Made by a program: the position numbers and the translations under genes. 64,000 nucleotides of DNA from Ancylobacter oerskovii. GTDB taxonomy: Bacteria; Pseudomonadota; Alphaproteobacteria; Rhizobiales; Xanthobacteraceae. This document shows positions 1 through 64,000 of this stretch, one piece after another. Below the pieces are notes generated by a model. The model had not been told where the DNA came from. It worked only from the letters and a program-made list of their open reading frames with translations, and did not search any database. The stretch lies in assembly GCF_018390555.1 (NCBI RefSeq), contig NZ_JAHBGB010000006.1:310001-374000 (forward strand), read 5' to 3'. Positions within the stretch are counted from its first letter, which is position 1, and every line of letters begins with the position of its first letter.

Positions 1-567
1 GCCCAGCCTTATGCGCATCCCCCGCGAGGCGCAGTTCACGGTCCCGGCCTTCAGCCTCACCTCGCCGAGCGGCACGCCCGGAAGGTTGTGAAGCGAGAAG
101 GCGAATTCCGGCGCAATCTCGGAAAAGCGCGGGTCGCCCACCACTCCAGCCGCGCCGTCTCCACTTTCCTCGGCCGGCTGAAACATCAGGACGACGCGGC
201 CGCGCGCGGGTCGAGCCCGCCCGAACAGTCGGCCGAGGGCGGCCAGGATGGTCGTGTGGCCGTCATGCCCGCACATATGAGACTTGCCCGGCACGAGCGA
301 GGCGTGCGGAACGCCGGACAGTTCGTGAATCGGCAGCGCATCCAGTTCCGAACGGAACAGCAGGGTCGGGCCCGGCCGGCCGCTGTCATAGACCATGGCG
401 ACGCCGTGACCGCCCATCCCGGTAAGCACCCGGTCGGGATTCGTGTCCCGAAGGAACGCCACCACTTCCCTCGCGGTCTCCGCTTCCTCGTTCGAGATTT
501 CCGGCCGCTGGTGCAGCTTCCGTCGCCACGCGGTGAGTTCAACCAGATCGCGATTGGTCAGCGTCAA
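1..567 (-). CDS. M20-family amidohydrolase / aminoacylase, N-terminal part (cut by window edge)
   Basis: This is the first 189 codons of a metal-dependent M20 amidohydrolase of the hippurate hydrolase / N-acyl-amino-acid hydrolase type, which would cleave an amide bond in the cytoplasm. Translation of the minus strand gives an N-terminal segment with WRRKLHQRPEIS, the metal-binding motif MCGHDGHTT and the glutamate motif FQPAEESGDGA, all at the usual family positions. The reading frame runs off the window inside the start of the dimerisation domain (residues ASRGMRIRLG). I chose the TTG at 567 because GGAG lies 8-11 bases upstream and the domain starts directly after it; no ATG fits. The gene is divergent from the aconitase operon and shares a 300-base upstream region with it, so the TGTCGACA sites at 758 and 810 could affect both. 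The substrate cannot be told. Confidence 0.85.
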   Translation of the reverse strand, partial: MTLTNRDLVELTAWRRKLHQRPEISNEEAETAREVVAFLRDTNPDRVLTGMGGHGVAMVYDSGRPGPTLLFRSELDALPIHELSGVPHASLVPGKSHMCGHDGHTTILAALGRLFGRARPARGRVVLMFQPAEESGDGAAGVVGDPRFSEIAPEFAFSLHNLPGVPLGEVRLKAGTVNCASRGMRIRLG

Positions 568-757
568 TGCGGAAACTCCCCTCTCCCGGCGCGAGGGCGC
601 CGGAGTGCCGCGGCAGCGAATGCGGGCGGCGGAATTCTGGCATAGGCGGGTGTTCCGCCGAAACCCGTCTCGATCGCCAGAAGAACAGAACGTCGCCTCG
701 CCGCGGCGGGCAGCGGCTTGAGCGAGCCGTTGGCCGGGTGCCTCTCTCAACCAATTA

Positions 758-765
758 TGTCGACA
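758..765. promoter_or_regulatory. Operator candidate 1 (TGTCGACA) upstream of the aconitase gene
   Basis: Perfect 8-base palindrome in an A/T-rich flank. It contains GTCGAC, which fits the published GTMKAC core of FadR-subfamily GntR regulators. A second copy lies 52 bases downstream (five helical turns), and another pair lies before tctC. The GntR/FCD gene at 4772 is the obvious candidate binder. The site sits over the -35 region of the -10 hexamer at 776. Confidence 0.55.
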
Positions 766-775
766 AAAACTATCA

Positions 776-781
776 TATAAT
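776..781 (+). promoter_or_regulatory. Putative -10 box of the aconitase-prpF promoter
   Basis: Exact TATAAT hexamer in the only A/T-rich stretch before the aconitase gene, lying between the two TGTCGACA palindromes. No good -35 hexamer stands 17 bases upstream; operator 1 occupies that place. This is a sequence match only. Confidence 0.35.
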
Positions 782-809
782 CAATTTTCTCGTTCTTAAT
801 TGCAAAAAG

Positions 810-817
810 TGTCGACA
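810..817. promoter_or_regulatory. Operator candidate 2 (TGTCGACA) upstream of the aconitase gene
   Basis: Second perfect TGTCGACA copy, again followed by an A-run. It lies in the presumed 5' leader, about 48 bases before the aconitase ATG. A protein bound at both copies would lie on the same face of the helix and could block or loop the promoter. Confidence 0.55.
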
Positions 818-865
818 AAAAATCTGCGTGCCGTATGTAGGACGGAACATATGGGAGAGGCGGAC

Positions 866-3530
<2,665 letters not shown>

Positions 3531-3541
<11 letters not shown>

Positions 3542-4730
3542 GCCGACGCCCCAGATCGCCGTGCCTGCCGTCTATATGCGCGGGGGCACCAGCCGGGCGA
3601 TCATCTTCCACGCGGCGGACCTTCCCGCGGATCCGGCGGCCCGCGACGCGATCTTCCTCGCCGCGCTCGGCAGCCCGGATCCGAACCGGCGCCAGCTGGA
3701 CGGGCTGGGCGGCGCGATCTCCTCGCTCTCCAAGATCGCCATCGTCGGCCCGTCGAGCCGGCCGGACGCGGATGTCGACTACACGTTCGGGCAGGTCGCC
3801 ATCGACGCCCCGCTGGTGCAATACAAGGGCAATTGCGGCAACATCTCCTCCGCGATCGGGCCTTTCGCGCTCGACGAAGGGCTGGTTGCGGCCGACGGCG
3901 ACAGCGCGACCGTTCGGATCCACAACACCAATACCGGCAAGATCATCGTCTCGCGCTTTCCGGTGAGCGGCGGCCAGGCCGCGGTGGATGGCGATTTCGA
4001 GCTGCAGGGCGTCGCCGGCAGGGGCGCGCCCATTCGTCTCTCCTTCCTGGAACCCGGTGGCGCCGCGACCGGCCGGCTGCTGCCGACCGGACGGGTGCGG
4101 GACGATCTCCTCGTCGAGGGCCTCGGGACATTGAGCGTGTCCATGGTCGATGCCGCCAACCCGGTGGTGTTCGTGGACGCCCGCTCGCTCGACATGACGG
4201 GCACGGAGCTGCCGGACGAGATAGAGGCACGGCCCGGGCTTCTCGCCCGGCTGGAAGCCATCCGTGCCGCCGCCGCCGTGGCCATGGGCATCGCGGCGAC
4301 CGAGGCCGAGGCCCGCACGCGCATCCGCAACCTGCCGCAGGTTGGTATCCTCGCCGCGCCGGTCGATACGCCGACGCTCAGCGGGAAGGTGCTGTCCGCG
4401 TCGTCCTTCCACATTCTGGCGCGCATGATCTCGGCCGGCCAGCCGCACAAGGCGTCGCCACTGACGGGAGCCATGTGCCTCGCCATCGCCATGCGACTGC
4501 CGGGCACCATCGCCGCCGAACTGGCACGCCTGCCCTCCGATCCCGACGCGGACCTGATCGTCGCGCATCCGTCCGGCCTGCTGCCGGTCGCCGCACGGCT
4601 GCGTGAGGACGGCGCGCCGCATGCCGAGGAGGCGGTCGTCTACCGGACCGCCCGCCGGCTGATGCAGGGCAGCGTGCTGGTGCCGCGCAAGCTGCTGGAG
4701 GCCCTGGAAAATGTATCGACAGGGAACTGA
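3531..4730 (+). CDS. PrpF-family (aconitate / 4-oxalomesaconate type) double-bond isomerase
   Basis: A 399-residue protein of the PrpF family, whose members (PrpF, GalD, methylitaconate isomerase, fungal aconitate isomerase Adi1) shift or flip a double bond in small unsaturated polycarboxylates without a cofactor. It shows the N-terminal family motif YMRGGTSRAIIF, the loop YKGNCGNISSAIGPFA around the catalytic cysteine, and a second family block near residues 300-320 (PHKASPLTGAMC). The start overlaps the aconitase stop by 11 bases and has AGGGAAA upstream, so the two are translationally coupled. Next to an AcnA-type aconitase and TctABC, the simplest reading is conversion of trans-aconitate or a related acid into cis-aconitate. 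This is inference; substrates within the family cannot be separated by eye. Confidence 0.85.
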
Positions 4731-4771
4731 GCCCCCGGCAGGCTCCGCCGCACCATGCGAGGAAGGATGCC

Positions 4772-5479
4772 ATGCTGGACGAACTCGATGATTCCACGAC
4801 GGTTGCGGACAGCGCCCTGGCCCGCCTCACCCAGGTCATACTCGACGGCGAGCTGAAGCCCGGCGCCAAGGTCAGCGAGCCGGAACTGGCACGGCGCTTC
4901 GGCATCAGCCGCGCGCCGCTGCGCGAGGCGATCCGCCGCCTGGAGGAGCGCAGCGTGCTCACCCGGGCGCCGCGCCTCGGGGCGCGGGTGGTGGTGCTGT
5001 CGCCGGCAAAGGTGGAGCAGATCTTCGTCGTGCGCGAGGCGGTGGAAGGCATGATCGCCCGCGAGGCGGCCAAGCTGATCACCGATGCCGAGGTGGCGCA
5101 ATTGCGGGAAAGCCTGGCGCGGCAGAAGGCTCGTTCCGAGGAAATCGGCTTTTCCACCTTCCTGACCCGCGAGCTGGACAGCGACTTCCATACCTTCATC
5201 GCCCAGTGCAGCCGCAACGAATTCCTGATCAAGTTCCTCTGCGAGGACTATGCGACGCTGATCGGGCTGTGCCGCAAGCACCTGCGCCAGGTGCCCGAGC
5301 GCGCCTATCGCGCCTTCGTCGAGCATGGCCGGATCGTGGACGCGCTGGCCGACCGTGATCCCGACATGGCGGAACTGGCGATGCGCCGGCACATCCAGGC
5401 CTCCCGGCAGATGATGGTGGCGAGCGTGCAGGATCCCGGCAGCGAAGGCGGCCGTCGTCGGCGACGCGGCACGAACTAG
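4772..5479 (+). CDS. GntR-family regulator, FCD/FadR subfamily
   Basis: A 235-residue DNA-binding regulator. Residues about 15-80 form the winged helix (ELARRFGISRAPLREAIRRLEE is the recognition region). Residues about 95-215 form an all-helical FCD ligand domain that typically binds an organic acid through a metal held by Asp and His residues; DSDFHTFIAQCSRN is the first such segment. The ATG has GAGGAAGGA directly upstream. It lies 41 bases after the PrpF-family gene and before the transporter genes. The four TGTCGACA copies match the GTMKAC core of this subfamily, so it most likely represses both the aconitase-isomerase and the tct units and is released by the imported acid or a product. 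The direction of control is inference. Confidence 0.92.
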   Translation: MLDELDDSTTVADSALARLTQVILDGELKPGAKVSEPELARRFGISRAPLREAIRRLEERSVLTRAPRLGARVVVLSPAKVEQIFVVREAVEGMIAREAAKLITDAEVAQLRESLARQKARSEEIGFSTFLTRELDSDFHTFIAQCSRNEFLIKFLCEDYATLIGLCRKHLRQVPERAYRAFVEHGRIVDALADRDPDMAELAMRRHIQASRQMMVASVQDPGSEGGRRRRRGTN

Positions 5480-5496
5480 GTTTGTTGCGTCAGTTT

Positions 5497-5504
5497 TGTC
5501 GACA
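5497..5504. promoter_or_regulatory. Operator candidate 3 (TGTCGACA) upstream of tctC
   Basis: Perfect copy of the palindrome found before the aconitase gene, 18 bases after the regulator stop and upstream of the tct promoter. It is spaced 62 bases from the next copy, close to six helical turns. Confidence 0.55.
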
Positions 5505-5531
5505 TAATCGGCACAACAAACTTAGAATAAC

Positions 5532-5558
5532 TTGACATTGGCCTAATATGGCTAAAAA
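5532..5558 (+). promoter_or_regulatory. Putative sigma-70 promoter of the tctCBA operon
   Basis: A perfect TTGACA -35 hexamer (5532-5537) is followed 15 bases later by TAAAAA (5553-5558) as a weak -10. Operator copy 4 begins directly after the -10, as expected for a repressed promoter. The -10 assignment is uncertain because the spacer is short. Confidence 0.4.
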
Positions 5559-5566
5559 TGTCGACA
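5559..5566. promoter_or_regulatory. Operator candidate 4 (TGTCGACA) at the tct transcription start
   Basis: Fourth intergenic perfect copy of the palindrome, overlapping the expected transcription start of tctCBA and flanked by A/T on both sides like the other three. Binding here would directly occlude RNA polymerase. Confidence 0.55.
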
Positions 5567-5624
5567 ATAATGCGAGCCGCAGCAAGAGCTCGCACCCTCT
5601 GGAAACGTTCATCAGGAGAGTGTC

Positions 5625-6632
5625 ATGACCCGTTCCACGCGCTGGAAGGCGCCGGCGCCTTTCGCTTCGTTCGGACGCGCCATACGGCGCGGCATCGGAG
5701 GAGCCGTCCTCGTCGCGGCGGTCGGCTGCGCGGGCATGGCGCAGGCGCAGCAGGTCACCGTGACCATTCCTGCCGCTCCCGGCGGGGGCTGGGACAACAC
5801 GGCGCGCATGACGATGCAGACCCTGCAGAAGGAGAAGCTGGTCACCGGCGGCATCCAGTTCGTCAACAAGGGCGGCGGCGTGGGCATCATCGGGCTCACC
5901 GATTTCGTGCGCAACAACAAGGGCAACGACAACGGCCTGATGTTCATGGGCGTGATCATGCTCTCGAGCATCCTGACCAACCGCTCGGCCATCACCATGG
6001 ACGACGTGGCGCCGCTGGCGCGGCTGACACGCGAATACAACGCCGTCGCGGTGCCTGCGGATTCGCCGATCAAGACCTCCGCCGATCTCGTAGCCGAGCT
6101 CAAGAAGGATCCCGGCGCGTTCGCGGTCGGCGGGTCGGGCGTCGGCACCGTCGATCACCTGACCATGGCGCTGATCGCCAAGACCCAGGGAATTCCCGCC
6201 AACAAGTTGAATTTCATCGCTTTTAGCGGCGGCGAGATCGTGCCGGCACTGGTGGGCGGAAAGATCAAGGCGGCGGTCTCCGGCCTGTCCGAGCTCTATC
6301 CGCTGGCGAAGGCCGGGCGCATCCGCCTCGTGGCGGTGACGTCGGACAACCGCCTGCCGGGTGTGGATATCCCGACGCTGAAGGAAGCCGGGCTCGACGT
6401 TTCCGTGAGCAACTGGCGCGGCGTCGTCGGGGCGCCCGGCATGAGCGAGGCGGCCCGCAAGGAATGGATCGGCCGGTTCGAGACCATGGCCAAGTCGCCG
6501 GAATGGGCGGCGGCGCTGGAGAAGCAGGGCATGGAGAATGCCTATCTCGGCGGCGAGGCGTTCTCGGCCTTCATCGCGTCGGAAAACAAGAACTGGCAAG
6601 GGCTTCTGAAGGAAGCCGGCCTCGTCAACTGA
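5625..6632 (+). CDS. tctC: Tripartite tricarboxylate transporter, periplasmic substrate-binding protein (TctC)
   Basis: A 335-residue periplasmic receptor that hands a carboxylic acid to the TctAB membrane pair. It starts with a long signal peptide (arginine-rich n-region, hydrophobic GIGGAVLVAAVGCAG, likely cleavage after GMAQA). The mature part opens with the family signature TIPAAPGGGWDNTARM, where the loop closes over the ligand carboxylate, followed by FVNKGGGVGIIGL and the second-lobe segment AFSGGEIVPALVGGKIKAAVSG. The ATG at 5625 has AGGAGAG 6 bases upstream. It heads the tctCBA operon and follows the promoter and operators described. The ligand is probably a tricarboxylate given the aconitase and isomerase next door, but TctC proteins vary widely in ligand. 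Confidence 0.93.
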   Translation: MTRSTRWKAPAPFASFGRAIRRGIGGAVLVAAVGCAGMAQAQQVTVTIPAAPGGGWDNTARMTMQTLQKEKLVTGGIQFVNKGGGVGIIGLTDFVRNNKGNDNGLMFMGVIMLSSILTNRSAITMDDVAPLARLTREYNAVAVPADSPIKTSADLVAELKKDPGAFAVGGSGVGTVDHLTMALIAKTQGIPANKLNFIAFSGGEIVPALVGGKIKAAVSGLSELYPLAKAGRIRLVAVTSDNRLPGVDIPTLKEAGLDVSVSNWRGVVGAPGMSEAARKEWIGRFETMAKSPEWAAALEKQGMENAYLGGEAFSAFIASENKNWQGLLKEAGLVN

Positions 6633-6651
6633 CGACGCGGGAGACAGGGCG

Positions 6652-7152
6652 ATGAACGATCGCGTAGCGCCGCGGCCCTGGTGGGTGCCCGCAGGAGTGA
6701 TCGGCTTCGGGGCCGTCATGCTCTACGGGGCGACCCAGCTGGGACAGTCCGACGCCCATTCGGGCGTGGGGCCCGGCCTGTTCGTGACAATCATCGGCAT
6801 CGCCCTCATCCTGCTCGGGACGGCGCTCGGCGTGCAGGTCGCGCGGGGCGTCGCCTTCACCTCGACGGAGGGCGCCGACGCGTATGATGAGGTGGACGAT
6901 GAGGACAGAACTCATCGCGGGCCGCTGCTCCTCGCCATCGCCTCGCTGGCGGCGCCGCTGGTGCTGATGCAGGCCGCCGGCTTCCCGCTCACCGCCGCTG
7001 TGGTGTTCGCGGGCATCGCCCGTGCCTTCGGCTCGCGACGGCCAGTTGTCGACATCCTGACCGGCGCGGTGCTGGGCGGGGTGGCATGGTTCTTCTTCAA
7101 CTGGCTCGGCGTCAATCTCGGCCCGTTCCTGCCGTGGCTGACGGAGCGCTGA
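6652..7152 (+). CDS. tctB: Tripartite tricarboxylate transporter small membrane subunit (TctB)
   Basis: A 166-residue protein with four predicted membrane segments (about residues 9-27, 40-60, 88-110 and 130-160). Size and arrangement fit the small TctB subunit, which pairs with TctA in the inner membrane. A charged cytoplasmic stretch, [16 protein letters not shown], separates the two halves. It lies 19 bases after tctC and ends 2 bases before tctA, so the three are one operon. TctB sequences are poorly conserved, and the call rests on position plus topology. Confidence 0.88.
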
Positions 7153-7154
7153 CC

Positions 7155-8681
7155 ATGTCGACCCTCGACCTGCTGCTGCACGGCTTCGGCGTCGCCTTCC
7201 AGCCGGTCAACCTGCTAATGGCCTTCATCGGCAGCCTGCTCGGCACCGCCATCGGCGTGCTGCCGGGGATAGGGCCGGCGCTGACCATCGCCCTCTTGAT
7301 GCCGGTGACGACCTCGCTGGAGCCGGCCTCCGCCTTCATCATGTTCGCCGGCATCCTCTACGGGGCGATGTATGGCGGCTCGACCACCTCGATCCTGCTC
7401 AACACGCCGGGCGAGAGCGGGTCGATGATGACCGCGCTCGAGGGCAACCAGATGGCCCGGCGCGGGCGCGGTGCCGCCGCGCTGGCCACCGCCGCCATCG
7501 GCTCCTTCGTCGCCGGCACCATCGGCACGCTGGCGCTGTCCTTCGTGGCGCCGGCGGTTTCCGAACTCGCCTTCATCTTCGGGCCGGAGGACTATTTCGC
7601 GCTGATGGTGTTGTCCTTCACCACCATCTCGGTGGTGCTGGGCAATTCGCCGCTGCGCGGCGCCATCGCGGTGGCGGTCGGGCTCGGCCTCGGCGTGATC
7701 GGCATCGACGCCCAGACCGGGCAATCGCGCCTGACCTTCGGCAGCCTCGACCTGCTCGACGGCATTCCCTTCACCATCGTGCTGGTGTCGCTCTTCGCCG
7801 TGGGCGAGATCATCTATGTCGCCAGCCGCGGGCCGGAGCGCGATGGCGGCATCAACCCGCTGAGCGGCGGCATCTGGATGACCAGGGAGGACTGGAAGCG
7901 CTCCTGGAAGCCGTGGCTGCGTGGCACCGCGCTCGGCTTTCCCATCGGGGTGCTGCCGGCCGGCGGCTCGGAGATTCCGACCTTCCTGTCCTATGCGGTG
8001 GAGAAGCGCCTCTCGAAGCACCCGGAGGAGTTCGGCTCCGGCGCCATCGAGGGTGTTGCCGGCCCCGAGGCGGCGAACAATGCGGCGGCGGCCGGCATAT
8101 TGGTGCCGCTACTCACCCTCGGCCTGCCGACCTCGGCGACCTCGGCCATCCTGCTCAGTGCCTTCCAGGGCTACGGGCTGCAGCCGGGTCCGCTGCTGTT
8201 CGTGAACAATGCCGAACTGGTGTGGGGGCTGATCGCCTCGCTCTATATCGGCAATTTCATGCTGATCGTGCTCAACCTGCCGCTCGCCGGCATGTGGGTG
8301 CGGCTACTGATGATCCCTCGCCCGCAGCTCTATGCCGGCATCGTGATCTTCGCCCTGGTCGGCGTCTGGGGGCTTTCGACCTCGTGGTTCGACCTGCTCC
8401 TGATGTTCGCGATGGGCCTGCTCGGCTATGCGATGCGGCTCTACGACTTCCCGGCGGCGCCGGTGCTGATCGGGCTGATTCTCGGGCCGATGGCCGAGCA
8501 GCAGCTGCGCCGGGCGCTCGCCATCAGCCAGGGCGATCCGGTCGCGCTCGTCTCGACGCCGATCTCCGCCACGCTGCTCGGCCTCGCTTTGTGCATCGTG
8601 CTGCTGCCGCCGCTGCTGCGCCATCTCGCCCGGCGGCCCGCCGGCGGCGAGCGGCGCGCCGTGTCACGGCCGGCGCCCTGA
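7155..8681 (+). CDS. tctA: Tripartite tricarboxylate transporter large membrane subunit (TctA)
   Basis: A 508-residue integral membrane protein that forms the translocation path of the Tct symporter. It carries the family hallmark [21 protein letters not shown] near the N-terminus, [15 protein letters not shown] about residue 80, and [20 protein letters not shown] in the second half, which is the repeat of the first motif. About eleven to twelve hydrophobic segments follow. I chose the ATG at 7155, two bases after the tctB stop with GGAG upstream; an earlier in-frame start would overlap tctB and add residues foreign to the family. The operon appears to end here, before a convergent gene. Confidence 0.95.
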
Positions 8682-8723
8682 TCCCCATGGCCGACCGGTC
8701 CGGCGCGTCGCCCGGGCGGCCGG

Positions 8724-9587
8724 CTAGTGCGCCGACACGCGCCGTCGCGCCCTCGATGCGGCACCGTTGCGCAGTGCCCAGCGACCGACCGGGGTCGCCG
8801 CTCTCATCAGCGTCAAGGCACCGAACGAGCCGGGGCGCTCCTTTCCGGGGATCAGCTCACGCAGGGGATCCGGCATCAGCGCGACGCCGGCGCCCATCAC
8901 GAAACGGCGAAACAGGCCCAATGCGGGCGACGGGGTCGGCGCGGACGAGATCACCCGCAGCACCTCTCGCGTGCGCGCGTCGAAGCGCAGCTGCGGCGTC
9001 ATCTGCCGCAGATAGGCGTCCACCGCCGATGCGGTGACAGGCACGTCCGGCGCGCCCAGCATCCGCGCGACGATCGCCATCTCGCGGAAATAGCGGTCCT
9101 GCTCGGCCTCGGGCATTCCGGGATCGACGAAGGCGCGATGGGCCGACAGGAAGCCGGACGTCTCGGCGACGTGGATCCAGGTCAGCAGGGCGGGATCGCT
9201 GGCGCGGTAGCCCCTCCCCGCCGCATCGACACCTGCCACGCTCATGTGCCGCAGCCGCACGCGCTCGACGAGGGTCTCGGCGGTCGGCCGGGCGGCATAG
9301 GTCGTGCCGGCCACGAATTGCGCGGTCCGCGCCAGCCGCCCCATGACATCGGCCCTGAAATTCGAATGGTCCCACACGCCGGCTATGGCGAGGGGGTGCA
9401 GCATCTGGGTCATCAGGGCGGAAACGCCGCCGACGATCATCGGCACGAAATCGGCGTGAACCTTCCAGGCTACGGAACCGGGGCCGAACAGGCCGGGATC
9501 GCCCGGCGGCCGGTCGAAATCGATCACCCCCGCGCCGGTCACCCGCCGGATGTTGCGCTCGATCGCCTCGCGAATATGGATCACCAT
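8724..9587 (-). CDS. DUF2236 / MpaB-type oxygenase
   Basis: A 287-residue soluble protein of the DUF2236 family (fungal MpaB, bacterial latex-clearing protein Lcp), whose studied members are b-type heme oxygenases. Recognisable blocks are RPPGDPGLFGPGSVAWKVHAD, HPLAIAGVWDHSNFRADVMGR, and the central histidine segment VAETSGFLSAHRAFV. The start is uncertain: ATG at 9587 lies just inside the end of the EamA gene and begins where family similarity begins, while an in-frame GTG at 9611 would add eight residues. Both options overlap or abut the upstream transporter, so the pair is likely co-transcribed. The substrate is unknown. Confidence 0.82.
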   Translation of the reverse strand: MVIHIREAIERNIRRVTGAGVIDFDRPPGDPGLFGPGSVAWKVHADFVPMIVGGVSALMTQMLHPLAIAGVWDHSNFRADVMGRLARTAQFVAGTTYAARPTAETLVERVRLRHMSVAGVDAAGRGYRASDPALLTWIHVAETSGFLSAHRAFVDPGMPEAEQDRYFREMAIVARMLGAPDVPVTASAVDAYLRQMTPQLRFDARTREVLRVISSAPTPSPALGLFRRFVMGAGVALMPDPLRELIPGKERPGSFGALTLMRAATPVGRWALRNGAASRARRRVSAH

Positions 9588-9591
9588 TCCC

Positions 9592-10530
9592 TCACGAATA
9601 GTCCTGCGCACCCGCCCGGCCGGGGTCGAGGGGCTCGCGAACGCTCTTCCGGCCCGGCAGCGTCATGGCGATCACGCCGGCGAGGACGCAGCCGAGACCG
9701 ATCCACGCGGTCGAGGCCAATGTCTCGCCGAGGAAGACGATGCCGATCCCCACGCCGATGGGAACCCTGAGATAGGCTTGCGCCGTGGTTCCCACCGAGC
9801 CGAGCGTCTGTACCAGCCGGAAATAGATCACGAAGGCAAGCGCCGTCGAGAAGACCGACAAGGCGAGCAGCGCCAGGAGCGAGCCGGCGGCGGGCGCCAG
9901 CGTCCAGGGCCGATCGACCGCCAGGCTCACCGGCAGCAGCAGGGCCGCGCCGCATATGAGCGAGCCGGCCGCGGGCATCATCGGATCGAGGCCCTTGAAG
10001 CTCTTCCCGAAGATCGCCGCGCCGGCATAGCAGACGGTGGCGGCGACGACGGCGAGCTGCACCCACAGCGCATGCCCGAGCCCGTTCAACGCTTCGACCC
10101 CGATGATGAGGCAGGTTCCGGCGAGGCCCGCCGCCACGCCGAACAGCTTGCGCCCCGTCACCGGCTCGTGCCGGGTGACGAGGCCGGTCAGCAGGAAGGT
10201 GAAGATCGGCGTCGTGGAATTGAGGATCGCCGCCAGGCCCGCTTCGGTCGTCTGCTCCGCCCACGCGATCAGGGTGAAGGGCACGACGCTGTTGAGGCAA
10301 GCCTGGATCAGGAAGCGCCGCCATGTCGCCCGGTCGCGCGGCAGGCGCAGGCCGCGCCCATGAATCACCGCCGTCAGCAGCGCGCCCGCGATCAGCGTTC
10401 GGGCGGCGATCAGCGTGACGGGAGGAATGGTCTCCACGCCGATCTTGATGAATGTGTAGGACGCTCCCCACAGCGTCGACAGCGTCAGCAGCAGCGCCAT
10501 TTCCCTCGCCATGTTCGTCTTGTCGGTCAT
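9592..10530 (-). CDS. EamA / DMT-superfamily transporter
   Basis: A 312-residue inner-membrane protein with ten predicted helices in two five-helix EamA repeats, the usual plan for drug/metabolite exporters of the RhaT/YdcZ/RarD superfamily. The first repeat begins with LSTLWGASYTFIKIGVETIPPVTLIAAR, and the second has the matching GKSFKGLDPMMPAAGSLICGAALL segment. A polar tail closes the protein. It is divergent from an ArsR-type regulator 127 bases away, which may control it, and its 3' end overlaps or abuts the DUF2236 gene. The substrate cannot be assigned. Confidence 0.9.
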   Translation of the reverse strand: MTDKTNMAREMALLLTLSTLWGASYTFIKIGVETIPPVTLIAARTLIAGALLTAVIHGRGLRLPRDRATWRRFLIQACLNSVVPFTLIAWAEQTTEAGLAAILNSTTPIFTFLLTGLVTRHEPVTGRKLFGVAAGLAGTCLIIGVEALNGLGHALWVQLAVVAATVCYAGAAIFGKSFKGLDPMMPAAGSLICGAALLLPVSLAVDRPWTLAPAAGSLLALLALSVFSTALAFVIYFRLVQTLGSVGTTAQAYLRVPIGVGIGIVFLGETLASTAWIGLGCVLAGVIAMTLPGRKSVREPLDPGRAGAQDYS

Positions 10531-10657
10531 GTCCTGCCTCGTCCGCCTTCCGATGATGGCCCGGGCCTTCTCTATCCGCTCGACGGCGCGGGACGTTTCG
10601 GCCGGGACCGAAGCATTCGCGGCTGACGGCGGAGCGACGGGCCGCTACCCTTTCCCC

Positions 10658-11386
10658 ATGACGAACATGGCATCGGGCAACACCATAGCGGAGGTCGCAA
10701 GCCTGATCGGCGATGCGGCACGGGCGAACATGCTGGCCGCGCTGATGGGCGGCCAGGCGCTGACGGCAGGCGAGCTGGCCCACCATGCCGGCGTGACCGC
10801 GCAGACCACCAGCGGGCATCTCGCCAGAATGACCGGGGCGCAGCTGCTCACGGTCGAGAAGCAGGGGCGGCACCGCTATTATCGGCTCGCCTCCCCGGCG
10901 GTCGCGCAGGCCATCCACGCCCTGATGGCGGTGGCGGCGGAAGGGCCGAAGCGGCACCATCCCATCGGCCCGAAGGACGAGGCGCTGCGGCTGGCACGGA
11001 CCTGCTACGATCACATGGCGGGGCGACTGGCGCTGGCGGTCGCCGACAGCCTGGTGCGGCAAGGCCATCTCATCCTCGCGGACGGCGTCGGCCTCGTCAC
11101 CGAGAGCGGGCAGGGCTTCTTCTGCGACTTCGGCATCGACCTCACCGAGGCGGCGCCGTCCCGGCGCCCCCTGTGCCGCACCTGCCTCGACTGGAGCGAG
11201 CGGCGCCCGCACATCGCCGGCCGGCTCGGCGCGGCGCTGTTGGACAGGGCGCTGGATCGGGGATGGGTGGCGCGACGGCCCGACAGCCGGGCCCTGCGCC
11301 TGACGCGCCTCGGCGACCAAGGCTTCGCAACGATCTTCGCACTTCCCGCCGATTGGCGGGAGCCGGGCGCGGGACATCGGCCATGA
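10658..11386 (+). CDS. ArsR-type winged-helix transcriptional regulator
   Basis: A 242-residue regulator with an N-terminal ArsR winged helix (about residues 5-95; ALTAGELAHHAGVTAQTTSGHLARM is the helix-turn-helix and EKQGRHRYYRLAS the wing). A C-terminal region of about 130 residues contains a Cys pair in RRPLCRTCLDWSERRPH. Such longer ArsR proteins are common next to transporters. I took the ATG at 10658 because the ArsR domain starts a few residues later; a further ATG at 10667 is also possible, and neither has a strong ribosome binding site. It is divergent from the EamA exporter and is its likely regulator. Confidence 0.85.
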   Translation: MTNMASGNTIAEVASLIGDAARANMLAALMGGQALTAGELAHHAGVTAQTTSGHLARMTGAQLLTVEKQGRHRYYRLASPAVAQAIHALMAVAAEGPKRHHPIGPKDEALRLARTCYDHMAGRLALAVADSLVRQGHLILADGVGLVTESGQGFFCDFGIDLTEAAPSRRPLCRTCLDWSERRPHIAGRLGAALLDRALDRGWVARRPDSRALRLTRLGDQGFATIFALPADWREPGAGHRP

Positions 11387-11432
11387 GCGACCTGCCCGGC
11401 GCCGGGGCGGAGGCCGGGTGGCGCGGCTTCCG

Positions 11433-12401
11433 CTACGCCGCCGAGCGCCCCGCCAGCCGCTCGCGAAGGCGCGCCGGCAGTTGCCGCGCCGACTTCACGC
11501 GGGGCAGCTCCCGCTCCGGCACGCAGCTGCCGGCGCCGTAGAGGGCTTCATATTCCGCGTGATTGTCGAAGCGCCGCCGGCTGACATTGTCGACGAAGGT
11601 CTCCGCCGGCACGCCCTCGGCGAGCACCAGATCATGCCGCTCCGTCTCGATGTGATAGACCGTGAACCGCGCGCCGAGCTCGTCGGGTGATAGGCGCCGG
11701 ATGGTGGTGCCGTTGACCAGCGCGCCAGCCTGCACCAGCAGGCCATCGATCAGCAGCGCATGATCGCCGGTCACGTCGAGGTCGCGGACCGGCAGGCCGG
11801 CGCCCAGCGCACCGGCGCCGATCCGCACCGGCCGGCGCTCCTCCGCCAGGAACAGCGGCGCGGCGCTCTTGCGGCCGATCCATTTCACCGGAACCGCCCG
11901 CCCGTCCGCGGTGGACACCAGCTCGCCGATGGACAGGCATTCCACCGCTACCGTGCCGGCCGGGGTGGCGATGCCGGTGCCGGCAAGGAAGCACAGCAGG
12001 ATGTCGGTGGGCTGGACGGAGAAATCGTCGCCGATGTTCAGCGACGACGCGCCGAAAAGGAATATTTCCCCCGTGCCGCCCACCTGCTGCATCACATAGC
12101 TCCCCGGATCCGGCCCTTCGCCGAGATAGACGTAGGAGCCGGAATAAATGGGAGTGAGAGCCGCAACTATGGCCGGACTGATGGGAGAAGAACTTGCGCT
12201 GAGAGTGGGCGCGTCGAGAATGTCCCCGACGGCAACAATGTCGTCATTCGTTGTAAAATCGGCGTAAATTTCAATAGTTTCGGCCACGGCTAGAGTTATA
12301 CCCATCGCTATGAGCGCATCGGCCATGGCATTGGCCGTGACGGTGAAGGTCGTTCCGTCTACCTGATCGACGCTGTAGGTGAATGGAAGGGTGAGTTCCA
12401 T
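11433..12401 (-). CDS. Hint-domain (Hedgehog/intein-like) protein
   Basis: A 322-residue protein. The first 135 residues are polar, Ser/Thr/Gly-rich and of unknown fold. The C-terminal half is a Hint_2-type domain opening with CFLAGTGIATPAG (Cys at about residue 137, the autoprocessing nucleophile position), continuing through VPVKWIGRKS and the histidine block VTGDHALLIDGLLVQAGALVNG. Members are frequent in Alphaproteobacteria as stand-alone or surface-protein tails; their role is unclear, though self-cleavage or transfer is possible. The ATG at 12401 has GAGAGGAC directly upstream. It is convergent with the ArsR-type gene, with only 46 bases between them. Confidence 0.85.
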   Translation of the reverse strand: MELTLPFTYSVDQVDGTTFTVTANAMADALIAMGITLAVAETIEIYADFTTNDDIVAVGDILDAPTLSASSSPISPAIVAALTPIYSGSYVYLGEGPDPGSYVMQQVGGTGEIFLFGASSLNIGDDFSVQPTDILLCFLAGTGIATPAGTVAVECLSIGELVSTADGRAVPVKWIGRKSAAPLFLAEERRPVRIGAGALGAGLPVRDLDVTGDHALLIDGLLVQAGALVNGTTIRRLSPDELGARFTVYHIETERHDLVLAEGVPAETFVDNVSRRRFDNHAEYEALYGAGSCVPERELPRVKSARQLPARLRERLAGRSAA

Positions 12402-12635
12402 TGTCGTCCTCTCGGTTTCGGGCCCATCCCCGTGCTGCGGCCGGAAGAACGTAACGGTAATGCAGGATGGATCCAAGTCGATTGCGAAGGGACATCCAAT
12501 AAATCATCCCGGCATGACGAAGGATTGCAGAAAGGTCGACCGTCGACTTGCGGTGATTTTCCGGCTGCTCCGTAAATTCCGTCGCCCCAGCACGGAAGCG
12601 GGGTCGGCGGGCTACCGTGCGATCCGCCTCGACGC

Positions 12636-13292
12636 CTAGGAGAACGACACCACGAATTCCCGAATGCCGGAGGCGATGAACTGCACGGCGACGCAGGTCA
12701 GCAGGAAGCCCATGATCTTCGTCACCGCCTGAATGCCGTGCTCCCCGAGAAACCTCGCCAGCCAGTTGGCCCCGACGAGCGCCGCGAACGCGACCATGGT
12801 GCAGAGGAAGACGCCGACGAGAACCACGACATAGCCGAGCAGGCGGTGATCGGCCGGCACCTGCGACCCATAGCTCATCACCACGGCGATGGAGCCCGGG
12901 CCCGCCAGGCTCGGCATGGCCAGCGGCGAGAACGAGAAATCGATCTCCGCCTGCTTGATCTCCGCCGGCTCGGCATCCACCGACGCCGCCTCCCCTTCGC
13001 CCGAAAACAGCATGCGGAAGGCCAGGACGAGGATGATCAATCCGCCGGCCACCCGGATTCCCGGCATGGAAATGCCGAACAGCGCGATGATTCCGTGACC
13101 GAGGAAAAGGAACGCCGCCAGTATCGCGAAAGCATAGAGGGAGGCGCGCAGAGCCTGTTGCCGCTTGTGTTGCGCCGACATCCTCTTGGTGAGCGCCAGA
13201 AACAGCGGCACGGTGCTCAGGGGATTCATGATCGGCAGCAGGCCAATTGCCACCAGCGGGATATATTTGAGCGCGGTGAGATACGGTTCCAT
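12636..13292 (-). CDS. MarC-family inner membrane protein
   Basis: A 218-residue protein with six predicted membrane helices of the MarC (UPF0056/NAAT) family. The N-terminal signature LLPIMNPLSTVPLFLALT and the mid-protein repeat PLAMPSLAGPGSIAVVM (both Asn/Gly-Pro half-helix motifs) are clear. The charged loop between helices 3 and 4 is rich in Glu/Ala. Some MarC relatives move neutral amino acids, but the function of most is unknown. It stands alone; the 234 bases upstream of the Hint gene hold no other reading frame I can support. Confidence 0.9.
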   Translation of the reverse strand: MEPYLTALKYIPLVAIGLLPIMNPLSTVPLFLALTKRMSAQHKRQQALRASLYAFAILAAFLFLGHGIIALFGISMPGIRVAGGLIILVLAFRMLFSGEGEAASVDAEPAEIKQAEIDFSFSPLAMPSLAGPGSIAVVMSYGSQVPADHRLLGYVVVLVGVFLCTMVAFAALVGANWLARFLGEHGIQAVTKIMGFLLTCVAVQFIASGIREFVVSFS

Positions 13293-13440
13293 CCGCCATG
13301 ACTAACAGCGTCGCGCCTCGCGTGAAACCCGCGTGGCCTGCAGGTTTCAGGAATGCAGCCGGCTCGGCGCCCAGCTGCGCCCCCGCCGTTCCCGGCCACA
13401 GGCGGCAATCGTCGAGGACACCCTCCCCCGCTGCCGATGA

Positions 13441-14133
13441 TCATTCCGCGATGTCGGCACCCTCTGCATCGACGATCGGCACCGGCGTCGGAAGCCAGCT
13501 GGCCAGGGCGGCGCGGCCGGCCTCGGTCAACGCGTAGACGCCGCGCTCGGAGCGCTCGAACCAGCCATAGACGTTGCGGCGCAGGATCTTCTGGGCATCG
13601 GGAAAGGATGGCTTGAGATCGCGCGGCCGCTTCGGCGCCGCGGCCATCGCGGCGGCGCAGGCCAGCGCCTGCTGGCGATACGCGGTCATGATCGGCTTGC
13701 GCGTGCCGCCGCCGGCCACGGGATCGCCTTGCCGCCGCTTGTGCTCCTCCACCACCCGCGAGCGCCGGCGCGGATCCTTCCGCGGCACCGGCGCGGTCGG
13801 TGAGACGAGGATGTCGACACGGCCGGAAGAGGAGACCCCCAGCAATCCGAAGCCGAGGCGCCGGCAGAGATTGCGATATCTGGGATCGCCCTCGCGCCCC
13901 TTGCCGGTGGCCGAGAGCCGGGCGGCCAGCCAGATCTCGTCGGCGATGCTCATGCGATCGACGCCCTGGAGGATGAGCTCGAGATTGAAGGTCAGCTTGA
14001 GTTCGCCGATGACCACCACGGCGGGCTCGTCGGGCCGGATGCCGACGAGGTCGCAGGACCCGATCTCCCCCTTCACAGCATAGCCCAACCCCTCGAGGAA
14101 GAGCTTGACCGGTTCATAAAGAGCGGTTTCCAC
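13441..14133 (-). CDS. DUF2161 protein, predicted PD-(D/E)XK-type nuclease fold
   Basis: A 230-residue protein of the DUF2161 family. ETALYEPVKLFLEGLGY opens the family domain, followed by GEIGSCDLVGI and VVVIGELKLTF, which give the D...ExK arrangement of the PD-(D/E)XK phosphodiesterase fold. The C-terminal half is basic (RRRSRVVEEHKRRQGDP) and ends in a short winged-helix-like segment (DAQKILRRNVYGWFERSERGVYALTEAG). I start at GTG 14133 because GGAG is 6 bases upstream and the conserved domain begins immediately; no ATG is suitable. Cellular role unknown. Confidence 0.82.
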   Translation of the reverse strand: METALYEPVKLFLEGLGYAVKGEIGSCDLVGIRPDEPAVVVIGELKLTFNLELILQGVDRMSIADEIWLAARLSATGKGREGDPRYRNLCRRLGFGLLGVSSSGRVDILVSPTAPVPRKDPRRRSRVVEEHKRRQGDPVAGGGTRKPIMTAYRQQALACAAAMAAAPKRPRDLKPSFPDAQKILRRNVYGWFERSERGVYALTEAGRAALASWLPTPVPIVDAEGADIAE

Positions 14134-14457
14134 ATCGCACTCCGCGCCATCGCCGCGCTCCGGGATCGGTGCCCGGAGGAGCGCGGCAAAGGGCTGTCTT
14201 CGCCAGGTCGTCGCGAGGCACCGGCAATCGCCGCGAGCGGAGCCGCCGTGTGATCTCACATGTTCCCGCGATACCGGACAATCGCGGCGATTGCCACCGG
14301 GCAGATGCCGGCGCCGCGATCTTTGCCGCCCTCCCCGCCCCTGCCCCGCTGACGATGATCGGGTTCCGCCGGTGGATGCGGATAAGGACGGAGTGCAGCG
14401 CCACTCGCCCCGCCGCCGCCATTGGCGGGAGAGTTCGCAAGAGGTCGAACTCCGCGT
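14134..14457. other. Non-coding gap between DUF2161 gene and pbfA-type gene
   Basis: 324 bases upstream of the DUF2161 gene and downstream of the aminotransferase-family gene. I see no credible gene, RNA or repeat; the short frames here lack family motifs and ribosome binding sites. Confidence 0.5.
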
Positions 14458-15735
14458 CTACGGTGTCGCCGGGATGTTGCTCGCCTCACGAGGAAGCCGC
14501 TCTCGATTGCCGACCGCCTCGATGCGCCTCAGCACCTCGGCGATCTCGGCGTCGGTCACGGTGAGCGGCAGCGACAGGCCGATGGCGTTCGGCCCCTTCG
14601 CGGTGGTGGAAAGGCCCCGCGCGAAGCAGGTCGCCACCAGTTGCTCGGCGAAAGCCGGGCCCGGCACCTGCCCATAGGCCGCCGCATCGAACTCCACCGC
14701 CAGCAGCAGGCCGAGCCCGCGTACCCCGGAGACACCCGGCGCGCGGGCCGCGATCTCGGCAATACCAGAGCTCAGCCGTCCGCCGGCGTCGCGGGCGCGG
14801 GCGACCAGATCGTCGCGGGCGATGATCTCCAGCAGCGTCGCCGCCGCGCGGGTGGTCAGCGGGTTCTTCTCATGAGTGTAGTGGCCGAGCTCCAGTTCCG
14901 GCGCGACATTGAGCCGGGCATCGCCGATCACCGCCGCGATCGGCACCATACCGCCGCCCAGCGCCTTGCCAAGCACCACCAGGTCCGGCGTCGCGCCGAA
15001 ATGTTCGAAGGCGAAGAAGCGCCCGGTCTTGCCGAGCCCGGAGGGTATCTCGTCGAAGACCAGCCGCGTGCCGTAGGCATCGCACAGCGCCCGCACGCGC
15101 GGCCACAGATCGGCCGGCGGGACATGGCAGCTGGAGCGCATCGGCTCGGCGATCACCGCCGCGATGCGGCCGGTGGCCAGAAGCCCGGCGATCTCCTCCA
15201 GCATCCGCGCCGGGCCGTGCGCGCCGGCCCAATAGGGCGTGACATGGTGGCGCCCCGGCAGGAAAGCACCGAGGCGCGGATCGAGGGCGGCCGAAGACAG
15301 GCCGAAGGCGCCGAAGCCGTGGCCGTGATAGGAACCCTCGAGCGAGATCGTCTCCTGCCGGCCGGTGGCGACGCGGGCGAGCTTGAGCGCGATCTCGATG
15401 GCATCCGAGCCGCCGGTGGCGAACAGCACCCGCGCCGGCGGGCCCGGCCAGCGCGCCAGCAGCGCCTCCGCCAGCGACAGGGCGGGCGCGTTGGTGAAGC
15501 GGCGCGGGGCGAAGGCCAGCTCGTCGAGCTGCCGCTTGAGGGCGGCGGCCACTTCCGGGTGGCCATGGCCGAGATGGTGCACGGTATTGCCGTGCAGATC
15601 GATGAAGCGCCGCCCCTCCATGTCTTCCAGCCAGATCCCTCGGGCGGCCCGCAGCGCCCCGATGCAGGGGCTGGAGCCGTGCTGGTGAAAGAAGGCCGCC
15701 GCGTCACGCGCGACGAGATCGTCCATTTCCGTCAT
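14458..15735 (-). CDS. pbfA: Class III PLP enzyme, PbfA-like (hydroxy-aminoethylphosphonate ammonia-lyase type)
   Basis: A 425-residue fold-type I PLP enzyme annotated by habit as an aspartate aminotransferase-family protein. The core shows DLHGNTVHHLGHGHP (residues 47-60), PRRFTNAPALSLAEALL, the cofactor Asp in VFDEIPSGLGKTGR (228-238), the Schiff-base Lys in VLGKALGGG (Lys 257) and LGHYTHEKNPLTTRAAA. The HGNxxH and GHYTHEKNP blocks are those I recall from PbfA, the (R)-1-hydroxy-2-aminoethylphosphonate ammonia-lyase, and relatives found with phosphonate genes. The ATG overlaps the permease stop (ATGA), so it is the last gene of the transporter operon. An ordinary omega-aminotransferase remains possible. 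No phnW, phnX, phnA or phnY is in the window, so the next step would be encoded elsewhere. Confidence 0.75.
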   Translation of the reverse strand: MTEMDDLVARDAAAFFHQHGSSPCIGALRAARGIWLEDMEGRRFIDLHGNTVHHLGHGHPEVAAALKRQLDELAFAPRRFTNAPALSLAEALLARWPGPPARVLFATGGSDAIEIALKLARVATGRQETISLEGSYHGHGFGAFGLSSAALDPRLGAFLPGRHHVTPYWAGAHGPARMLEEIAGLLATGRIAAVIAEPMRSSCHVPPADLWPRVRALCDAYGTRLVFDEIPSGLGKTGRFFAFEHFGATPDLVVLGKALGGGMVPIAAVIGDARLNVAPELELGHYTHEKNPLTTRAAATLLEIIARDDLVARARDAGGRLSSGIAEIAARAPGVSGVRGLGLLLAVEFDAAAYGQVPGPAFAEQLVATCFARGLSTTAKGPNAIGLSLPLTVTDAEIAEVLRRIEAVGNRERLPREASNIPATP

Positions 15736-17840
15736 GGCACCACCGGCGAGGGAGACAGGGAAGGCACGGGCACGCCGCGCCGCAGGCGCAGCTTGCGGGT
15801 TTCGACCAGCCAGGCGAGCGCCATGGCGACCAGGGCGAAGGCCAGCAGGACGAGGCTCTTGGCGGCAGCGTAGCCATAATCGCCCGAGGTCGCGTGATTG
15901 AAGATCGCCACCGAGGCCAGCTTGTGAGTGCCGGAGACGAGGAAGATGACCGAGGACAGCGTGGTCAATCCGTCGATGAAGACATAGAGCATGCCGAGCA
16001 GCACGGCCGGTCGCAGCATCGGCAGCGTCACCCGCACGAACCGCGACACCATTCCCGCGCCGAGACTTTCCGCCGCCTCGTCGACTGAGCGGTCGAGGCG
16101 CTGCAGCGCCGCGCGGGCGGCCAGCACGCCGACGAACAGGTTGGAGAACAGGATGTTGATCACCAGGATGGCGGAGGTCCCGGTCAGCGACAGTGCGGGG
16201 AAACCGAACGGCACGTTGAACGCGACGATGTAGCCGATGCCGAAGATGATGCCGGGCAGGATCGCCGGCACCAGCGCCAGAAACATGATGAGGCTGGCGC
16301 CGGGCGGGCGCAGGCGCTCCACCACATAGGCGATGACGACGGCGAAAAGCCCGCCGATCGGCCCCGCAATGGCGGCGAGGCGGACGCTGTCCCACACGAG
16401 GCCCAGCCCGCGCTCGGAGGAACCATAGCCGGAGCCCGCCAGGCCGACATCGACGCCGGCGCCGGTGAAATAGCCCAGCGTCAGGTTCCAGTCGGTGCCC
16501 CATACGCGCGTCACCGCGCCGAGCGCCATGGTGCCGTACACGGCGAAGACCAGCGCCGCGACCACGCCCGCGGTCAGGGTGAGCCCGGCACGCACCGAGC
16601 GCGGCACCGGCAGTTCGGGACGGGGCCCGGCCGCGACCGTGTAGGACTTGCGCCGGCCGATCGTCTCCAGCGCGAGATACAGCACCAGCGAGGGAATGAT
16701 CAGCCACATGCACAGCGCGGCGGCCAGCGGCGTATTGCGATAGGCGGTGATCTCGTCATAGACGACGCCCGCCAGCACTGGCGTGTCGCGGCCCAGTACC
16801 ATCGGATTGCCGAAATCGGTGAGGCTCATGATGAACACCAGCACCACGGCGCGCTTGATCGCCGGCCACGCCATGGGCAGCGTCACCTGCAGGAAGCCGC
16901 GCAGCGCCCCGGCGCCGAGCCCGGCGGCAGCCTCGCTCAGCCGGCCGTCCTGCTTGCGCAGGCCGTTGTCGAAGACGATGAGCGCCGCCGGCACGAAGGA
17001 CAATGTCTGCGCCAGCACGACCCCGAACAGGCCGTAGAGATTGGTCTCGTCGGCATTGATGAGGCCGAGCCCCCGGTCGAGCAGCGTGTGGGTGATCAGC
17101 CCGCGCCGGCCGAACAGCATGATGGTCGCGGTGGCGACCAGCACGGGCGGCGCCACGAGCGGCATCAGCAGCACGGCGCGGGCGGCGGAGGGCCAGGGCA
17201 CCGCGCCGGCATGGATGCCATAGGCGAGCGCGAAGGCGAGCGTGACCGTGAACAGCACCGACAGCCCCGCCAGCGCCAGGCTGTTCAGCGCCGCGCCGCG
17301 CAGATAGGGCTCCTCGAACACCTTCAGATAATGATCGAGTCCCCAGCGCTCGTCGGTGCCGTTGCGCAGGGCGTCGAAGGCCTCGGGCCCCAGCGCATCC
17401 CGCACCTTGAAGGCCAGCGCGGTGCGCTTGTGCAGCATGATGTGGGCGAGGGCCAGATTGTCCTCGACCAGCGCCCGCCCCGCCTCCGGCAGCGCGCGAA
17501 GCGCCGTCGCCATCATCGCCGCTTGGGCCGAATAGGCGGCCTTGCGGTCCCAGTTCACCGGCACCCCGGCCAGCCCGAAGGCGGCGGCGGTGGCTTCCAC
17601 CGTCTCGGCCTCGGTCGCGCTCTGCGCCCAGCGCTGCGTCAGCGCGGCGCGCTCCCCGGCCGGCACGGCCTCCAGCGCGCGGACGGTGGCCGCCTTCAGC
17701 CGCGCCAGCGGCATCGGGCCGGAGATGACGAAGCTCTCCACCAGCACGGCACCGACGGGATAGGCGATGAACAGCGCCAGCAGCAGCGCGACCGTGGCGC
17801 TCAGCAGCGCCGCCGGCACCTGACAGAGCGACGGCCTCAT
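15732..17840 (-). CDS. ABC transporter fused permease (iron/aminoethylphosphonate type)
   Basis: A 702-residue inner-membrane permease made of two FbpB-type halves in one chain. Each half carries an EAA loop that contacts the ATPase: SEAAAGLGAGALRGFLQVTLP in the first, DEAAESLGAGMVSRFVRVTLP in the second. About twelve membrane helices are predicted. An unusual insertion of roughly 130 mostly helical, Ala/Glu-rich residues lies between the first helix and the first permease core, presumably in the periplasm. The ATG at 17840 overlaps the ATPase stop (ATGA) and the 3' end overlaps pbfA (ATGA). The fused layout is shared by ferric-iron and 2-aminoethylphosphonate importers; the neighbouring PLP enzyme favours the latter. 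Confidence 0.9.
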   Translation of the reverse strand: MRPSLCQVPAALLSATVALLLALFIAYPVGAVLVESFVISGPMPLARLKAATVRALEAVPAGERAALTQRWAQSATEAETVEATAAAFGLAGVPVNWDRKAAYSAQAAMMATALRALPEAGRALVEDNLALAHIMLHKRTALAFKVRDALGPEAFDALRNGTDERWGLDHYLKVFEEPYLRGAALNSLALAGLSVLFTVTLAFALAYGIHAGAVPWPSAARAVLLMPLVAPPVLVATATIMLFGRRGLITHTLLDRGLGLINADETNLYGLFGVVLAQTLSFVPAALIVFDNGLRKQDGRLSEAAAGLGAGALRGFLQVTLPMAWPAIKRAVVLVFIMSLTDFGNPMVLGRDTPVLAGVVYDEITAYRNTPLAAALCMWLIIPSLVLYLALETIGRRKSYTVAAGPRPELPVPRSVRAGLTLTAGVVAALVFAVYGTMALGAVTRVWGTDWNLTLGYFTGAGVDVGLAGSGYGSSERGLGLVWDSVRLAAIAGPIGGLFAVVIAYVVERLRPPGASLIMFLALVPAILPGIIFGIGYIVAFNVPFGFPALSLTGTSAILVINILFSNLFVGVLAARAALQRLDRSVDEAAESLGAGMVSRFVRVTLPMLRPAVLLGMLYVFIDGLTTLSSVIFLVSGTHKLASVAIFNHATSGDYGYAAAKSLVLLAFALVAMALAWLVETRKLRLRRGVPVPSLSPSPVVP

Positions 17841-18934
17841 CGCGGCTCGTCCGCCACGATCACCGCACGGAGCGGATCGGGCCGCAGCACCACCGCGCCA
17901 CCGCGCGGCCACAGCCCGCCCGCCTCCACCGAGGGACGGTCGACGATGATGCGGCGCCCCGAGGCCAGCCTTACGCCGAGCCGCATCGTGGCGCCGAGGA
18001 AGGTCGCGCTCTCCAGGATGCCGGCGATGCCGGCGCCCTCGCCGGCCAGCCCCAGATGTTCCGGCCGGAAGAGAGCGGTCAGCCGCGCGCCCGGTGCCGT
18101 GCGGGGCGGCAGCGCCACCGGCCAGGTGACGCCCTCCGCCTCCACGCCTCCCGCGACCGCGCGTCCCTCGATCAGGTTGGAGATGCCGATGAACGTCGCG
18201 ACGAAGCGCGTGGCCGGGCGGTGATAGATATCGGCCGGGCTGCCGATCTGCTCGATGCGCCCTTGCCGCATCACCGCCACCCGGTCGGAAAGCGCCAGCG
18301 CCTCCTCCTGGTCGTGCGTGACGTAGAGCGTGGTGATGCCGAGCCGGTCGACCAGCGCCCGCAATTCGGCGCGCAGCTTCACCCGGATGCGCGCATCGAG
18401 CGCTGACATGGGCTCGTCCAGCAGCAGGAATTCGGGATCGGAGGCCAGCGCCCGGGCCAGCGCCACGCGCTGCTGCTGGCCGCCGGAGAGCTCGTGCGGG
18501 TAGCGCCCGACGAGCGGATCGATCTCGACCAGCCGTGCCAGCTCCTCGATGCGCCGTTCGCGCGCCGCCCGCGGGCCGGTGAGCGCGAAGCCGATGTTCT
18601 GCGCCACCGTCTTGGTGGGGAACAGCGCGTAGGACTGGAACACGAAGCCCATGCGCCGCCGCGCCGGGGCGAGCCCGGTCACGTCCTCGCCGTCGCGCAG
18701 CACCGTGCCGCTGTCGGGACGGGCAAAGCCGGCGACGAGGCGCAGCAGGGTGGTCTTGCCGCAGCCGGAATCGCCGAGCAGCGTCACGAACTCGCCGCGC
18801 GCCAGCTCGAAGGAGACCGCATCCACCGCCACCGCGCGGTCATAGGCCTTGCGCACCCCGCACACGGCGAGATGCGGCCGGCCCGGAGCGAGGGCCGGCC
18901 GCTCTCGCGACCGCGTGAAGGACGTGTCGTTCAC
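17837..18934 (-). CDS. ABC transporter ATP-binding subunit (PotA/FbpC/PhnT type)
   Basis: A 365-residue ATPase that powers the import system. Walker A is GDSGCGKTT, the Q-loop lies in MGFVFQSYALFPTKTVAQN, the signature is HELSGGQQQRVALARAL, Walker B is FLLLDEPMSALDA and the switch His is in YVTHDQEEALALSD. A C-terminal TOBE-type regulatory domain (about residues 265-365) includes ALFRPEHLGLAGEG. The GTG at 18934 overlaps the binding-protein stop as GTGA, so translation is coupled. The pattern is shared by polyamine, iron and phosphonate importers, so the ATPase alone does not name the substrate. Confidence 0.94.
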   Translation of the reverse strand: MNDTSFTRSRERPALAPGRPHLAVCGVRKAYDRAVAVDAVSFELARGEFVTLLGDSGCGKTTLLRLVAGFARPDSGTVLRDGEDVTGLAPARRRMGFVFQSYALFPTKTVAQNIGFALTGPRAARERRIEELARLVEIDPLVGRYPHELSGGQQQRVALARALASDPEFLLLDEPMSALDARIRVKLRAELRALVDRLGITTLYVTHDQEEALALSDRVAVMRQGRIEQIGSPADIYHRPATRFVATFIGISNLIEGRAVAGGVEAEGVTWPVALPPRTAPGARLTALFRPEHLGLAGEGAGIAGILESATFLGATMRLGVRLASGRRIIVDRPSVEAGGLWPRGGAVVLRPDPLRAVIVADEPR

Positions 18935-19890
18935 TGCTTCAGGATGCGGCTGGCGAAATCGCGCCGGAAGGCGGCGATGTCGACCGGGCGGCGCATCTGC
19001 CACAGCGTGATCTGCGAGAGGTCTACCAGTCCGTGGCCCGGCACCGCGGTGGCGCCGACCACCTTGCCGAGAACCTGCGCCGCTTCCTCGCTCGCCATGA
19101 AGTCGAGGAAAACCTTGCCTTCGGCCGGGTTCGGCCCGCCGGCGACCAGGCCGCCGCCTTCCGACACGTTCGGGGTAATGCGGCCATAGACGATCTCCAC
19201 CGGCTTGCCGGAGGACCTGGTCTCGAAGCAGGTCGTGTCGAAGGTGAGCCCGATGGCGACCTCGCCCGCGCCGGCCAGCGCCGCCCCGCCCGAGCCGCCG
19301 TCGGAATACTGGTAGACGTTCTCGTTGAGATTCTCGACGAACGGCCAGCCGAAGGCATCGACGAAGGTGGTGAGGATGGCGCCGCCCGTGCCCGACTTCA
19401 GCGGGGACGGCAGCGCGATCTCCTTGGCATAGACCGGCTTGATCAGGTCCTCCCAGGTCACCGGCATGGGCAGCTTCTTCTGCGCCAGCCGCTCCTTGTT
19501 CACGACCATGCACATCGTGGTGGCGAAGTACTTGTTGTAGAAATCGTCGGGGTCGCGGAAGGCCGGGACGATCTTCGAGTCCTTCGGCGCGTAGGGCTCG
19601 AACACGCCGGCCTGCTTGAGCTGCTCCAGCGCGACGTTGTTGACGAGATAGACCACATCCGCCTGCGGCTTGCCCTTCTCGGCAATGGCGCGCTCGGTGA
19701 TCGGCCCGGTGGAACCGGACACGAACTTCACCTCGATTTCCGGGTGCGCCTTCCTGAAGGCGGCGACCAGCGCCGTGTTGACGCTGTCCGAGGCGTTGTA
19801 GAGCACCACTTCGCGGGCGAGCGAGGGCGCCGCGCCGAGCGCGGCGAAGGCAGCGGCAAGCCCGAGGGCTTTCAGCGAATTGACGAGCAT
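18931..19890 (-). CDS. ABC transporter periplasmic binding protein (iron/aminoethylphosphonate family)
   Basis: A 319-residue extracytoplasmic receptor. The signal peptide covers about residues 1-25 (LKALGLAAAFAALGAAPSLA). The mature protein starts VVLYNASDSVNTALVAAF and contains SGSTGPITERAIAEKGKPQAD, ALPSPLKSGTGGAILTTF and GEVAIGLTFDTTCFE, which are blocks shared with AepX/PhnS-like aminoethylphosphonate receptors and more distantly with FbpA. The paired tyrosines that bind iron in FbpA are not evident in the C-terminal half, which argues for an organic ligand. GGAGG lies 6 bases before the ATG. It is the first gene of the four-gene operon, divergent from the LysR gene. Confidence 0.88.
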   Translation of the reverse strand: MLVNSLKALGLAAAFAALGAAPSLAREVVLYNASDSVNTALVAAFRKAHPEIEVKFVSGSTGPITERAIAEKGKPQADVVYLVNNVALEQLKQAGVFEPYAPKDSKIVPAFRDPDDFYNKYFATTMCMVVNKERLAQKKLPMPVTWEDLIKPVYAKEIALPSPLKSGTGGAILTTFVDAFGWPFVENLNENVYQYSDGGSGGAALAGAGEVAIGLTFDTTCFETRSSGKPVEIVYGRITPNVSEGGGLVAGGPNPAEGKVFLDFMASEEAAQVLGKVVGATAVPGHGLVDLSQITLWQMRRPVDIAAFRRDFASRILKQ

Positions 19891-19927
19891 GAGGACCTCC
19901 GGCGTCGTGGAGAAGCGAGAACGTGAT

Positions 19928-19973
19928 ATAAGTGTCGTTAAAATGTGTGACGCCTAAATGAAGCAATACTTAT
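19928..19973. promoter_or_regulatory. Possible LysR control region with spaced inverted repeat
   Basis: The 102-base divergent gap between the binding-protein gene and the LysR gene is the only A/T-rich DNA locally. ATAAGT at 19928-19933 and ACTTAT at 19968-19973 form an inverted pair. It is a plausible activator/repressor contact region, but the spacing is wide and this rests on sequence alone. Confidence 0.3.
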
Positions 19974-19992
19974 GACGTGAGACCCGTCTTCC

Positions 19993-20889
19993 ATGAACCT
20001 CGCCCAGCTTCGTGCCTTCCACGCCATCGCCACCCACCGCACCTTCTCGGAGGCCGCGCAGGCGCTGGGCGTCAGCCAACCCGCCATCACCCAGCATGTG
20101 AAAGCACTGGAAGAGGCGGTCGGCGGGCGGCTTTTCCTGCGTAGCGGCGCGGGGATCGAGCTGACCCCGCACGCGCGCGAATTGCTGCCCCGCATAAGGC
20201 AGGTCGCGCTGATGCTCGACGATATCGACGCGCGCATGGAGGAAGGCCGGACGCTCAATGCCGGCTACCTCGCCCTCGGCCTGTGCGCCCCCTATGTGGC
20301 GATGCCGATCCTGGAGCGGTTCGGCACCCTCCACCCCGGCATAAGGCTGGATGTGAGGCTGGAGAATTCGAGCGTCCTGCTCGACCTCGTGGCCCAGAAC
20401 CGCGTCGATGTCGCCATCGCCACGCTGGAAGCACCGCACCCGGATTTCGCCTGCGAGCGGCTGATCGACCAGCAGGTGATGGTGATGGTGCCCGAGGGGC
20501 ATTCCTGGTGGGGACGCAGGACGGTGGCGCTGCACGAGCTGGCGGAGCAGCGCATCGTGCTGCGCGAGGCCGGCTCGATGACGCGACAGCTGTTCGAAGC
20601 GGCGCTGGCGCGACATGCCATCGCACTCGCGCCGTATCTGGTGCTCGGCAGCCGGGAGGCGGTGAAGGAAGCGGTGGCGGCGAAGATCGGCCTCGGCATC
20701 GTGCTCAGCCGCGAGCTCGGCTGCGACCCGCGCCTCCATGCGGTCGCGATCGAGGGCGCACCCGCGCGGGCGGACGAATACCTCGTCGCCCGGCGCGAAA
20801 CCCGCCATCTCGGCGCGGTGGCCGCCTTTGCCGCCATCGCCGCGACGCTGTTCGGCAGCGCGGACCGCAACGATGAACCGGCGGCGTGA
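19993..20889 (+). CDS. LysR-family regulator of the adjacent ABC/PbfA operon
   Basis: A 298-residue LysR regulator. The N-terminal helix-turn-helix is textbook (AFHAIATHRTFSEAAQALGVSQPAITQHVKALE), followed by the linker helix and a two-lobe ligand domain from about residue 90. Its divergent placement, 102 bases from the binding-protein gene, is the standard arrangement for a LysR protein controlling its neighbour. Several LysR proteins of this kind control aminoethylphosphonate genes, which fits but does not prove the substrate. It is followed 22 bases later by the convergent end of the autotransporter gene. Confidence 0.92.
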   Translation: MNLAQLRAFHAIATHRTFSEAAQALGVSQPAITQHVKALEEAVGGRLFLRSGAGIELTPHARELLPRIRQVALMLDDIDARMEEGRTLNAGYLALGLCAPYVAMPILERFGTLHPGIRLDVRLENSSVLLDLVAQNRVDVAIATLEAPHPDFACERLIDQQVMVMVPEGHSWWGRRTVALHELAEQRIVLREAGSMTRQLFEAALARHAIALAPYLVLGSREAVKEAVAAKIGLGIVLSRELGCDPRLHAVAIEGAPARADEYLVARRETRHLGAVAAFAAIAATLFGSADRNDEPAA

Positions 20890-20911
20890 CGGCGCGTCAC
20901 AGGCGGCTCGT

Positions 20912-23900
20912 TCAGAAGCGATAGGCGAGCCGGGCGCTGGCGGTCTGGCTGAGATAGGCATCGCCGAAATCGGCCGCATAGCCGACCCGCATCTCGAAGC
21001 CGGCGGCCCGGTAGAGCTGCATGCCGAGATCGACCCGTCCGAGCACCTCGGGCGTCTCGACATAGGTGAGGAAGGAGCCGTTGTCGGCGGTGGCGTTGAC
21101 GAAGCTGGCCTCGAAGCTGCGCGTGTTCTGCGGCAGATAGCTCAGCCCCACGGTGGCGTAGGGGCGCAGCGTCATGCCGGATTCGAGATCGATGCGCCCG
21201 CCGACCTCCACCATGGCGGACAGCCCGAGGCCGGTCTTGCTGTTGCCCTCGACGTCGAGCGCATAGATGGAGCTGCCCGCTTCCGTGACGCCGGGCTGGT
21301 TGGTGTAGACCAGATCGAGATCGGCATAGGGGCGTATATACCAGGCGTCGAAGGTGACCTCGTAGCCGGCGCGCAGGCGGGCGCCCGCGAGGAAGATGCT
21401 GGGATCGCTCTCCAGCGTCTCCGTCGCGAAAGGCAGGCCGACCTGGCGATAGGAATCGAAGGAGCCATAGGCCATGGCGAGCGAGCCGGCGACGAACCAC
21501 GGCCCTTTCACATGCTTCAGCGCCACCGAGCCGTCGAGCGTGTAGCCCTCGCCCCAGGAGCCGTCATCCGTCGAGGACGAGGTGTCGCCATAGGCGATCG
21601 AGCCGCCGAGATACCAGTCGGAGGCGATCTCGTGCTGGACGCCGATGCGGTAGCTGGTGGTGTCCACCTCGTAGCCCTGCACGGTGCCGGTGGTGTCCTG
21701 ATCGGTCCAGCGGCCGGAGATGGTCGCCCAGCTGCAATTGTCCTCGCCGAGCAGCACGCCGGTGCCGACGAAGACCGGGCAGCTCATCGAGGCGCCGAGG
21801 ATCGATCCGGCGGAATTCGCCAGCGCCAGCGACTGGGCCTGGATGTCCTGGCCAGACAGCTGGTTCAGCATCGTCCGGTATCCCGTCGCGGTGTCGATCG
21901 TCGACATGCCGGCGAACAGCGTGGCGAAGGCGGCGTCGGCATGGTCCCAGGCGCGGGTGAAGTAATCGGCGAGCGAGAGCTGGCTGCGGTTCAGCGACAC
22001 GCCGGCCGGGGTGAAATCCGAATGCGGCGTCAGCGTCAGCGTGTTGCCGGACTGCGCCGCATCCCAGTCGAACAGCAGCGAATCCTGCGCCTGCGCCGTC
22101 GAGACCAGATCGGTGGCGGTGACCACCGGCACGGTGCCCGGCAGCAGGCTGATCGCGGTGGGCACGACGAGGCCGGCGATGGAAGCCGAGCCGTCGATCT
22201 CCAGCTTGTCGGCGGAACCGGCGAGCGAATGGATGGTCACGCCGAGCTGGCCATTCGCGGTCTGGGTGAAGTCGCCGGTGACGTGCGTGGCGCGAACCTC
22301 GTGCGAGAAGCCGATGTTCAGCACGCCGTCATTGGCGACGTCGCCGTCATTGACGCCGCCGGTGTTGTGGGTGCCGCCATTGACGTTGTTGAACGTGCCG
22401 CCGTTGAGATAGGCGGCGCCGTCGACCGTGCCGGAATTGGTGACGGTGGTGACGCCGCCTCCCGTCTGCAGGATCGCCGTCCCGCTGGTGCCGAGCACGG
22501 TGGAGACGGTGGCGCCGGAATTGACGGTGACGGCGTTGCCGGAATTGTCGCCGTCGATCCAGATGCCGGCGGCACCGGACTGCGAGGCCGTGGCGGCGGT
22601 GCCGCTGCCGCCGGTCACGTTCGAGATGGCGGTGACCGCGACCGTCCCGTTATAGCCGGGCGCGCCCTGGCTCTGGGCGAAGATACCGACGCCGTTGGTG
22701 CCGGTGGCCGAGACATTGCCATTGGCGATGACGGTGACATCGCCACCGCCGGTGCAGGAATCCACGCAAATGCCCGAGGTCGCTGCCGCCGAGCCGGCGA
22801 AGATCGAGCCGTCGCTCACCAGAATGCCGCCGCCGCCGCCGAGCGACTGGGCGAGGATGCCGACCGCCCCCGCGCCGGTGACGGTGACGCTGCCGCCGAT
22901 CTGCGTGACGGTCACGGCGCCGCCGCTTCCCGTCCCCTGGTTGAGGCTGTTCGAATCGGAGGCATCCCACGTCGTGGTCAGCGAGGGCGCCGCCGTGGTG
23001 GTGCTGGTGTCGTTGATGCGGATATAGCCACCGCCGCCGCCGACCGATTGCGCGACGATGCCGTGCGCGGCCACGCCCTGCGTGCTGAGATTGACGTTGC
23101 TGGTATTGATCGTGACCGCCTCGCCATTGCCGCTCGACAGCTGGCCGCCGAGATTGGCGGTCACGGTCTCGGCGGTCGGCTGGACGCTGATCAGGCCGCC
23201 GCCGCCGCCGATCGACTGCGCCAGCAGGCCGATCGAATAGGCGCCGGTGGTGGAGACGTTCAATATGCCGTTCGGCGCGCCCTGCTGCACCAGTACCGTG
23301 CCGCCGTCGCCGCCCGACCCCGAATTGCCGCCGGCCGTCAGCGTCCAAGAGGTGGATTGCTGCGTCACGCCGCCGAACAGGCTGCTGCCGGCGCCGCCGA
23401 TGCCGCCGCCGCCGCCGATTGATTGCAGGATGATGGCATCGGCCGCGACGCCGGCGGTGGCGACCGTCGAGCCGTTGACGGCATCGCCATATTCGAACTG
23501 CACCGGGCCGCCGGTGCCGCCGCTGCCGGCGTTGCCGCCCTCGTCCTGGCCGAGCGTCACGATGCCCGTCGCGCTGTCCGAGCCGTCGGCGCCCATGCCG
23601 CCGCCGCCGCCGATGCTCTGCGCGACGATGCCGCTCGCGGCATAGCCGGCGGTCTGGATGACGGCGTCGCCCTGCAGCAGGTTGATGGCCACCTCGCCGG
23701 CATTGTTGCCGGAGCCCCCGTTGCCGCCAAGCGCGACGGCCGTATTGATGGTGATCTCGGGAACGCCGCCGGTGCCGGCCGCCGCCGCCGTGCCGCCCTT
23801 GCCGCCGCCGCCGCCGATCGACTGCGCGACCACGCCGCTCGCCCAGTCGCCGGACGTGGTGATCGGCGCCGATATGACGAGCCCTACATTCCCGCCCGTG

Positions 23901-26900
23901 CCGCCCTGCGCGCCCGTGCCGCCGATGGACAGCGTGAAGCTGGTATCGATGGAGGGAATGTTGCTGCCGTCATTGTCGCCCTGGAAGACGTTTTGCAGGA
24001 AGCCGGACACCTCGCTGGCGAATTCGCGCTCGGCGAGGCCGTCATTGGTGGCGACGATCGGGTTGTCCGCCGAACCGTCCGAGCCGGCCGAGCCGCCGAG
24101 GCCGCCGCCGCCGCCGAGCGACTGCGCGAGCACCCCCACCGCGTCGCCGCCATGGGTGGTGATCGGCGCCGCGACGTCGATGTTCAGATTGCCGCCCTTG
24201 CCGCCGGTGGCGTCGGAGCCGAGGCCCACATTCACCGTCACGCTCGGCTTCAATACCGGGTTGTTTTCGCCGGTGCCGATGGTTTGCGCCAGGCTGAACG
24301 AACCGCCCTGCGAGGTGCCGCCGCCGCCGCCGATCGACTGCGCCAGCAGGCCGACCGAGCCGGAGCCCCAGGTGGTGATGCCGTCGCCGGGACCGATAAA
24401 GGCGTAGACCTGGCCGCCATCGCCGCCCGCGCCGCCCTGCGCGCCCAGCGTCGCGGTGATCGAGGTGCTGCTTCCGGTGCCGAAGGACTGGGTGTTGCCG
24501 GCGCCGAAGCCGGCATTGCCGCCGCCACCGCCGATCGACTGCGCCGTGATGGCATTGGCATAGTCGCCATAGGTGGTGATGGAGGTCGCCGCGCTGCCGG
24601 CCGGGTCAGCGGTGAAATTGCCGGAGCCGTCGAGCGTGCCGCCGAGCGCCACCAGCACCTCGCCGCCCGTACCGCCGTTGCCACCCGTGCCGCCGACGGT
24701 GATCGCCGTGGTGATGGCAAGCGACGTGACATCCCCTGGCGTATCGTAGCCAAGCGCCGAGGCATTGGCGGAGGAATCGCCGCCCGCGCCGCCGCCGCCG
24801 CCGATCGACTGCACCAGCGCGCCACCGGAGCCCTGGCCATAGGTGGTGATGGTGCTGCCCTGCGTCTGGAAGAACTGCGCCGTGTCGCCATTGCCGCCAT
24901 CGCCGCCCGAACCGCCCACCCCGAGGCTCACGGACAGCGCGACCTGGTCGCCGCTCGGCGTCGGAATCGCCAGCACCAGCGACTGCGCCATCGCGGAACC
25001 ACCCATGCCGCCGCCGCCGCCGATGCTCTGCACGACGACGCCGTAGCTGTCGACCGGCAGCATGTTGCAGGTCGTGTCCGTGCAGTGTGACTGCTCCAGC
25101 ACGATGCCCTCGCCCAGCAGCGCGATCTGCAGGCCGGTCAGCACCGAGGTGCCCGCCAGCGTGACGGTCGAGGTCGAGGCGTCTCCGCCGGTTCCACCGC
25201 CACCGCCCACCGCCGAGGATACGCCGAGGCCCGCCGACGCCGTTTGCGCGATGGCCCAGCCGCCATTGCCGCCGCCGCCGCCGATCGATTGCGTGAGAAT
25301 GCCGGGCGCCTTGGTGCCGGCGGTGGTGATGGAGCTGTCATAGGCATTGACGGTGACCGCGCCGCCATCGCCGCCGCCGCCGGCATTGCCACCGACCGCG
25401 GTCGTCAGGAAGATGCTGTCGGCGCTGGCATTGCCGCCATTGCCGCCGCCGCCGCCGATCGACTGCATGACCACGCCGGCCGAGCCGTCGTCCAGGGTGA
25501 GGATCTCGGTGCCGGCATTGAGATGGGCGATGACCGGGCCGCCGGTACCGCCCGCGCCGCCATTGCCGCCGACGACGACATTGCCGCCGGCCGCGCCGCC
25601 GCCATCGCCGCCGCCGCCGCCGATCGACTGGCCGAGCACGCCGAAGGCCCCGAAGCCGTCCGTCACGATGCTGCCGCCGTCCGAGGTGAACAGCACGCTG
25701 CCGCCATCGGATTGGTGGGGCGTGTCGCTGGCGTTGCCGCCGATGGTGTCGAAGGAACCGCCGGCCTGGCCGCCGGCGCCGCCGCCGCCGCCGATGGATT
25801 GCAGCAGCGCGCCATGCGCGTTCGATCCATAGGTGGTGATGCTGCCGCTATTGGTCACGGACACGCTGCCGGTGGTGCCGGCCGCCGCGCCGGTGCCGCC
25901 CCTGCTCTTGAAAACGCCGTAGGAATAGCCGCCGCCACCGCCCGACCCGGCCATTGACTGCGCGACGATGCCGCGTGCCGACGCGCCGGTGGTGGTGATG
26001 GTGCCGGCATTGTCGACCGTCACATTGCCGGCATTGCCGCCGCTGCCGCCGGTGCCGGCATGCGCATGCGCGCCGCTCGCGTCGCCGCCATCGCCGCCGC
26101 CGCCGCTGAGGCTGGTGGCCACGATGGCCGAGGAGGACAGCCCATGGGTGGTGATGGCCGAGCCGGGATCGAGCGTGACCGTCAGGTTCCCCGCCGAGCC
26201 GCCATCGCCACCGGCGCCGCCATGCTGTTCGATGGAGCCGCCATCGGCCAGGCCGCCGGCTCCCCCGCTGCCGCCTTGCGAGAGAACATAGATGCCGACG
26301 GACTGATCCTGCAGCGTGGTCACGGAAGCGTTCATCAGCTGCACATTGACGGCGCCGCCATTGCCGCCATTGCCGCCGGCGCCAGCGGTGATGCTGTCGA
26401 GGCTGTCGGCCGCCTCGGCGCCGGCGGTGCCGTCGGCGCCGAGGCTGGACGCGGAGATGCCCGGAGAATTGGTGCCCTGCGTCACCACGGCCACCGACTG
26501 ACCTGCCCCGGTGAGGCCGATGTCGAGCGTGGCGGAGACGCTGCCGCCCGCTCCGCCCGCGCCGGCGGTGCCGGCGGCCGGGATGACGCCGCCGCTGCCG
26601 CCCGTGCCACCCTGCAGCAGCGCCAGAATGCCGGCGGAGTTGTCGCCATTGGTGGAAATGATGACCGGAACGGTCTGCGCGGCGATCTGGATGCCGCTAT
26701 CGGCGTTGGCGTAGACGTCGCCGCCCGCGCCGCCATTGCTTTCGTAGCTGTAGTTGTTGAACTCCCAGAACGAGCAGTCATTGAAGTTCTGGCAGCCGGA
26801 ATACCCGCCGCTCCCGGCCTGCACCAGCAGCGCGAGGGCGGGCAGCCCGCTGCCGGTGGTGGTGACACTCGCATCGACGATCTCGATGCCGGCCCGCGCG

Positions 26901-28186
26901 CCCTCCGCGCCGTCGCCGCCGTTCTGCTGGTTGCCGTAGCCCGCCCCGCCATTGCCGCCGAAGGTCGCCGCGAACAGGCCGGCGCCCTGCAACGGGGTGC
27001 CGGGGGAGACGGCGTTGAGCATCGAAAGGCCGGGAACCGCGACATCCCGGGGAGTTCCGTTCGCCGTGACCGTCACGTCGCCGCCAGCGTTCAGGACGAT
27101 CTGCGACGACCCGGCCCAGATGCCGTCGCCGCCGCCTGCAATCGTGTACGCGGCGACGTTCGCCCCGCCGCTGCCGGTCGAGATCGCCTGGATGCCGAAG
27201 ACGCCGCTATTGTTGCCGACATTCTGCCACGTCCAGTCGACGGTGACCGGCGCCGCGTTGACCACGGAGACGATGCCTCCGAATCCCGAATCGGTGCCGG
27301 CGGTGCCCTGATAGGCGCCGGTGGAGAAGGCGTCGATGCCGGCCGCGCCCTGCTGGCCGATGGCGGTCAGGGTGATCGCGCCGTCATTATAGACCGAGGC
27401 GCCGTAGGCGTTGCCGAAGGTCGCCCCGCCCTGGTCGCTCACCCAGATGCCGAACGCTTCCTCCACCTGGATGGCCGACGAGGGCGCGACGGTGATGGCG
27501 CCATAGTTGAACACCGCGGCGGCGGCGGTGGTATTGCCGAGCCCGCTCGCCGCCTGCTGCGCCCAGATGCCGAAGATGTCGTAATTATAATAGGCGGACG
27601 CGCCGTCCCCGAGCGAAAGCGCACCCGTATTGACGACCGTCAGGCCGGAGGCGTTGCCGTTATCGACCGAATTGTCGCCGGCGATCGACGCGCCCAGCGC
27701 ATAGACGCCGGCCGGGGATGTCGGGGCGGTGCCGACGCCGATGCCGATGCTGCCGGCATTGTTCACGGTGAGCGCCGTGCCGGAGGGAGCGTCGCCCGGC
27801 TCGGTGACCGTCACCGGCGACGAATAGCTGCCGTCAGGGATCGAGCAGCTATAGCCGCTGCCCGACCCCGACGCGGCGCAATTCGCCTGCGCCAGCGCCC
27901 GGCCCGGAACGACGAACCAGGCGACGCTCACCAGAAGCGCCGTCAGCAGGCTGCCCCGCACCGCCGCGGGACGACCCGGAACGGCCGGACCGAGACCGTT
28001 CGACATCATGGGTCCGCCCGGGAGCATGCCGGACGCAGGGTTCCGGGCCAGCATGTCGAGCGGAGGCAACTCCCGCGCTTCCCGCCGCCGCGATACAGGG
28101 CTCGAACGGCCAGCGACGGCAACGCTCCCGGCTCTTCCGTCCCGCCCCCGCATGGCTGCCATCTTCACCATTGCCGCCCCAAGCAA
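20912..28186 (-). CDS. Giant autotransporter with glycine-rich passenger repeats
   Basis: A 2424-residue type V secreted protein (counting from the TTG at 28186). The real start is uncertain; ATGs at 28171, 28027 and 28009 are alternatives, the last preceded by GGCGGA. The signal peptide core LLTALLVSVAWFVV and a likely cleavage after GRALA (about residue 98) are present in all versions, so any N-terminal extension would be a long-signal type. The passenger (about 100-2100) is a Gly/Ala/Ser/Thr-rich beta-helix with GSITTYGSNAHGALLQSIGGGGG-like units. The last 270 residues are an outer-membrane beta-barrel ending in the C-terminal motif SARLAYRF. Expected to be displayed on the surface, with adhesion or biofilm roles typical of the family. 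The gene stands alone. Confidence 0.9.
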   Translation of the reverse strand: MLGAAMVKMAAMRGRDGRAGSVAVAGRSSPVSRRREARELPPLDMLARNPASGMLPGGPMMSNGLGPAVPGRPAAVRGSLLTALLVSVAWFVVPGRALAQANCAASGSGSGYSCSIPDGSYSSPVTVTEPGDAPSGTALTVNNAGSIGIGVGTAPTSPAGVYALGASIAGDNSVDNGNASGLTVVNTGALSLGDGASAYYNYDIFGIWAQQAASGLGNTTAAAAVFNYGAITVAPSSAIQVEEAFGIWVSDQGGATFGNAYGASVYNDGAITLTAIGQQGAAGIDAFSTGAYQGTAGTDSGFGGIVSVVNAAPVTVDWTWQNVGNNSGVFGIQAISTGSGGANVAAYTIAGGGDGIWAGSSQIVLNAGGDVTVTANGTPRDVAVPGLSMLNAVSPGTPLQGAGLFAATFGGNGGAGYGNQQNGGDGAEGARAGIEIVDASVTTTGSGLPALALLVQAGSGGYSGCQNFNDCSFWEFNNYSYESNGGAGGDVYANADSGIQIAAQTVPVIISTNGDNSAGILALLQGGTGGSGGVIPAAGTAGAGGAGGSVSATLDIGLTGAGQSVAVVTQGTNSPGISASSLGADGTAGAEAADSLDSITAGAGGNGGNGGAVNVQLMNASVTTLQDQSVGIYVLSQGGSGGAGGLADGGSIEQHGGAGGDGGSAGNLTVTLDPGSAITTHGLSSSAIVATSLSGGGGDGGDASGAHAHAGTGGSGGNAGNVTVDNAGTITTTGASARGIVAQSMAGSGGGGGYSYGVFKSRGGTGAAAGTTGSVSVTNSGSITTYGSNAHGALLQSIGGGGGAGGQAGGSFDTIGGNASDTPHQSDGGSVLFTSDGGSIVTDGFGAFGVLGQSIGGGGGDGGGAAGGNVVVGGNGGAGGTGGPVIAHLNAGTEILTLDDGSAGVVMQSIGGGGGNGGNASADSIFLTTAVGGNAGGGGDGGAVTVNAYDSSITTAGTKAPGILTQSIGGGGGNGGWAIAQTASAGLGVSSAVGGGGGTGGDASTSTVTLAGTSVLTGLQIALLGEGIVLEQSHCTDTTCNMLPVDSYGVVVQSIGGGGGMGGSAMAQSLVLAIPTPSGDQVALSVSLGVGGSGGDGGNGDTAQFFQTQGSTITTYGQGSGGALVQSIGGGGGAGGDSSANASALGYDTPGDVTSLAITTAITVGGTGGNGGTGGEVLVALGGTLDGSGNFTADPAGSAATSITTYGDYANAITAQSIGGGGGNAGFGAGNTQSFGTGSSTSITATLGAQGGAGGDGGQVYAFIGPGDGITTWGSGSVGLLAQSIGGGGGTSQGGSFSLAQTIGTGENNPVLKPSVTVNVGLGSDATGGKGGNLNIDVAAPITTHGGDAVGVLAQSLGGGGGLGGSAGSDGSADNPIVATNDGLAEREFASEVSGFLQNVFQGDNDGSNIPSIDTSFTLSIGGTGAQGGTGGNVGLVISAPITTSGDWASGVVAQSIGGGGGKGGTAAAAGTGGVPEITINTAVALGGNGGSGNNAGEVAINLLQGDAVIQTAGYAASGIVAQSIGGGGGMGADGSDSATGIVTLGQDEGGNAGSGGTGGPVQFEYGDAVNGSTVATAGVAADAIILQSIGGGGGIGGAGSSLFGGVTQQSTSWTLTAGGNSGSGGDGGTVLVQQGAPNGILNVSTTGAYSIGLLAQSIGGGGGLISVQPTAETVTANLGGQLSSGNGEAVTINTSNVNLSTQGVAAHGIVAQSVGGGGGYIRINDTSTTTAAPSLTTTWDASDSNSLNQGTGSGGAVTVTQIGGSVTVTGAGAVGILAQSLGGGGGILVSDGSIFAGSAAATSGICVDSCTGGGDVTVIANGNVSATGTNGVGIFAQSQGAPGYNGTVAVTAISNVTGGSGTAATASQSGAAGIWIDGDNSGNAVTVNSGATVSTVLGTSGTAILQTGGGVTTVTNSGTVDGAAYLNGGTFNNVNGGTHNTGGVNDGDVANDGVLNIGFSHEVRATHVTGDFTQTANGQLGVTIHSLAGSADKLEIDGSASIAGLVVPTAISLLPGTVPVVTATDLVSTAQAQDSLLFDWDAAQSGNTLTLTPHSDFTPAGVSLNRSQLSLADYFTRAWDHADAAFATLFAGMSTIDTATGYRTMLNQLSGQDIQAQSLALANSAGSILGASMSCPVFVGTGVLLGEDNCSWATISGRWTDQDTTGTVQGYEVDTTSYRIGVQHEIASDWYLGGSIAYGDTSSSTDDGSWGEGYTLDGSVALKHVKGPWFVAGSLAMAYGSFDSYRQVGLPFATETLESDPSIFLAGARLRAGYEVTFDAWYIRPYADLDLVYTNQPGVTEAGSSIYALDVEGNSKTGLGLSAMVEVGGRIDLESGMTLRPYATVGLSYLPQNTRSFEASFVNATADNGSFLTYVETPEVLGRVDLGMQLYRAAGFEMRVGYAADFGDAYLSQTASARLAYRF
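22828..25803 (-). repeat. QSIGGGGG-type repeat region of the autotransporter
   Basis: Within the passenger, QS(I/L/V)GGGGG recurs about fifteen times, each after an Ile/Val-Leu/Ala-rich strand and before a variable Gly/Asn loop; two degenerate copies (QSMAGSGGGGG and TSLSGGGGDGG) lie further toward the N-terminus. At DNA level the plus strand shows runs of GCC/CCG followed by GATCGACTG. Such near-identical blocks could recombine and change repeat number. Confidence 0.88.
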
Positions 28187-28401
28187 ACAACCTGCTCTTC
28201 AGGTTCCAACCGGCGGCACGAGACAGGTCTCGCGTGGCGTCCATGTCATCACCTGCCGGTCCCCGACGTTCGGGCAGGTGATGATGAAATATATTCGATG
28301 GAAGAAGCCATTACCCGAAGGAGTAGGCCAGGTCGCGTCGAGGGCGCCCGCGACGTCGTGCGCGCCGGATCAGCCGCGGCGGAAACCACCCGCTCCGTAC
28401 G

Positions 28402-29625
28402 TCACGGTTGCGGCGCGGGCTGCTTGCGCACGCTCTCGAGGAGAGAGGTGCGCATGAGGAAGGCGCGGTGCGATTGCGGGTTGGCCGCCGTCGCCTTCAG
28501 CGTCGCGAAATTCGCCTCGCGGGTCGCCGTATCCTTTTCTTCCAGGCGCTTCTTGTTGGCGATGGTCTGCTGCTGGACATATTCCACGTTCATCGGCCGC
28601 CGGATCTCGTCATAGCGATCGAGAATGCTGTGCGGGAACTCGCCGTTCAGCACGCCGCCGAGCACCTCGGCGAGGTACATGGCGTCGTGGATGCCGCAAT
28701 TGAGGCCGAGGCCGCCAATGGGGTTGTTCACATGCGCCGCGTCGCCGGCGAGGAAGACCCGGCCGTCACGGAAGCGGGCCGCCACGCGCTGGTGAACATT
28801 GTAGATGTTCTTGTGCGCGATCTCGTAGCGGCCCGCTTTCGGAAAGAGCTTCTGGAGCCGGCGCTCCGCCGCCTCGTCATTCATGACCTCCTCGTCGGGC
28901 TGGCCCGGCAGGGTCGGGAAGACGGCGCGCCAGCGGCCTTTCCCGTCGTCGCCGGCCACCTTGAAGAGGTTGGTCCACTGCTCGGGATCGGAGAAATACG
29001 CCCGGTAGGCGACGCCGTGCTCGGCGGCGAAGTCATCCAGTGTCGTCAGGACCAGGAAACGCTCCGGGAAGGTGTACCCCTCGAAATCGATGCCCAGCGC
29101 CTTGCGAATGGTCGAGCGTCCGCCATCGGCGCCGACCAGGTAGCTTCCTTCGATAATCGAGGGCCCCTGCTCCGTCTCCACCGTGGCGATGACGCGATCG
29201 GCCCGCTGTTCGAGGCCGCTCACCGAGGAGAGGAAGCCGAACTGCGCATGCGGGAAGGCGCGCAGGGCATCCAGGCCCATCTGCGCGAGCTTGTGCTGCT
29301 CGCACTGGATGACGAAGGGAAAGGCGGTGTCGTCCGACAGGGCGGCATGGTCGAACTCGGCCACCACCCGGGATGTCGGGCGGTCCCAGAACTGGAACGT
29401 GCGGGCCAGCAGACCGCGGGCCGCAATCCCCTCCATCAGCCCGAGGGAAGCGAGCATCTCCAGCGACGCGGGATGCAGCGTCGAGGCACGCGGCGCGGCG
29501 TTGATCGCCGCGCCGGCCTCGAACACGCGCACGGCAACGCCGCGCCGCGCCAAGGCGAGAGCCGTGAGGATGCCGACGGGCCCGCCGCCGGCGATGAGCA
29601 CCGGCAGGTCAGCTTCATGTCCCAT
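28402..29625 (-). CDS. FAD-dependent aromatic-type monooxygenase
   Basis: A 407-residue flavoprotein hydroxylase of the UbiH/PHBH (class A) group. The dinucleotide motif is IAGGGPVGILTALALARRG, the DG motif is LVGADGGRSTIRKALG, and the GD motif that holds FAD ribityl is RVFLAGDAAHVNNPIGGLG. Such enzymes put one oxygen atom on an activated aromatic or heteroaromatic ring using NAD(P)H. The protein ends in a Lys/Glu-rich helix. It is the last gene of a same-strand run with the MFS, enamidase-like and DUF1185 genes, which suggests ring hydroxylation in the same pathway. The substrate is not evident. Confidence 0.9.
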   Translation of the reverse strand: MGHEADLPVLIAGGGPVGILTALALARRGVAVRVFEAGAAINAAPRASTLHPASLEMLASLGLMEGIAARGLLARTFQFWDRPTSRVVAEFDHAALSDDTAFPFVIQCEQHKLAQMGLDALRAFPHAQFGFLSSVSGLEQRADRVIATVETEQGPSIIEGSYLVGADGGRSTIRKALGIDFEGYTFPERFLVLTTLDDFAAEHGVAYRAYFSDPEQWTNLFKVAGDDGKGRWRAVFPTLPGQPDEEVMNDEAAERRLQKLFPKAGRYEIAHKNIYNVHQRVAARFRDGRVFLAGDAAHVNNPIGGLGLNCGIHDAMYLAEVLGGVLNGEFPHSILDRYDEIRRPMNVEYVQQQTIANKKRLEEKDTATREANFATLKATAANPQSHRAFLMRTSLLESVRKQPAPQP

Positions 29626-29685
29626 GACTTGCTCTCTTTCAACGTTTCGGAGAATGGCGCCGGCACGTCCGGCCGGCGCGCCCGA

Positions 29686-30948
29686 TCAGTATTTGCGCAT
29701 CAGCGGCAGCATCAGCAGGCCGCCGATAATCGAGGAGCCGACCAGGACGAGGAATGCCGCATCGAAGCTGCCGGTCCTGGAGACGATCACGCCCATCACC
29801 AGCGGCGCCAGAGCGCCGGCGAGATTGCTGAGCCCGTTCTTCAGGCCGACGGCGGTGGCGAGGGCCCCGCGCGGCACGACATCGAGGATCAGGGCGTAGC
29901 TGACGGGAGTGACGGTGCCCCAGCAGAGGCCGCTCAGGCTGAGCATCAGCGCCGTGGTCTGCGGGCTCGGCATGAACGACACGAAGTACATGAAGACGCC
30001 CGCCATCGCGAGGCCGAGACCCGCGACGAGCGCCCGCTTGCCGAGCCGGTCGGAGAGATAGGAGCCGCCGATCTGGCCGAGGAAGACCGAGAGGAAGGGC
30101 AAGGCGGCGTAGAGGCCCGCCTTGTCGGGGGCGATGTGGCGCTGGTGGATGAGATAGCTCGGAAGCCAGCTGTTCAGCCCCCACAGATAGATGAGGGTGC
30201 CGCAGGAGGACACGACGATCAGCCAGAAGCGCCAGTCGGAGGCGAACAGGCGGACGCTCTCGCGATAGGAGGGCTGCGGCCCCGAAACCACCGGCACCGG
30301 CGCCGCCTCCATGCCCTTGGCATTGTCGCGGACGAACAGGAGCGCGAGCGGGAGGATGGCGAGGATGTTGAACGCCGCCAGCACGAAGAACGATTCCCGC
30401 CAGCCATAGGAAATGACGAGCCAGGTGGTCAGCGGAAAACCGATGGCCGAGCCGAGCGGGCTGCCGATGGTCCAGATCGAGTTACCCCGCGCCCGGAGAT
30501 GCGGCGGAAACCACCGCGCCACCAGCGAGTTGGCGATGCTGAACTGGGGACCCTCGGCAACGCCGAGCAGCGCCCGCAGGACGATCATGGCCGTGAAGCT
30601 GCCGACGCCGCCCATCAGCGCCATGAACACGCCCCACAGCACGATGCTGAGGTAGAGCATGCGGCTCGGGCCGAAAAGGTCGACCAGCGTGCTGAGGAAC
30701 ACGTTCGAGAAGCCGTAGGCGATCACGAAGGCCGTCATCAGCAGGCCGAGCCGGGTGGGATCGAACCCGGTGCCCATGGCGGCCTGGAAATCGGTATTCG
30801 TGAAAAGGACGGCGATGCTGATGCGGTCGAAGAAGCCGGCGAGGACGGATAGAAACAGGACCGCCGCGACGATCCAGCGGCGGGAGCCGGCGGACGAAAT
30901 GGCCTGAACCGGCGGAGAGGTACTACGCTCCGAGCTGGACATATCCAT
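29686..30948 (-). CDS. MFS transporter (anion:cation symporter-like)
   Basis: A 420-residue inner-membrane carrier with twelve predicted helices. VLAGFFDRISIAVLFTN in helix 1, the loop 2-3 region LVDLFGPSRMLYLSIVLWG, and GVAEGPQFSIANSLVARWFPP in helices 4-5 match the organic-anion symporter branch of the MFS (ACS/phthalate/glucarate type). Start is ATG 30948 with AGAGGG upstream. The 110 bases before it are A/T-rich and could hold its own promoter, although it could also be read from the enamidase-like gene. It probably imports the acid handled by this cluster. Confidence 0.88.
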   Translation of the reverse strand: MDMSSSERSTSPPVQAISSAGSRRWIVAAVLFLSVLAGFFDRISIAVLFTNTDFQAAMGTGFDPTRLGLLMTAFVIAYGFSNVFLSTLVDLFGPSRMLYLSIVLWGVFMALMGGVGSFTAMIVLRALLGVAEGPQFSIANSLVARWFPPHLRARGNSIWTIGSPLGSAIGFPLTTWLVISYGWRESFFVLAAFNILAILPLALLFVRDNAKGMEAAPVPVVSGPQPSYRESVRLFASDWRFWLIVVSSCGTLIYLWGLNSWLPSYLIHQRHIAPDKAGLYAALPFLSVFLGQIGGSYLSDRLGKRALVAGLGLAMAGVFMYFVSFMPSPQTTALMLSLSGLCWGTVTPVSYALILDVVPRGALATAVGLKNGLSNLAGALAPLVMGVIVSRTGSFDAAFLVLVGSSIIGGLLMLPLMRKY

Positions 30949-31058
30949 GCTGAATACCCTCTGGATGTATTTTTATATTGGTAATTATTTCATCTCGATG
31001 GAAGTTTTATTGTTTATATTTCAAGCATTACGAGGGGATGGATCCTCCCGCCTTCGCC

Positions 31059-32255
31059 TCAATGGGACGGTGCGGAAAAATCCTGCGGCACCCGGTTCTC
31101 GGCGACGCTCACCGGGCGCATGGTCTGCGGGGTATTGCGGGAGCGGCCGACGAAGCGCGGCATGCCGGCGGTGATGACCGCGCCCACCGCCGCGACATCG
31201 CCATTGGCGAGGGCGGCGCAGGCATCATTCGTCGAGCCGCCGGCGCACGCATCGATGAGGGCGATGTCGGCATCGCGCCCCGGCGCGATCACCCCCGAAT
31301 TCAGCCGGTAGACGCGCGCATTGTTGCCGGTGGCGGCGGCGATCGCGAGTTCCGGCGCCATGCCGCCGAGGCTCGACAGATGCGAGATCGTGTAGAGCAT
31401 GCCGAGCGGCATGATCCCGCTTCCCGTCGGTGTGTCCGTCGCGATCAGGAGGCGGGCGAACGCATCCGCCTCGGTGAGCAGCCGGGCGCATAGCAGGGTG
31501 GTGCGCAGATTTCCCGCCGTGCAGACCTGCAGCGCCATGTCCGATTCCTGCACGAGGCGCGGATAGTCCGCGTCGGGCATGGCGATCGGCCCGCCATTGG
31601 TGTGGAACGACACGTCCGGCTTCAGGCGCAGCAGATGATCGGCCCAGATGCCCGAGGAGCCGGGGATCGACGAGCCGCCGGTATGGACCAGGGTGATCAT
31701 GCCCAGTTCCCGCGCCCAGGCGACGCTTTCCTCATAGCCGTAAGGCGTGGGAAACGCCCCGAAGCCGGCCTTGGCGAGCCACACCCCCTGCTCCCGGATC
31801 TCGGCGAGGTCGGCCCGGGTCAGGCCGGGCTCGAGGATGACGGCGCCGGCATGGACGCGCATGCCGCCGGGCCGATAATTCTCGAACGACTTGTGCGCGG
31901 CCACCGCCAGCGCCTTCACCCCTGCCGGGTCCTTGGGCCGCCCGGGCACATGGACCTCGGAGGCGCTGATCGCCGTCGTCACCCCGCCATGCAGGTAGCT
32001 TTCGAGGAAGCCGACGGTGCGCTGCCGGGGGGTATAATCGCCGAAGGTGATGTGCACGTGGCTGTCGATCAGCCCGGGAATGGCGGTCGTGCCCCCGGCG
32101 TCGATCACCACATCGCAGCCGGCGAGGACCGACGCGGCCGCGGTTCCCACATGGGCGATCACCGGCCCCTCGCAGACGATGCAGTCGCCGTCGACGGTCG
32201 GGTTCGTCCAGTCTCCCGTAACGATGCGGCCGATATTCACGATAGCGGTGCGCAT
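31059..32255 (-). CDS. Amidohydrolase highly similar to enamidase (nicotinate pathway)
   Basis: A 398-residue metal-dependent amidohydrolase. Its order of motifs closely follows enamidase of Eubacterium barkeri, which opens 6-oxo-1,4,5,6-tetrahydronicotinate to 2-formylglutarate and ammonia: N-terminal NIGRIVTGD, metal His pair in SHVHITFGDYTPRQRT, HGGVTTAISASE, VPGRPKDPAGVKALA, LVHTGGSSIPGSSG, FHTNGGPIAMPDAD, ATDTPTGSGIMPLG and the C-terminal SRNTPQ. The region I recall as holding the metal-bridging Glu reads WLAKAGFGAF here, with a Lys in place, which may be a different bridging ligand. Start ATG 32255 has GGAGAAG upstream; an in-frame codon at 32282 is weaker. It lies 29 bases after the DUF1185 gene. 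A related cyclic amide or enamine substrate is equally possible. Confidence 0.85.
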   Translation of the reverse strand: MRTAIVNIGRIVTGDWTNPTVDGDCIVCEGPVIAHVGTAAASVLAGCDVVIDAGGTTAIPGLIDSHVHITFGDYTPRQRTVGFLESYLHGGVTTAISASEVHVPGRPKDPAGVKALAVAAHKSFENYRPGGMRVHAGAVILEPGLTRADLAEIREQGVWLAKAGFGAFPTPYGYEESVAWARELGMITLVHTGGSSIPGSSGIWADHLLRLKPDVSFHTNGGPIAMPDADYPRLVQESDMALQVCTAGNLRTTLLCARLLTEADAFARLLIATDTPTGSGIMPLGMLYTISHLSSLGGMAPELAIAAATGNNARVYRLNSGVIAPGRDADIALIDACAGGSTNDACAALANGDVAAVGAVITAGMPRFVGRSRNTPQTMRPVSVAENRVPQDFSAPSH

Positions 32256-32284
32256 GTGCGCTTCTCCAACGGCTGCAGCCATCC

Positions 32285-32860
32285 TCAGGCGGAAACGGTC
32301 GCGAGCGAGTCCTGATAGGACAAGCCCCCTACCCGCGCGTTCAGCCTGCCGCGATTGGCGAGGCAGAAGATGAGCGCGATCTCGTCCGGCATGGGGGCAC
32401 CGGACAAGGTGAGGCTCATGCCGTCGTAATGGGAGCGGACATAGACGTCGGTCGCCGCGTTCATGGGCACGTCGATCGCCGCGCCCGGAGCCGCGACCTT
32501 CGTCATCGACGAGATCCAGGCGGCGCCGCCGCCCATCGCCTTGCGGAACGGCGTCGCGAAGGTGGTGGTGAGCAGCGCATTGGCGTGCTCCTGCTCCCCC
32601 GCGAGGCCGACAATGCCCGCCTTGCCGTAGCTTTGCACGCCATGGGGACCCATCGCCGCCATGGCGACCTCCGCCATGCGGGCGCCGATGCCCTCGCTGG
32701 CATCGATCAGCGGCGTCAGATCCTCCACATATCGGCCCAGGCAGGGATTTTGCACCACGGCGATCACCGCCACCTTGCGCAGCACGGGCGCCGCCTGCCG
32801 CCCCGCCTCCTCCAGCTTGTCATCGATCACCGTGCTGATGCGTCGGATCGAAATATCCAT
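32285..32860 (-). CDS. DUF1185 ('amino acid synthesis') family protein
   Basis: A 191-residue protein of the DUF1185 family, named after an old annotation without proven function. The pattern RKVAVIAVVQNPCLGRYVEDLTPLI, the Gly-rich AGEQEHANALLTTTFATPFRKAMGGGAAWISS block, and the C-terminal PMPDEIALIFCLANRGRLNARVGG segment are family features. ATG 32860 has GAGGTGG 6 bases upstream; the ATG at 32875 has none. First gene of the run DUF1185, enamidase-like, MFS, FAD monooxygenase. In genomes I remember, such genes often sit beside amidohydrolases acting on cyclic amides, but I cannot name its reaction. Confidence 0.82.
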   Translation of the reverse strand: MDISIRRISTVIDDKLEEAGRQAAPVLRKVAVIAVVQNPCLGRYVEDLTPLIDASEGIGARMAEVAMAAMGPHGVQSYGKAGIVGLAGEQEHANALLTTTFATPFRKAMGGGAAWISSMTKVAAPGAAIDVPMNAATDVYVRSHYDGMSLTLSGAPMPDEIALIFCLANRGRLNARVGGLSYQDSLATVSA

Positions 32861-32884
32861 TGGCTGCCACCTCATTGTCGTATA

Positions 32885-32914
32885 ATTGTCAGTAGATGCA
32901 TATGTTCAGACAAT
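32885..32914. promoter_or_regulatory. Inverted repeat in divergent promoter region, possible GntR operator
   Basis: ATTGTC (32885-32890) and GACAAT (32909-32914) form an inverted repeat with an 18-base spacer in the 73-base gap between the divergent DUF1185 gene and the barrel-protein/GntR pair. The spacer contains TGCATATG. It is well placed to be bound by the GntR product encoded at 33611 and control both directions. Confidence 0.4.
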
Positions 32915-32933
32915 CTGTCAATCGGAGGCGGAC

Positions 32934-33614
32934 ATGAGTGGGTACCTGGCGGGCAACGCGGTCTTGTTTTCGGAAATGTCGCCTCCCGCTGCCGAAGAGG
33001 CGGCGTTCAACAGCTGGTACGACGAGGAGCACATCCCGATCCGCATGAAGGCTCCCGGATTCCGCAGCGCGCAGCGCTATCGCGACGGAGACCAGCGCAA
33101 CTATCTCGCGGTCTACGAGCTCGACGATGCCGGGGCGCTGAACACGCCGGAATATGCGCGCATCAAGGGCGAGCCCTCGGACACCACGCGCCATATGCTG
33201 GGCGCGGTGTCGGGCTTCACCCGCTACATCGGCACGCTCCTGGGCGAGCCGCTTGTCCAGCCGGGCGCGGACTTCCTCGCGGCGCCCGTGCTCTATGCCG
33301 TCTTCTTCACCGTGCCGGAGGACAGTCTCGCGGAGTTCGACGCGTGGTATTGCGATGACCACGTGCCCCTGCTGCTCTCAGATCCACGCTGGATCGGAAC
33401 CCGGCGCTTTGCTATCCGTGACGGGATTCCAGAGGGCTACAACCGACTTGCGCTTCATCATCTGGCCGATCGCAAGGTTCTCGATTCCGAGGCTCGGGAA
33501 AAGGCCCGTGCGACGCCGTGGCGGGCGCGGCTGGCCCAGCAGCCCTGGTTTCGCGGAAACTATCTGGTGTTCGACAGCTTGGGACCCCGGCAGACGGCTC
33601 GGAACGATCGATGA
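32934..33614 (+). CDS. Duplicated dimeric alpha/beta-barrel (EthD/DUF4286-like) protein
   Basis: A 226-residue protein made of two copies of a ferredoxin-like alpha/beta barrel unit. The repeated core is FNSWYDEEHIPIRMKAPGF (residues about 22-40) and FDAWYCDDHVPLLLSDPRW (about 137-155), each followed by an Arg-(R/F)-Y/F strand. Two fused units make a pseudo-dimer, a fold used by small-molecule monooxygenases, lyases and binding proteins. The ATG at 32934 has GGAGGCG upstream. Its stop overlaps the GntR start (ATGA). It probably helps in, or senses an intermediate of, the divergent catabolic operon. No specific reaction can be given. Confidence 0.8.
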   Translation: MSGYLAGNAVLFSEMSPPAAEEAAFNSWYDEEHIPIRMKAPGFRSAQRYRDGDQRNYLAVYELDDAGALNTPEYARIKGEPSDTTRHMLGAVSGFTRYIGTLLGEPLVQPGADFLAAPVLYAVFFTVPEDSLAEFDAWYCDDHVPLLLSDPRWIGTRRFAIRDGIPEGYNRLALHHLADRKVLDSEAREKARATPWRARLAQQPWFRGNYLVFDSLGPRQTARNDR

Positions 33615-34321
33615 GTGACAACACGGCCGATTTCCTCGCGCTGACGCGCGCCCCCGTCGGGGTGCGCGAACTCGTGGCAGACACCCTGCGGCAGGCCATC
33701 ATCCGGGGCGACCTGCTGCCCGGCGAGCGGCTGATGGAGGCGGATCTCGCCAAGCGGATGGGGGTGTCCCGCCCCTCGCTGCGCGAGGCGCTGAGCCAGC
33801 TCGCCGCGGAGAAGCTGATCACCATCGTGCCCAATCGCGGGCCGTCCGTCGCGAGCATCAACTGGAAGGAAGCCCAGGAGATCTATCAGGTCCGAAGCCT
33901 GATGGAGGGCGAAGTCGCCCATCTCTTCGCCCTGAAGGCGACCCGGCCGCAGCTCGATTCCATGCATGCCGCGCTCGCCAGGTTCAAGCAGGCGATGGAC
34001 CCGTGCGATACGCTGGGGCTGGTCTCGTCCACGGCCGAGTTCTACGCCGTCATGTTCGAGGGATGCGGCAACGGCATCATCACCGAATTGCTGGCGGGGC
34101 TGAACGCGCGGATCGGCATCCTTCGCGCCCGCTCCATGTCGCGTCCGGGCCGGGCGGTGCATTCGCTCGCCGAGATGGGGGCCATTCTGGCGTGCCTGGA
34201 AAAGGGCGATGCGAAAGGCGCGCGGGCGGCCGTGGAAGCGCATGTCGAAGCGGCGGCCGCCGCCGCGCGCGAGAGCTTCAACCAGCTGAAAAAGCAGGAA
34301 GCCGCGTCGAAGGCCCGGTAA
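33611..34321 (+). CDS. GntR-family regulator (FCD subfamily) of the enamidase cluster
   Basis: A 236-residue regulator with a winged helix at about residues 15-75 (EADLAKRMGVSRPSLREALSQLAAEKL) and a helical FCD ligand domain (about 95-215) that includes EFYAVMFEGCGNGIITELL. The start ATG overlaps the previous stop as ATGA, so it is translated with the barrel protein. It differs clearly from the first GntR protein of the window, and no TGTCGACA palindrome occurs near it; the ATTGTC/GACAAT repeat at 32885 is a better candidate site. It likely represses the divergent DUF1185-enamidase run. Confidence 0.9.
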   Translation: MSDNTADFLALTRAPVGVRELVADTLRQAIIRGDLLPGERLMEADLAKRMGVSRPSLREALSQLAAEKLITIVPNRGPSVASINWKEAQEIYQVRSLMEGEVAHLFALKATRPQLDSMHAALARFKQAMDPCDTLGLVSSTAEFYAVMFEGCGNGIITELLAGLNARIGILRARSMSRPGRAVHSLAEMGAILACLEKGDAKGARAAVEAHVEAAAAAARESFNQLKKQEAASKAR

Positions 34322-34563
34322 GCGGCGTTGGCGGGGCCGGCCGATGAAGAGGCTACGCCACGGCCTCCCCGCCCCTCCTGAATCGAGCTGCGAACAAATC
34401 GCGCGGATTGGCGGAAAGCGGAAAAAGACAGCGTCGAGGGAGCAAAGAGCAGGGCCGGCCGTTATTCAACGGGCAACGGGCATCAGATCATGGCCGGATG
34501 TCATGGGAGCCTGGCCGGTCAAGGCGACATCCTGTCCGATCTGGCCGGAGAAGGAGACGCCGG

Positions 34564-34923
34564 ATGCCGTCGCACAAAATCTACACGTTCTTGCTGACCT
34601 CCGATCTCACGGCGGCCGAAGCTTGGTACACCAGATTGTTCGGTCGCGGACCGGACAACCGGCCGATGGACACGCTGGTGCAATGGGAGCTTTTCGACCA
34701 GGCCGGGGTCGGGCTTTCGGCTGACGATGAAATCGCCAGCAAAGGCGCGATATTCCTTATCGTGGACGATGTGGAGGCCGAGCGTCAGAGGCTGCAACGC
34801 CTGGGGATCGTGCTGGGCGACGATATCGAAGGCGACTATTCGACGCTGGCGCAGGTGCGCGATCCAGACGGGAACCTCATTACGCTCGCGACGCCCCCCT
34901 CGCCGCGCTATCCGCCAGCCTGA
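34564..34923 (+). CDS. VOC / glyoxalase-fold protein
   Basis: A 119-residue single VOC domain. The N-terminal LTSDLTAAEAWYTRLFGRGPD and the C-terminal VRDPDGNLITLATPP are the two halves of the beta-alpha-beta-beta-beta repeat. AAGGAGA stands 7 bases before the ATG. Members range from glyoxalases to antibiotic-binding proteins, and the metal-ligand pattern is incomplete to my eye (Gln/Glu sites not obvious), so binding rather than catalysis is possible. No operon partners. Confidence 0.82.
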   Translation: MPSHKIYTFLLTSDLTAAEAWYTRLFGRGPDNRPMDTLVQWELFDQAGVGLSADDEIASKGAIFLIVDDVEAERQRLQRLGIVLGDDIEGDYSTLAQVRDPDGNLITLATPPSPRYPPA

Positions 34924-35445
34924 GCACGTGGGAAGCGAAACGCGTTGCGAGCTTGAACGCGAGGGCCGATGAAGGCCGGCTTTCGGATACGGCGAGGAAC
35001 GCGGCGACTGAGAAGAGGTCGTCAGCCGCCTATATTGCGCGGGTTCAGGTCGCCACTCCGAACAGGATTATCGGGCGATAGCGGTGGCCATGTCGCGCCA
35101 TGGAGGGTAATCGGCGGCGGTTGGCGGGCCGCGAGCGACCAAGAAGAGAACTATGTGTTCGCTATACCCCTATGACGCGCGTTGGCCCATACCTGTCCCC
35201 CGCCGCCTTTCAGCGATGTCCGCTTTGCGCCGCCTTCTCGGCCATTGATCTAGCAACGGCCGCGGCCCAAAAGCCGCTCGAAACTTAACGAAATTAAACT
35301 TGCTGCCGCCGCCATCGACGGCCACCTTCCGCTCGTCGCGACCATATTTCCGATGGAGCTGAATCGTCGGCGACGGGGCTTGCCCGATCACGGCCAGCCC
35401 CTAGGCCGGAGCCACTCAAAATGCAGCGGAGCCTTGGAGGATAAG
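34924..35445. other. Non-coding gap before histidine kinase gene
   Basis: 522 bases with no credible gene. Base composition is less GC-rich than the neighbours in 35140-35350. No repeat, RNA or clear promoter was recognised apart from the GGAGG that serves the kinase. Confidence 0.45.
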
Positions 35446-37767
35446 GTGGCTCGACGTCTTCTCGCAGCAGCTGGACGCTTCAAGCTCCTTAACACTGCCA
35501 AATGGATGCCGACGGACTCTCCGAAGCATGCCGGTCCGAATATCATTCGACTACCTGCAATGAGCTCCTGGCTTGGTCGTCTTACAGAGGCGCTGTTTGC
35601 AGGGTGCTTTATCACAATCACATTTGCCAGCTTCGCCTATCTCTTCTTGACCTCGGTCGGATCCGAAGAGATCGCGAAGCTCCATGACCGGACCGACCGA
35701 TGGGAACTTCTTCTGGCGTTCCTGGGCTTCATGAGCCTGATCGGCAGCTCCGGCTGGTTCGCAAATCAATTCGCCAGGCGTCATCTCCTCGGCAACCGGC
35801 GACCCGAGGCCGAACGGGAACTGCGGAATGCCATCAACACCATTCCCGCCATAGTATGGAGCACGTCGCCCGACGGTAACAACGATTTCCATAATCAGCG
35901 ATTGCTTGCCTACACCGGTGTCGACGCGGCAACCGCTCTGGGAATGGGTTGGGTCGACATGCTTCATCCGGACGACTTGGAGAGGCACGTGGCCGCTTGG
36001 CGCGATGCCGTGGCGACCGGGACGGCCTTTGAGTGTGAGTCGCGCCTTAAGCGGTCGGACGGGCAATATCGCTGGTTTCTGGCCCGGGCGGAGCCGCTGC
36101 GCGACCCATCCGGCAGGGTGATCCGGTGGTATGGCACCAACGTCGACATCGACGATCGCCGCCGGGCGGAGGAGGCATTGCGCCGCAGCGATGCCTATTT
36201 GGCCGAAGCGCAGAAACTCAGTCGCACCGGCAGTGCGGTCTGGAACCTCGCGACCGGAGAGGTCGTATGTTCCGATGAATTCTACAGCATTTTCGGCTTC
36301 GCACCGAGGTCACGACTGTCGGTCGAGATGATTCTGCAACGCACACACCCGGATGACGCCACGTTCGTTCGACGTGAGCTGGCGCGTGCCGTCGCCGAGG
36401 TCGGCCAAATCGATCTGGAGCATCGGCTCCTGATGGAGGACGGCAGTGTGAAGCACGTCCACCTCGTGGCCCACAGCACGCGTGATGCCCAGGAGCGGTG
36501 CGAGCTCGTCGGCGCGGTCATGGACGTGACCGCGAGAACGAAGGCATATGCCGCGCTTGAGGCGAGCGAATGCCGATACCGACATCTCTTCGATCATATG
36601 CCCGTCGCGCTGGGACAACTCGACCTGGGCGAGATCGCAATACTCTTCGCGGAACTCCGAGCGCGTGGAGTGACCGATCTTGACGCCCACTTCGACGCTC
36701 ACCCGGACCTCCTGACTTTCTGCCAAGGCTCGCTTGTCATCACCGCGGCCAACGGGAACCTGATCCGACTGCTCGGCGGCGCCAATGAAGGCGCCATCAT
36801 TGGGCGCTCGGCATTGGGCGGTCTTCTTGGAAATTCCGACACCATCAGGAGGTCCTTGGTGTCGTGCTTCCGCATGGAGACAAGCTTTCAGGACGAGACC
36901 AAGATCGAGACTATCGACGGCAGAAGGATCGATGTCCTCTTCACGAGTTCGATCACTAGCTCAGGGCCGGACAGGGACACCGGCGTTCTCGGATTGATCG
37001 ACATCTCGCAGCGCATCCGCGCCGAGGAAGGTCTGCGGCGGGTTCAAGCCGATTACGCTCACTCCGCGCGGGTGTCGACCCTCGGTCAGCTGACCGCATC
37101 CATCGCGCATGAGATCAATCAACCTCTCGCCGCGATAGCCACCCATGGAGAGGCCGGTCTACGTTGGCTGGACAATGCCACGCCGGATCTGGATGAAGTG
37201 CGGAAGTCGACCCGGCAGGTGATTGCGAATGCGCATCGCGCCTCCGACATCGTGGGACGCATTCGGGCGATGGCGGTCCGGCGGGAACAGCCGCACGAAG
37301 TGCTGGCATTCGACACCCTTCTGCGGGAGACCATTCTTTTTCTGCGCCACGAGGCGCAGTCGCGAGGGGTTACGATCATACATCGTAACAATGCGGACAA
37401 CCTCGCTGTACGCGCCGATCGAGTTCAGCTGCAGCAGGTCGTCGTCAATTTGATAATGAACTCGATCCAGGCAATGGCGGACGGCGAAGCAGACAGGCGC
37501 AGGATCACCATAAACACCGCACCGGACGGAATGGCTGCCCTGCTCTGCCATTTCGATGACAGCGGCCCCGGCATCAAGCCTGAGCATCTCCCTCGCCTCT
37601 TCGAGAGCTTCTTCACGACGAAATGCGACGGGATGGGCATCGGCTTGCCCATTTGCCGATCGATCATCGAAGCGCATGGCGGAAGCATGAGTGCGGAGAA
37701 TGGCGGCTCCGAGGGCGGCGCCCGATTCATCCTTAGGCTTCCGACCGACGTCTCCTCCGCCAACTAG
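35446..37767 (+). CDS. Multi-PAS membrane sensor histidine kinase
   Basis: A 773-residue sensor kinase. Two membrane helices (about 49-69 and 86-106) are followed by three PAS-type domains (about 130-240, 245-365 and 370-515; the first has WSTSPDGNNDF and a PAC tail with WYGTNVDIDDRRRAEE). Then come a dimerisation/phosphoacceptor helix with SIAHEINQPLAAIATHGEAG (His 555) and a HATPase domain (VNLIMNSIQAM, DDSGPGI, FESFFTTKCDGMGIGLPIC). The AHEINQPL class resembles FixL/DctB kinases. I start at GTG 35446 with GGAGG 5 bases upstream; ATG 35353 has no such site. No response regulator is adjacent, so it is an orphan kinase. Confidence 0.9.
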   Translation: MARRLLAAAGRFKLLNTAKWMPTDSPKHAGPNIIRLPAMSSWLGRLTEALFAGCFITITFASFAYLFLTSVGSEEIAKLHDRTDRWELLLAFLGFMSLIGSSGWFANQFARRHLLGNRRPEAERELRNAINTIPAIVWSTSPDGNNDFHNQRLLAYTGVDAATALGMGWVDMLHPDDLERHVAAWRDAVATGTAFECESRLKRSDGQYRWFLARAEPLRDPSGRVIRWYGTNVDIDDRRRAEEALRRSDAYLAEAQKLSRTGSAVWNLATGEVVCSDEFYSIFGFAPRSRLSVEMILQRTHPDDATFVRRELARAVAEVGQIDLEHRLLMEDGSVKHVHLVAHSTRDAQERCELVGAVMDVTARTKAYAALEASECRYRHLFDHMPVALGQLDLGEIAILFAELRARGVTDLDAHFDAHPDLLTFCQGSLVITAANGNLIRLLGGANEGAIIGRSALGGLLGNSDTIRRSLVSCFRMETSFQDETKIETIDGRRIDVLFTSSITSSGPDRDTGVLGLIDISQRIRAEEGLRRVQADYAHSARVSTLGQLTASIAHEINQPLAAIATHGEAGLRWLDNATPDLDEVRKSTRQVIANAHRASDIVGRIRAMAVRREQPHEVLAFDTLLRETILFLRHEAQSRGVTIIHRNNADNLAVRADRVQLQQVVVNLIMNSIQAMADGEADRRRITINTAPDGMAALLCHFDDSGPGIKPEHLPRLFESFFTTKCDGMGIGLPICRSIIEAHGGSMSAENGGSEGGARFILRLPTDVSSAN

Positions 37768-37803
37768 GTCGAGCACATAGGAAGACCAGGGCGTCCCACA
37801 GCA

Positions 37804-38442
37804 TCAACTTTCCTCTGGTCGCCCGCCGACGAGGTCCCAGAACTCGTCGCGCGTGTTCGTGCGCGGAAAGTCATCATCCGGAACGGGCACTTCGAGAAAA
37901 CGACACAGAGGCTCCCATCCCTCTGCCGGGTTGAACACGAGCAGGCGCCCCGGAGCGATCACTTCGCGAACCCGCTCATTGTTCTTGCGATACGCCTCTA
38001 TCGCGCTCTCGCGCTCGATGCGCGGCCCGAAAGTCTCGGTGACGAACCACCCCTTCATCACGTCGAAGACAGGGACGAGGTGCGCAGGTAGCGTGGGCAC
38101 GGGATGGGCATTGAAGAGCATCCCGATCGTCCTGCTGTAGCTCTCCCACCACTCTTCCGCCGGTCGTTCAGTATGTATCACTTTGGCCCCGGGGAACGCC
38201 TGTTGGACTTCATGCCATACGGCCGCCCCCGGCCAGTCCACCTGAGAACCATAGCCCTCGTAGACATCCTCCCATTCGACGTGTTGCCCCGCGGCAATGG
38301 CCTGCCAGAAGCGAAGTTGGCCCGGATTGCTTAGGACCTCGACCATGTGATGGCAGGGGCCAAATCCGAGACGTTCGAGGGCAATCTTGGTCGACATGGT
38401 GCCGGTCCGACCGAAGCCCGAGCCAATCACTTTGAGGGCCAT
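37804..38442 (-). CDS. Sulfotransferase-like protein
   Basis: A 212-residue protein of the small sulfotransferase family. The PAPS-binding P-loop SGFGRTGTMSTKIALERLG is at the N-terminus, and the second cofactor region KVIHTERPAEEWWESY follows at about residue 88. Eukaryote-like members transfer sulfate to hydroxyl groups, but bacterial targets are mostly unknown. Convergent with the kinase gene (36 bases) and just downstream of the large regulator on the same strand. Confidence 0.85.
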   Translation of the reverse strand: MALKVIGSGFGRTGTMSTKIALERLGFGPCHHMVEVLSNPGQLRFWQAIAAGQHVEWEDVYEGYGSQVDWPGAAVWHEVQQAFPGAKVIHTERPAEEWWESYSRTIGMLFNAHPVPTLPAHLVPVFDVMKGWFVTETFGPRIERESAIEAYRKNNERVREVIAPGRLLVFNPAEGWEPLCRFLEVPVPDDDFPRTNTRDEFWDLVGGRPEES

Positions 38443-38474
38443 GCCTACATCCCATCCATTTTCGCAGTCCTGTC

Positions 38475-41318
38475 TCAGAGAAGTCGAAGATTACGGGGTT
38501 TGGCCAGGTCGTTCAGAAGTTGCCGGGCGGACTTCAGATCACCCGTGTCGAAGCCCTCTCGAAAGCGGCCGTAGATGGCGTCGAGAGTCTCGCGGGCGTG
38601 ATCGCGCCTCCCTTGTCGTACCAGCAGCCGCGCCAGGCTCGTCGCACAGCGAAGCCCCCACGAAAGCGCTGTTTGTTCCTCGGCAAGCGCGATCGCACGA
38701 CCATATTCCCTTTCGGCTGCCTCATTGTCGCTTGCTTCGACGGCGAGCGCCTTAAGCCTCAGCAGCTCAGGCCAACTGAGTGACCCCCCTCCCTGGGATA
38801 TCCTTGCAAGCGCTCGATCGACGGTCGCCTTTGCTCCGTCCACATCCCCGCACGCCAGAAGAGCCTCCGCCAGGGCACAACTCAGCATGGGAACGAACAG
38901 CTCGTAGCGATCGGCAAGGAGTGAGGTCACCGACGACTGCAAAAGGCGGATACCGGCGTCGCCGCCGCCTTGTCTTGCCAGTATCTCCCCGGTTATCCCC
39001 TGGATGACGGCTTCATAGGGCTTGAGGGAATACCGGTTGGCGAGATCGCTCAGTTGATTTCGACAGGAAGAGGCATTCGCGATGTCCCCGGTCCAAAGGA
39101 ATATAAACGTCGTCCATAAAAGAGAAATGCAATGCGTGATCGGCTCGCTCTTCTTCGACGCGCTGCTCACGCTTTGCATCGCTACCGCGAGCGCTTGATC
39201 CGGAAAGCCTTGCAACCACAGGACCTGAGCCAGGGCATTACGGGCCCGCTCGGCATAATCGAAGCCGATGTCAGTTGCCCCCTGCGAAACCGACGGTTGG
39301 GGTTGCAGCGCCCGCTCCAGGTGTACGCGAGCGGCCGCCTGGTGCCCGATGAAGTGGTGGGAAATTCCGGTCATCCAGTGCGCGGCGGGCAACATGTCAC
39401 TGTTCCCGCTCATGTTGCTCAGGGACTCGGCCTGCTGGGCAAGCGCGAGCATCTCGCGGAATGCCCCCGTACGGATATGGTACATCAGTAGCTGGGCGAT
39501 CGCTCTCAGATGCACCCGGGGCTGTTTTTGGCCCGCAGCGAGTTCGGCGGCCCTTGAAAGGGCTGCGTGAGCATGTTCGCCATGACCCTCTACGAACATG
39601 GACGAGAGCCCCAAGGCGCCCTGGAGTTTCAGCTCCACGTCCGAGCCAAGCATGCCCTCCTCCAGTTTATGCAGGGCGACTCTGCACCATCGTTCGCACT
39701 CGCTTAGACGCGAAGATGCCAGCAGGAAGGACGATGCCTGGGCAGCGAGACGGACGAAAAGGTGGGCATCCTCCGGTCTATCGATGCTCCACGTCAGCGC
39801 GGCTCGCACGTTGTCGAGCGCCTCGGAGAATTCATCCAGCCCGGGGGCGCCAGGACGCAGGGAGCTGAGATGGGAAAGGAAAAATCGAGCATGCCGACGA
39901 CAAACGTCGTCGCGATCCGCTCCTCTACCGAGCCGATCGACGGCATATGCCCGCGTCGTATCAAGCAGGCGGTAGCGAGCGGTCGGTCCCGGTGCCGTTG
40001 AGACGAGCGACTTGCTGACCAGAGAACCCACCGCTCGTCCCACGAGAGACTCGTCGAGCAGATCGTCCGAGACGACCGCCATCGCGGCTTCGAGGCTGAA
40101 CGGGCCCACGAACGGGGACAGCCGAATGAAGACCCGCCGTTCCGCGTCATCGAGGAGCTGGTAGCTCCAATCGATCAAGGATCCCAGCGTTTGGTGTCGC
40201 TGTTGACCGGTACGCCGCCCCGGCCAAATCAACGGCAGCCGATCGCCGAGCAACGACGCCGTCGCTGTAATGCCGTGGATCCCCACTCCGCCCGCCGCCA
40301 ACTCTATGGCCAGGGGCAGTCCGTCAAGCCGTCGACAGATCGAGCCGATGGCGAGCGCGTCAGCCTCATTCCCGGCCGCGTATCCGCTCGCGATCGCTCG
40401 CTCGACGAAGAGGCGCACGGCCGGGTAACCGAGGGCCGCTATCGGCTCCACGTCAGGCCTGTCCGGAGGACAATCGAGTGGCGAAAGGCGAAAGATGTAC
40501 TCACCCTCGACTCGCAAGGGTTCCCGGCTTGTCGCCAAGATGCTGACCTGCGGACCCTCCTGGAAAATCCGTTCCGCCAACGCCGCCACGCTGTCTACGA
40601 GAGGTTCACAACTGTCCAGCACGAGGAGGATACGTCGCTCCGTCAGCGAACGAATGACAGTGGCAAGCATGTCATCGGCATCGACCATCAGCCCGAGCCG
40701 TGACGCGAGCCCGTTGATAAGCGAGCTGGAATCTTCGTAGGCACTCAGATCAAGGAAGAGGACGGCGCCGCCGAACCGATCGATCTGCTCCTGCACGACC
40801 GCCAGGGCGACCGTCGTCTTCCCCAGGCCCCCGGTGCCCAAGATCGTGACGAAACGATGCCGTGTCAGGTGCTCAGATACCGCCCGTACCGCGTTGTCTC
40901 GACCGACCATGCGCGCCAGTGGCCGTGGAAGATGGCCCCAATTTTCGCGGCCTCCTTGGCGTTGATCGATGCTTTCCGTCGGCCTTTCGGCATCGGCGAC
41001 GCCCACGAATGAATAGCCTCGCGTCGGCACGTTGATGATGTAACGGGCGCCATCCTTTCCATCCTGCAACACCTTGCGCAGGCTGGCGATATGGACACGC
41101 AACGCCACCTCTTCGACGGTGATGTTCGGCCAGGCGCGCGACACCAATTCTTGCTTGGAGACTACCTCGCCGGGGCGCTCGATCAGCGCGACCAGAATGT
41201 CGAATGCACGCGCTCCCAGCCGTACCGGCGAGCCATTCTTCTCCAGCAATCGCTTCGCGACCGAAAGCTTGAACGGGCCGAAAGTCAGGACGCGGTCGCT
41301 TGTGCCATCCTCAAGCAT
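38475..41318 (-). CDS. Large wHTH / NB-ARC ATPase / TPR transcriptional regulator
   Basis: A 947-residue signal-transduction regulator. Residues about 12-106 are an OmpR/PhoB-type winged helix (LGARAFDILVALIERPGEVVSKQELV and RVHIASLRKVLQDG). A STAND/NB-ARC ATPase follows with Walker A GTGGLGKTT (161-169), Walker B VLFLDLS / ILLVLDSCE and the sensor TSREPL. The last 400 residues are helical TPR-like repeats (ALSRAAELAAGQ, HLERALQ, EREYGRAIALAEE). The layout is that of AfsR/SARP- and MalT-like switches, in which ligand on the repeats releases the ATPase. It is divergent from the DUF488 gene, with a 305-base A/T-richer gap. The target is unknown. Confidence 0.9.
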   Translation of the reverse strand: MLEDGTSDRVLTFGPFKLSVAKRLLEKNGSPVRLGARAFDILVALIERPGEVVSKQELVSRAWPNITVEEVALRVHIASLRKVLQDGKDGARYIINVPTRGYSFVGVADAERPTESIDQRQGGRENWGHLPRPLARMVGRDNAVRAVSEHLTRHRFVTILGTGGLGKTTVALAVVQEQIDRFGGAVLFLDLSAYEDSSSLINGLASRLGLMVDADDMLATVIRSLTERRILLVLDSCEPLVDSVAALAERIFQEGPQVSILATSREPLRVEGEYIFRLSPLDCPPDRPDVEPIAALGYPAVRLFVERAIASGYAAGNEADALAIGSICRRLDGLPLAIELAAGGVGIHGITATASLLGDRLPLIWPGRRTGQQRHQTLGSLIDWSYQLLDDAERRVFIRLSPFVGPFSLEAAMAVVSDDLLDESLVGRAVGSLVSKSLVSTAPGPTARYRLLDTTRAYAVDRLGRGADRDDVCRRHARFFLSHLSSLRPGAPGLDEFSEALDNVRAALTWSIDRPEDAHLFVRLAAQASSFLLASSRLSECERWCRVALHKLEEGMLGSDVELKLQGALGLSSMFVEGHGEHAHAALSRAAELAAGQKQPRVHLRAIAQLLMYHIRTGAFREMLALAQQAESLSNMSGNSDMLPAAHWMTGISHHFIGHQAAARVHLERALQPQPSVSQGATDIGFDYAERARNALAQVLWLQGFPDQALAVAMQSVSSASKKSEPITHCISLLWTTFIFLWTGDIANASSCRNQLSDLANRYSLKPYEAVIQGITGEILARQGGGDAGIRLLQSSVTSLLADRYELFVPMLSCALAEALLACGDVDGAKATVDRALARISQGGGSLSWPELLRLKALAVEASDNEAAEREYGRAIALAEEQTALSWGLRCATSLARLLVRQGRRDHARETLDAIYGRFREGFDTGDLKSARQLLNDLAKPRNLRLL

Positions 41319-41623
41319 CTGACCTACGGGTTATCACAGTGGTACCAGCCCGATGCTACCGCAGTTCCCTAGCGGCACGCTAGATCAGAGTGGAGGTATC
41401 ATGCTCCCGCCATCTGATCGGAAACTTCTCGCGCGCCGCCATCACGCAACAGTCCCGACCTGTTCGCCCGACGGCCTGCTCTAGGCGGCATTGTTAATAA
41501 TCGTGCCATTCGATCTGGTAATCACCCCTCGCAAATATTACCTATGCTGCGGCAAGTTGATTGATCCAACGATACCTAAACGTGTGGTCGGGACCGATCA
41601 TTTCACCTGCGGAGATGCTTGCA
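41319..41623. other. Divergent non-coding region between regulator and DUF488 gene
   Basis: 305 bases with lower GC (ATTGTTAATAAT and CAAATATTACC are A/T-rich patches at about 41490-41550). It should hold the promoters for both divergent genes, but I could not single out a convincing -35/-10 pair. Confidence 0.45.
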
Positions 41624-41998
41624 ATGACGTCATCTGAGCCAGACCTTCTGATGAAGCGTGCCTATGAGCCCGCGCGTCCCGACGACGGCGCTCGCGTCCT
41701 CGTCGACAGGTTGTGGCCCCGAGGCGTGCGGAAGGATGAGCTGAAGCTGACCTTGTGGCTGAAGGACATTGCACCGAGCACCGAACTGCGGGAGTGGTTC
41801 GGCCACGATCCGGCCCGGTTCAAGGAATTCGCGCGACGGTACCGCGAGGAGTTGAGGTCGAACCAGGATGCGCTCGCGCCCCTTGAGCAGCTCCTCCGGA
41901 GCGGTCGGGTCACGCTGATCTACGCCGCCCGGGACGTCGATCACAATGAGGCGGTGGTTCTTGCCGATTATCTTCGCGAGCGCATCCGGACGGGATGA
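41624..41998 (+). CDS. DUF488 family protein
   Basis: A 124-residue protein of the DUF488 family. The signature RVLVDRLWPRGVRKDELKL is followed by WLKDIAPSTELREWFGHDPARF and the C-terminal VTLIYAARDVDHNEAVVL. It is a Rossmann-like fold with a conserved basic pocket; function is unproven, though the protein is often linked with stress or nucleic-acid genes. I start at ATG 41624 because GGAG stands 9 bases upstream. Confidence 0.88.
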   Translation: MTSSEPDLLMKRAYEPARPDDGARVLVDRLWPRGVRKDELKLTLWLKDIAPSTELREWFGHDPARFKEFARRYREELRSNQDALAPLEQLLRSGRVTLIYAARDVDHNEAVVLADYLRERIRTG

Positions 41999-42318
41999 AG
42001 GCGGGTCAGGAGACGGCGGCGGCAGCTTTGCCCTTCAACCTACGGCTATCCGGCCGACACCATCTGTCCGGAACACCCGGCTTCGCCCTGAAGATCGCCC
42101 CCCGTTTCGCCGTCGGTCGGCAGCGTGAAGGGCATCAGAGCTATGCGGCGCGCGTGGTTGCCGGTTGAGGCTCGCAAGCGACGCGGGAGGTGAGACAGGA
42201 CGCGCCGTATCGACATCCGTCGCGCTCGTGCAGGCGTGCGGCCTGCTGACGATCGGCGGGGCGGCTGGAGCCGCCGCCGCCGTCACCGGCGATCCTGGGG
42301 AAGGTCGCGAACCGGCCT
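41999..42318. other. Non-coding gap between convergent DUF488 and oxalate decarboxylase genes
   Basis: 320 bases at the 3' ends of two convergent genes. I see no credible gene. No clean hairpin followed by a T-run was found, so the terminators are not assigned. Confidence 0.45.
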
Positions 42319-43515
42319 CTACCGCAAAAGCGGGTGCTCCCCAGCGGGAATCCTGTTGATGTCCTGGTCGCTGAGATTGGTGTGCGACCGTACGGCCTGT
42401 GATGGCAATGCGCGGAGCCACTGGTTGAGCGAAATCTGCTGGAACTCCGGGGCCGCGAACATCTCGAGGAATACGAGATCCTCCTCGCCCGTATTCTCGA
42501 TATAGTGGCCCGCCATGTTCGAAACGAAACCAACGTCGTTCGCGTTGAAATCCATCGTGCGGGCGGCTTCCTGACCGGGGAATACGGTCATGCGGCCCTT
42601 GCCCTTGATCCAGTACTGCCATTCGCTGCCGTTGGGGTGCCAATGGAGCTCCCGAAGGCAGCCGGGCCTTACCGTCACGATCGCGGCCGTGATCTTGGAT
42701 GAGGCCGGAAAATTGCGGGAGTCGATGATCTTCACGCTTCCGGCTTCGCCCTCATAGGTGGGCTTCATCGTGCCCGCCTTGAACGTATAGGAAAGCGACG
42801 GCCGGGAAGCATGGCGTGCGACCTCGACGATCTCTTCGTCGAGCGACTTGTCCGGTTCATCGCTTCGAAAGATGTAGAGCGGCTCGCCCTTCGGCAATTT
42901 CGCGATCGCGTCGGCGTCCAGGCCGCAATTTCTCTCGAGGATTTCCGGGGGCGTGTGTTTCAGCCAGTCCGACAACAGGAGCGTACTCTCCTCGGAGAAG
43001 TCGCCCTGATTGAAGACCAGCAGGAATTCGCAGCCCTCATCTCCCAATGCCTGGATTGAGTGTGGGGCGCCCGCAGGGAACAACCAAAGATCGCCGGACT
43101 CGACGTCATCGACGAACATCGCCCCTTCCGGCGTGAATATGGTCACGCGAGCCCGTCCGCTCAACATGATCGCCCACTCATCGGCGAGATGCCAGTGGAG
43201 TTCACGAAAGCTCCCCTTGGCAAGGCGCATGTTGACCCCGGCGATCTCCGTGGAGACCGGCAGTTCGCGGGAAGTGACCTGGTGCGTCCACCCGCCTTCC
43301 TGAACGCGTCGATGCGTCAGGTCGAAGGAATACCAGAATGGCTCGACGACGCCGTGATCCGTTGGCGGCGGAACATCGGCGTTTGGGTTGAGCCTGGCGA
43401 GAGCCTCGTTGGTGGGGCCCGGGTTCACCGCTGAATCATCGTGTTCGGCGCGGAAGGTCTGGTCTGACAGGGAACCGAAAAGACCGTCGGAAAGAGGCGA
43501 GCCTTCTGTAGACAT
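42319..43515 (-). CDS. oxdC: Oxalate decarboxylase, bicupin type
   Basis: A 398-residue bicupin that splits oxalate to formate and CO2 with manganese. Both metal sites are complete: His107/His109/Glu113 (ELHWHLADEW) with His152 (PHSIQ), and His291/His293/Glu298 (ELHWHPNGSEW) with His337 (GHYIEN). The mobile lid that decides decarboxylase versus oxidase activity reads SEEST at 174-178, keeping the catalytic Glu of the Bacillus SENST motif. There is no signal peptide, so it should be cytoplasmic, perhaps for acid or oxalate stress. ATG 43515 has GAGGATGG upstream. It stands alone. Confidence 0.93.
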   Translation of the reverse strand: MSTEGSPLSDGLFGSLSDQTFRAEHDDSAVNPGPTNEALARLNPNADVPPPTDHGVVEPFWYSFDLTHRRVQEGGWTHQVTSRELPVSTEIAGVNMRLAKGSFRELHWHLADEWAIMLSGRARVTIFTPEGAMFVDDVESGDLWLFPAGAPHSIQALGDEGCEFLLVFNQGDFSEESTLLLSDWLKHTPPEILERNCGLDADAIAKLPKGEPLYIFRSDEPDKSLDEEIVEVARHASRPSLSYTFKAGTMKPTYEGEAGSVKIIDSRNFPASSKITAAIVTVRPGCLRELHWHPNGSEWQYWIKGKGRMTVFPGQEAARTMDFNANDVGFVSNMAGHYIENTGEEDLVFLEMFAAPEFQQISLNQWLRALPSQAVRSHTNLSDQDINRIPAGEHPLLR

Positions 43516-44005
43516 GTTCCATCCTCGTTGGTCACCGGGTTGATCGCGGCCAGAACGTTCTTCCAGCCACGTCATCTGGCGAAAGAGGTGCACGCACTTC
43601 CCAATTGGGCCACAAGGCCCCCGAAAGGCTGCGCACGCGAGTCGTCGGACGGAGCGACAATGTCACCGAAGGCATCGGATGGGTTCGGCGTCCATGAGCT
43701 TTGTCGACCGACATCTCGAGTACTGTGGTAGCTACGAAGACTCCTGGCGAGTTTATTTTCGTTAATTCTTGCGACCTATTTCGGAACACGAGACCAGAGG
43801 CATCCAGGACGACCCGTTGTTGTCGTTTACTGTGCAATCGGTCCAATCCCGCGTCCTAAATTTTAACAATCTTTAACTGGCGACGCGGCCAGTTTCCGTC
43901 GATCGTCTCGTCCGCCAGATCGGCCCAGCCGATGCCGCGCCACCGATCGGAGCCCGTCATCGCATGGCTTGGCACCTGCTGAGCAGTCGCCTAGGGAGCA
44001 GAACC
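43516..44005. other. Divergent non-coding region between oxdC and chloroperoxidase-like gene
   Basis: 490 bases. An A/T-rich patch around 43855-43880 (AAATTTTAACAATCTTTAACT) is the likely promoter zone for the rightward gene. No gene or RNA was recognised. Confidence 0.45.
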
Positions 44006-44848
44006 ATGCGCAATGGCTACGTCACCACCAAGGACGGCGTTGAGATCTTCTACAAGGATTGGGGCCCGAAGGACGCCCTGCCGATCTTCTTCCATCACGG
44101 CTGGCCGCTCAGCTCGGACGACTGGGACGCCCAGATGCTGTACTTCCTCGGCAAGGGCTTCCGCGTCGTCGCCAGCGACCGCCGCGGCCATGGCCGCTCG
44201 GCCCAGGTGAGCGAGGGCCACGACATGGACCATTACGCCGCGGACGCCGCCGCCGTGGTGGAGCATCTCGACCTCCACAATGCCATTCACATCGGCCACT
44301 CGACAGGGGGCGGCCAGGTTGCTCGTTATGTGGCGAAGTTCGGCGAGCCGCAGGGCCGCGTCGCCAAGGCGGTGCTCGTCAGCTCGGTGCCGCCCCTGAT
44401 GGTAAAGACCGCCGCGAATCCGGAAGGCACGCCGATCGAGGTGTTCGACGGCTTCCGCGCCGCACTCGCGGCCAACCGCGCGCAGTTCTACATCGACGTT
44501 GCCTCAGGCCCATTCTACGGCTTCAATCGCCCTGGTGCGACCATCTCGCAGGGCGTGATCGACAATTGGTGGCGCCAGGGAATGATGGGCAGCGCCAAGG
44601 CGCATTACGAGGGCATCAAGGCCTTCTCCGAGACCGACCAGACCGAGGATCTGAAGGCTATCTCCGTGCCCGTGCTGGTGATGCAGGGCGACGACGATCA
44701 GGTGGTGCCCTATAAGGCCGCATCGCTGAGGCAGGACAAGCTGCTGAAGAACGGCACGCTGAAGATCTATCCGGGCTTCCCGCACGGCATGCTCACCACC
44801 CATGCCGACGTGCTGAACCCGGACCTGCTCGCCTTCATCAAGGCTTGA
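44006..44848 (+). CDS. Alpha/beta hydrolase, non-heme chloroperoxidase (perhydrolase) type
   Basis: A 280-residue alpha/beta hydrolase. The order is FFHHGWPLSSDDWDAQM (oxyanion region), SDRRGHGRSAQ, the nucleophile elbow GHSTGGG (Ser 99), the acid in MQGDDDQVVPY and the catalytic His in FPHGMLTTH. SDRRGHGRS, GHSTGGG and FPHGM identify the cofactor-free chloroperoxidase/perhydrolase group, whose natural role is probably ester hydrolysis or peracid formation. ATG 44006 has GGGAG 8 bases upstream. No operon partner. Confidence 0.92.
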   Translation: MRNGYVTTKDGVEIFYKDWGPKDALPIFFHHGWPLSSDDWDAQMLYFLGKGFRVVASDRRGHGRSAQVSEGHDMDHYAADAAAVVEHLDLHNAIHIGHSTGGGQVARYVAKFGEPQGRVAKAVLVSSVPPLMVKTAANPEGTPIEVFDGFRAALAANRAQFYIDVASGPFYGFNRPGATISQGVIDNWWRQGMMGSAKAHYEGIKAFSETDQTEDLKAISVPVLVMQGDDDQVVPYKAASLRQDKLLKNGTLKIYPGFPHGMLTTHADVLNPDLLAFIKA

Positions 44849-45178
44849 ACCATCGACCGCAGACGATGAGGTCGCGAGCGGTCAGCCTGCCGGTGCCACT
44901 CGATTGCAACTCGGCTGTTGAACGAGTCGGCGCTTTGACTGCACGACCTGCTCGAAGCCCTCCCTCTCCCTACGCCGGGTTCGTCGCTTGGCTTCTCGCA
45001 AATGGCTTTTCACCGCGACGGATCATCGGTCACGAAGCGAACGTGAAACTGCCCGCAACGAACGATTCGTTCGAAGAAAGAATGATTCCCTTTGTCGAAT
45101 CATCGGTGCGTTCGGGGAAGAACTGGTCGGTGGAGCCGCTAGAACCATTCATGTTGCCAATGGCCGGAGACGCCGGGG
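44849..45178. other. Non-coding leader region before the fluoride exporter genes
   Basis: 330 bases. I looked for a fluoride (crcB) riboswitch and did not find its conserved pseudoknot blocks. The A/T-rich stretch near 45050-45105 (with GATTCGTTCGAAGAAAGAATG, an imperfect inverted pair around TTCGAA) may hold the promoter. Confidence 0.4.
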
Positions 45179-45574
45179 ATGCTGGGAGCCGTGACCGATC
45201 TCATCTGGGTGGCGCTGGGCAGTGCACTCGGCGGACCGTCCCGCTACTTCCTCTCCGGGCTGATCGACCGTCGCCTCGCCACGACGTTCCCGTGGGGCAC
45301 GATCGTGGTGAACATCAGCGGCGCGACCATGATGGGCGCGCTGGCGGCCGCCGCCGCGGTGAAGGGGCTGCTGCCCCTCCCCGCAGCATGGGAATTCGCG
45401 GCGGTCGGGTTCATGGGCAGCTACACGACCGTCTCCTCGTTCAGCCTGCAGACGCTGATGCTGGCGCGCGACGGCGACTTTACCCGGGCGGGCGCCAATG
45501 TGGGCATCTCGCTGATCGCATGCCTCTCGGCTATCGCCGTCGGCTTCGCCGCCGCGACGTCCGTTCTGCCGTAG
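45179..45574 (+). CDS. crcB: Fluoride channel CrcB/Fluc, subunit 1
   Basis: A 131-residue four-helix membrane protein of the Fluc fluoride channel family. Typical blocks are GSALGGPSRYFLSG, FPWGTIVVNISGATMMG and GFMGSYTTVSSFSLQT. The last block deviates from the usual GFCGGFTTFSTFS, especially at the Phe box that lines the fluoride path. The next gene encodes a second Fluc with the canonical block, so the two probably form a heterodimer as in other two-gene systems. GGAG lies upstream of the ATG. Confidence 0.92.
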   Translation: MLGAVTDLIWVALGSALGGPSRYFLSGLIDRRLATTFPWGTIVVNISGATMMGALAAAAAVKGLLPLPAAWEFAAVGFMGSYTTVSSFSLQTLMLARDGDFTRAGANVGISLIACLSAIAVGFAAATSVLP

Positions 45575-45583
45575 GAGAGCGCC

Positions 45584-46063
45584 GTGAAAGATCGCGTTCC
45601 GACGCAGGAGAGAGTTCAAGGTCATTCCTCGGCTGCGTGGAGGCTTGTCCCTTCGGTTGCCATGGGCGCGACGGCCGAACTGTATCTGGCGGTCAGCGCC
45701 GGGGCCGTTCTCGGATCGGTGGCGCGGGCACTTGTCGCGATCGTGGCGGTGGCCTCCCTGGGCGACGCCTTTCCGGTCGGCACGCTGTTCGTCAACGTCG
45801 TCGGCTCCTTCGTCATCGGCTATTTTGCCGCTCTTACCGGCCCGGGCGGGCGCATAATGGCCTCCACGCGCCTGCGCCAGTTCGTCATGACGGGATTCTG
45901 CGGAGGCTTCACGACGTTCTCCACCTTCAGCCTGGAGACGCTCATGTTCGTCCGGAGCGGCGACGTCCACCTGGCGGCGGCCTATGTCTCCGTCTCCATC
46001 GTCACCTGGCTGCTCGCGGTGTGGCTGGGTGCCACGCTCGCGATGCGCTTCAACCGCATGTGA
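45584..46063 (+). CDS. crcB: Fluoride channel CrcB/Fluc, subunit 2
   Basis: A 159-residue member of the same family with the full signature FPVGTLFVNVVGSFVIG and GFCGGFTTFSTFSLETLM, including both channel Phe residues. A 25-residue polar extension precedes helix 1; the GTG at 45584 is supported by GGAG 7 bases upstream, while an in-frame ATG at 45662 would remove the extension. It starts 9 bases after subunit 1 and ends 11 bases before the DUF190 gene, making one operon for fluoride export. Confidence 0.92.
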   Translation: MKDRVPTQERVQGHSSAAWRLVPSVAMGATAELYLAVSAGAVLGSVARALVAIVAVASLGDAFPVGTLFVNVVGSFVIGYFAALTGPGGRIMASTRLRQFVMTGFCGGFTTFSTFSLETLMFVRSGDVHLAAAYVSVSIVTWLLAVWLGATLAMRFNRM

Positions 46064-46074
46064 GGGACGTAATC

Positions 46075-46425
46075 ATGCAGGTGCCGACGCAAGCCATGCT
46101 GCTTCGGATATTCATCGGCGAGGACGATCGCGCCGAGGATCGACCGCTCTATGAGGCCATCGTGCTCAAGGCGCGCGAGGCGGGGCTCGCCGGGGCAACC
46201 GCATGGCGAGGCGGCATGGGCTTCGGAAGATCGAGCGTCCTGCACACCATGAAGCTGCTCCGCCTGTCCGAGGACCTGCCGGTGATCGTCGAGATCGTCG
46301 ACGCCGAGGCGAAGATCAGGGCTTTTCTCCCGACGCTGCATGGCCTGATGGACGGCGGCCTCGTGACCATGGAGAAGGTCGAGGTTCTCAAATACGGGTC
46401 AGATGCGTCAGCAACCGATCGCTGA
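46075..46425 (+). CDS. DUF190 (PII-like) protein
   Basis: A 116-residue protein of the DUF190 family with a ferredoxin-like PII fold. MLLRIFIGEDDRAEDRPLYEAIV opens the domain, GATAWRGGMGFGRSSVLHT gives the conserved loop, and PVIVEIVDAEAKIRAFLPTL closes it. DUF190 genes are widely found beside crcB, which suggests a regulatory or accessory part in fluoride export. GAGGG stands upstream of the ATG. Confidence 0.9.
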   Translation: MQVPTQAMLLRIFIGEDDRAEDRPLYEAIVLKAREAGLAGATAWRGGMGFGRSSVLHTMKLLRLSEDLPVIVEIVDAEAKIRAFLPTLHGLMDGGLVTMEKVEVLKYGSDASATDR

Positions 46426-46473
46426 TGACCGCGCCGCAGGAACGCCAACGGCCTCGCGACTATTTACGCGCAC

Positions 46474-47403
46474 TCATGTGAACGCCGCTTCTCGTACCGC
46501 TTCCTTCCGGAAGGCACCCGGTGTCCGACCGGTCTCCTTCTTGAAGGCGCGATTGAACGCCGCCAGCGACTCGTAGCCAACGCTGCGCGAGACCTCGGCG
46601 AGGGCCGCGCCCCGCTTCCGGATCATCCTCGTTGCACGGTAGATGCGCCAATGGGTCAGGTAGTCGAGCGGCGTCCGACCGACGATCGCCTTGAACCGGG
46701 CGGCGAAGGCCGAGCGCGACATTCCCGCCTGTCGCGCCAGAGTTTCGACGGTCCAGTCACGCGCCGGCTCCGCATGAATCGCCCTGATCGCGTGCGCCAG
46801 GTTGCGGTCGGCGACCGCCCCCAGCCAGCCATGCGAGGGCCCCTCCGGATGCGATGCGAGAGCGCGGATGGCGTGCACGAACAACAGCTCGAACAACCGG
46901 CTCGTGACGGCCTCCGAGCCGAGCCCGGGCGCCTCCGTCTCGGCGGCGAGGAGCTCGAGAACGGACTGGAAGGCCAGCGATCGGTTCTGGTCCAGCTTCA
47001 GGTGAAGCAGTTTCGGCAGGACGTCGAGGAGCGGCTGCGCATCGAGCGCATCGATCTCAAAGGCGCCGCTGACGAAGGTGGTGAGCGCACCACCCCCGCC
47101 GAGCTCGATGCGGTGACCGACGCGCAGCTTCTCGACGTCGACGCAGTCGATCATCTGCGAACTTTCATGATCGAACAGGCGATAAGGCACGTCGTCGAGC
47201 ATGATGAAGACGTCACCGCTGCGCAGGGGAATGGGATCGGAATTCCTCCCCGCCGTGAGGATTCCCGATCCTCGCACCACCAGCACGAACTTCACGGCCT
47301 GCTCGCCCTTGGACATGAAGCCCCAGGGCGCTGTCGCGTCGAGCCGGGTGAAGCTCGCCCTGCGGATGCGCATCTGCGTGAAAATTTCCGTCAAGGGGTC
47401 CAT
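46474..47403 (-). CDS. AraC-family regulator with cupin-type sensor domain
   Basis: A 309-residue regulator. The N-terminal cupin (about residues 10-190; FVLVVRGSGILTAG and LRSGDVFIMLDDVPYRL) would sense a small molecule. The C-terminal double helix-turn-helix has DWTVETLARQAGMSRSAFAARFKAIVGRTPLDYLTHWRI and RSVGYESLAAFNRAFKKETGRTPGAFR. ATG 47403 is chosen because the cupin starts at once; longer in-frame starts have no site. It is divergent by 101 bases from the SnoaL-quinone reductase-SDR run, its probable target. Confidence 0.92.
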   Translation of the reverse strand: MDPLTEIFTQMRIRRASFTRLDATAPWGFMSKGEQAVKFVLVVRGSGILTAGRNSDPIPLRSGDVFIMLDDVPYRLFDHESSQMIDCVDVEKLRVGHRIELGGGGALTTFVSGAFEIDALDAQPLLDVLPKLLHLKLDQNRSLAFQSVLELLAAETEAPGLGSEAVTSRLFELLFVHAIRALASHPEGPSHGWLGAVADRNLAHAIRAIHAEPARDWTVETLARQAGMSRSAFAARFKAIVGRTPLDYLTHWRIYRATRMIRKRGAALAEVSRSVGYESLAAFNRAFKKETGRTPGAFRKEAVREAAFT

Positions 47404-47504
47404 GTCCGGCACCTGTTCTGGACGATAGAGCAAAAACTTTGGCTCATCGATATCTATTCGTTCCGCCGCACCGGAGCAATATGTGCCGCAGAAGGAGACC
47501 ACCA

Positions 47505-47942
47505 ATGGATGCGACCAGAGACGACATCGAGCAGGTTCGGCGCGCCAAGGCACGCTACGCCCGCTTCCTCGACACCAAGGACTGGGATGGGTTCGCCGCG
47601 CTCTTCGAGCCGAACGTGCGGGTGCGCATGTTCGACCCGGCGGGAAACATCATCGTCTCCCATGACGACCGCGACAGCTTCGTGGAAGCCGCGCGGGACG
47701 GGCTGGAAGGCGGACAGTCCATCCATCAGATGCACAACGATGAGATCGATCGGGTTTCAGAGAACGAGATTTCCGCGATCTGGTCGATGGAGGACATGAT
47801 CATCTTCCGTCCGGGTTCGGTGGGACCGGCGCGCATGCATGGCTACGGCCACTACCATGAGCTCTGGCGCCGCGGCCCCGACGGTTGGCGCATCGCGCGT
47901 CTCGAGCTTCGCCGCACCATCCTCGAATTCACCGAGAAGTAG
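47505..47942 (+). CDS. SnoaL-like / NTF2-fold protein
   Basis: A 145-residue NTF2-fold protein with ARYARFLDTKDWDGFAALFEPNVRV at the N-terminus and GYGHYHELWRRGPDGWRIARLELRRT at the C-terminus. It resembles scytalone-dehydratase-like and SnoaL-like proteins that isomerise or hydrate small molecules. AAGGAGA precedes the ATG. First gene of the AraC-linked run; 9 bases separate it from the quinone reductase gene. Confidence 0.87.
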   Translation: MDATRDDIEQVRRAKARYARFLDTKDWDGFAALFEPNVRVRMFDPAGNIIVSHDDRDSFVEAARDGLEGGQSIHQMHNDEIDRVSENEISAIWSMEDMIIFRPGSVGPARMHGYGHYHELWRRGPDGWRIARLELRRTILEFTEK

Positions 47943-47951
47943 GAGGCGACG

Positions 47952-48995
47952 ATGACGGCAAACCCACTTCCCGCCGCTACGATGCGGGCGCTCGTGATGG
48001 CGCGCGCCGGAGGGCCCGAGGTGCTCGAGCTACGCGAGATCGTGCGGCCGCGCCTCACAGCCGATACCGACATCCTCGTTCGCGTGAAGGCGGCGGGCAT
48101 CAATCCCGCCGACTGGCAGAACCGCAAGAATGGTGCGGTCTATGGCGATGGACCGACCGGCGCGTTCACGATCCTGGGGATCGATGGCACCGGCGTGGTC
48201 GAAGCGGTCGGCGCGGGCATCACGCACCTCAAGCCCGGCGACAAGGTCTGGTATGTCGACGGCGGCTATGCCGGTAATTTCGGCAGCTATGCCGACTACA
48301 AGGTGCTGAACGGCCATTACGCGGCCCGCATGCCCACGAGCCTCGGCTTCGTCGATGCCGCCGCGCTGCCGACCGTCGCGCTGACCGCATGGGAAGCCGT
48401 GTTCGACAAGGCCAGCGTCCGGCCGGGTGACTTCGTCCTGGTCCATGGTGGCGCCGGCGGTCTCGGGCACATCGCCATCCAGTATCTGCGCACGTTGGGT
48501 GCGCGTATCGCGGCGACGGTCTCGAGTGAGGTCAAGGCGGAGTTCGTCCGCTCGCTCGGGGCCGAGCTCGCCATCAATTATCGCACGCAGCACGTGCTCG
48601 CCACCCTCCGCGGATGGACCGGCAAGGAAGGCGCCGACACCGTCTTTGACTTCGTCGGTCACGAGAATTTCGCGCGCAGCTTCGACCACGTGGCGCCCTT
48701 CGGGACGCTGGTGAATACTGTCGTCTCGGCATGGCCGTCGGGGACCAATGCCGCCGCGGAGTGGAACAACCTCGACATCCGTTTCGTGAACATCGGCCAG
48801 CCGCAGATCGCTCGCGATCACGCCCGGCGCCTGCGCGCGGCGGCAATCCTCACGCAGGTGGCGGAGATGGTTGATCGCGGCGAGCTTCGGCCTCGCGTTG
48901 ACCGGGTCGTTCCGTTCGAAGGCGTGGGGGCCGCGCATGACGCGCTGGAGGCGGGCGAGACGCTCGGCCGGGTCGTCCTCAACGTGTCGCTCTGA
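47952..48995 (+). CDS. NADPH:quinone oxidoreductase / medium-chain reductase
   Basis: A 347-residue zinc-free medium-chain reductase. The GroES-like part has AAGINPADWQNRKNG and GIDGTGVVEAVGAG. The nucleotide fold has GDFVLVHGGAGGLGHIAIQYLRTLGARIAAT, with the GxGxxG-like AGGLG that binds NADPH. The structural and catalytic zinc cysteines of alcohol dehydrogenases are absent, as in QOR/crotonyl reductase relatives. It likely reduces a quinone or an enone. Follows the SnoaL gene in the same run. Confidence 0.9.
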   Translation: MTANPLPAATMRALVMARAGGPEVLELREIVRPRLTADTDILVRVKAAGINPADWQNRKNGAVYGDGPTGAFTILGIDGTGVVEAVGAGITHLKPGDKVWYVDGGYAGNFGSYADYKVLNGHYAARMPTSLGFVDAAALPTVALTAWEAVFDKASVRPGDFVLVHGGAGGLGHIAIQYLRTLGARIAATVSSEVKAEFVRSLGAELAINYRTQHVLATLRGWTGKEGADTVFDFVGHENFARSFDHVAPFGTLVNTVVSAWPSGTNAAAEWNNLDIRFVNIGQPQIARDHARRLRAAAILTQVAEMVDRGELRPRVDRVVPFEGVGAAHDALEAGETLGRVVLNVSL

Positions 48996-49049
48996 TGGCG
49001 ACGTCCACCCCCGTTGCCTACTGAAGGGCTCCACTACAGGAAGAATGAC

Positions 49050-49850
49050 ATGGATCTGCAACTTCACGGGAAGCGCGCTCTGGTGACCGGCTCGACCGGC
49101 GGCCTCGGGGAGGCAATCGCGAAGATGCTTGCCGCCGAAGGTGCGGCGGTCATCGTCCACGGACGCGACGAGCCCCGCGCCCGGGCGGTAGCCAGCACGA
49201 TAGCCCATGATGGGGGGCGTGCTGACATCGCACTGGGCGATCTGACGAGTGACGAGGGAGCCGACGCGGTTTACGAGACGGCGTTGGCCCACGGAGAGGT
49301 CGACATCCTGGTGAACAACGCGGGTTTCTACGACCACCTCGATTGGAACACGGCGGCCCCGCGGAACTGGGCGGACACCTACGAAATCAACGTCATCGCA
49401 CATGTGCGCATGATCCAGCGTTTCGTCCCCGATATGCGCAAACGAGGCTGGGGTCGCGTGATCCAGATCGGAGGCGGGCTAGCGGGACAGCCCTTGCCGT
49501 CTCTGCCCGACTATAGTGCCTCGCTCGCCGCCCGACACAATCTGGCGGTTTCCTTGGCGCGCGAGCTCAAGGATTCCGGCGTGACCTCCAACGTGGTTGC
49601 CCCGGGCGCAATCCTGGTACCCGCGGTCAGAGCACTGCTGGAACGGATCGCGCCGCGGCACGGATGGGGCGAGCGCTGGGAAGACATCGAGCGAGGCGCC
49701 GCGCGCGACCTGGTGCCGAACGACGTCGGCAGGCTCGGTCGACCCAACGAAATTGCCGCGGCAGTCGCATTCCTTGCAAGCGCGCACGCCGACTACATCA
49801 GCGGCGCGATCTTCCGGGTCGACGGCGGCACCATCCGCTCGGTCTTTTGA
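49050..49850 (+). CDS. Short-chain dehydrogenase/reductase with degenerate active site
   Basis: A 266-residue SDR. The cofactor motif TGSTGGLG (14-20) and NNAG (89-92) are intact, and the catalytic-region Asn (INV, residue 114) is present. However, the YxxxK motif reads YSASL (Tyr155, Leu159) and the Ser position reads IGGG (141-143). So two of the four tetrad residues, Ser and Lys, are missing. C-terminal GAIFRVDGG is standard. AGGAAGA precedes the ATG. It may bind NAD(P) without reduction chemistry, or use another mechanism. The next gene, an ALDH, also lacks a catalytic residue. Confidence 0.9.
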   Translation: MDLQLHGKRALVTGSTGGLGEAIAKMLAAEGAAVIVHGRDEPRARAVASTIAHDGGRADIALGDLTSDEGADAVYETALAHGEVDILVNNAGFYDHLDWNTAAPRNWADTYEINVIAHVRMIQRFVPDMRKRGWGRVIQIGGGLAGQPLPSLPDYSASLAARHNLAVSLARELKDSGVTSNVVAPGAILVPAVRALLERIAPRHGWGERWEDIERGAARDLVPNDVGRLGRPNEIAAAVAFLASAHADYISGAIFRVDGGTIRSVF

Positions 49851-49869
49851 GCTGGCGGGAGCGTCTCGC

Positions 49870-51285
49870 ATGCACACGATTGATACCGCTTACATTGACG
49901 GCTCCTTCGTGCCGACGAGCGGGACCGTGGCCGACATCGTCAATCCTGCGACGGAAGCCCTGATCGGCCGCGTTCGCTTGGCCGATAGAGACGATGCCCG
50001 GCGCGCCATCGCCGCGGCACGACGGGCGCAAGATGCTCTCGCCTCGACGACCAAGGCCGAGCGAGTCGAGATGCTCAGGCGCCTGGAAGCTACGGTCCTG
50101 GCGCGGAGCGACGATATTCGCGAAGCAACGATCCAGGAATACGGTGCCCCGCTCGCCCGGGCCCGCTTCGTAAGTGAGTATGCCTCCCAGGCCTTCGCCT
50201 ACGCCGCCCGGACGCTCGAAGACTACGAATTCATCCGTCCCGCCGGGAGGGCCATCGTGCGCATGGAACCCGTCGGAGTTTCGGCGCTGATCGCGCCTTG
50301 GAACAGCGCCGCCGGTACGATCGCCAGCAAGCTAGCGTCCGCTCTTGCGGCCGCCTGCGCATCGATCATCAAACCCAGCGAACTCAGCCCGATCCAGGCC
50401 CATATCATGGCCGAGGCCTTTCATGCCGCCGAGCTGCCGCCTGGGGTCGTCAATCTCGTGGTCGGTACCGGCGCCGAGGTGGGAGATGAGTTCAGCGTCA
50501 ACCCCGACGTGGCCAGAATTTCGTTCACGGGGTCGACGACCACCGGCAAGATCGTTGCCCGAGCCGCAGCGGGTGGTCTGAAGCGGGTCGGTCTCTCGCT
50601 GTCCGGCAAGTCCGCTTCGATCATCCTGGACGACGCCGATCTTGCTGTCGCGGTACCCCTCGCATTGGATGGCGGGTTCAACAACAACGGGCAAGCGTGC
50701 ATCGCCGGTGCCAGGATTTTGGTACCCCGTGCGCTAATGCCCGACGTCATTGATCGGGTAAAGGCACACGTGGCGCAGCTCTGCGTCGGCGACCCGCGTA
50801 ATCCGGCGACGACGATCGGCCCACTTGCGAACCGGATGCAATTTGATCGCGTCCAGCATTACATCCGCCGCGGCCTCGAACAGGGAGCGAACCTGATCGC
50901 CGGGGGCTTAGGCAGGCCTGATGGACTGACCTCCGGCTATTTCGCAATGCCGACCGTTTTCGCCGACGTGCACAATGGAATGGATATCGCGCGCGAAGAG
51001 ATCTTCGGTCCGGTCCTGGTGCTCATCCCATATGAAACCGACGACGAAGCGGCGAGCCTGGCGAACGACTCTCTCTACGGCCTTCAAGCTTACGTCTTCT
51101 CCCGCCAGCGGGAACGAGCCCTGCGCCTCGCCGACCGTCTACACGCCGGAAGTGTCTTGGTGAATACGATCCGACCCGATCTACTGGCCCCATTCGGAGG
51201 CGTCAAGCAATCAGGTCTCGGCCGCGAGTTCGGGGTTTTCGGCCTGGAGTCGTTTCTCGAACCCAAGTCAATCATCGTCGAGTGA
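49870..51285 (+). CDS. Aldehyde dehydrogenase family protein, general-base Glu replaced
   Basis: A 471-residue NAD(P)-dependent ALDH fold. Seen are APWNSA (Asn145), KPSE (Lys168), FTGSTTTGK, the nucleophile NNNGQACIAG (Cys277) and EEIFGPVLVL. The segment that normally reads LELGGK is LSLSGK, so the general-base Glu is Ser243. Lacking it, the enzyme would be expected to be slower at hydrolysing the thioester and may favour CoA acylation or need another base. The start is ATG 49870 with GGGAG upstream, 19 bases after the SDR stop. The substrate is unknown; same run as SDR and nitrilase genes. Confidence 0.9.
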   Translation: MHTIDTAYIDGSFVPTSGTVADIVNPATEALIGRVRLADRDDARRAIAAARRAQDALASTTKAERVEMLRRLEATVLARSDDIREATIQEYGAPLARARFVSEYASQAFAYAARTLEDYEFIRPAGRAIVRMEPVGVSALIAPWNSAAGTIASKLASALAAACASIIKPSELSPIQAHIMAEAFHAAELPPGVVNLVVGTGAEVGDEFSVNPDVARISFTGSTTTGKIVARAAAGGLKRVGLSLSGKSASIILDDADLAVAVPLALDGGFNNNGQACIAGARILVPRALMPDVIDRVKAHVAQLCVGDPRNPATTIGPLANRMQFDRVQHYIRRGLEQGANLIAGGLGRPDGLTSGYFAMPTVFADVHNGMDIAREEIFGPVLVLIPYETDDEAASLANDSLYGLQAYVFSRQRERALRLADRLHAGSVLVNTIRPDLLAPFGGVKQSGLGREFGVFGLESFLEPKSIIVE

Positions 51286-51380
51286 ACATGCGCACCGCTC
51301 GAGGCCGCGCTCCGGGAACGTCCAGGCGTGCCGTCGGAGAGCGGATCAGTCGACGCAGCTAAGCATAAGGAAGAGATGTC

Positions 51381-52211
51381 ATGTCCCGTCAAACCTGGTT
51401 CATCACCGGCGCCTCCAGCGGGCTCGGCGCGGCCACCGCGAAAGCAGCGCTACGCGCGGGCCACCGCGTGGCCGCCACCGCAAGAGACAGCGCACGTCTC
51501 TCAAGTCTGGCCGAAGCCGGAGGCGAGCGGGTACTCGCCCTCTCCATGGATCTGACCGTACCGGATCAGATCGAGGAGGCTGTCGCCGCCGCCGAGAGCT
51601 GGCACGGCATCGACGTGCTCGTGAACAACGCGGCGCTGGGCTATCTCGCCGCCGTCGAAGAGGGAGAGGACACCAAGATCCGCACTCTCTTCGAAACAAA
51701 CGTGTTCGGCCTGGCGCACACCATCCGTGCCGCCCTTCCGGGCATGCGCCATCGGGCGGCGGGCACGATCATCAACGTGTCGTCCTTCAACGGCGTCGTC
51801 GCTATGCCCTCGCTCGGTTATTACAGCGCCACCAAGTTCGCCGTCGAAGGGCTGACCGAGGCTCTGGCGCAGGAGGTTGCGGCGCTCGGCATCAAGGTGT
51901 TGGCCGTCGAGCCCGGCGGCATCCGCACTGGTATCGTCGAACGCAACCTGCGCAGCCCACCCATCGAGGCCTATCGCGCAAGCGCTCACGCGATCATCGA
52001 CCTTCTGGAGAACGACAGGGATGGCACGCTGGCTCCGGGCGATCCCGATCGCATCGCCGATATTCTCGTCCGGCTGGCGGAAACCGGCGACATGCCGCGC
52101 CGCCTCATTGTTGGCGCGGACGCCTGGGCCGGGATCACCGCGGCTCTCGACGCGCGCCGGGCCGAGTACGAGGCCTGGAAGGACCTGTCGCACGCCACGT
52201 CCTTCGCTTAA
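51381..52211 (+). CDS. Short-chain dehydrogenase/reductase (intact)
   Basis: A 276-residue SDR with all standard residues: TGASSGLG, NNAALG, NVSSFNG (Ser) and YYSATK (Tyr/Lys). The motif set and the C-terminal LIVGADAWAGI segment match the ketoreductase-like SDRs that reduce small carbonyls. It lies 95 bases after the ALDH gene and 58 bases before the nitrilase gene, on the same strand. Unlike the SDR at 49050, its active site is complete, so the two are not redundant copies. Confidence 0.92.
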   Translation: MSRQTWFITGASSGLGAATAKAALRAGHRVAATARDSARLSSLAEAGGERVLALSMDLTVPDQIEEAVAAAESWHGIDVLVNNAALGYLAAVEEGEDTKIRTLFETNVFGLAHTIRAALPGMRHRAAGTIINVSSFNGVVAMPSLGYYSATKFAVEGLTEALAQEVAALGIKVLAVEPGGIRTGIVERNLRSPPIEAYRASAHAIIDLLENDRDGTLAPGDPDRIADILVRLAETGDMPRRLIVGADAWAGITAALDARRAEYEAWKDLSHATSFA

Positions 52212-52269
52212 CGACGGGCCGCTCGGCTGCCCGGCCGCTTCCTCATCGACCGGCAATGGGAACTCGGAA

Positions 52270-53052
52270 ATGACGCGTATCGGGTTTGTGGAATGGCCGG
52301 ACGGGCTGCTTCCGGAGGGCGCGGCGTGGGAGCGGATCGCCGGCGACCTGGACGAGGCGCGGCCCGACGTGCTGGTCACCAACGAACTGCCCTTTGGCAA
52401 ATGGATCGCATCCGCGCCCGTCTTCGATGCCGCCGCCGCCGCGGCCAGCGTCGAGCTTCACCAGCGCGGCGTGGAGGCGCTGCTCGGGCTCGGCATTGCG
52501 ACCATCGTGTCCTCGCGCCCCGTCCGGGAAGGGGACAGCCTCGCCAACGAAGCCATCGTCATCGAGCACGGCCGGGTACGTGCCGTTCACAGGAAGCAGT
52601 ATTTCCCCGCCGAGCCCGGCTGGCACGAGACCGAGTGGTATGACGGGGATTCCTCGGGCTTCGAGCCTACCTCCATGGGAGGGATTACGGCCGGGGTGCT
52701 GCTGTGCACCGAACTGATGTTCAACGAACATGCCCGCGCATATGGCCGCGCCGGAGCGAGCCTGATTGCTGTGCCCCGCGCAACGGGCACCGACCAACGA
52801 TCGTGGCAGATCGCCGGGGCGATGGCCGCTCTCGCGAGCGGCGCCTTCGTGGTCAGCTCCAACCGGGCGGGACGGGCGAACCCGAGCGGCCCGACCTTCG
52901 GCGGGCAAGGATTTGCCTTCGCTCCGGGCGGGCGTCTGATCTCGACCACGTCCCCGGGACGTCCGCTGTCGATCATCGAGCTGGATGTCCAGCGATCAGC
53001 CGACGCCCAGGCCTCCTATCCGGTTTACGTCGCGGAGTTGCCTCAAGGATAA
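52270..53052 (+). CDS. Nitrilase-superfamily (carbon-nitrogen hydrolase) protein
   Basis: A 260-residue C-N hydrolase. The triad is complete: Glu39 (TNELPFG), Lys109 (HRKQYFP) and Cys146 (VLLCTELMFNE). It follows the usual order with a trailing SNRAGRANPSGPTFGGQGFAF segment. Such enzymes cut nitriles, amides or carbamoyl groups to acids. ATG 52270 is chosen because the family core starts right after it. Last intact gene of the rightward run; directly after its stop begins an HNH endonuclease fragment, so this is probably where accessory DNA joins. Confidence 0.9.
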   Translation: MTRIGFVEWPDGLLPEGAAWERIAGDLDEARPDVLVTNELPFGKWIASAPVFDAAAAAASVELHQRGVEALLGLGIATIVSSRPVREGDSLANEAIVIEHGRVRAVHRKQYFPAEPGWHETEWYDGDSSGFEPTSMGGITAGVLLCTELMFNEHARAYGRAGASLIAVPRATGTDQRSWQIAGAMAALASGAFVVSSNRAGRANPSGPTFGGQGFAFAPGGRLISTTSPGRPLSIIELDVQRSADAQASYPVYVAELPQG

Positions 53053-53332
53053 GAACAAGTTCCACAACGACCCCGTAATGGCACGCGGCGCGCGGCCGCA
53101 CCTGGTCGCAGCAACGGCGGACGTCCGTGCTGTCACCGATAGGATGTTCGACCGGGGGCTGATCAGTCTGACGGACGATCTCGACGTGCTGATCTCCCGG
53201 CACGCCAACGATCCCGATGGCGTGCGCGCCTTCATCAATCGGAGCGGACGCGCCATTGCCCCGCAACGGGCGTTCGAGCGTCCGCATCCGCACTTCCTGC
53301 GTTGGCATCGGGAGCACTGCTTCAAGCAGTGA
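53053..53332 (+). pseudogene. C-terminal remnant of an HNH endonuclease
   Basis: The plus strand directly after the nitrilase stop encodes RMFDRGLISLTDDLDVLISR, then NDPDGVRAFINRSGRAI and ERPHPHFLRWHREHCFKQ before a stop. This is the conserved tail of a family of HNH restriction-type endonucleases; the N-terminal body and the HNH core are missing. There is no ribosome binding site or family start. It is best read as a truncated leftover marking an old insertion or deletion edge. Coordinates of the left edge are approximate. Confidence 0.65.
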
Positions 53333-53987
53333 GGCCAACTGCATCGTGACGCTGCAGCTGCATCAAACGCGCAACATCCCGGCGGATGCGCCGCAGTTCT
53401 GGCCATGGGAAATGCCGCCCCTCGGCGCCATCAGCACCGATGGCGATCAGCACGTCGAGCTTCGCGGCCAGACCGCGCAGAGACGAAGCCTGCGCTGCCA
53501 AGAGCTGCGCAATCAGGTGTTCCTCATCCGCCGAGGCCGCCTCCTCTTGCTGCCGAGCGACGGAGTAGCCAATAGCGTGATCCGCGTCGTCCCAACGCTG
53601 CTGATGTGCGCGCAGCGCCTCCGCGACTTCGGCGGGCCGAGTGCGAAGCGACGGCACATCGACCGCAAGCTCGTCGAACTGCCGCAGAGAGGTCACCCGC
53701 ACCGGGACCGGCAACTCGGCCGCAGTAAGAACCGCCTGCGGAAAGCCGATCGTCCGCGCAAGTTCGGACTCCAGACGCTGCTGCTTCCGACACAGGGCGA
53801 GCGTACGCCGATGCGCGGCGCGCCACGCTTTCCACGCAATGACGGCGGCATCCGTCGTGCCGTCATCCTGCGGCGCGGCTGCGCCCGAACTGTTGAAGGA
53901 GGTGCTGCCGACCGACAGCAGGACGGTGGAGAGAACGGCCCTTCGGGATGGCCGGAACAGACTCGTGCTAATCTCAGAATCAGCCAT
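53322..53987 (-). CDS. Hypothetical protein with Tat-like signal peptide
   Basis: A 221-residue protein I do not recognise. The N-terminus has SRRAVLSTVLLSVGS, a twin-arginine-like signal, with a possible cleavage near residue 35. The rest is mainly helical, rich in Ala, Arg and Gln, with a coiled-coil-like stretch (VAEALRAHQQRWDDADHAIGYSVARQQEEAAS). It overlaps the HNH remnant by a few bases on the opposite strand. Proteins of this look are common in accessory regions of Alphaproteobacteria. No function can be given. Confidence 0.6.
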   Translation of the reverse strand: MADSEISTSLFRPSRRAVLSTVLLSVGSTSFNSSGAAAPQDDGTTDAAVIAWKAWRAAHRRTLALCRKQQRLESELARTIGFPQAVLTAAELPVPVRVTSLRQFDELAVDVPSLRTRPAEVAEALRAHQQRWDDADHAIGYSVARQQEEAASADEEHLIAQLLAAQASSLRGLAAKLDVLIAIGADGAEGRHFPWPELRRIRRDVARLMQLQRHDAVGLTA

Positions 53988-54122
53988 GATCCGAGCTCCA
54001 AGCAGCTAGGGTTGTGGTCAGGCCAAGTGGAGTGTTGCAAGCGCTCTGCTTGGCCGCTTCGCGAAAATTCCAGCGAAGGAGAGCGAGTGTGAATCGCTCA
54101 GAAATTATGTCAAGGTGCTAAT

Positions 54123-54362
54123 TTGTTGACGGCTGAACAGGTGCGGATGGGGCGGGCGGCACTTCGATGGGGCGTCCGGGACTTAGCAAAACACGCGGGC
54201 ATAACTCCCGCCACGGTGACGCGGATCGAGAGTGGCTTCGCCGCGCACGACAGCACGTTGGCGACCATTCGAAGTGCATTCGAAGCCGCCGGCATCGAGT
54301 TTATTCCGGAGAATGGGGGCGGCGCCGGCGTACGCTTCCGCAAGCCATCAGCGTCAGCTTAA
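54123..54362 (+). CDS. Small XRE-type helix-turn-helix protein
   Basis: A 79-residue Cro/C1-type HTH: RDLAKHAGITPATVTRIESG is the helix-turn-helix, and FEAAGIEFIPENGGGAGVRF is the tail common to small mobile-element regulators. The start is uncertain: TTG at 54123 or 54126, or ATG at 54147. It probably controls genes of the surrounding mobile region. A perfect 5-bp-stem hairpin (TGCAT-CAA-ATGCA) lies at 54375-54387, shortly after its stop. Confidence 0.8.
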   Translation: MLTAEQVRMGRAALRWGVRDLAKHAGITPATVTRIESGFAAHDSTLATIRSAFEAAGIEFIPENGGGAGVRFRKPSASA

Positions 54363-54973
54363 GGCCGCGATTGTTGCATCAAATGCACCAAGCAGTTGCG
54401 AGCTTAGTGTAGTTCAGCGGCAGCATCACTGCGATGTTTCTGCACGGTGACGGGCACCAATTCGCATCTCTAACGCAGGTTTGACGGCAGCGCGGCGGCG
54501 GCCCAATCGGCCTTTGACCGCGAACTCGCGGCATCAACGATCACTCGCGACAGGCCGGCCGTAGCAGCTGCGGCGATGCTAGCGCGTCACAGGTTGACTC
54601 GGGCTGCCGCCAACGTTGCTCGGCTGCTTCTTCGTAGTATGTTTGGCGCACCGGCTCCGTTTAGGTGCGGCCGTAACAAAGAAGAAGGAATTGAGCGCAA
54701 GATAAAGCGATCTGTCGATCGCAATGTCTGGCGACATTATCTAGATGTCTGCACATTGGTTTTTGCAGTGTGGAGGAAGGTGCGGAGGCTAGTGTGCAAG
54801 GTGCTGGCGAGGCGGCCGGCTGAGCTAAGGCTCTGAACAGGATTATGTTTGTCGGTTGGGAGTGCAATGTGCGCTCCACCCTTTGCCCGCTATCGCAAGC
54901 CTTTGCACGCTGCTCTGCGAACCCGCCTTTTCTACGCTTGAAGCTTTGAGGCGATGCCGCTCATCGTGCCGGC
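54363..54973 (+). other. Long non-coding stretch before relaxase gene; possible oriT zone
   Basis: 611 bases with no credible gene and lower GC than the flanks. It lies directly upstream of the relaxase gene, the usual place for an origin of transfer. I could not identify a nic consensus. The TTTGCCCGC/TTTGCACGC near-repeat at about 54883-54910 is the only small repeated element I noticed. Confidence 0.35.
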
Positions 54974-57034
54974 ATGGCACAGGAAGACAGCGACAAGTTC
55001 CGGGTTCGGCCCGGCCGGATCCGCCAGCGCGGCACGCGAGGAAGTAGCTTTGCGAAGGTGCCGTTCCGGCGCCAAGTCGAGATTGCCGTGCGCGAGGCCG
55101 GCGGGTGGTCAGGCCGGAAGGGAGGCGGACGTTACAACGCCCGCGGTCGCGGGGTCCGGGCGGCGGGTACGCTCTCCAGTGTCGATCGTGGCTGGAAGGC
55201 CGATGCTGGTGGACGACACCGCTCGCGCCGCGTGGTGGTCAAGGCGCGGGTGGTGAAGCTCGGCGTCGTCCGTGGCCGCGGCGGGAGGAAGACGGTCGGC
55301 GCTTCCGCCAAGGCGGTCGACGCTCATCTGCGCTATCTCCAGCGCGATGGCGTGACGCCCGACCGGCAGAAGGGTCGCTGCTACTCGGCGTCCGAGGATG
55401 AGGTCGACGGCAAGGCCTTCCTGGAGCGCGGCCGCGAGGACCGCCACCAGTTCCGCTTCATCGTCGCGCCGGAAGATGGGCTGGAGCTCGGCGACCTCAA
55501 AGGCTTCACCCGAGAGCTCATGGGACAGATGGAGAGCGATCTCGGGACGAAGCTCGACTGGATCGCGGTCGATCATCACAACACCGGTCATCCCCACACC
55601 CATGTGCTGGTGCGTGGCGTCACCGATGAAGGACGCGCTCTCACCATAGCAGGCGACTACATCGCCCATGGCATACGCCATAGAGCCAGCGACATCGTCA
55701 CCCGCGAACTCGGCCCGCAGAGCGAGATCGAGCTTCAGCAGAAGCTCGTCTCCGAGGTGGGAGCTGAGCGGCTTACCCGACTGGATCGCCTCTTGATCCA
55801 GGAGCAGGAGCGCGAGGGCTTTGTCGATCTGTTCACCAGCGGCAATCGGCTGATCCGCGAGAACCGCGACGTGCTCATCGGCCGGCTGCGCAAGCTGGAA
55901 GCCTATGGCCTCGCCCGAGAGGATTTTGCCGGAGAGTGGATGGTCTCGTCACGCACGCAGGCCACGCTCATTGAGATCGAAGCGCAGAACGATGTCATGC
56001 GCTCCATACATCAGGCACTCAAAGACAATGGCATTGCTGATGAGCGTGGCAGCAGCCAGTATCGTCGCCATGGGCAGGAGCCGGACCAGACGCTGACCGG
56101 CCGGGTGCTGGGCAAGGGGCTGGCCGGCGACGGCCTCAGCGAGGCCAGCTATCTCGTGATTGATGGCGTCGACGCCCGCGTCCACCATGTCGAGTTCCCG
56201 GACGCCAGCAGGCTCGACGAGCTCCAACGCGGCATGATCGTCGAGGTGACGCCGCCGATCACCCAGCCGCGTGTTGTCGATCTCAACATCCAGCAGAACG
56301 CAGATCAGGATGGCATCTACAGTCCGGGCACCCATCTCGCCCGCATCCGCGACCGCTTCGCCGAACAGGGCAAGGACCCCGAGGCCTATATCCGCTCGCA
56401 TATCCGCCGGCTGGAGGCGCTCCGGCGCGCCGGCCATGTCGAGCGCGTTCATGCCGAGCACTGGACCATTCCGAAGGATCTCCCAGAGCGCGGGCTGGCA
56501 TACGACCGCTCGCTTACCGGAGAAGGCCCGGGCATCAAGATCGCCTCGCAGCTCTCGCTCGACCGCCAGATCAGCGCCGACGGCGCCACGTGGCTCGACC
56601 GGGAGCTCGTCGCGCCGACACCGCGCTCACCAAATGCCTTTGGCAGAGACGTCACCCTCGCTCTCGAACAGCGCCGAGCCACGCTGGTCGACATGGGCTT
56701 CGCCACCCGCGGCCCCGGCGGCGGCATCGAGGCGCCCGATCTTATCAACCGTCTCCAGCGTCGAGAGGTCGAGCGCGTTGCTGCCGACCTCGCCAAGTCC
56801 ACCGGTCTGGCCTACCGCCCGTCTGGCCGTGGCGAGTATGTCTCGGGCACTGTCACCCGCCAGCTTCAGCTGATCTCCGGGCGCTTCGCTATGCTGGAGG
56901 ACGGCCTCGGCTTCCAGCTCGTGCCCTGGCAACCGGTTCTCGACAAGCAGATCGGCCGTCACATCTCAGGCGTCATGCGCGGGGATGGCGGGATCGAGTG
57001 GAGCATCGGTCGGCAGAGGGGGTTGGGGTTGTGA
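54974..57034 (+). CDS. VirD2/TraI-like relaxase (DUF3363 family)
   Basis: A 686-residue conjugative relaxase that would nick DNA at oriT and lead the transferred strand. The first 110 residues are very basic (Gly/Arg-rich). The nuclease domain holds the three-His metal motif GHPHTHVLV (His206, 208, 210) after DWIAVDHHNTGH, and an upstream Tyr-containing segment (LRYLQRDGVTP) as a candidate nucleophile. The C-terminal half carries the DUF3363 region (ASYLVIDGVDARVHHVEF and RHISGVMRGDGGIEW). It is intact, but the usual partners (traG coupling protein, mating-pair genes, traF) are absent nearby, so the element is either mobilisable or cut apart. The start ATG 54974 has no strong binding site. 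Confidence 0.9.
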   Translation: MAQEDSDKFRVRPGRIRQRGTRGSSFAKVPFRRQVEIAVREAGGWSGRKGGGRYNARGRGVRAAGTLSSVDRGWKADAGGRHRSRRVVVKARVVKLGVVRGRGGRKTVGASAKAVDAHLRYLQRDGVTPDRQKGRCYSASEDEVDGKAFLERGREDRHQFRFIVAPEDGLELGDLKGFTRELMGQMESDLGTKLDWIAVDHHNTGHPHTHVLVRGVTDEGRALTIAGDYIAHGIRHRASDIVTRELGPQSEIELQQKLVSEVGAERLTRLDRLLIQEQEREGFVDLFTSGNRLIRENRDVLIGRLRKLEAYGLAREDFAGEWMVSSRTQATLIEIEAQNDVMRSIHQALKDNGIADERGSSQYRRHGQEPDQTLTGRVLGKGLAGDGLSEASYLVIDGVDARVHHVEFPDASRLDELQRGMIVEVTPPITQPRVVDLNIQQNADQDGIYSPGTHLARIRDRFAEQGKDPEAYIRSHIRRLEALRRAGHVERVHAEHWTIPKDLPERGLAYDRSLTGEGPGIKIASQLSLDRQISADGATWLDRELVAPTPRSPNAFGRDVTLALEQRRATLVDMGFATRGPGGGIEAPDLINRLQRREVERVAADLAKSTGLAYRPSGRGEYVSGTVTRQLQLISGRFAMLEDGLGFQLVPWQPVLDKQIGRHISGVMRGDGGIEWSIGRQRGLGL

Positions 57035-57579
57035 ACGCTCGGTCCCAAGCTGATGTCGCTCCCGGATGGAATAGTGCCGATCGGCGTCACCCCGCCCACA
57101 ACAGCAGTTCAAGAAGGGATCTTCTGCGCAGAACAGAGTGCCGGTCAGCCACCACTGCCTCAAGGCTGGCGCTCCGCGCCACCGCTCACGCGGCTGCGGC
57201 CTTGACCCAGCCGCGGCAGACCGGCAGGGGCTGGTCATCGCGAAAGGAGTGTTGTGAGCAGCCTCTCACTTCCGATGGGATTTTGGACGCGGAGGATACG
57301 CCGGGAGGACACGTTCGCAGCGGCTATCACCAATGACGGTTTGGGGGCCGTATCCTGCCTGTCCGGTTTTGGTGGCCCAAATGAGGGAACCTGCCGCTCG
57401 GTCGCACAATTCTGGCGGTAGATTTCGCGCGCCATCTCGGACATTCGCGACCGCTACGGCGCTGACAGGACGCTGCTTCCGCTAGCCAGGCTTTAGTCGT
57501 CGGCCTTGTCGAGTGCCGAGACGCGATCCAAGATGCCCCTAGTCAGCTGAGCGATTGTCCTCGAGGTGGAATCGCCATC
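57035..57579. other. Non-coding gap between relaxase and methyltransferase genes
   Basis: 545 bases with no credible gene. A perfect 12-base palindrome TTCTGCGCAGAA lies at 57122-57133. A GGCTGCGGC/GCCGCGGC imperfect inverted pair is seen near 57190-57225. This may be a recombination or termination zone. Confidence 0.4.
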
Positions 57580-58878
57580 GTGCTACGCTCAATCGAGTCA
57601 TCATTTTGTATTCTGAGAGCAGCTCGTGAAATGTTCCTGAAATCGATCCTAGGCGAACCTCTCGACTCGCAAATGGAGGGCACCGTATTAACCGGCGCTC
57701 CACCCGCACCCGGACCGATTTCTAAGAAGCATTTCACCGTCGTCGGCATGTTCGCTGGCATCGGGGGGCTCGAATGCGGTTTTCATCAACACGGTCATCG
57801 GAGCGTCCTGCTCTGTGACGCAGACGATCGCGCCCGTGCGGTCCTCGCCAATCGCTTCCCCAAAGTGCAGATAAGCGACGATGTTCGCACTGTGGGCAAG
57901 CTGCCTGACTGCGATGTCTTGACCGCGGGATTCCCCTGCCAAGATCTCAGCCAGGTTGGTCGCAGGAAGGGAATCTCGGGGCCAAACTCGGGCCTGATCG
58001 ACGTACTGCTTGAGCTTCTCCGGAAGGCTAGGCCGGGGCCTGCATGGCTGGTTCTTGAGAACGTTCCATTCATGCTCAGCCTCGATGGTGGACGCGCCAT
58101 CGATCGGATCGCAACCGAGCTTGAGGCGATGGGTTTCATGTGGGCCTATCGCACCGTGGATGCGCGCTCCTTCGGCCTGCCGCAGCGACGCCGGCGGGTG
58201 GTGATCCTCGCCTCTCGCGTAAATGATCCACGGCCGGCCCTGCTCGGAATCGACGCCCGTGCGCCGTTGATCGACAAACGCGGGGTACATGCGTGTGGCT
58301 TTTACTGGACGGAGGGCAACACCGGCATTGGATGGGCCATCGATGCGACACCTCCGCTCAAAGGTGGGTCATCACTGCACATCCCATCGCCGCCGGCCAT
58401 CTGGTTCCCGAGGCGTCGATTGATCGGCGTGCCCTCAATCGAGGATGCGGAACGCCTACAGGGGTTCGATCCAAAATGGACGGAGGTTTGCGGCGAGGAT
58501 GCTCGGCAGGCTCGCCAACGCTGGCGTTTGGTCGGCAATGCCGTAAGCGTACCCTTCGCCGCGTGGATCGCGGAGCGACTGCAGCACGCGGGCGAGTATC
58601 ATAGCGACGACGAACCCTTGCTCACCGGGACCCGCTGGCCGAGTGCCGGTTGGGGATGCGAGGGCCAGCGAGGCCGATCCACGGTGTCGGAATGGCCGGT
58701 CGCCCGCCCACAGCAGCACCTCGCCTCATTCCTATCTGGAGTTGTGAAACCGTTGTCCCGCAAGGCTGCGTCCGGCTTCCTTTCCCGGCTTGAACGAAGC
58801 ACCTTGCGATACGAGGAGGCTTTTCGCCTCGATCTCCATCACCATATTGCAGTGCATGACGCGGCCGAAGCGTCTTGA
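57580..58878 (+). CDS. dcm: DNA (cytosine-5-)-methyltransferase
   Basis: A 432-residue C5 methyltransferase. Motif I is FAGIGGLECGF (58-68), the catalytic loop is GFPCQDLSQVG (Cys120), motif VI is ENVP (Glu160), motif VIII is QRRRRVVILAS, and motifs IX-X lie in RLQGFDPKW and RLVGNAVSVPFAAWI. A C-terminal extension of about 90 residues follows motif X. GTG 57580 has GGTGGA upstream; in-frame ATGs at 57631 and 57673 are weaker. It overlaps vsr by 23 bases. It would mark a short sequence with 5-methylcytosine, protecting it from a linked nuclease; candidate nucleases are the HNH gene and the helicase module that follow on the other strand. Confidence 0.93.
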   Translation: MLRSIESSFCILRAAREMFLKSILGEPLDSQMEGTVLTGAPPAPGPISKKHFTVVGMFAGIGGLECGFHQHGHRSVLLCDADDRARAVLANRFPKVQISDDVRTVGKLPDCDVLTAGFPCQDLSQVGRRKGISGPNSGLIDVLLELLRKARPGPAWLVLENVPFMLSLDGGRAIDRIATELEAMGFMWAYRTVDARSFGLPQRRRRVVILASRVNDPRPALLGIDARAPLIDKRGVHACGFYWTEGNTGIGWAIDATPPLKGGSSLHIPSPPAIWFPRRRLIGVPSIEDAERLQGFDPKWTEVCGEDARQARQRWRLVGNAVSVPFAAWIAERLQHAGEYHSDDEPLLTGTRWPSAGWGCEGQRGRSTVSEWPVARPQQHLASFLSGVVKPLSRKAASGFLSRLERSTLRYEEAFRLDLHHHIAVHDAAEAS

Positions 58879-59305
58879 AGCCGTCGCACCGGCGACCTCT
58901 AAACGGATGGCAGCGACAACGGCACGCGACAATTCACGCGAGCGCGCCCTGCGTTCCGAGCTGCACCGCCGAGGTCTGCGGTTCCGCCTACATCAGCGCT
59001 TACTGACAGGCTCGCGTCGTACCGTCGATATCGTTTTCCTGGGTGCGCGGACGGCCGTCCTTCTCGATGGATGCTTCTGGCATGGTTGCCCGACGCACGG
59101 CACTTGGCCGAAAAATAATGCGGTGTGGTGGCGCGAGAAGATCGAGGCCAATATTGCCCGCGATCGAGACACCGACCGCAAATTGATTGAAACGGGTTGG
59201 AAGGTGATGCGCATCTGGGAGCACGAACCGATCGCGGCCGCGGCCGACCGGATCGAAGCCTCGGTGAGGGCGGCCAGCGGTCGTATCGAGGGGAAGCGCG
59301 TCTGA
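58856..59305 (+). CDS. vsr: Very short patch repair endonuclease (Vsr)
   Basis: A 149-residue Vsr nuclease that nicks next to T:G mismatches left by deamination of 5-methylcytosine. The active Asp lies in TVDIVFLG (Asp58), the zinc/catalytic block is DGCFWHGCPTHGTWP (about 71-85), and KVMRIWEHE closes the core. ATG 58856 overlaps the methyltransferase end by 23 bases, so the pair is translationally linked, as usual for dcm-vsr. An in-frame ATG at 58907 would still keep the core. Confidence 0.92.
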   Translation: MTRPKRLEAVAPATSKRMAATTARDNSRERALRSELHRRGLRFRLHQRLLTGSRRTVDIVFLGARTAVLLDGCFWHGCPTHGTWPKNNAVWWREKIEANIARDRDTDRKLIETGWKVMRIWEHEPIAAAADRIEASVRAASGRIEGKRV

Positions 59306-59308
59306 GCT

Positions 59309-60325
59309 TCAAGAGCGGCTCAGATGCGTTGGCTTTCCGGATCGCGCATACCACAGGAGGCTATCGCACTTCTGGGTCACGGTATGAAAACCGTGCTGCG
59401 ATGGCCGGATATAATCATGACTTTCGGCCCTCATCGGACGTGGCGGTGGGCGCTGGATCATATGAAGACCAAGCTTCACCGCGTCTGCGTCCTTCAATTG
59501 CGATGAGAACAGGGAGTGCCCGTCCTCCTCGAATCCAATAAGGCCGTGATCGAATAGGAAGTCGGCGTGCGGGGCCAGCATAAGGCCGTTGAACCCGTCG
59601 AGCCGTTCGGCTGCCGTTCCGCAGGCGCGCCATGGCTTGATATGGCTGGGGATCAGTAGGCTGGGCTTATCGACTCCAGTGATGCGGCAGCTCGGCTCGA
59701 CTTCGAGGACACGCTTGCGGAAGAGGCCTTGCCCGCGACGTGCGCGGGTCAATTGTTCGCGAACCGTGGCGTCAAGTGAGGCGTCATCGAGGATGCTACG
59801 CTCGACTAGGTCGTCGAGGGTCGTCGCGAAATCCGCGTTCGTGGTGCTCGGTACGGCTAGAAGATCGAGGTGAGGAAGACGCGCAGCTTCTAGGATTAGA
59901 TCGATGACACCTCGATCGACCTCGGCGAGATACGCTTTCTGGTTGCCATTGCCGCTGAGAGGTTGGATCGGGGAATGAGTGGGTGGTAGCAATGGTGCCA
60001 GGCGAGACAGCAAGTCCTTTGGTCGTACAGCCAATTCGGTGTCGAGCCATTGCACAGGCAACAGCCATCCGACCGCGCTCCAATACGCGCCGATCCTGCC
60101 AAATTCCTCGGGTTTCGGCGCACTGATCGCGAAGTCCGCGACGATGCCAATTCCTCCGACGCGTCCCTCCGCGTAGGAGAGGACGATATCGCCTGGTGAT
60201 GCGGCGCGCATGTTGTCGTAGAATCGGCTACGAGCACCATTGGCCTCGGTCACGGGCGACCAGAGATAGCCGCCCGCGATCTCCTGGCGCATCGTCTGCG
60301 CGTGGTTGACCCACCAGTATCGCAC
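59309..60325 (-). CDS. HNH endonuclease with EVE/PUA-like N-terminal domain
   Basis: A 338-residue predicted restriction nuclease. The N-terminus (MRYWWVNHAQTMRQEIAGGYLWSP, with NGARSRFYDNMRAASPGDIV) resembles the EVE/PUA-like base-sensing domain. The C-terminal HNH_2 domain has CRITGVDKPSLLIPSHIKPWRA and GLMLAPHADFLFDHGLIGF, with the HNH residues spread across these. GTG 60325 begins at the family start. It ends 3 bases from vsr on the opposite strand. An EVE-like reader plus HNH suggests cutting of modified (or unmodified) cytosine sites, complementing the adjacent methyltransferase. The remnant at 53053 is from a related HNH family. Confidence 0.88.
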   Translation of the reverse strand: MRYWWVNHAQTMRQEIAGGYLWSPVTEANGARSRFYDNMRAASPGDIVLSYAEGRVGGIGIVADFAISAPKPEEFGRIGAYWSAVGWLLPVQWLDTELAVRPKDLLSRLAPLLPPTHSPIQPLSGNGNQKAYLAEVDRGVIDLILEAARLPHLDLLAVPSTTNADFATTLDDLVERSILDDASLDATVREQLTRARRGQGLFRKRVLEVEPSCRITGVDKPSLLIPSHIKPWRACGTAAERLDGFNGLMLAPHADFLFDHGLIGFEEDGHSLFSSQLKDADAVKLGLHMIQRPPPRPMRAESHDYIRPSQHGFHTVTQKCDSLLWYARSGKPTHLSRS

Positions 60326-60514
60326 CGCGCGATCATGTCTTCTTCGTTCGCGATTTCAAAGCGCCTAATGCAGACGCCTTGGTTCTTCGACATCCGCAAT
60401 CAGGGTGAGCGGTCGACGATCGAGCGGATATGCCCCCTTCGCAACGGCCAACCAAGGCTCTCAAGCTCCGCGGGCTCCAGCCCGAATGCCGTGGTTTCAC
60501 AACCGTTCGCGCGA

Positions 60515-63500
60515 TCAATCCAACCTCACAGCGAAGAACGTGCCATTGGGTCCGTTCTCGACCACGAAGGGTGATTGAACGGCGGCGAGCTGCATCTGTA
60601 GTGATGCCAGCGGATCGAAGGCGACCACCCCCTGGGTGGTCCATGAGCCGACTCCTTGATCGAAGAATATTGTGCCGGCCCCCCCGCTGGTTCGAAAGTC
60701 GAGCCGGCGCCTGTGCGGCAGGTGCTGGTGCAGACGCAACTTGGCCGACGGCGCGACCATCGCCAACATGTGGCGGAGGACCGCGTCACGATCAACGACG
60801 TCGGGCCAATCGTCCCTCACCGTACGACCAGCTCGCGGTCGACGACCGTCGCGACGTTGGACCAGCGTGTCCACGTTGATGATCGTATCGACGTTCGCGA
60901 ATCCGGCGAGAAACTCGGTAACGAGCCGCGCGACCAGGGGGCTGAAAAGATAACGATCCGAGTAGGTGAGTTCGAGACAGGGCTCCGCGAAGACGGCCTT
61001 CAGGGCATCGTTCCGCATCATCATTGCGCGTCTGAGCCGCTGCCCGAAATCGGTCGCCGGTCCGTCAATCTCCTGTGACACTTCGAAAATGGTCTCGTGC
61101 ACGCGCTCGATCAACAGCGCACGAGAATCGATAGGAACGGCGTCCTGCTCCGAAGGATCGACCGGGCCGCGCACGACGGGCGCGGCCGAGGTGCTCGCCC
61201 AGGTCGCGGCGATGCGATAGGCTGCGGCGTCGAACGATCGCCAGGCCGTCACACGATCGCCACTTCTCGTGACGGAGAGAAGATCACGTTCGGCGCTGGA
61301 CACGCCGCGCAGGACTGCGCGCGCGCGCTCGATCCAGAGCGCGATGCGCCGCCGGGTCACGGCGTCGGCGCCGGTCACGGCGTCTGCATCGACCGAGACG
61401 ATTACGGTTCTTCCACGCGCGCCCCATCTTTCGACGATCGGCGCCATTGGCCATGCATCGAAATCCCATTCCTGCGGGCTGCCGTGAAGGACGACGGTCA
61501 ATTCGGTCTTCGGATCCGCGGACATGCGTTCGTTGAGGGCGTCGGCGAGCGGCGCGGCTTCGTACACCGTCGCATCTCCGAACAGGCTATGCTGATCCGG
61601 AAGGGCGATTCGATCGATCGTAGCGGCGAGCAGCGCCGCGGCGCCTGCGCGATCCGTCGCGTCGGCTACGTGTTGGGCGTCCGGCGCCAGGACACAGCCG
61701 GGACAGGCGCGTTGGGCGTCGGGATCGCCGCACCGTCCTGGGCGCGCGCAGTCCAGATGGGCCGCCGCCTCGCGCAACAGCCCCACCGGATCGCGCGAAA
61801 TGGTCGTCGAGAAACCGGCGCCACCACTCGCCCGATCAAAGACGACGGCGCTGAAGTTGTCGCGGCCGCGAACGTTCGGCGCAGCCGGTGCCGCGAAGCC
61901 CATTTCGTCGGCATCGATACCGAGGCGATCCGCTACCGCCTCACGCAGCGCGAGCGCGAGGGTGAGTGCGATGTCCCTGGATCGACACTCGTAAAGCTGA
62001 ATCTCGCACAGATCGGTTCGGATCTCGTGGCCGAGCATGAGATTGCGCGTCACGGCATAAGGCGCGAACTCAGGCGCGCCGCTGCAGGTGACCTGATCGA
62101 TCGCAGTGGGTGCGCCTCGCAGCGGTCTGTGCAGGGACAGTCCCGGTCCCCCGGAGGCCTCGGGCTCCGACTCGGCGCGGCCGCAGTGGAGGCACAAGGC
62201 ATAACCATGGCCATAGTCGCCGGGATTGAACCAAAAGACCGTCCCATCGGCGCTCGCCCGAACCCGTCCGACATCGGGGTCGGGTAGCGAACGCCAAGGC
62301 GCCTCTCGCGCGGACACCCAGGGATCGACGACCTTGCTACTCCCGACGTCCGATGGATCGTCGTGCACGTTGAACCGGACGTCGACGGAGAAGCCGCTCG
62401 GACTGAGATACCGTCTGGCTTCCAGGTTGCTCGATCCGCATTCGATACATGGCGTCTCCTCGACGGCGGAAGGCTTCGACGCGAGCGCGCCGCAGGTCCT
62501 ACAGGACCACATGGTGCGAAGGCTCTGGATCTCGCGCAGGCCGGCTTCCGAGACCGGTCGCTGCCAGTTGAGCGTCACGCCGGATGATTCTCGAACCACG
62601 CCGTCCACCACGATGCCGCGTCCCGGCGCGTATTCGTATATGCCGACCTCGCGAGAGCGCGAGGGATAGCCGCGGCCGAAACTGCGCTCCTGGGCCTCCT
62701 CGCCGGCGTCGGCCGCACGCTGCTTCGCCGCCTTCTCGCCAGCGGTTTCGGTGACGAATTGGACGACATCCGTGGGAAATCCGTAGGACGGAAGGAATCC
62801 CCGTCCCGCTAACTCGCCGAGCAGATATCCGCGTTCGAGGCGCCGACGCTGGAGCTCGCGAGCCTTGTTGACCGCTGCGAGTTCGACGTCCCCGGTCGGC
62901 GTGGCAGGCACCTCGGCCGCGAGCGCCTCCCATTCGGAGTGCATCTCCGCGGAAATGCGGCCGATTCGACCGCGGAGAACCTCGATCAGATCCCAACCCG
63001 GCGCGACCGGTGTTCCTGCGAGGAGCGTGGACAATTGCTCGTTCGTCCCGGGGTCGCTGGGTACGGTGTCGAGCCACGCCAGGAAGGCGATGGCCGGTAC
63101 CTGCTCTGAGTGCGGGATTGTATCGTTCGAGAGTCCGAAGAATGTACCGTTGGTGAGCTTGTGCAGCTCGGCGCCCAAGCCGGCGAGGAATCTGGCTAGC
63201 AGCAGGGCGGCCGCGTGGCGCGTCGCGATCGTCGGGCTCTCAAGGCTAACCCGCGGCGTCTTGACCTGGCGCAAGAGATAGTCAAGCGGATTGGCGATCG
63301 TCATACGGTCAAGTGGGCGGTCCTTGCACAGCGTCAATCCCACCGCGATGGGCTGCCGCTGTCGCCCTGCCCGACCGACGCGCTGCCGATAGTTGGCGAT
63401 CTCTGGCGGCGCGTTGCTGTTCAGGACGGCTTCGATGCTGCCGATGTCGACGCCCATTTCCATCGTTGTTGAGCAGCCGAGAACGTTGATCTGTCCGGCC

Positions 63501-64000
63501 TTGAACTCACGCTCATACCGTCGAAGCGTCGTGCTGGCCTGTTGGGCCGAATGCTCGGCGGCGCGAAGCCAGGGCGAGAATTTCGCTGCTCTGTCGTGCT
63601 GATCACCCCATCGCCCGGCATCCCGCAATTCTCTCACGATCGGATCGTCGGCGAGCCAGCCGTCCAACGTGTCCTCGTCCACCGCGAGCCCGGCCGGATC
63701 CCTGCGCCAGGGATAGTGCAATGTCGGCATGGTGATCGGGGTGGCCGTCGGATGGACTCCATCAACGTCATAAGGGCTCAATCCGCGCAATGTCGTATCG
63801 AGGACGCGGCGCGTCGTTGGACACCAGAATGCCTTTTCGACTTTTGCTACGGAGAGGGCTCCAAGTTTCAGGCGATAGCCATTTTCGGTCTGCGTCATGA
63901 AGCGCAGGAGCGTGCGCCACGCATCGCCGAGGACCTCCGCCACCTTGTCCTTGTCCGAACGATCCTCTGGATCGAGACCAACGGCCTGGAAGAGCAACCG
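60515..64000 (-). CDS. Very large DEAD/DEAH-type helicase with DUF1998/MZB zinc domain (partial)
   Basis: The C-terminal 1161 residues of a superfamily 2 helicase whose N-terminus lies beyond the window. Helicase motif V (GCSTTMEMGVDIG, about residues 174-186) and motif VI (YRQRVGRAGRQ, about 203-213) mark the second RecA domain. A four-Cys zinc ribbon (SCRTCG ... CIECGSS) and CLHCGR follow, then a DUF1998/MrfA-type zinc cluster (CARPGRCG ... ACPGCVL). A further 330 residues with CLELTYSDRYLFSPLVARL form an unfamiliar tail. DrmA and DrmB of DISARM together, and MrfA/YprA helicases, share parts of this layout. It lies 189 bases from the HNH gene on the same strand. It is likely the motor of the defence block. 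Confidence 0.9.
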   Translation of the reverse strand, partial: RLLFQAVGLDPEDRSDKDKVAEVLGDAWRTLLRFMTQTENGYRLKLGALSVAKVEKAFWCPTTRRVLDTTLRGLSPYDVDGVHPTATPITMPTLHYPWRRDPAGLAVDEDTLDGWLADDPIVRELRDAGRWGDQHDRAAKFSPWLRAAEHSAQQASTTLRRYEREFKAGQINVLGCSTTMEMGVDIGSIEAVLNSNAPPEIANYRQRVGRAGRQRQPIAVGLTLCKDRPLDRMTIANPLDYLLRQVKTPRVSLESPTIATRHAAALLLARFLAGLGAELHKLTNGTFFGLSNDTIPHSEQVPAIAFLAWLDTVPSDPGTNEQLSTLLAGTPVAPGWDLIEVLRGRIGRISAEMHSEWEALAAEVPATPTGDVELAAVNKARELQRRRLERGYLLGELAGRGFLPSYGFPTDVVQFVTETAGEKAAKQRAADAGEEAQERSFGRGYPSRSREVGIYEYAPGRGIVVDGVVRESSGVTLNWQRPVSEAGLREIQSLRTMWSCRTCGALASKPSAVEETPCIECGSSNLEARRYLSPSGFSVDVRFNVHDDPSDVGSSKVVDPWVSAREAPWRSLPDPDVGRVRASADGTVFWFNPGDYGHGYALCLHCGRAESEPEASGGPGLSLHRPLRGAPTAIDQVTCSGAPEFAPYAVTRNLMLGHEIRTDLCEIQLYECRSRDIALTLALALREAVADRLGIDADEMGFAAPAAPNVRGRDNFSAVVFDRASGGAGFSTTISRDPVGLLREAAAHLDCARPGRCGDPDAQRACPGCVLAPDAQHVADATDRAGAAALLAATIDRIALPDQHSLFGDATVYEAAPLADALNERMSADPKTELTVVLHGSPQEWDFDAWPMAPIVERWGARGRTVIVSVDADAVTGADAVTRRRIALWIERARAVLRGVSSAERDLLSVTRSGDRVTAWRSFDAAAYRIAATWASTSAAPVVRGPVDPSEQDAVPIDSRALLIERVHETIFEVSQEIDGPATDFGQRLRRAMMMRNDALKAVFAEPCLELTYSDRYLFSPLVARLVTEFLAGFANVDTIINVDTLVQRRDGRRPRAGRTVRDDWPDVVDRDAVLRHMLAMVAPSAKLRLHQHLPHRRRLDFRTSGGAGTIFFDQGVGSWTTQGVVAFDPLASLQMQLAAVQSPFVVENGPNGTFFAVRLD

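Follow-up and report, generated by a model that had tools for sequence, protein, structure and literature searches.

A Druantia type III locus beside a methylase, Vsr and EVE-HNH cassette in a probably mobile defence island of Ancylobacter oerskovii

The end of a 64,000-nucleotide stretch of Ancylobacter oerskovii DNA (the window) is best read, with a rough probability of 0.55, as a Druantia type III core joined by a portable methylase-Vsr-EVE-HNH cassette against phages with modified cytosine, carried in a probably mobile island. The four genes on which a preliminary description of this DNA had focused were found again at the positions given there, with dcm and vsr on the forward and the HNH and helicase genes on the reverse strand (Table 1). 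They converge at a single point, as had been claimed: the ends of vsr and of the HNH gene are only 3 bases apart. The vsr gene overlaps the 3' end of dcm, and the EVE-HNH gene, which has a GTG start and is convergent with vsr, lies ~190 bp downstream of druE. The window edge falls inside the helicase gene, whose start is located at ~12628 of the extended locus L002 (equivalent to window position ~66628), and the contig (554445 bases) runs ~180 kb further. The stretch past 64000, whose inspection had been proposed, was examined and contains the helicase N terminus, DruH, a serine recombinase and a tRNA-Ser.

Table 1. Features of the locus, in window coordinates or, past the window edge, in coordinates of the extended locus L002.
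Feature	Position	Strand	Support
RlxS-like relaxase with DUF3363	54974..57034	+	DUF3363 368.8 bits; NF041267 607.6 bits (cutoff 850, not reached)
dcm-like cytosine-5 DNA methyltransferase (P0003, 432 aa)	57580..58878	+	PF00145 147.8 bits; PADLOC MTase_II PDLC03324 413.7 bits
vsr, very-short-patch T:G mismatch endonuclease	~58859..59305	+	TIGR00632 105.4 bits; PF03852 47.9 bits
EVE-HNH modification-dependent nuclease (P0005, 338 aa), predicted	59309..60325	-	VcaM4I 6yex 241.3 bits
druE, C-terminal 1161 residues in window	60515..64000 and beyond	-	PADLOC DruE3 PDLC00037 1928.6 bits
druH, past window edge	L002 12625-15885	-	PADLOC DruH3 203.6 bits; YjiT_fam 286.6 bits
serine recombinase, past window edge	L002 16606-18498	+	Resolvase 103.7, Recombinase 57.4, Zn_ribbon_recom 57.1 bits
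tRNA-Ser, past window edge	L002 18208-18297		

Judged by homology, the giant helicase is the DruE protein of a Druantia type III system, with its partner DruH encoded just past the window edge. The match to the DruE3 model extends over residues 39-2053 of the protein and positions 6-2033 of the 2055 in the profile; the models of the other branches scored lower (DruE1 463.8 and DruE2 314.4 bits at best), and PDB entry 9tu7 was matched with 846.1 bits. The C-terminal 408 residues align to residues 1686-2067 of 9tu7 (75.2 bits). DruH matched 9tud with 87.1 bits in addition to exceeding the YjiT_fam cutoff of 150, and druH and druE lie on the same strand with an ATGA stop/start overlap. DEAD (78.2 bits), Helicase_C (40.6 bits) and the MrfA Zn-binding domain PF09369 (32.5 bits) were all detected in the single DruE chain, so that the earlier statement that helicase and DUF1998-type domains share one protein holds. 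The remark that a drmC-type gene is missing also agrees with our scan, DrmC not being among the matches listed for the seven proteins. A new DISARM- or Dpd-like helicase system is not supported by the scores, as DrmA reached at most 36.7 and DpdJ 84.8 bits against 1928.6 bits for DruE3 (best 25 models listed). Nor is the helicase distinct from named systems: it matches Druantia III with DruH adjoining, an outcome that had been named beforehand as refuting the idea. The helicase half of the locus is an already named system and is not DISARM-like.

Among the candidates considered for the helicase, the DISARM and Dpd identities were ruled out by scores. Druantia II was rejected for the window, since DruE3 far exceeds DruE2 and neither DruF nor DruG was among the matches listed for the seven proteins scanned. 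ARMADA was set aside: the methylase belongs to the C5 type, DruE is what the helicase was scored as, and no ARMADA-named match appeared among those listed.

The adjoining HNH protein, for which an EVE-like/HNH nuclease had been proposed correctly, is by its sequence an EVE-HNH nuclease and a homologue of VcaM4I, which depends on 5mC/5hmC (6yex, E 1.7e-70; Foldseek E 1.3e-24; HNH_2 35.2 bits in the profile search). The window protein keeps Q10, T11, E15, W22, S23, P24, W82, Q129 and Y132 as well as H228, N246, D255 and D259, the pocket and catalytic residues whose roles have been described (PMC7897488). VcaM4I restricts T4gt and cleaves DNA with 5hmC more rapidly than DNA with 5mC, and its binding discriminates little between 5mC and 5hmC. 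Coexistence with Dcm is therefore a real problem for the reading as two layers. A pocket change explaining tolerance of host 5mC was sought by comparing 15 linked with 15 unlinked EVE-HNH rows (L015 left out); the window protein keeps every named residue, and in L016, one of the linked rows, two named pocket positions are changed (K10 and A23). K130, E27, S33, D64, Q191 and R205 mark linked rows, but may reflect descent only, because K130 is also present in 4 of the 15 unlinked rows.

In the methylase, the PCQ and GNAV motifs were recognised by eye, and the true dcm start may be further downstream, because the methylase domain match starts at residue 52. The TIGR00632 score of Vsr is above the cutoff of 97.85. 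When relatives of Dcm were collected by searches of their own, EVE-HNH was not found in the stretch examined near any of them (9/9 plasmid, 4/4 class and 6/6 examined viral loci), all of these relatives being at most 66% identical to the window Dcm.

To place the nuclease, a tree of 31 EVE-HNH rows was used, which places the window protein in a clade of 11 rows (100/98). Each of the 11 lies beside a helicase system together with a cytosine-5 methylase, although the rows are few and related and the methylase was found only beyond 10 kb in 7 of them. The helicase systems are Druantia II in nine cases, an unnamed SF1-helicase trio in one and Druantia III in the window. DruE lies within +/-10 kb in 10 of the 11 rows, and the eleventh (L004) has Dcm-Vsr. 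By the same rule DruE, Vsr or C5 methylase was found in 0/10 rows outside a 21-row clade, the outside loci L019, L059 and L210 being short (<9 kb). Left out of the tree were broken or interrupted genes (L018, L055), partial ones (L020, L211, L213, L214), a distant one (L212), loci repeating a genome already included and hits to the HNH domain only. L055 adjoins Druantia II; L018, a broken HNH with 77% identity, is without neighbours of the DruE, Vsr or C5 methylase type. EVE-HNH-type nucleases have been described as orphans without methylases (PMC7897488), which makes the pairing odd: methylases recur beside this clade, and the orphan status fails for the window protein.

Joint divergence of HNH, Vsr and Dcm was seen in six loci, picked because each has all three genes (Mantel 0.88-0.91; HNH-Dcm r 0.90, 8/720 permutations as high; HNH-Vsr r 0.88, 3/720 permutations as high). 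The DruE proteins of types III and II are only 24-27% identical, and between L006 and L056 DruE is 72% and HNH 51% identical. Other samples point the other way. In the stretch examined, 9 of 11 Druantia III loci (window included) were without a C5 methylase and 10 of 11 without a full EVE-HNH, and EVE-HNH was absent from four Druantia II loci that had been found without reference to HNH. Tight coupling is weakened, because most of the Druantia III loci, the four independent Druantia II loci and more distant Dcm relatives lack cassette partners in the stretch examined. The earlier claim that methylase, Vsr, HNH nuclease and helicase belong together is supported in so far as close HNH relatives recur beside helicase and C5-methylase systems.

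The locus is probably a mobile defence island at the tRNA-Ser, which the 3' end of the serine recombinase gene crosses, and the RlxS-like relaxase is probably part of the carrying element. With as many as 3 mismatches allowed, no repeat of the tRNA-Ser 3' end was detected in the window (0 matches), and a search by 13-mers in the window plus 20 kb leftward gave one 15-base match, judged to be chance. The right flank is common to a same-genus genome (G479). Its DNA across the tRNA gave nothing beyond one 121-base piece when compared with the window plus 20 kb leftward, and one 20-kb stretch of that DNA gave three short weak matches against the whole genome from which the window comes.

By analogy with published homologues, DruH would be the sensor of infection, and DruE, as a helicase of the YprA family whose C terminus carries PLD nuclease domains, would load at 3' single-stranded replication intermediates and then degrade phage DNA. 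Dcm would methylate host sites and Vsr would repair the T:G mismatches left by deaminated 5mC, while EVE-HNH would flip modified cytosines and cut DNA rich in them, most likely phage DNA of the 5hmC type. The layers would be complementary, with cytosine-replacing, restriction-evading phages met by EVE-HNH and the remaining phages by DruHE. Host 5mC might be spared if the nuclease prefers 5hmC or densely modified DNA, if sequence context matters or if the nuclease is under control.

Several other explanations bear on the same observations. In an epigenetic standoff as in PcaRCI/PcaRCII, the methylase would silence or restrain the EVE-HNH gene and loss of methylation would free the nuclease, so that it would serve the cassette as a guard or addiction device. 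PMC8989522 describes a methylase that silences, through promoter methylation, an HNH nuclease dependent on 5mC, and HNH and Dcm co-diverge in the six loci; however, the published pairing sets a mobile system against a resident gene and is not a shared cassette, and no regulatory site was found here, the one promoter-like match before HNH being at chance level (0.7 expected over the region). We consider this rather improbable. An ordinary type II restriction-modification system with Vsr, in which HNH would cut unmethylated sites protected by Dcm, accounts for the convergent M-V/R layout and the co-divergence of the three genes. In S. mexicanum, whose DruE is the closest one with 71% identity, another Dcm-Vsr and a convergent 280-aa protein lie downstream of it, a set also occurring without intact Druantia. 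Against it, the protein is of the VcaM4I type with the named modified-base pocket, and HNH proteins 68-78% identical (L005, L006, L008, L009, L010) accompany methylases only 20-29% identical, which is unlikely for a cognate pair; the evidence has lowered this explanation until it appears distinctly improbable.

Equally doubtful is mere clustering of neighbours without joint function in a defence island. The cassette is absent from most Druantia III loci and EVE-HNH from the vicinity of most Dcm relatives examined, but the 11/11 pattern holds in intact rows of one clade, many directly adjacent, and together with the HNH/DruE discordance between L006 and L056 suggests repeated association and not one old accident. 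The helicase-coupled attack of the preliminary description, in which helicase and methylase would open or mark DNA for cutting by HNH, draws on the recurrent adjacency of HNH and C5 methylase to helicase systems of three kinds. It seems highly improbable: the presence of Vsr would point to host DNA being methylated over the long term, so that cutting directed by methylation would be suicidal, DruE has by homology its own C-terminal nuclease region, and a shared interface would not be expected with helicase partners as distant as DruE III and II.

The puzzle, the helicase part being already known, is a nuclease with 5mC/5hmC-cutting relatives repeatedly beside 5mC methylases. Speculatively, Dcm-Vsr-EVE-HNH could be a portable writer/cutter cassette kept together on purpose and plugging into Druantia II, Druantia III and the SF1-helicase trio, the writer's mark setting or gating the cutter; cutting would then follow when a phage causes the mark to be lost or replaced. 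We regard this as unlikely, though worth stating: if true, modification-dependent nucleases would no longer be orphans as a rule, and 5mC in such hosts would be a licence and not a target. For the puzzle itself, either the EVE-HNH proteins of the clade separate 5hmC from 5mC far better than VcaM4I does, which would be useful in a reagent and would give two cleanly distinct layers of defence, or the methylase and its neighbouring nuclease control one another.

Compared with known systems, the locus shares with DISARM a helicase, an MrfA-type Zn domain and a methylase, but DISARM has separate DrmA and DrmB with DrmC, whereas here helicase and Zn domain form a single chain, and DrmA scores at most 36.7 bits. 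Druantia type II (DruM-DruF-DruG-DruE) has its own C5 methylase and is the usual neighbour of the EVE-HNH clade (9/11 rows); the locus here instead has DruE3 and DruH, DruF and DruG not being among the matches listed for the seven proteins scanned. With Druantia type III (9tu7, 9tud), both genes, their order and their overlap are alike and DruE homology is near full-length, while the locus here carries a Dcm-Vsr-EVE-HNH cassette in addition, 9 of the 11 Druantia III loci being without a C5 methylase in the stretch examined. PcaRCI/PcaRCII of Pectobacterium (PMC8989522) likewise places a methylase and an HNH nuclease dependent on 5mC within a single genome, but there a mobile system and a resident gene oppose each other, whereas the genes here adjoin and co-diverge in six loci. 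The EVE-HNH of the window is homologous to VcaM4I over residues 2-281 of 338 with ~40% identity and the same named pocket and catalytic residues. It differs by an additional residue (K130) following the wedge glutamine, by an alanine in place of F132, which was changed in one VcaM4I double mutant, and above all by adjoining a methylase.

The four genes that the preliminary description had placed together at the window end were indeed found there (Table), and reading the contig past the window edge gave a helicase of 2072 aa when counted from the first ATG. The Met at residue 36 is more likely the true start, judging from its ATGA overlap with the stop of the next gene and because the relative in S. 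mexicanum starts at the matching position. Upstream of the helicase lie a 1086-aa gene and then a serine recombinase that reaches into tRNA-Ser. Because this recombinase runs across the tRNA gene and a relaxase is located nearby, the block looks like mobile-element cargo at tRNA-Ser. The left end of the element was not found when a repeat of the tRNA-Ser 3' end was sought in the window and 20 kb leftward. Passages of a preprint (PMC12458937) state that large defence islands containing such helicases often reside in elements integrated at tRNA genes. On one side of this tRNA-Ser the neighbouring DNA differs between two genomes of the genus, so the site may be an insertion hot spot.

Table. Coordinates of the window genes and of features in the loci compared.
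Feature	Locus	Coordinates	Strand	Remark
dcm	window	57580-58878	+	
vsr	window	about 58859-59305	+	
HNH gene (EVE-HNH)	window	59309-60325	-	
helicase gene (druE)	window			crosses window edge, continued in contig
RlxS/DUF3363-like relaxase	window	54974-57034		
tRNA-Ser	L002 (own contig beyond window edge)	18208-18297		crossed by serine recombinase 3' end
tRNA-Ser	G479:C1 (same genus)	322783-322873		
three-gene set (trio)	L004	11762-15551		
three-gene set (trio)	L011	4996-8980		
three-gene set (trio)	L174	3-3237		
three-gene set (trio)	L077, L078			viral contigs
280-aa protein	L052	22863-23705	-	
280-aa protein	L157	11557-12399	-	
280-aa protein	L166	11118-11963	-	
DruE3 remnant	L157	9509-9898		
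HNH_2 protein	L180	3095-4042		
methylase and Vsr frame	L020	5499-7361		

Compared with PADLOC, the helicase matched DruE3 over nearly the whole chain with 1928.6 bits, and DruE1 (463.8), DruE2 (314.4), DpdJ (84.8) and DrmA (36.7 bits) scored lower among the best 25 of 32 families. The 1086-aa neighbour matched DruH (PADLOC 203.6 bits; NCBIfam YjiT_fam 286.6, cutoff 150). Both proteins aligned to solved homologues (DruE to 9tu7, 846.1 bits; DruH to 9tud, 87.1 bits), and the C-terminal 408 aa of DruE aligned to the solved DruE with 75.2 bits, so that by homology a nuclease region is probable there. By these matches the two genes are the Druantia III pair DruHE. The helicase, previously seen as part of a DISARM-like and possibly distinct system, thus belongs to a named one, and the idea that the set matches no named system fails for its helicase half. 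In passages of a preprint (PMC13192584), DruH is described as probably sensing infection and as having nuclease activity in its dimeric form, and DruE as a helicase that is a dimer, is loaded at 3' tails and carries one inactive and one active PLD domain; the domain plan in parts of PMC12458937 agrees. The former also notes the proximity of Druantia III to type IV systems in general. With the helicase named, the interest that is left lies in the pairing of the methylase with EVE-HNH.

The label of an EVE-like/HNH nuclease was borne out: residues 2-281 aligned to VcaM4I (241.3 bits), and 6yex was the top PDB match of a structure predicted with moderate confidence (E 1.3e-24; mean pLDDT 71.9). 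All pocket, wedge and catalytic residues named in PMC7897488 were found, and F132 of VcaM4I, altered in one double mutant there, is an alanine. Homology supports assigning the protein as a modified-cytosine nuclease of the EVE-HNH kind. According to parts of the same paper, binding by VcaM4I discriminates little between 5mC and 5hmC, DNA with 5hmC is digested faster, T4gt is restricted, and enzymes of this type come without accompanying methylases.

Relatives of EVE-HNH were picked by sequence, independent of context: 17 in GTDB genomes, 2 in viral contigs, 75 plasmid records (the best 7 of 75 opened), 6 in the class besides the own genome among 385 genomes (one with coordinates equal to those of L017 and therefore counted as the same genome) and 22 in the phylum besides the own among 398 genomes, 15 of the 22 matching in the HNH part only. 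In a 31-row tree the window protein fell inside an 11-row clade (support 100/98), every row of which adjoins a helicase system: Druantia II in nine (eroded in L053), a three-gene set with an SF1 helicase, termed trio, in one (L004), and Druantia III in one (the window). Within 10 kb on each side, DruE was present in 10/11 rows, Vsr in 8/11 and a C5 methylase in 4/11, the last rising to 11/11 when the long Druantia II operons were read further upstream. The wider 21-row clade (support 97/95) adds ten mixed rows (trio 2, Druantia II 1, methylase only 2, nothing seen 5). Outside it, methylase, Vsr and DruE were seen in 0/10 rows within 10 kb, the stretches of L019, L059 and L210 being shorter than 9 kb in all. 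Since these rows were covered to 10 kb, DruE gives the fair contrast. No report associating Druantia with EVE-HNH was found in the literature searched, which left out most subscription papers; novelty of the association is weakly indicated.

In L004 the trio encodes proteins of 349, 466 and 478 aa, the third an SF1-type helicase by AAA_11/AAA_30; the first resembles a RecB/Cas4-type nuclease by eye. The set is convergent with Vsr-Dcm and was found in Pseudomonadota, an Acidobacteriota MAG and viral contigs. In PADLOC it matched no system, with only weak helicase matches, and it is possibly an undescribed defence system. Further, L020 has a single open frame, roughly 600 aa long, that matches both C5 methylase and Vsr models. 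It is perhaps a natural fusion of the two and lies near an EVE-HNH that the contig end truncates.

The proposed co-occurrence was supported in so far as members of the EVE-HNH clade recur beside helicase systems and C5 methylases; it did not hold for most Druantia III loci examined. Eleven of the latter were compared (the window, L052, L180-L183 and L228-L232). Besides the window, they comprise 6 of the 28 plasmid records in which DruE was matched and, from the class, the four remaining DruE3 matches of near-full length. Within the stretches examined, 2/11 held a C5 methylase (the window and L052) and 1/11 a full EVE-HNH (the window); DruH was not seen in L183, a short contig. In L052 (S. mexicanum), where DruE is 71% identical, there is a separate Dcm-Vsr, with Dcm 44% identical, and a 280-aa protein without EVE-HNH, a set also found without intact Druantia in L157 and L166. 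L157 (R. phaseoli N841) holds, beside dcm-vsr, DruE3 reduced to its last 130 residues (54% identical), and by its sequence is an eroded Druantia III adjoining an intact methylase cassette. The Dcm-Vsr pair is convergent with all three copies of the 280-aa protein seen; the L052 and L157 copies gave no Pfam match, and an ExK stretch spotted by eye suggests a restriction enzyme. L180, also a Druantia III locus from the class, encodes nearby a 316-aa HNH_2 protein that matches the window EVE-HNH in the HNH part alone (44% over 124 aa) and may carry a different type of sensor domain.

Around relatives of the window Dcm, taken from separate searches, the stretch examined contained an EVE-HNH in 0/9 plasmid records, 0/4 other class genomes and 0/6 viral loci (best 6 of 80); the stretches of the closest, L078 (66%) and L076 (60%), end close by. 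Likewise, 0/4 Druantia II loci from the methylase and DruE2 searches (L158 with L234, L163, L178, L179; two further partial DruE2 matches omitted) held one in the stretch examined. Therefore EVE-HNH is not a core part of Druantia II or Druantia III but an accessory, and Dcm-Vsr likewise occurs in its absence.

DruE and HNH share no single history, since L006 and L056 are 72% identical in DruE and 51% in HNH, and L005 and L006 are 43% and 74% identical, respectively. Their arrangement varies: HNH and druE are convergent in L005, L006 and L008-L010, whereas HNH precedes the operon in L007 and L014 and, in the window, follows druE on the same strand. Six loci chosen for holding HNH, Vsr and a Dcm of the window type (the window, L004, L007, L011, L014 and, taken together with another contig from its genome, L016) include Druantia III, Druantia II and the trio. 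Across them, identities correlated for HNH-Dcm (r 0.90; 8/720 permutations as high), HNH-Vsr (r 0.88; 3/720) and Dcm-Vsr (r 0.91; 4/720). We read this as a cassette passed from one helicase core to another. At other loci, HNHs 68-78% identical to that of the window were paired with methylases 20-29% identical to its Dcm. The fuller reading, in which the methylase mark gates the nuclease and the portable cassette is plugged into different helicase defences, is unlikely (probability about 0.22, lowered from 0.25 on a recount of the counterexample loci).

Homology supports Dcm and Vsr as genuine members of their families. Vsr would point to host DNA with long-term 5mC, and EVE-HNH would then have to leave this 5mC uncut, for which a preference for 5hmC or for densely modified DNA would be the simplest means; together with DruHE, the cassette could cover modified and unmodified phage DNA. 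Alternatively, the methylase might control the nuclease, as parts of PMC8989522 report for PcaRCII. For a preference of EVE-HNH for 5hmC, a comparison is offered by CMoRE, a GIY-YIG nuclease unlike EVE-HNH, which according to passages of PMC12923530 cuts 5hmC and 5ghmC but not 5mC, so that discrimination of 5hmC over 5mC exists.
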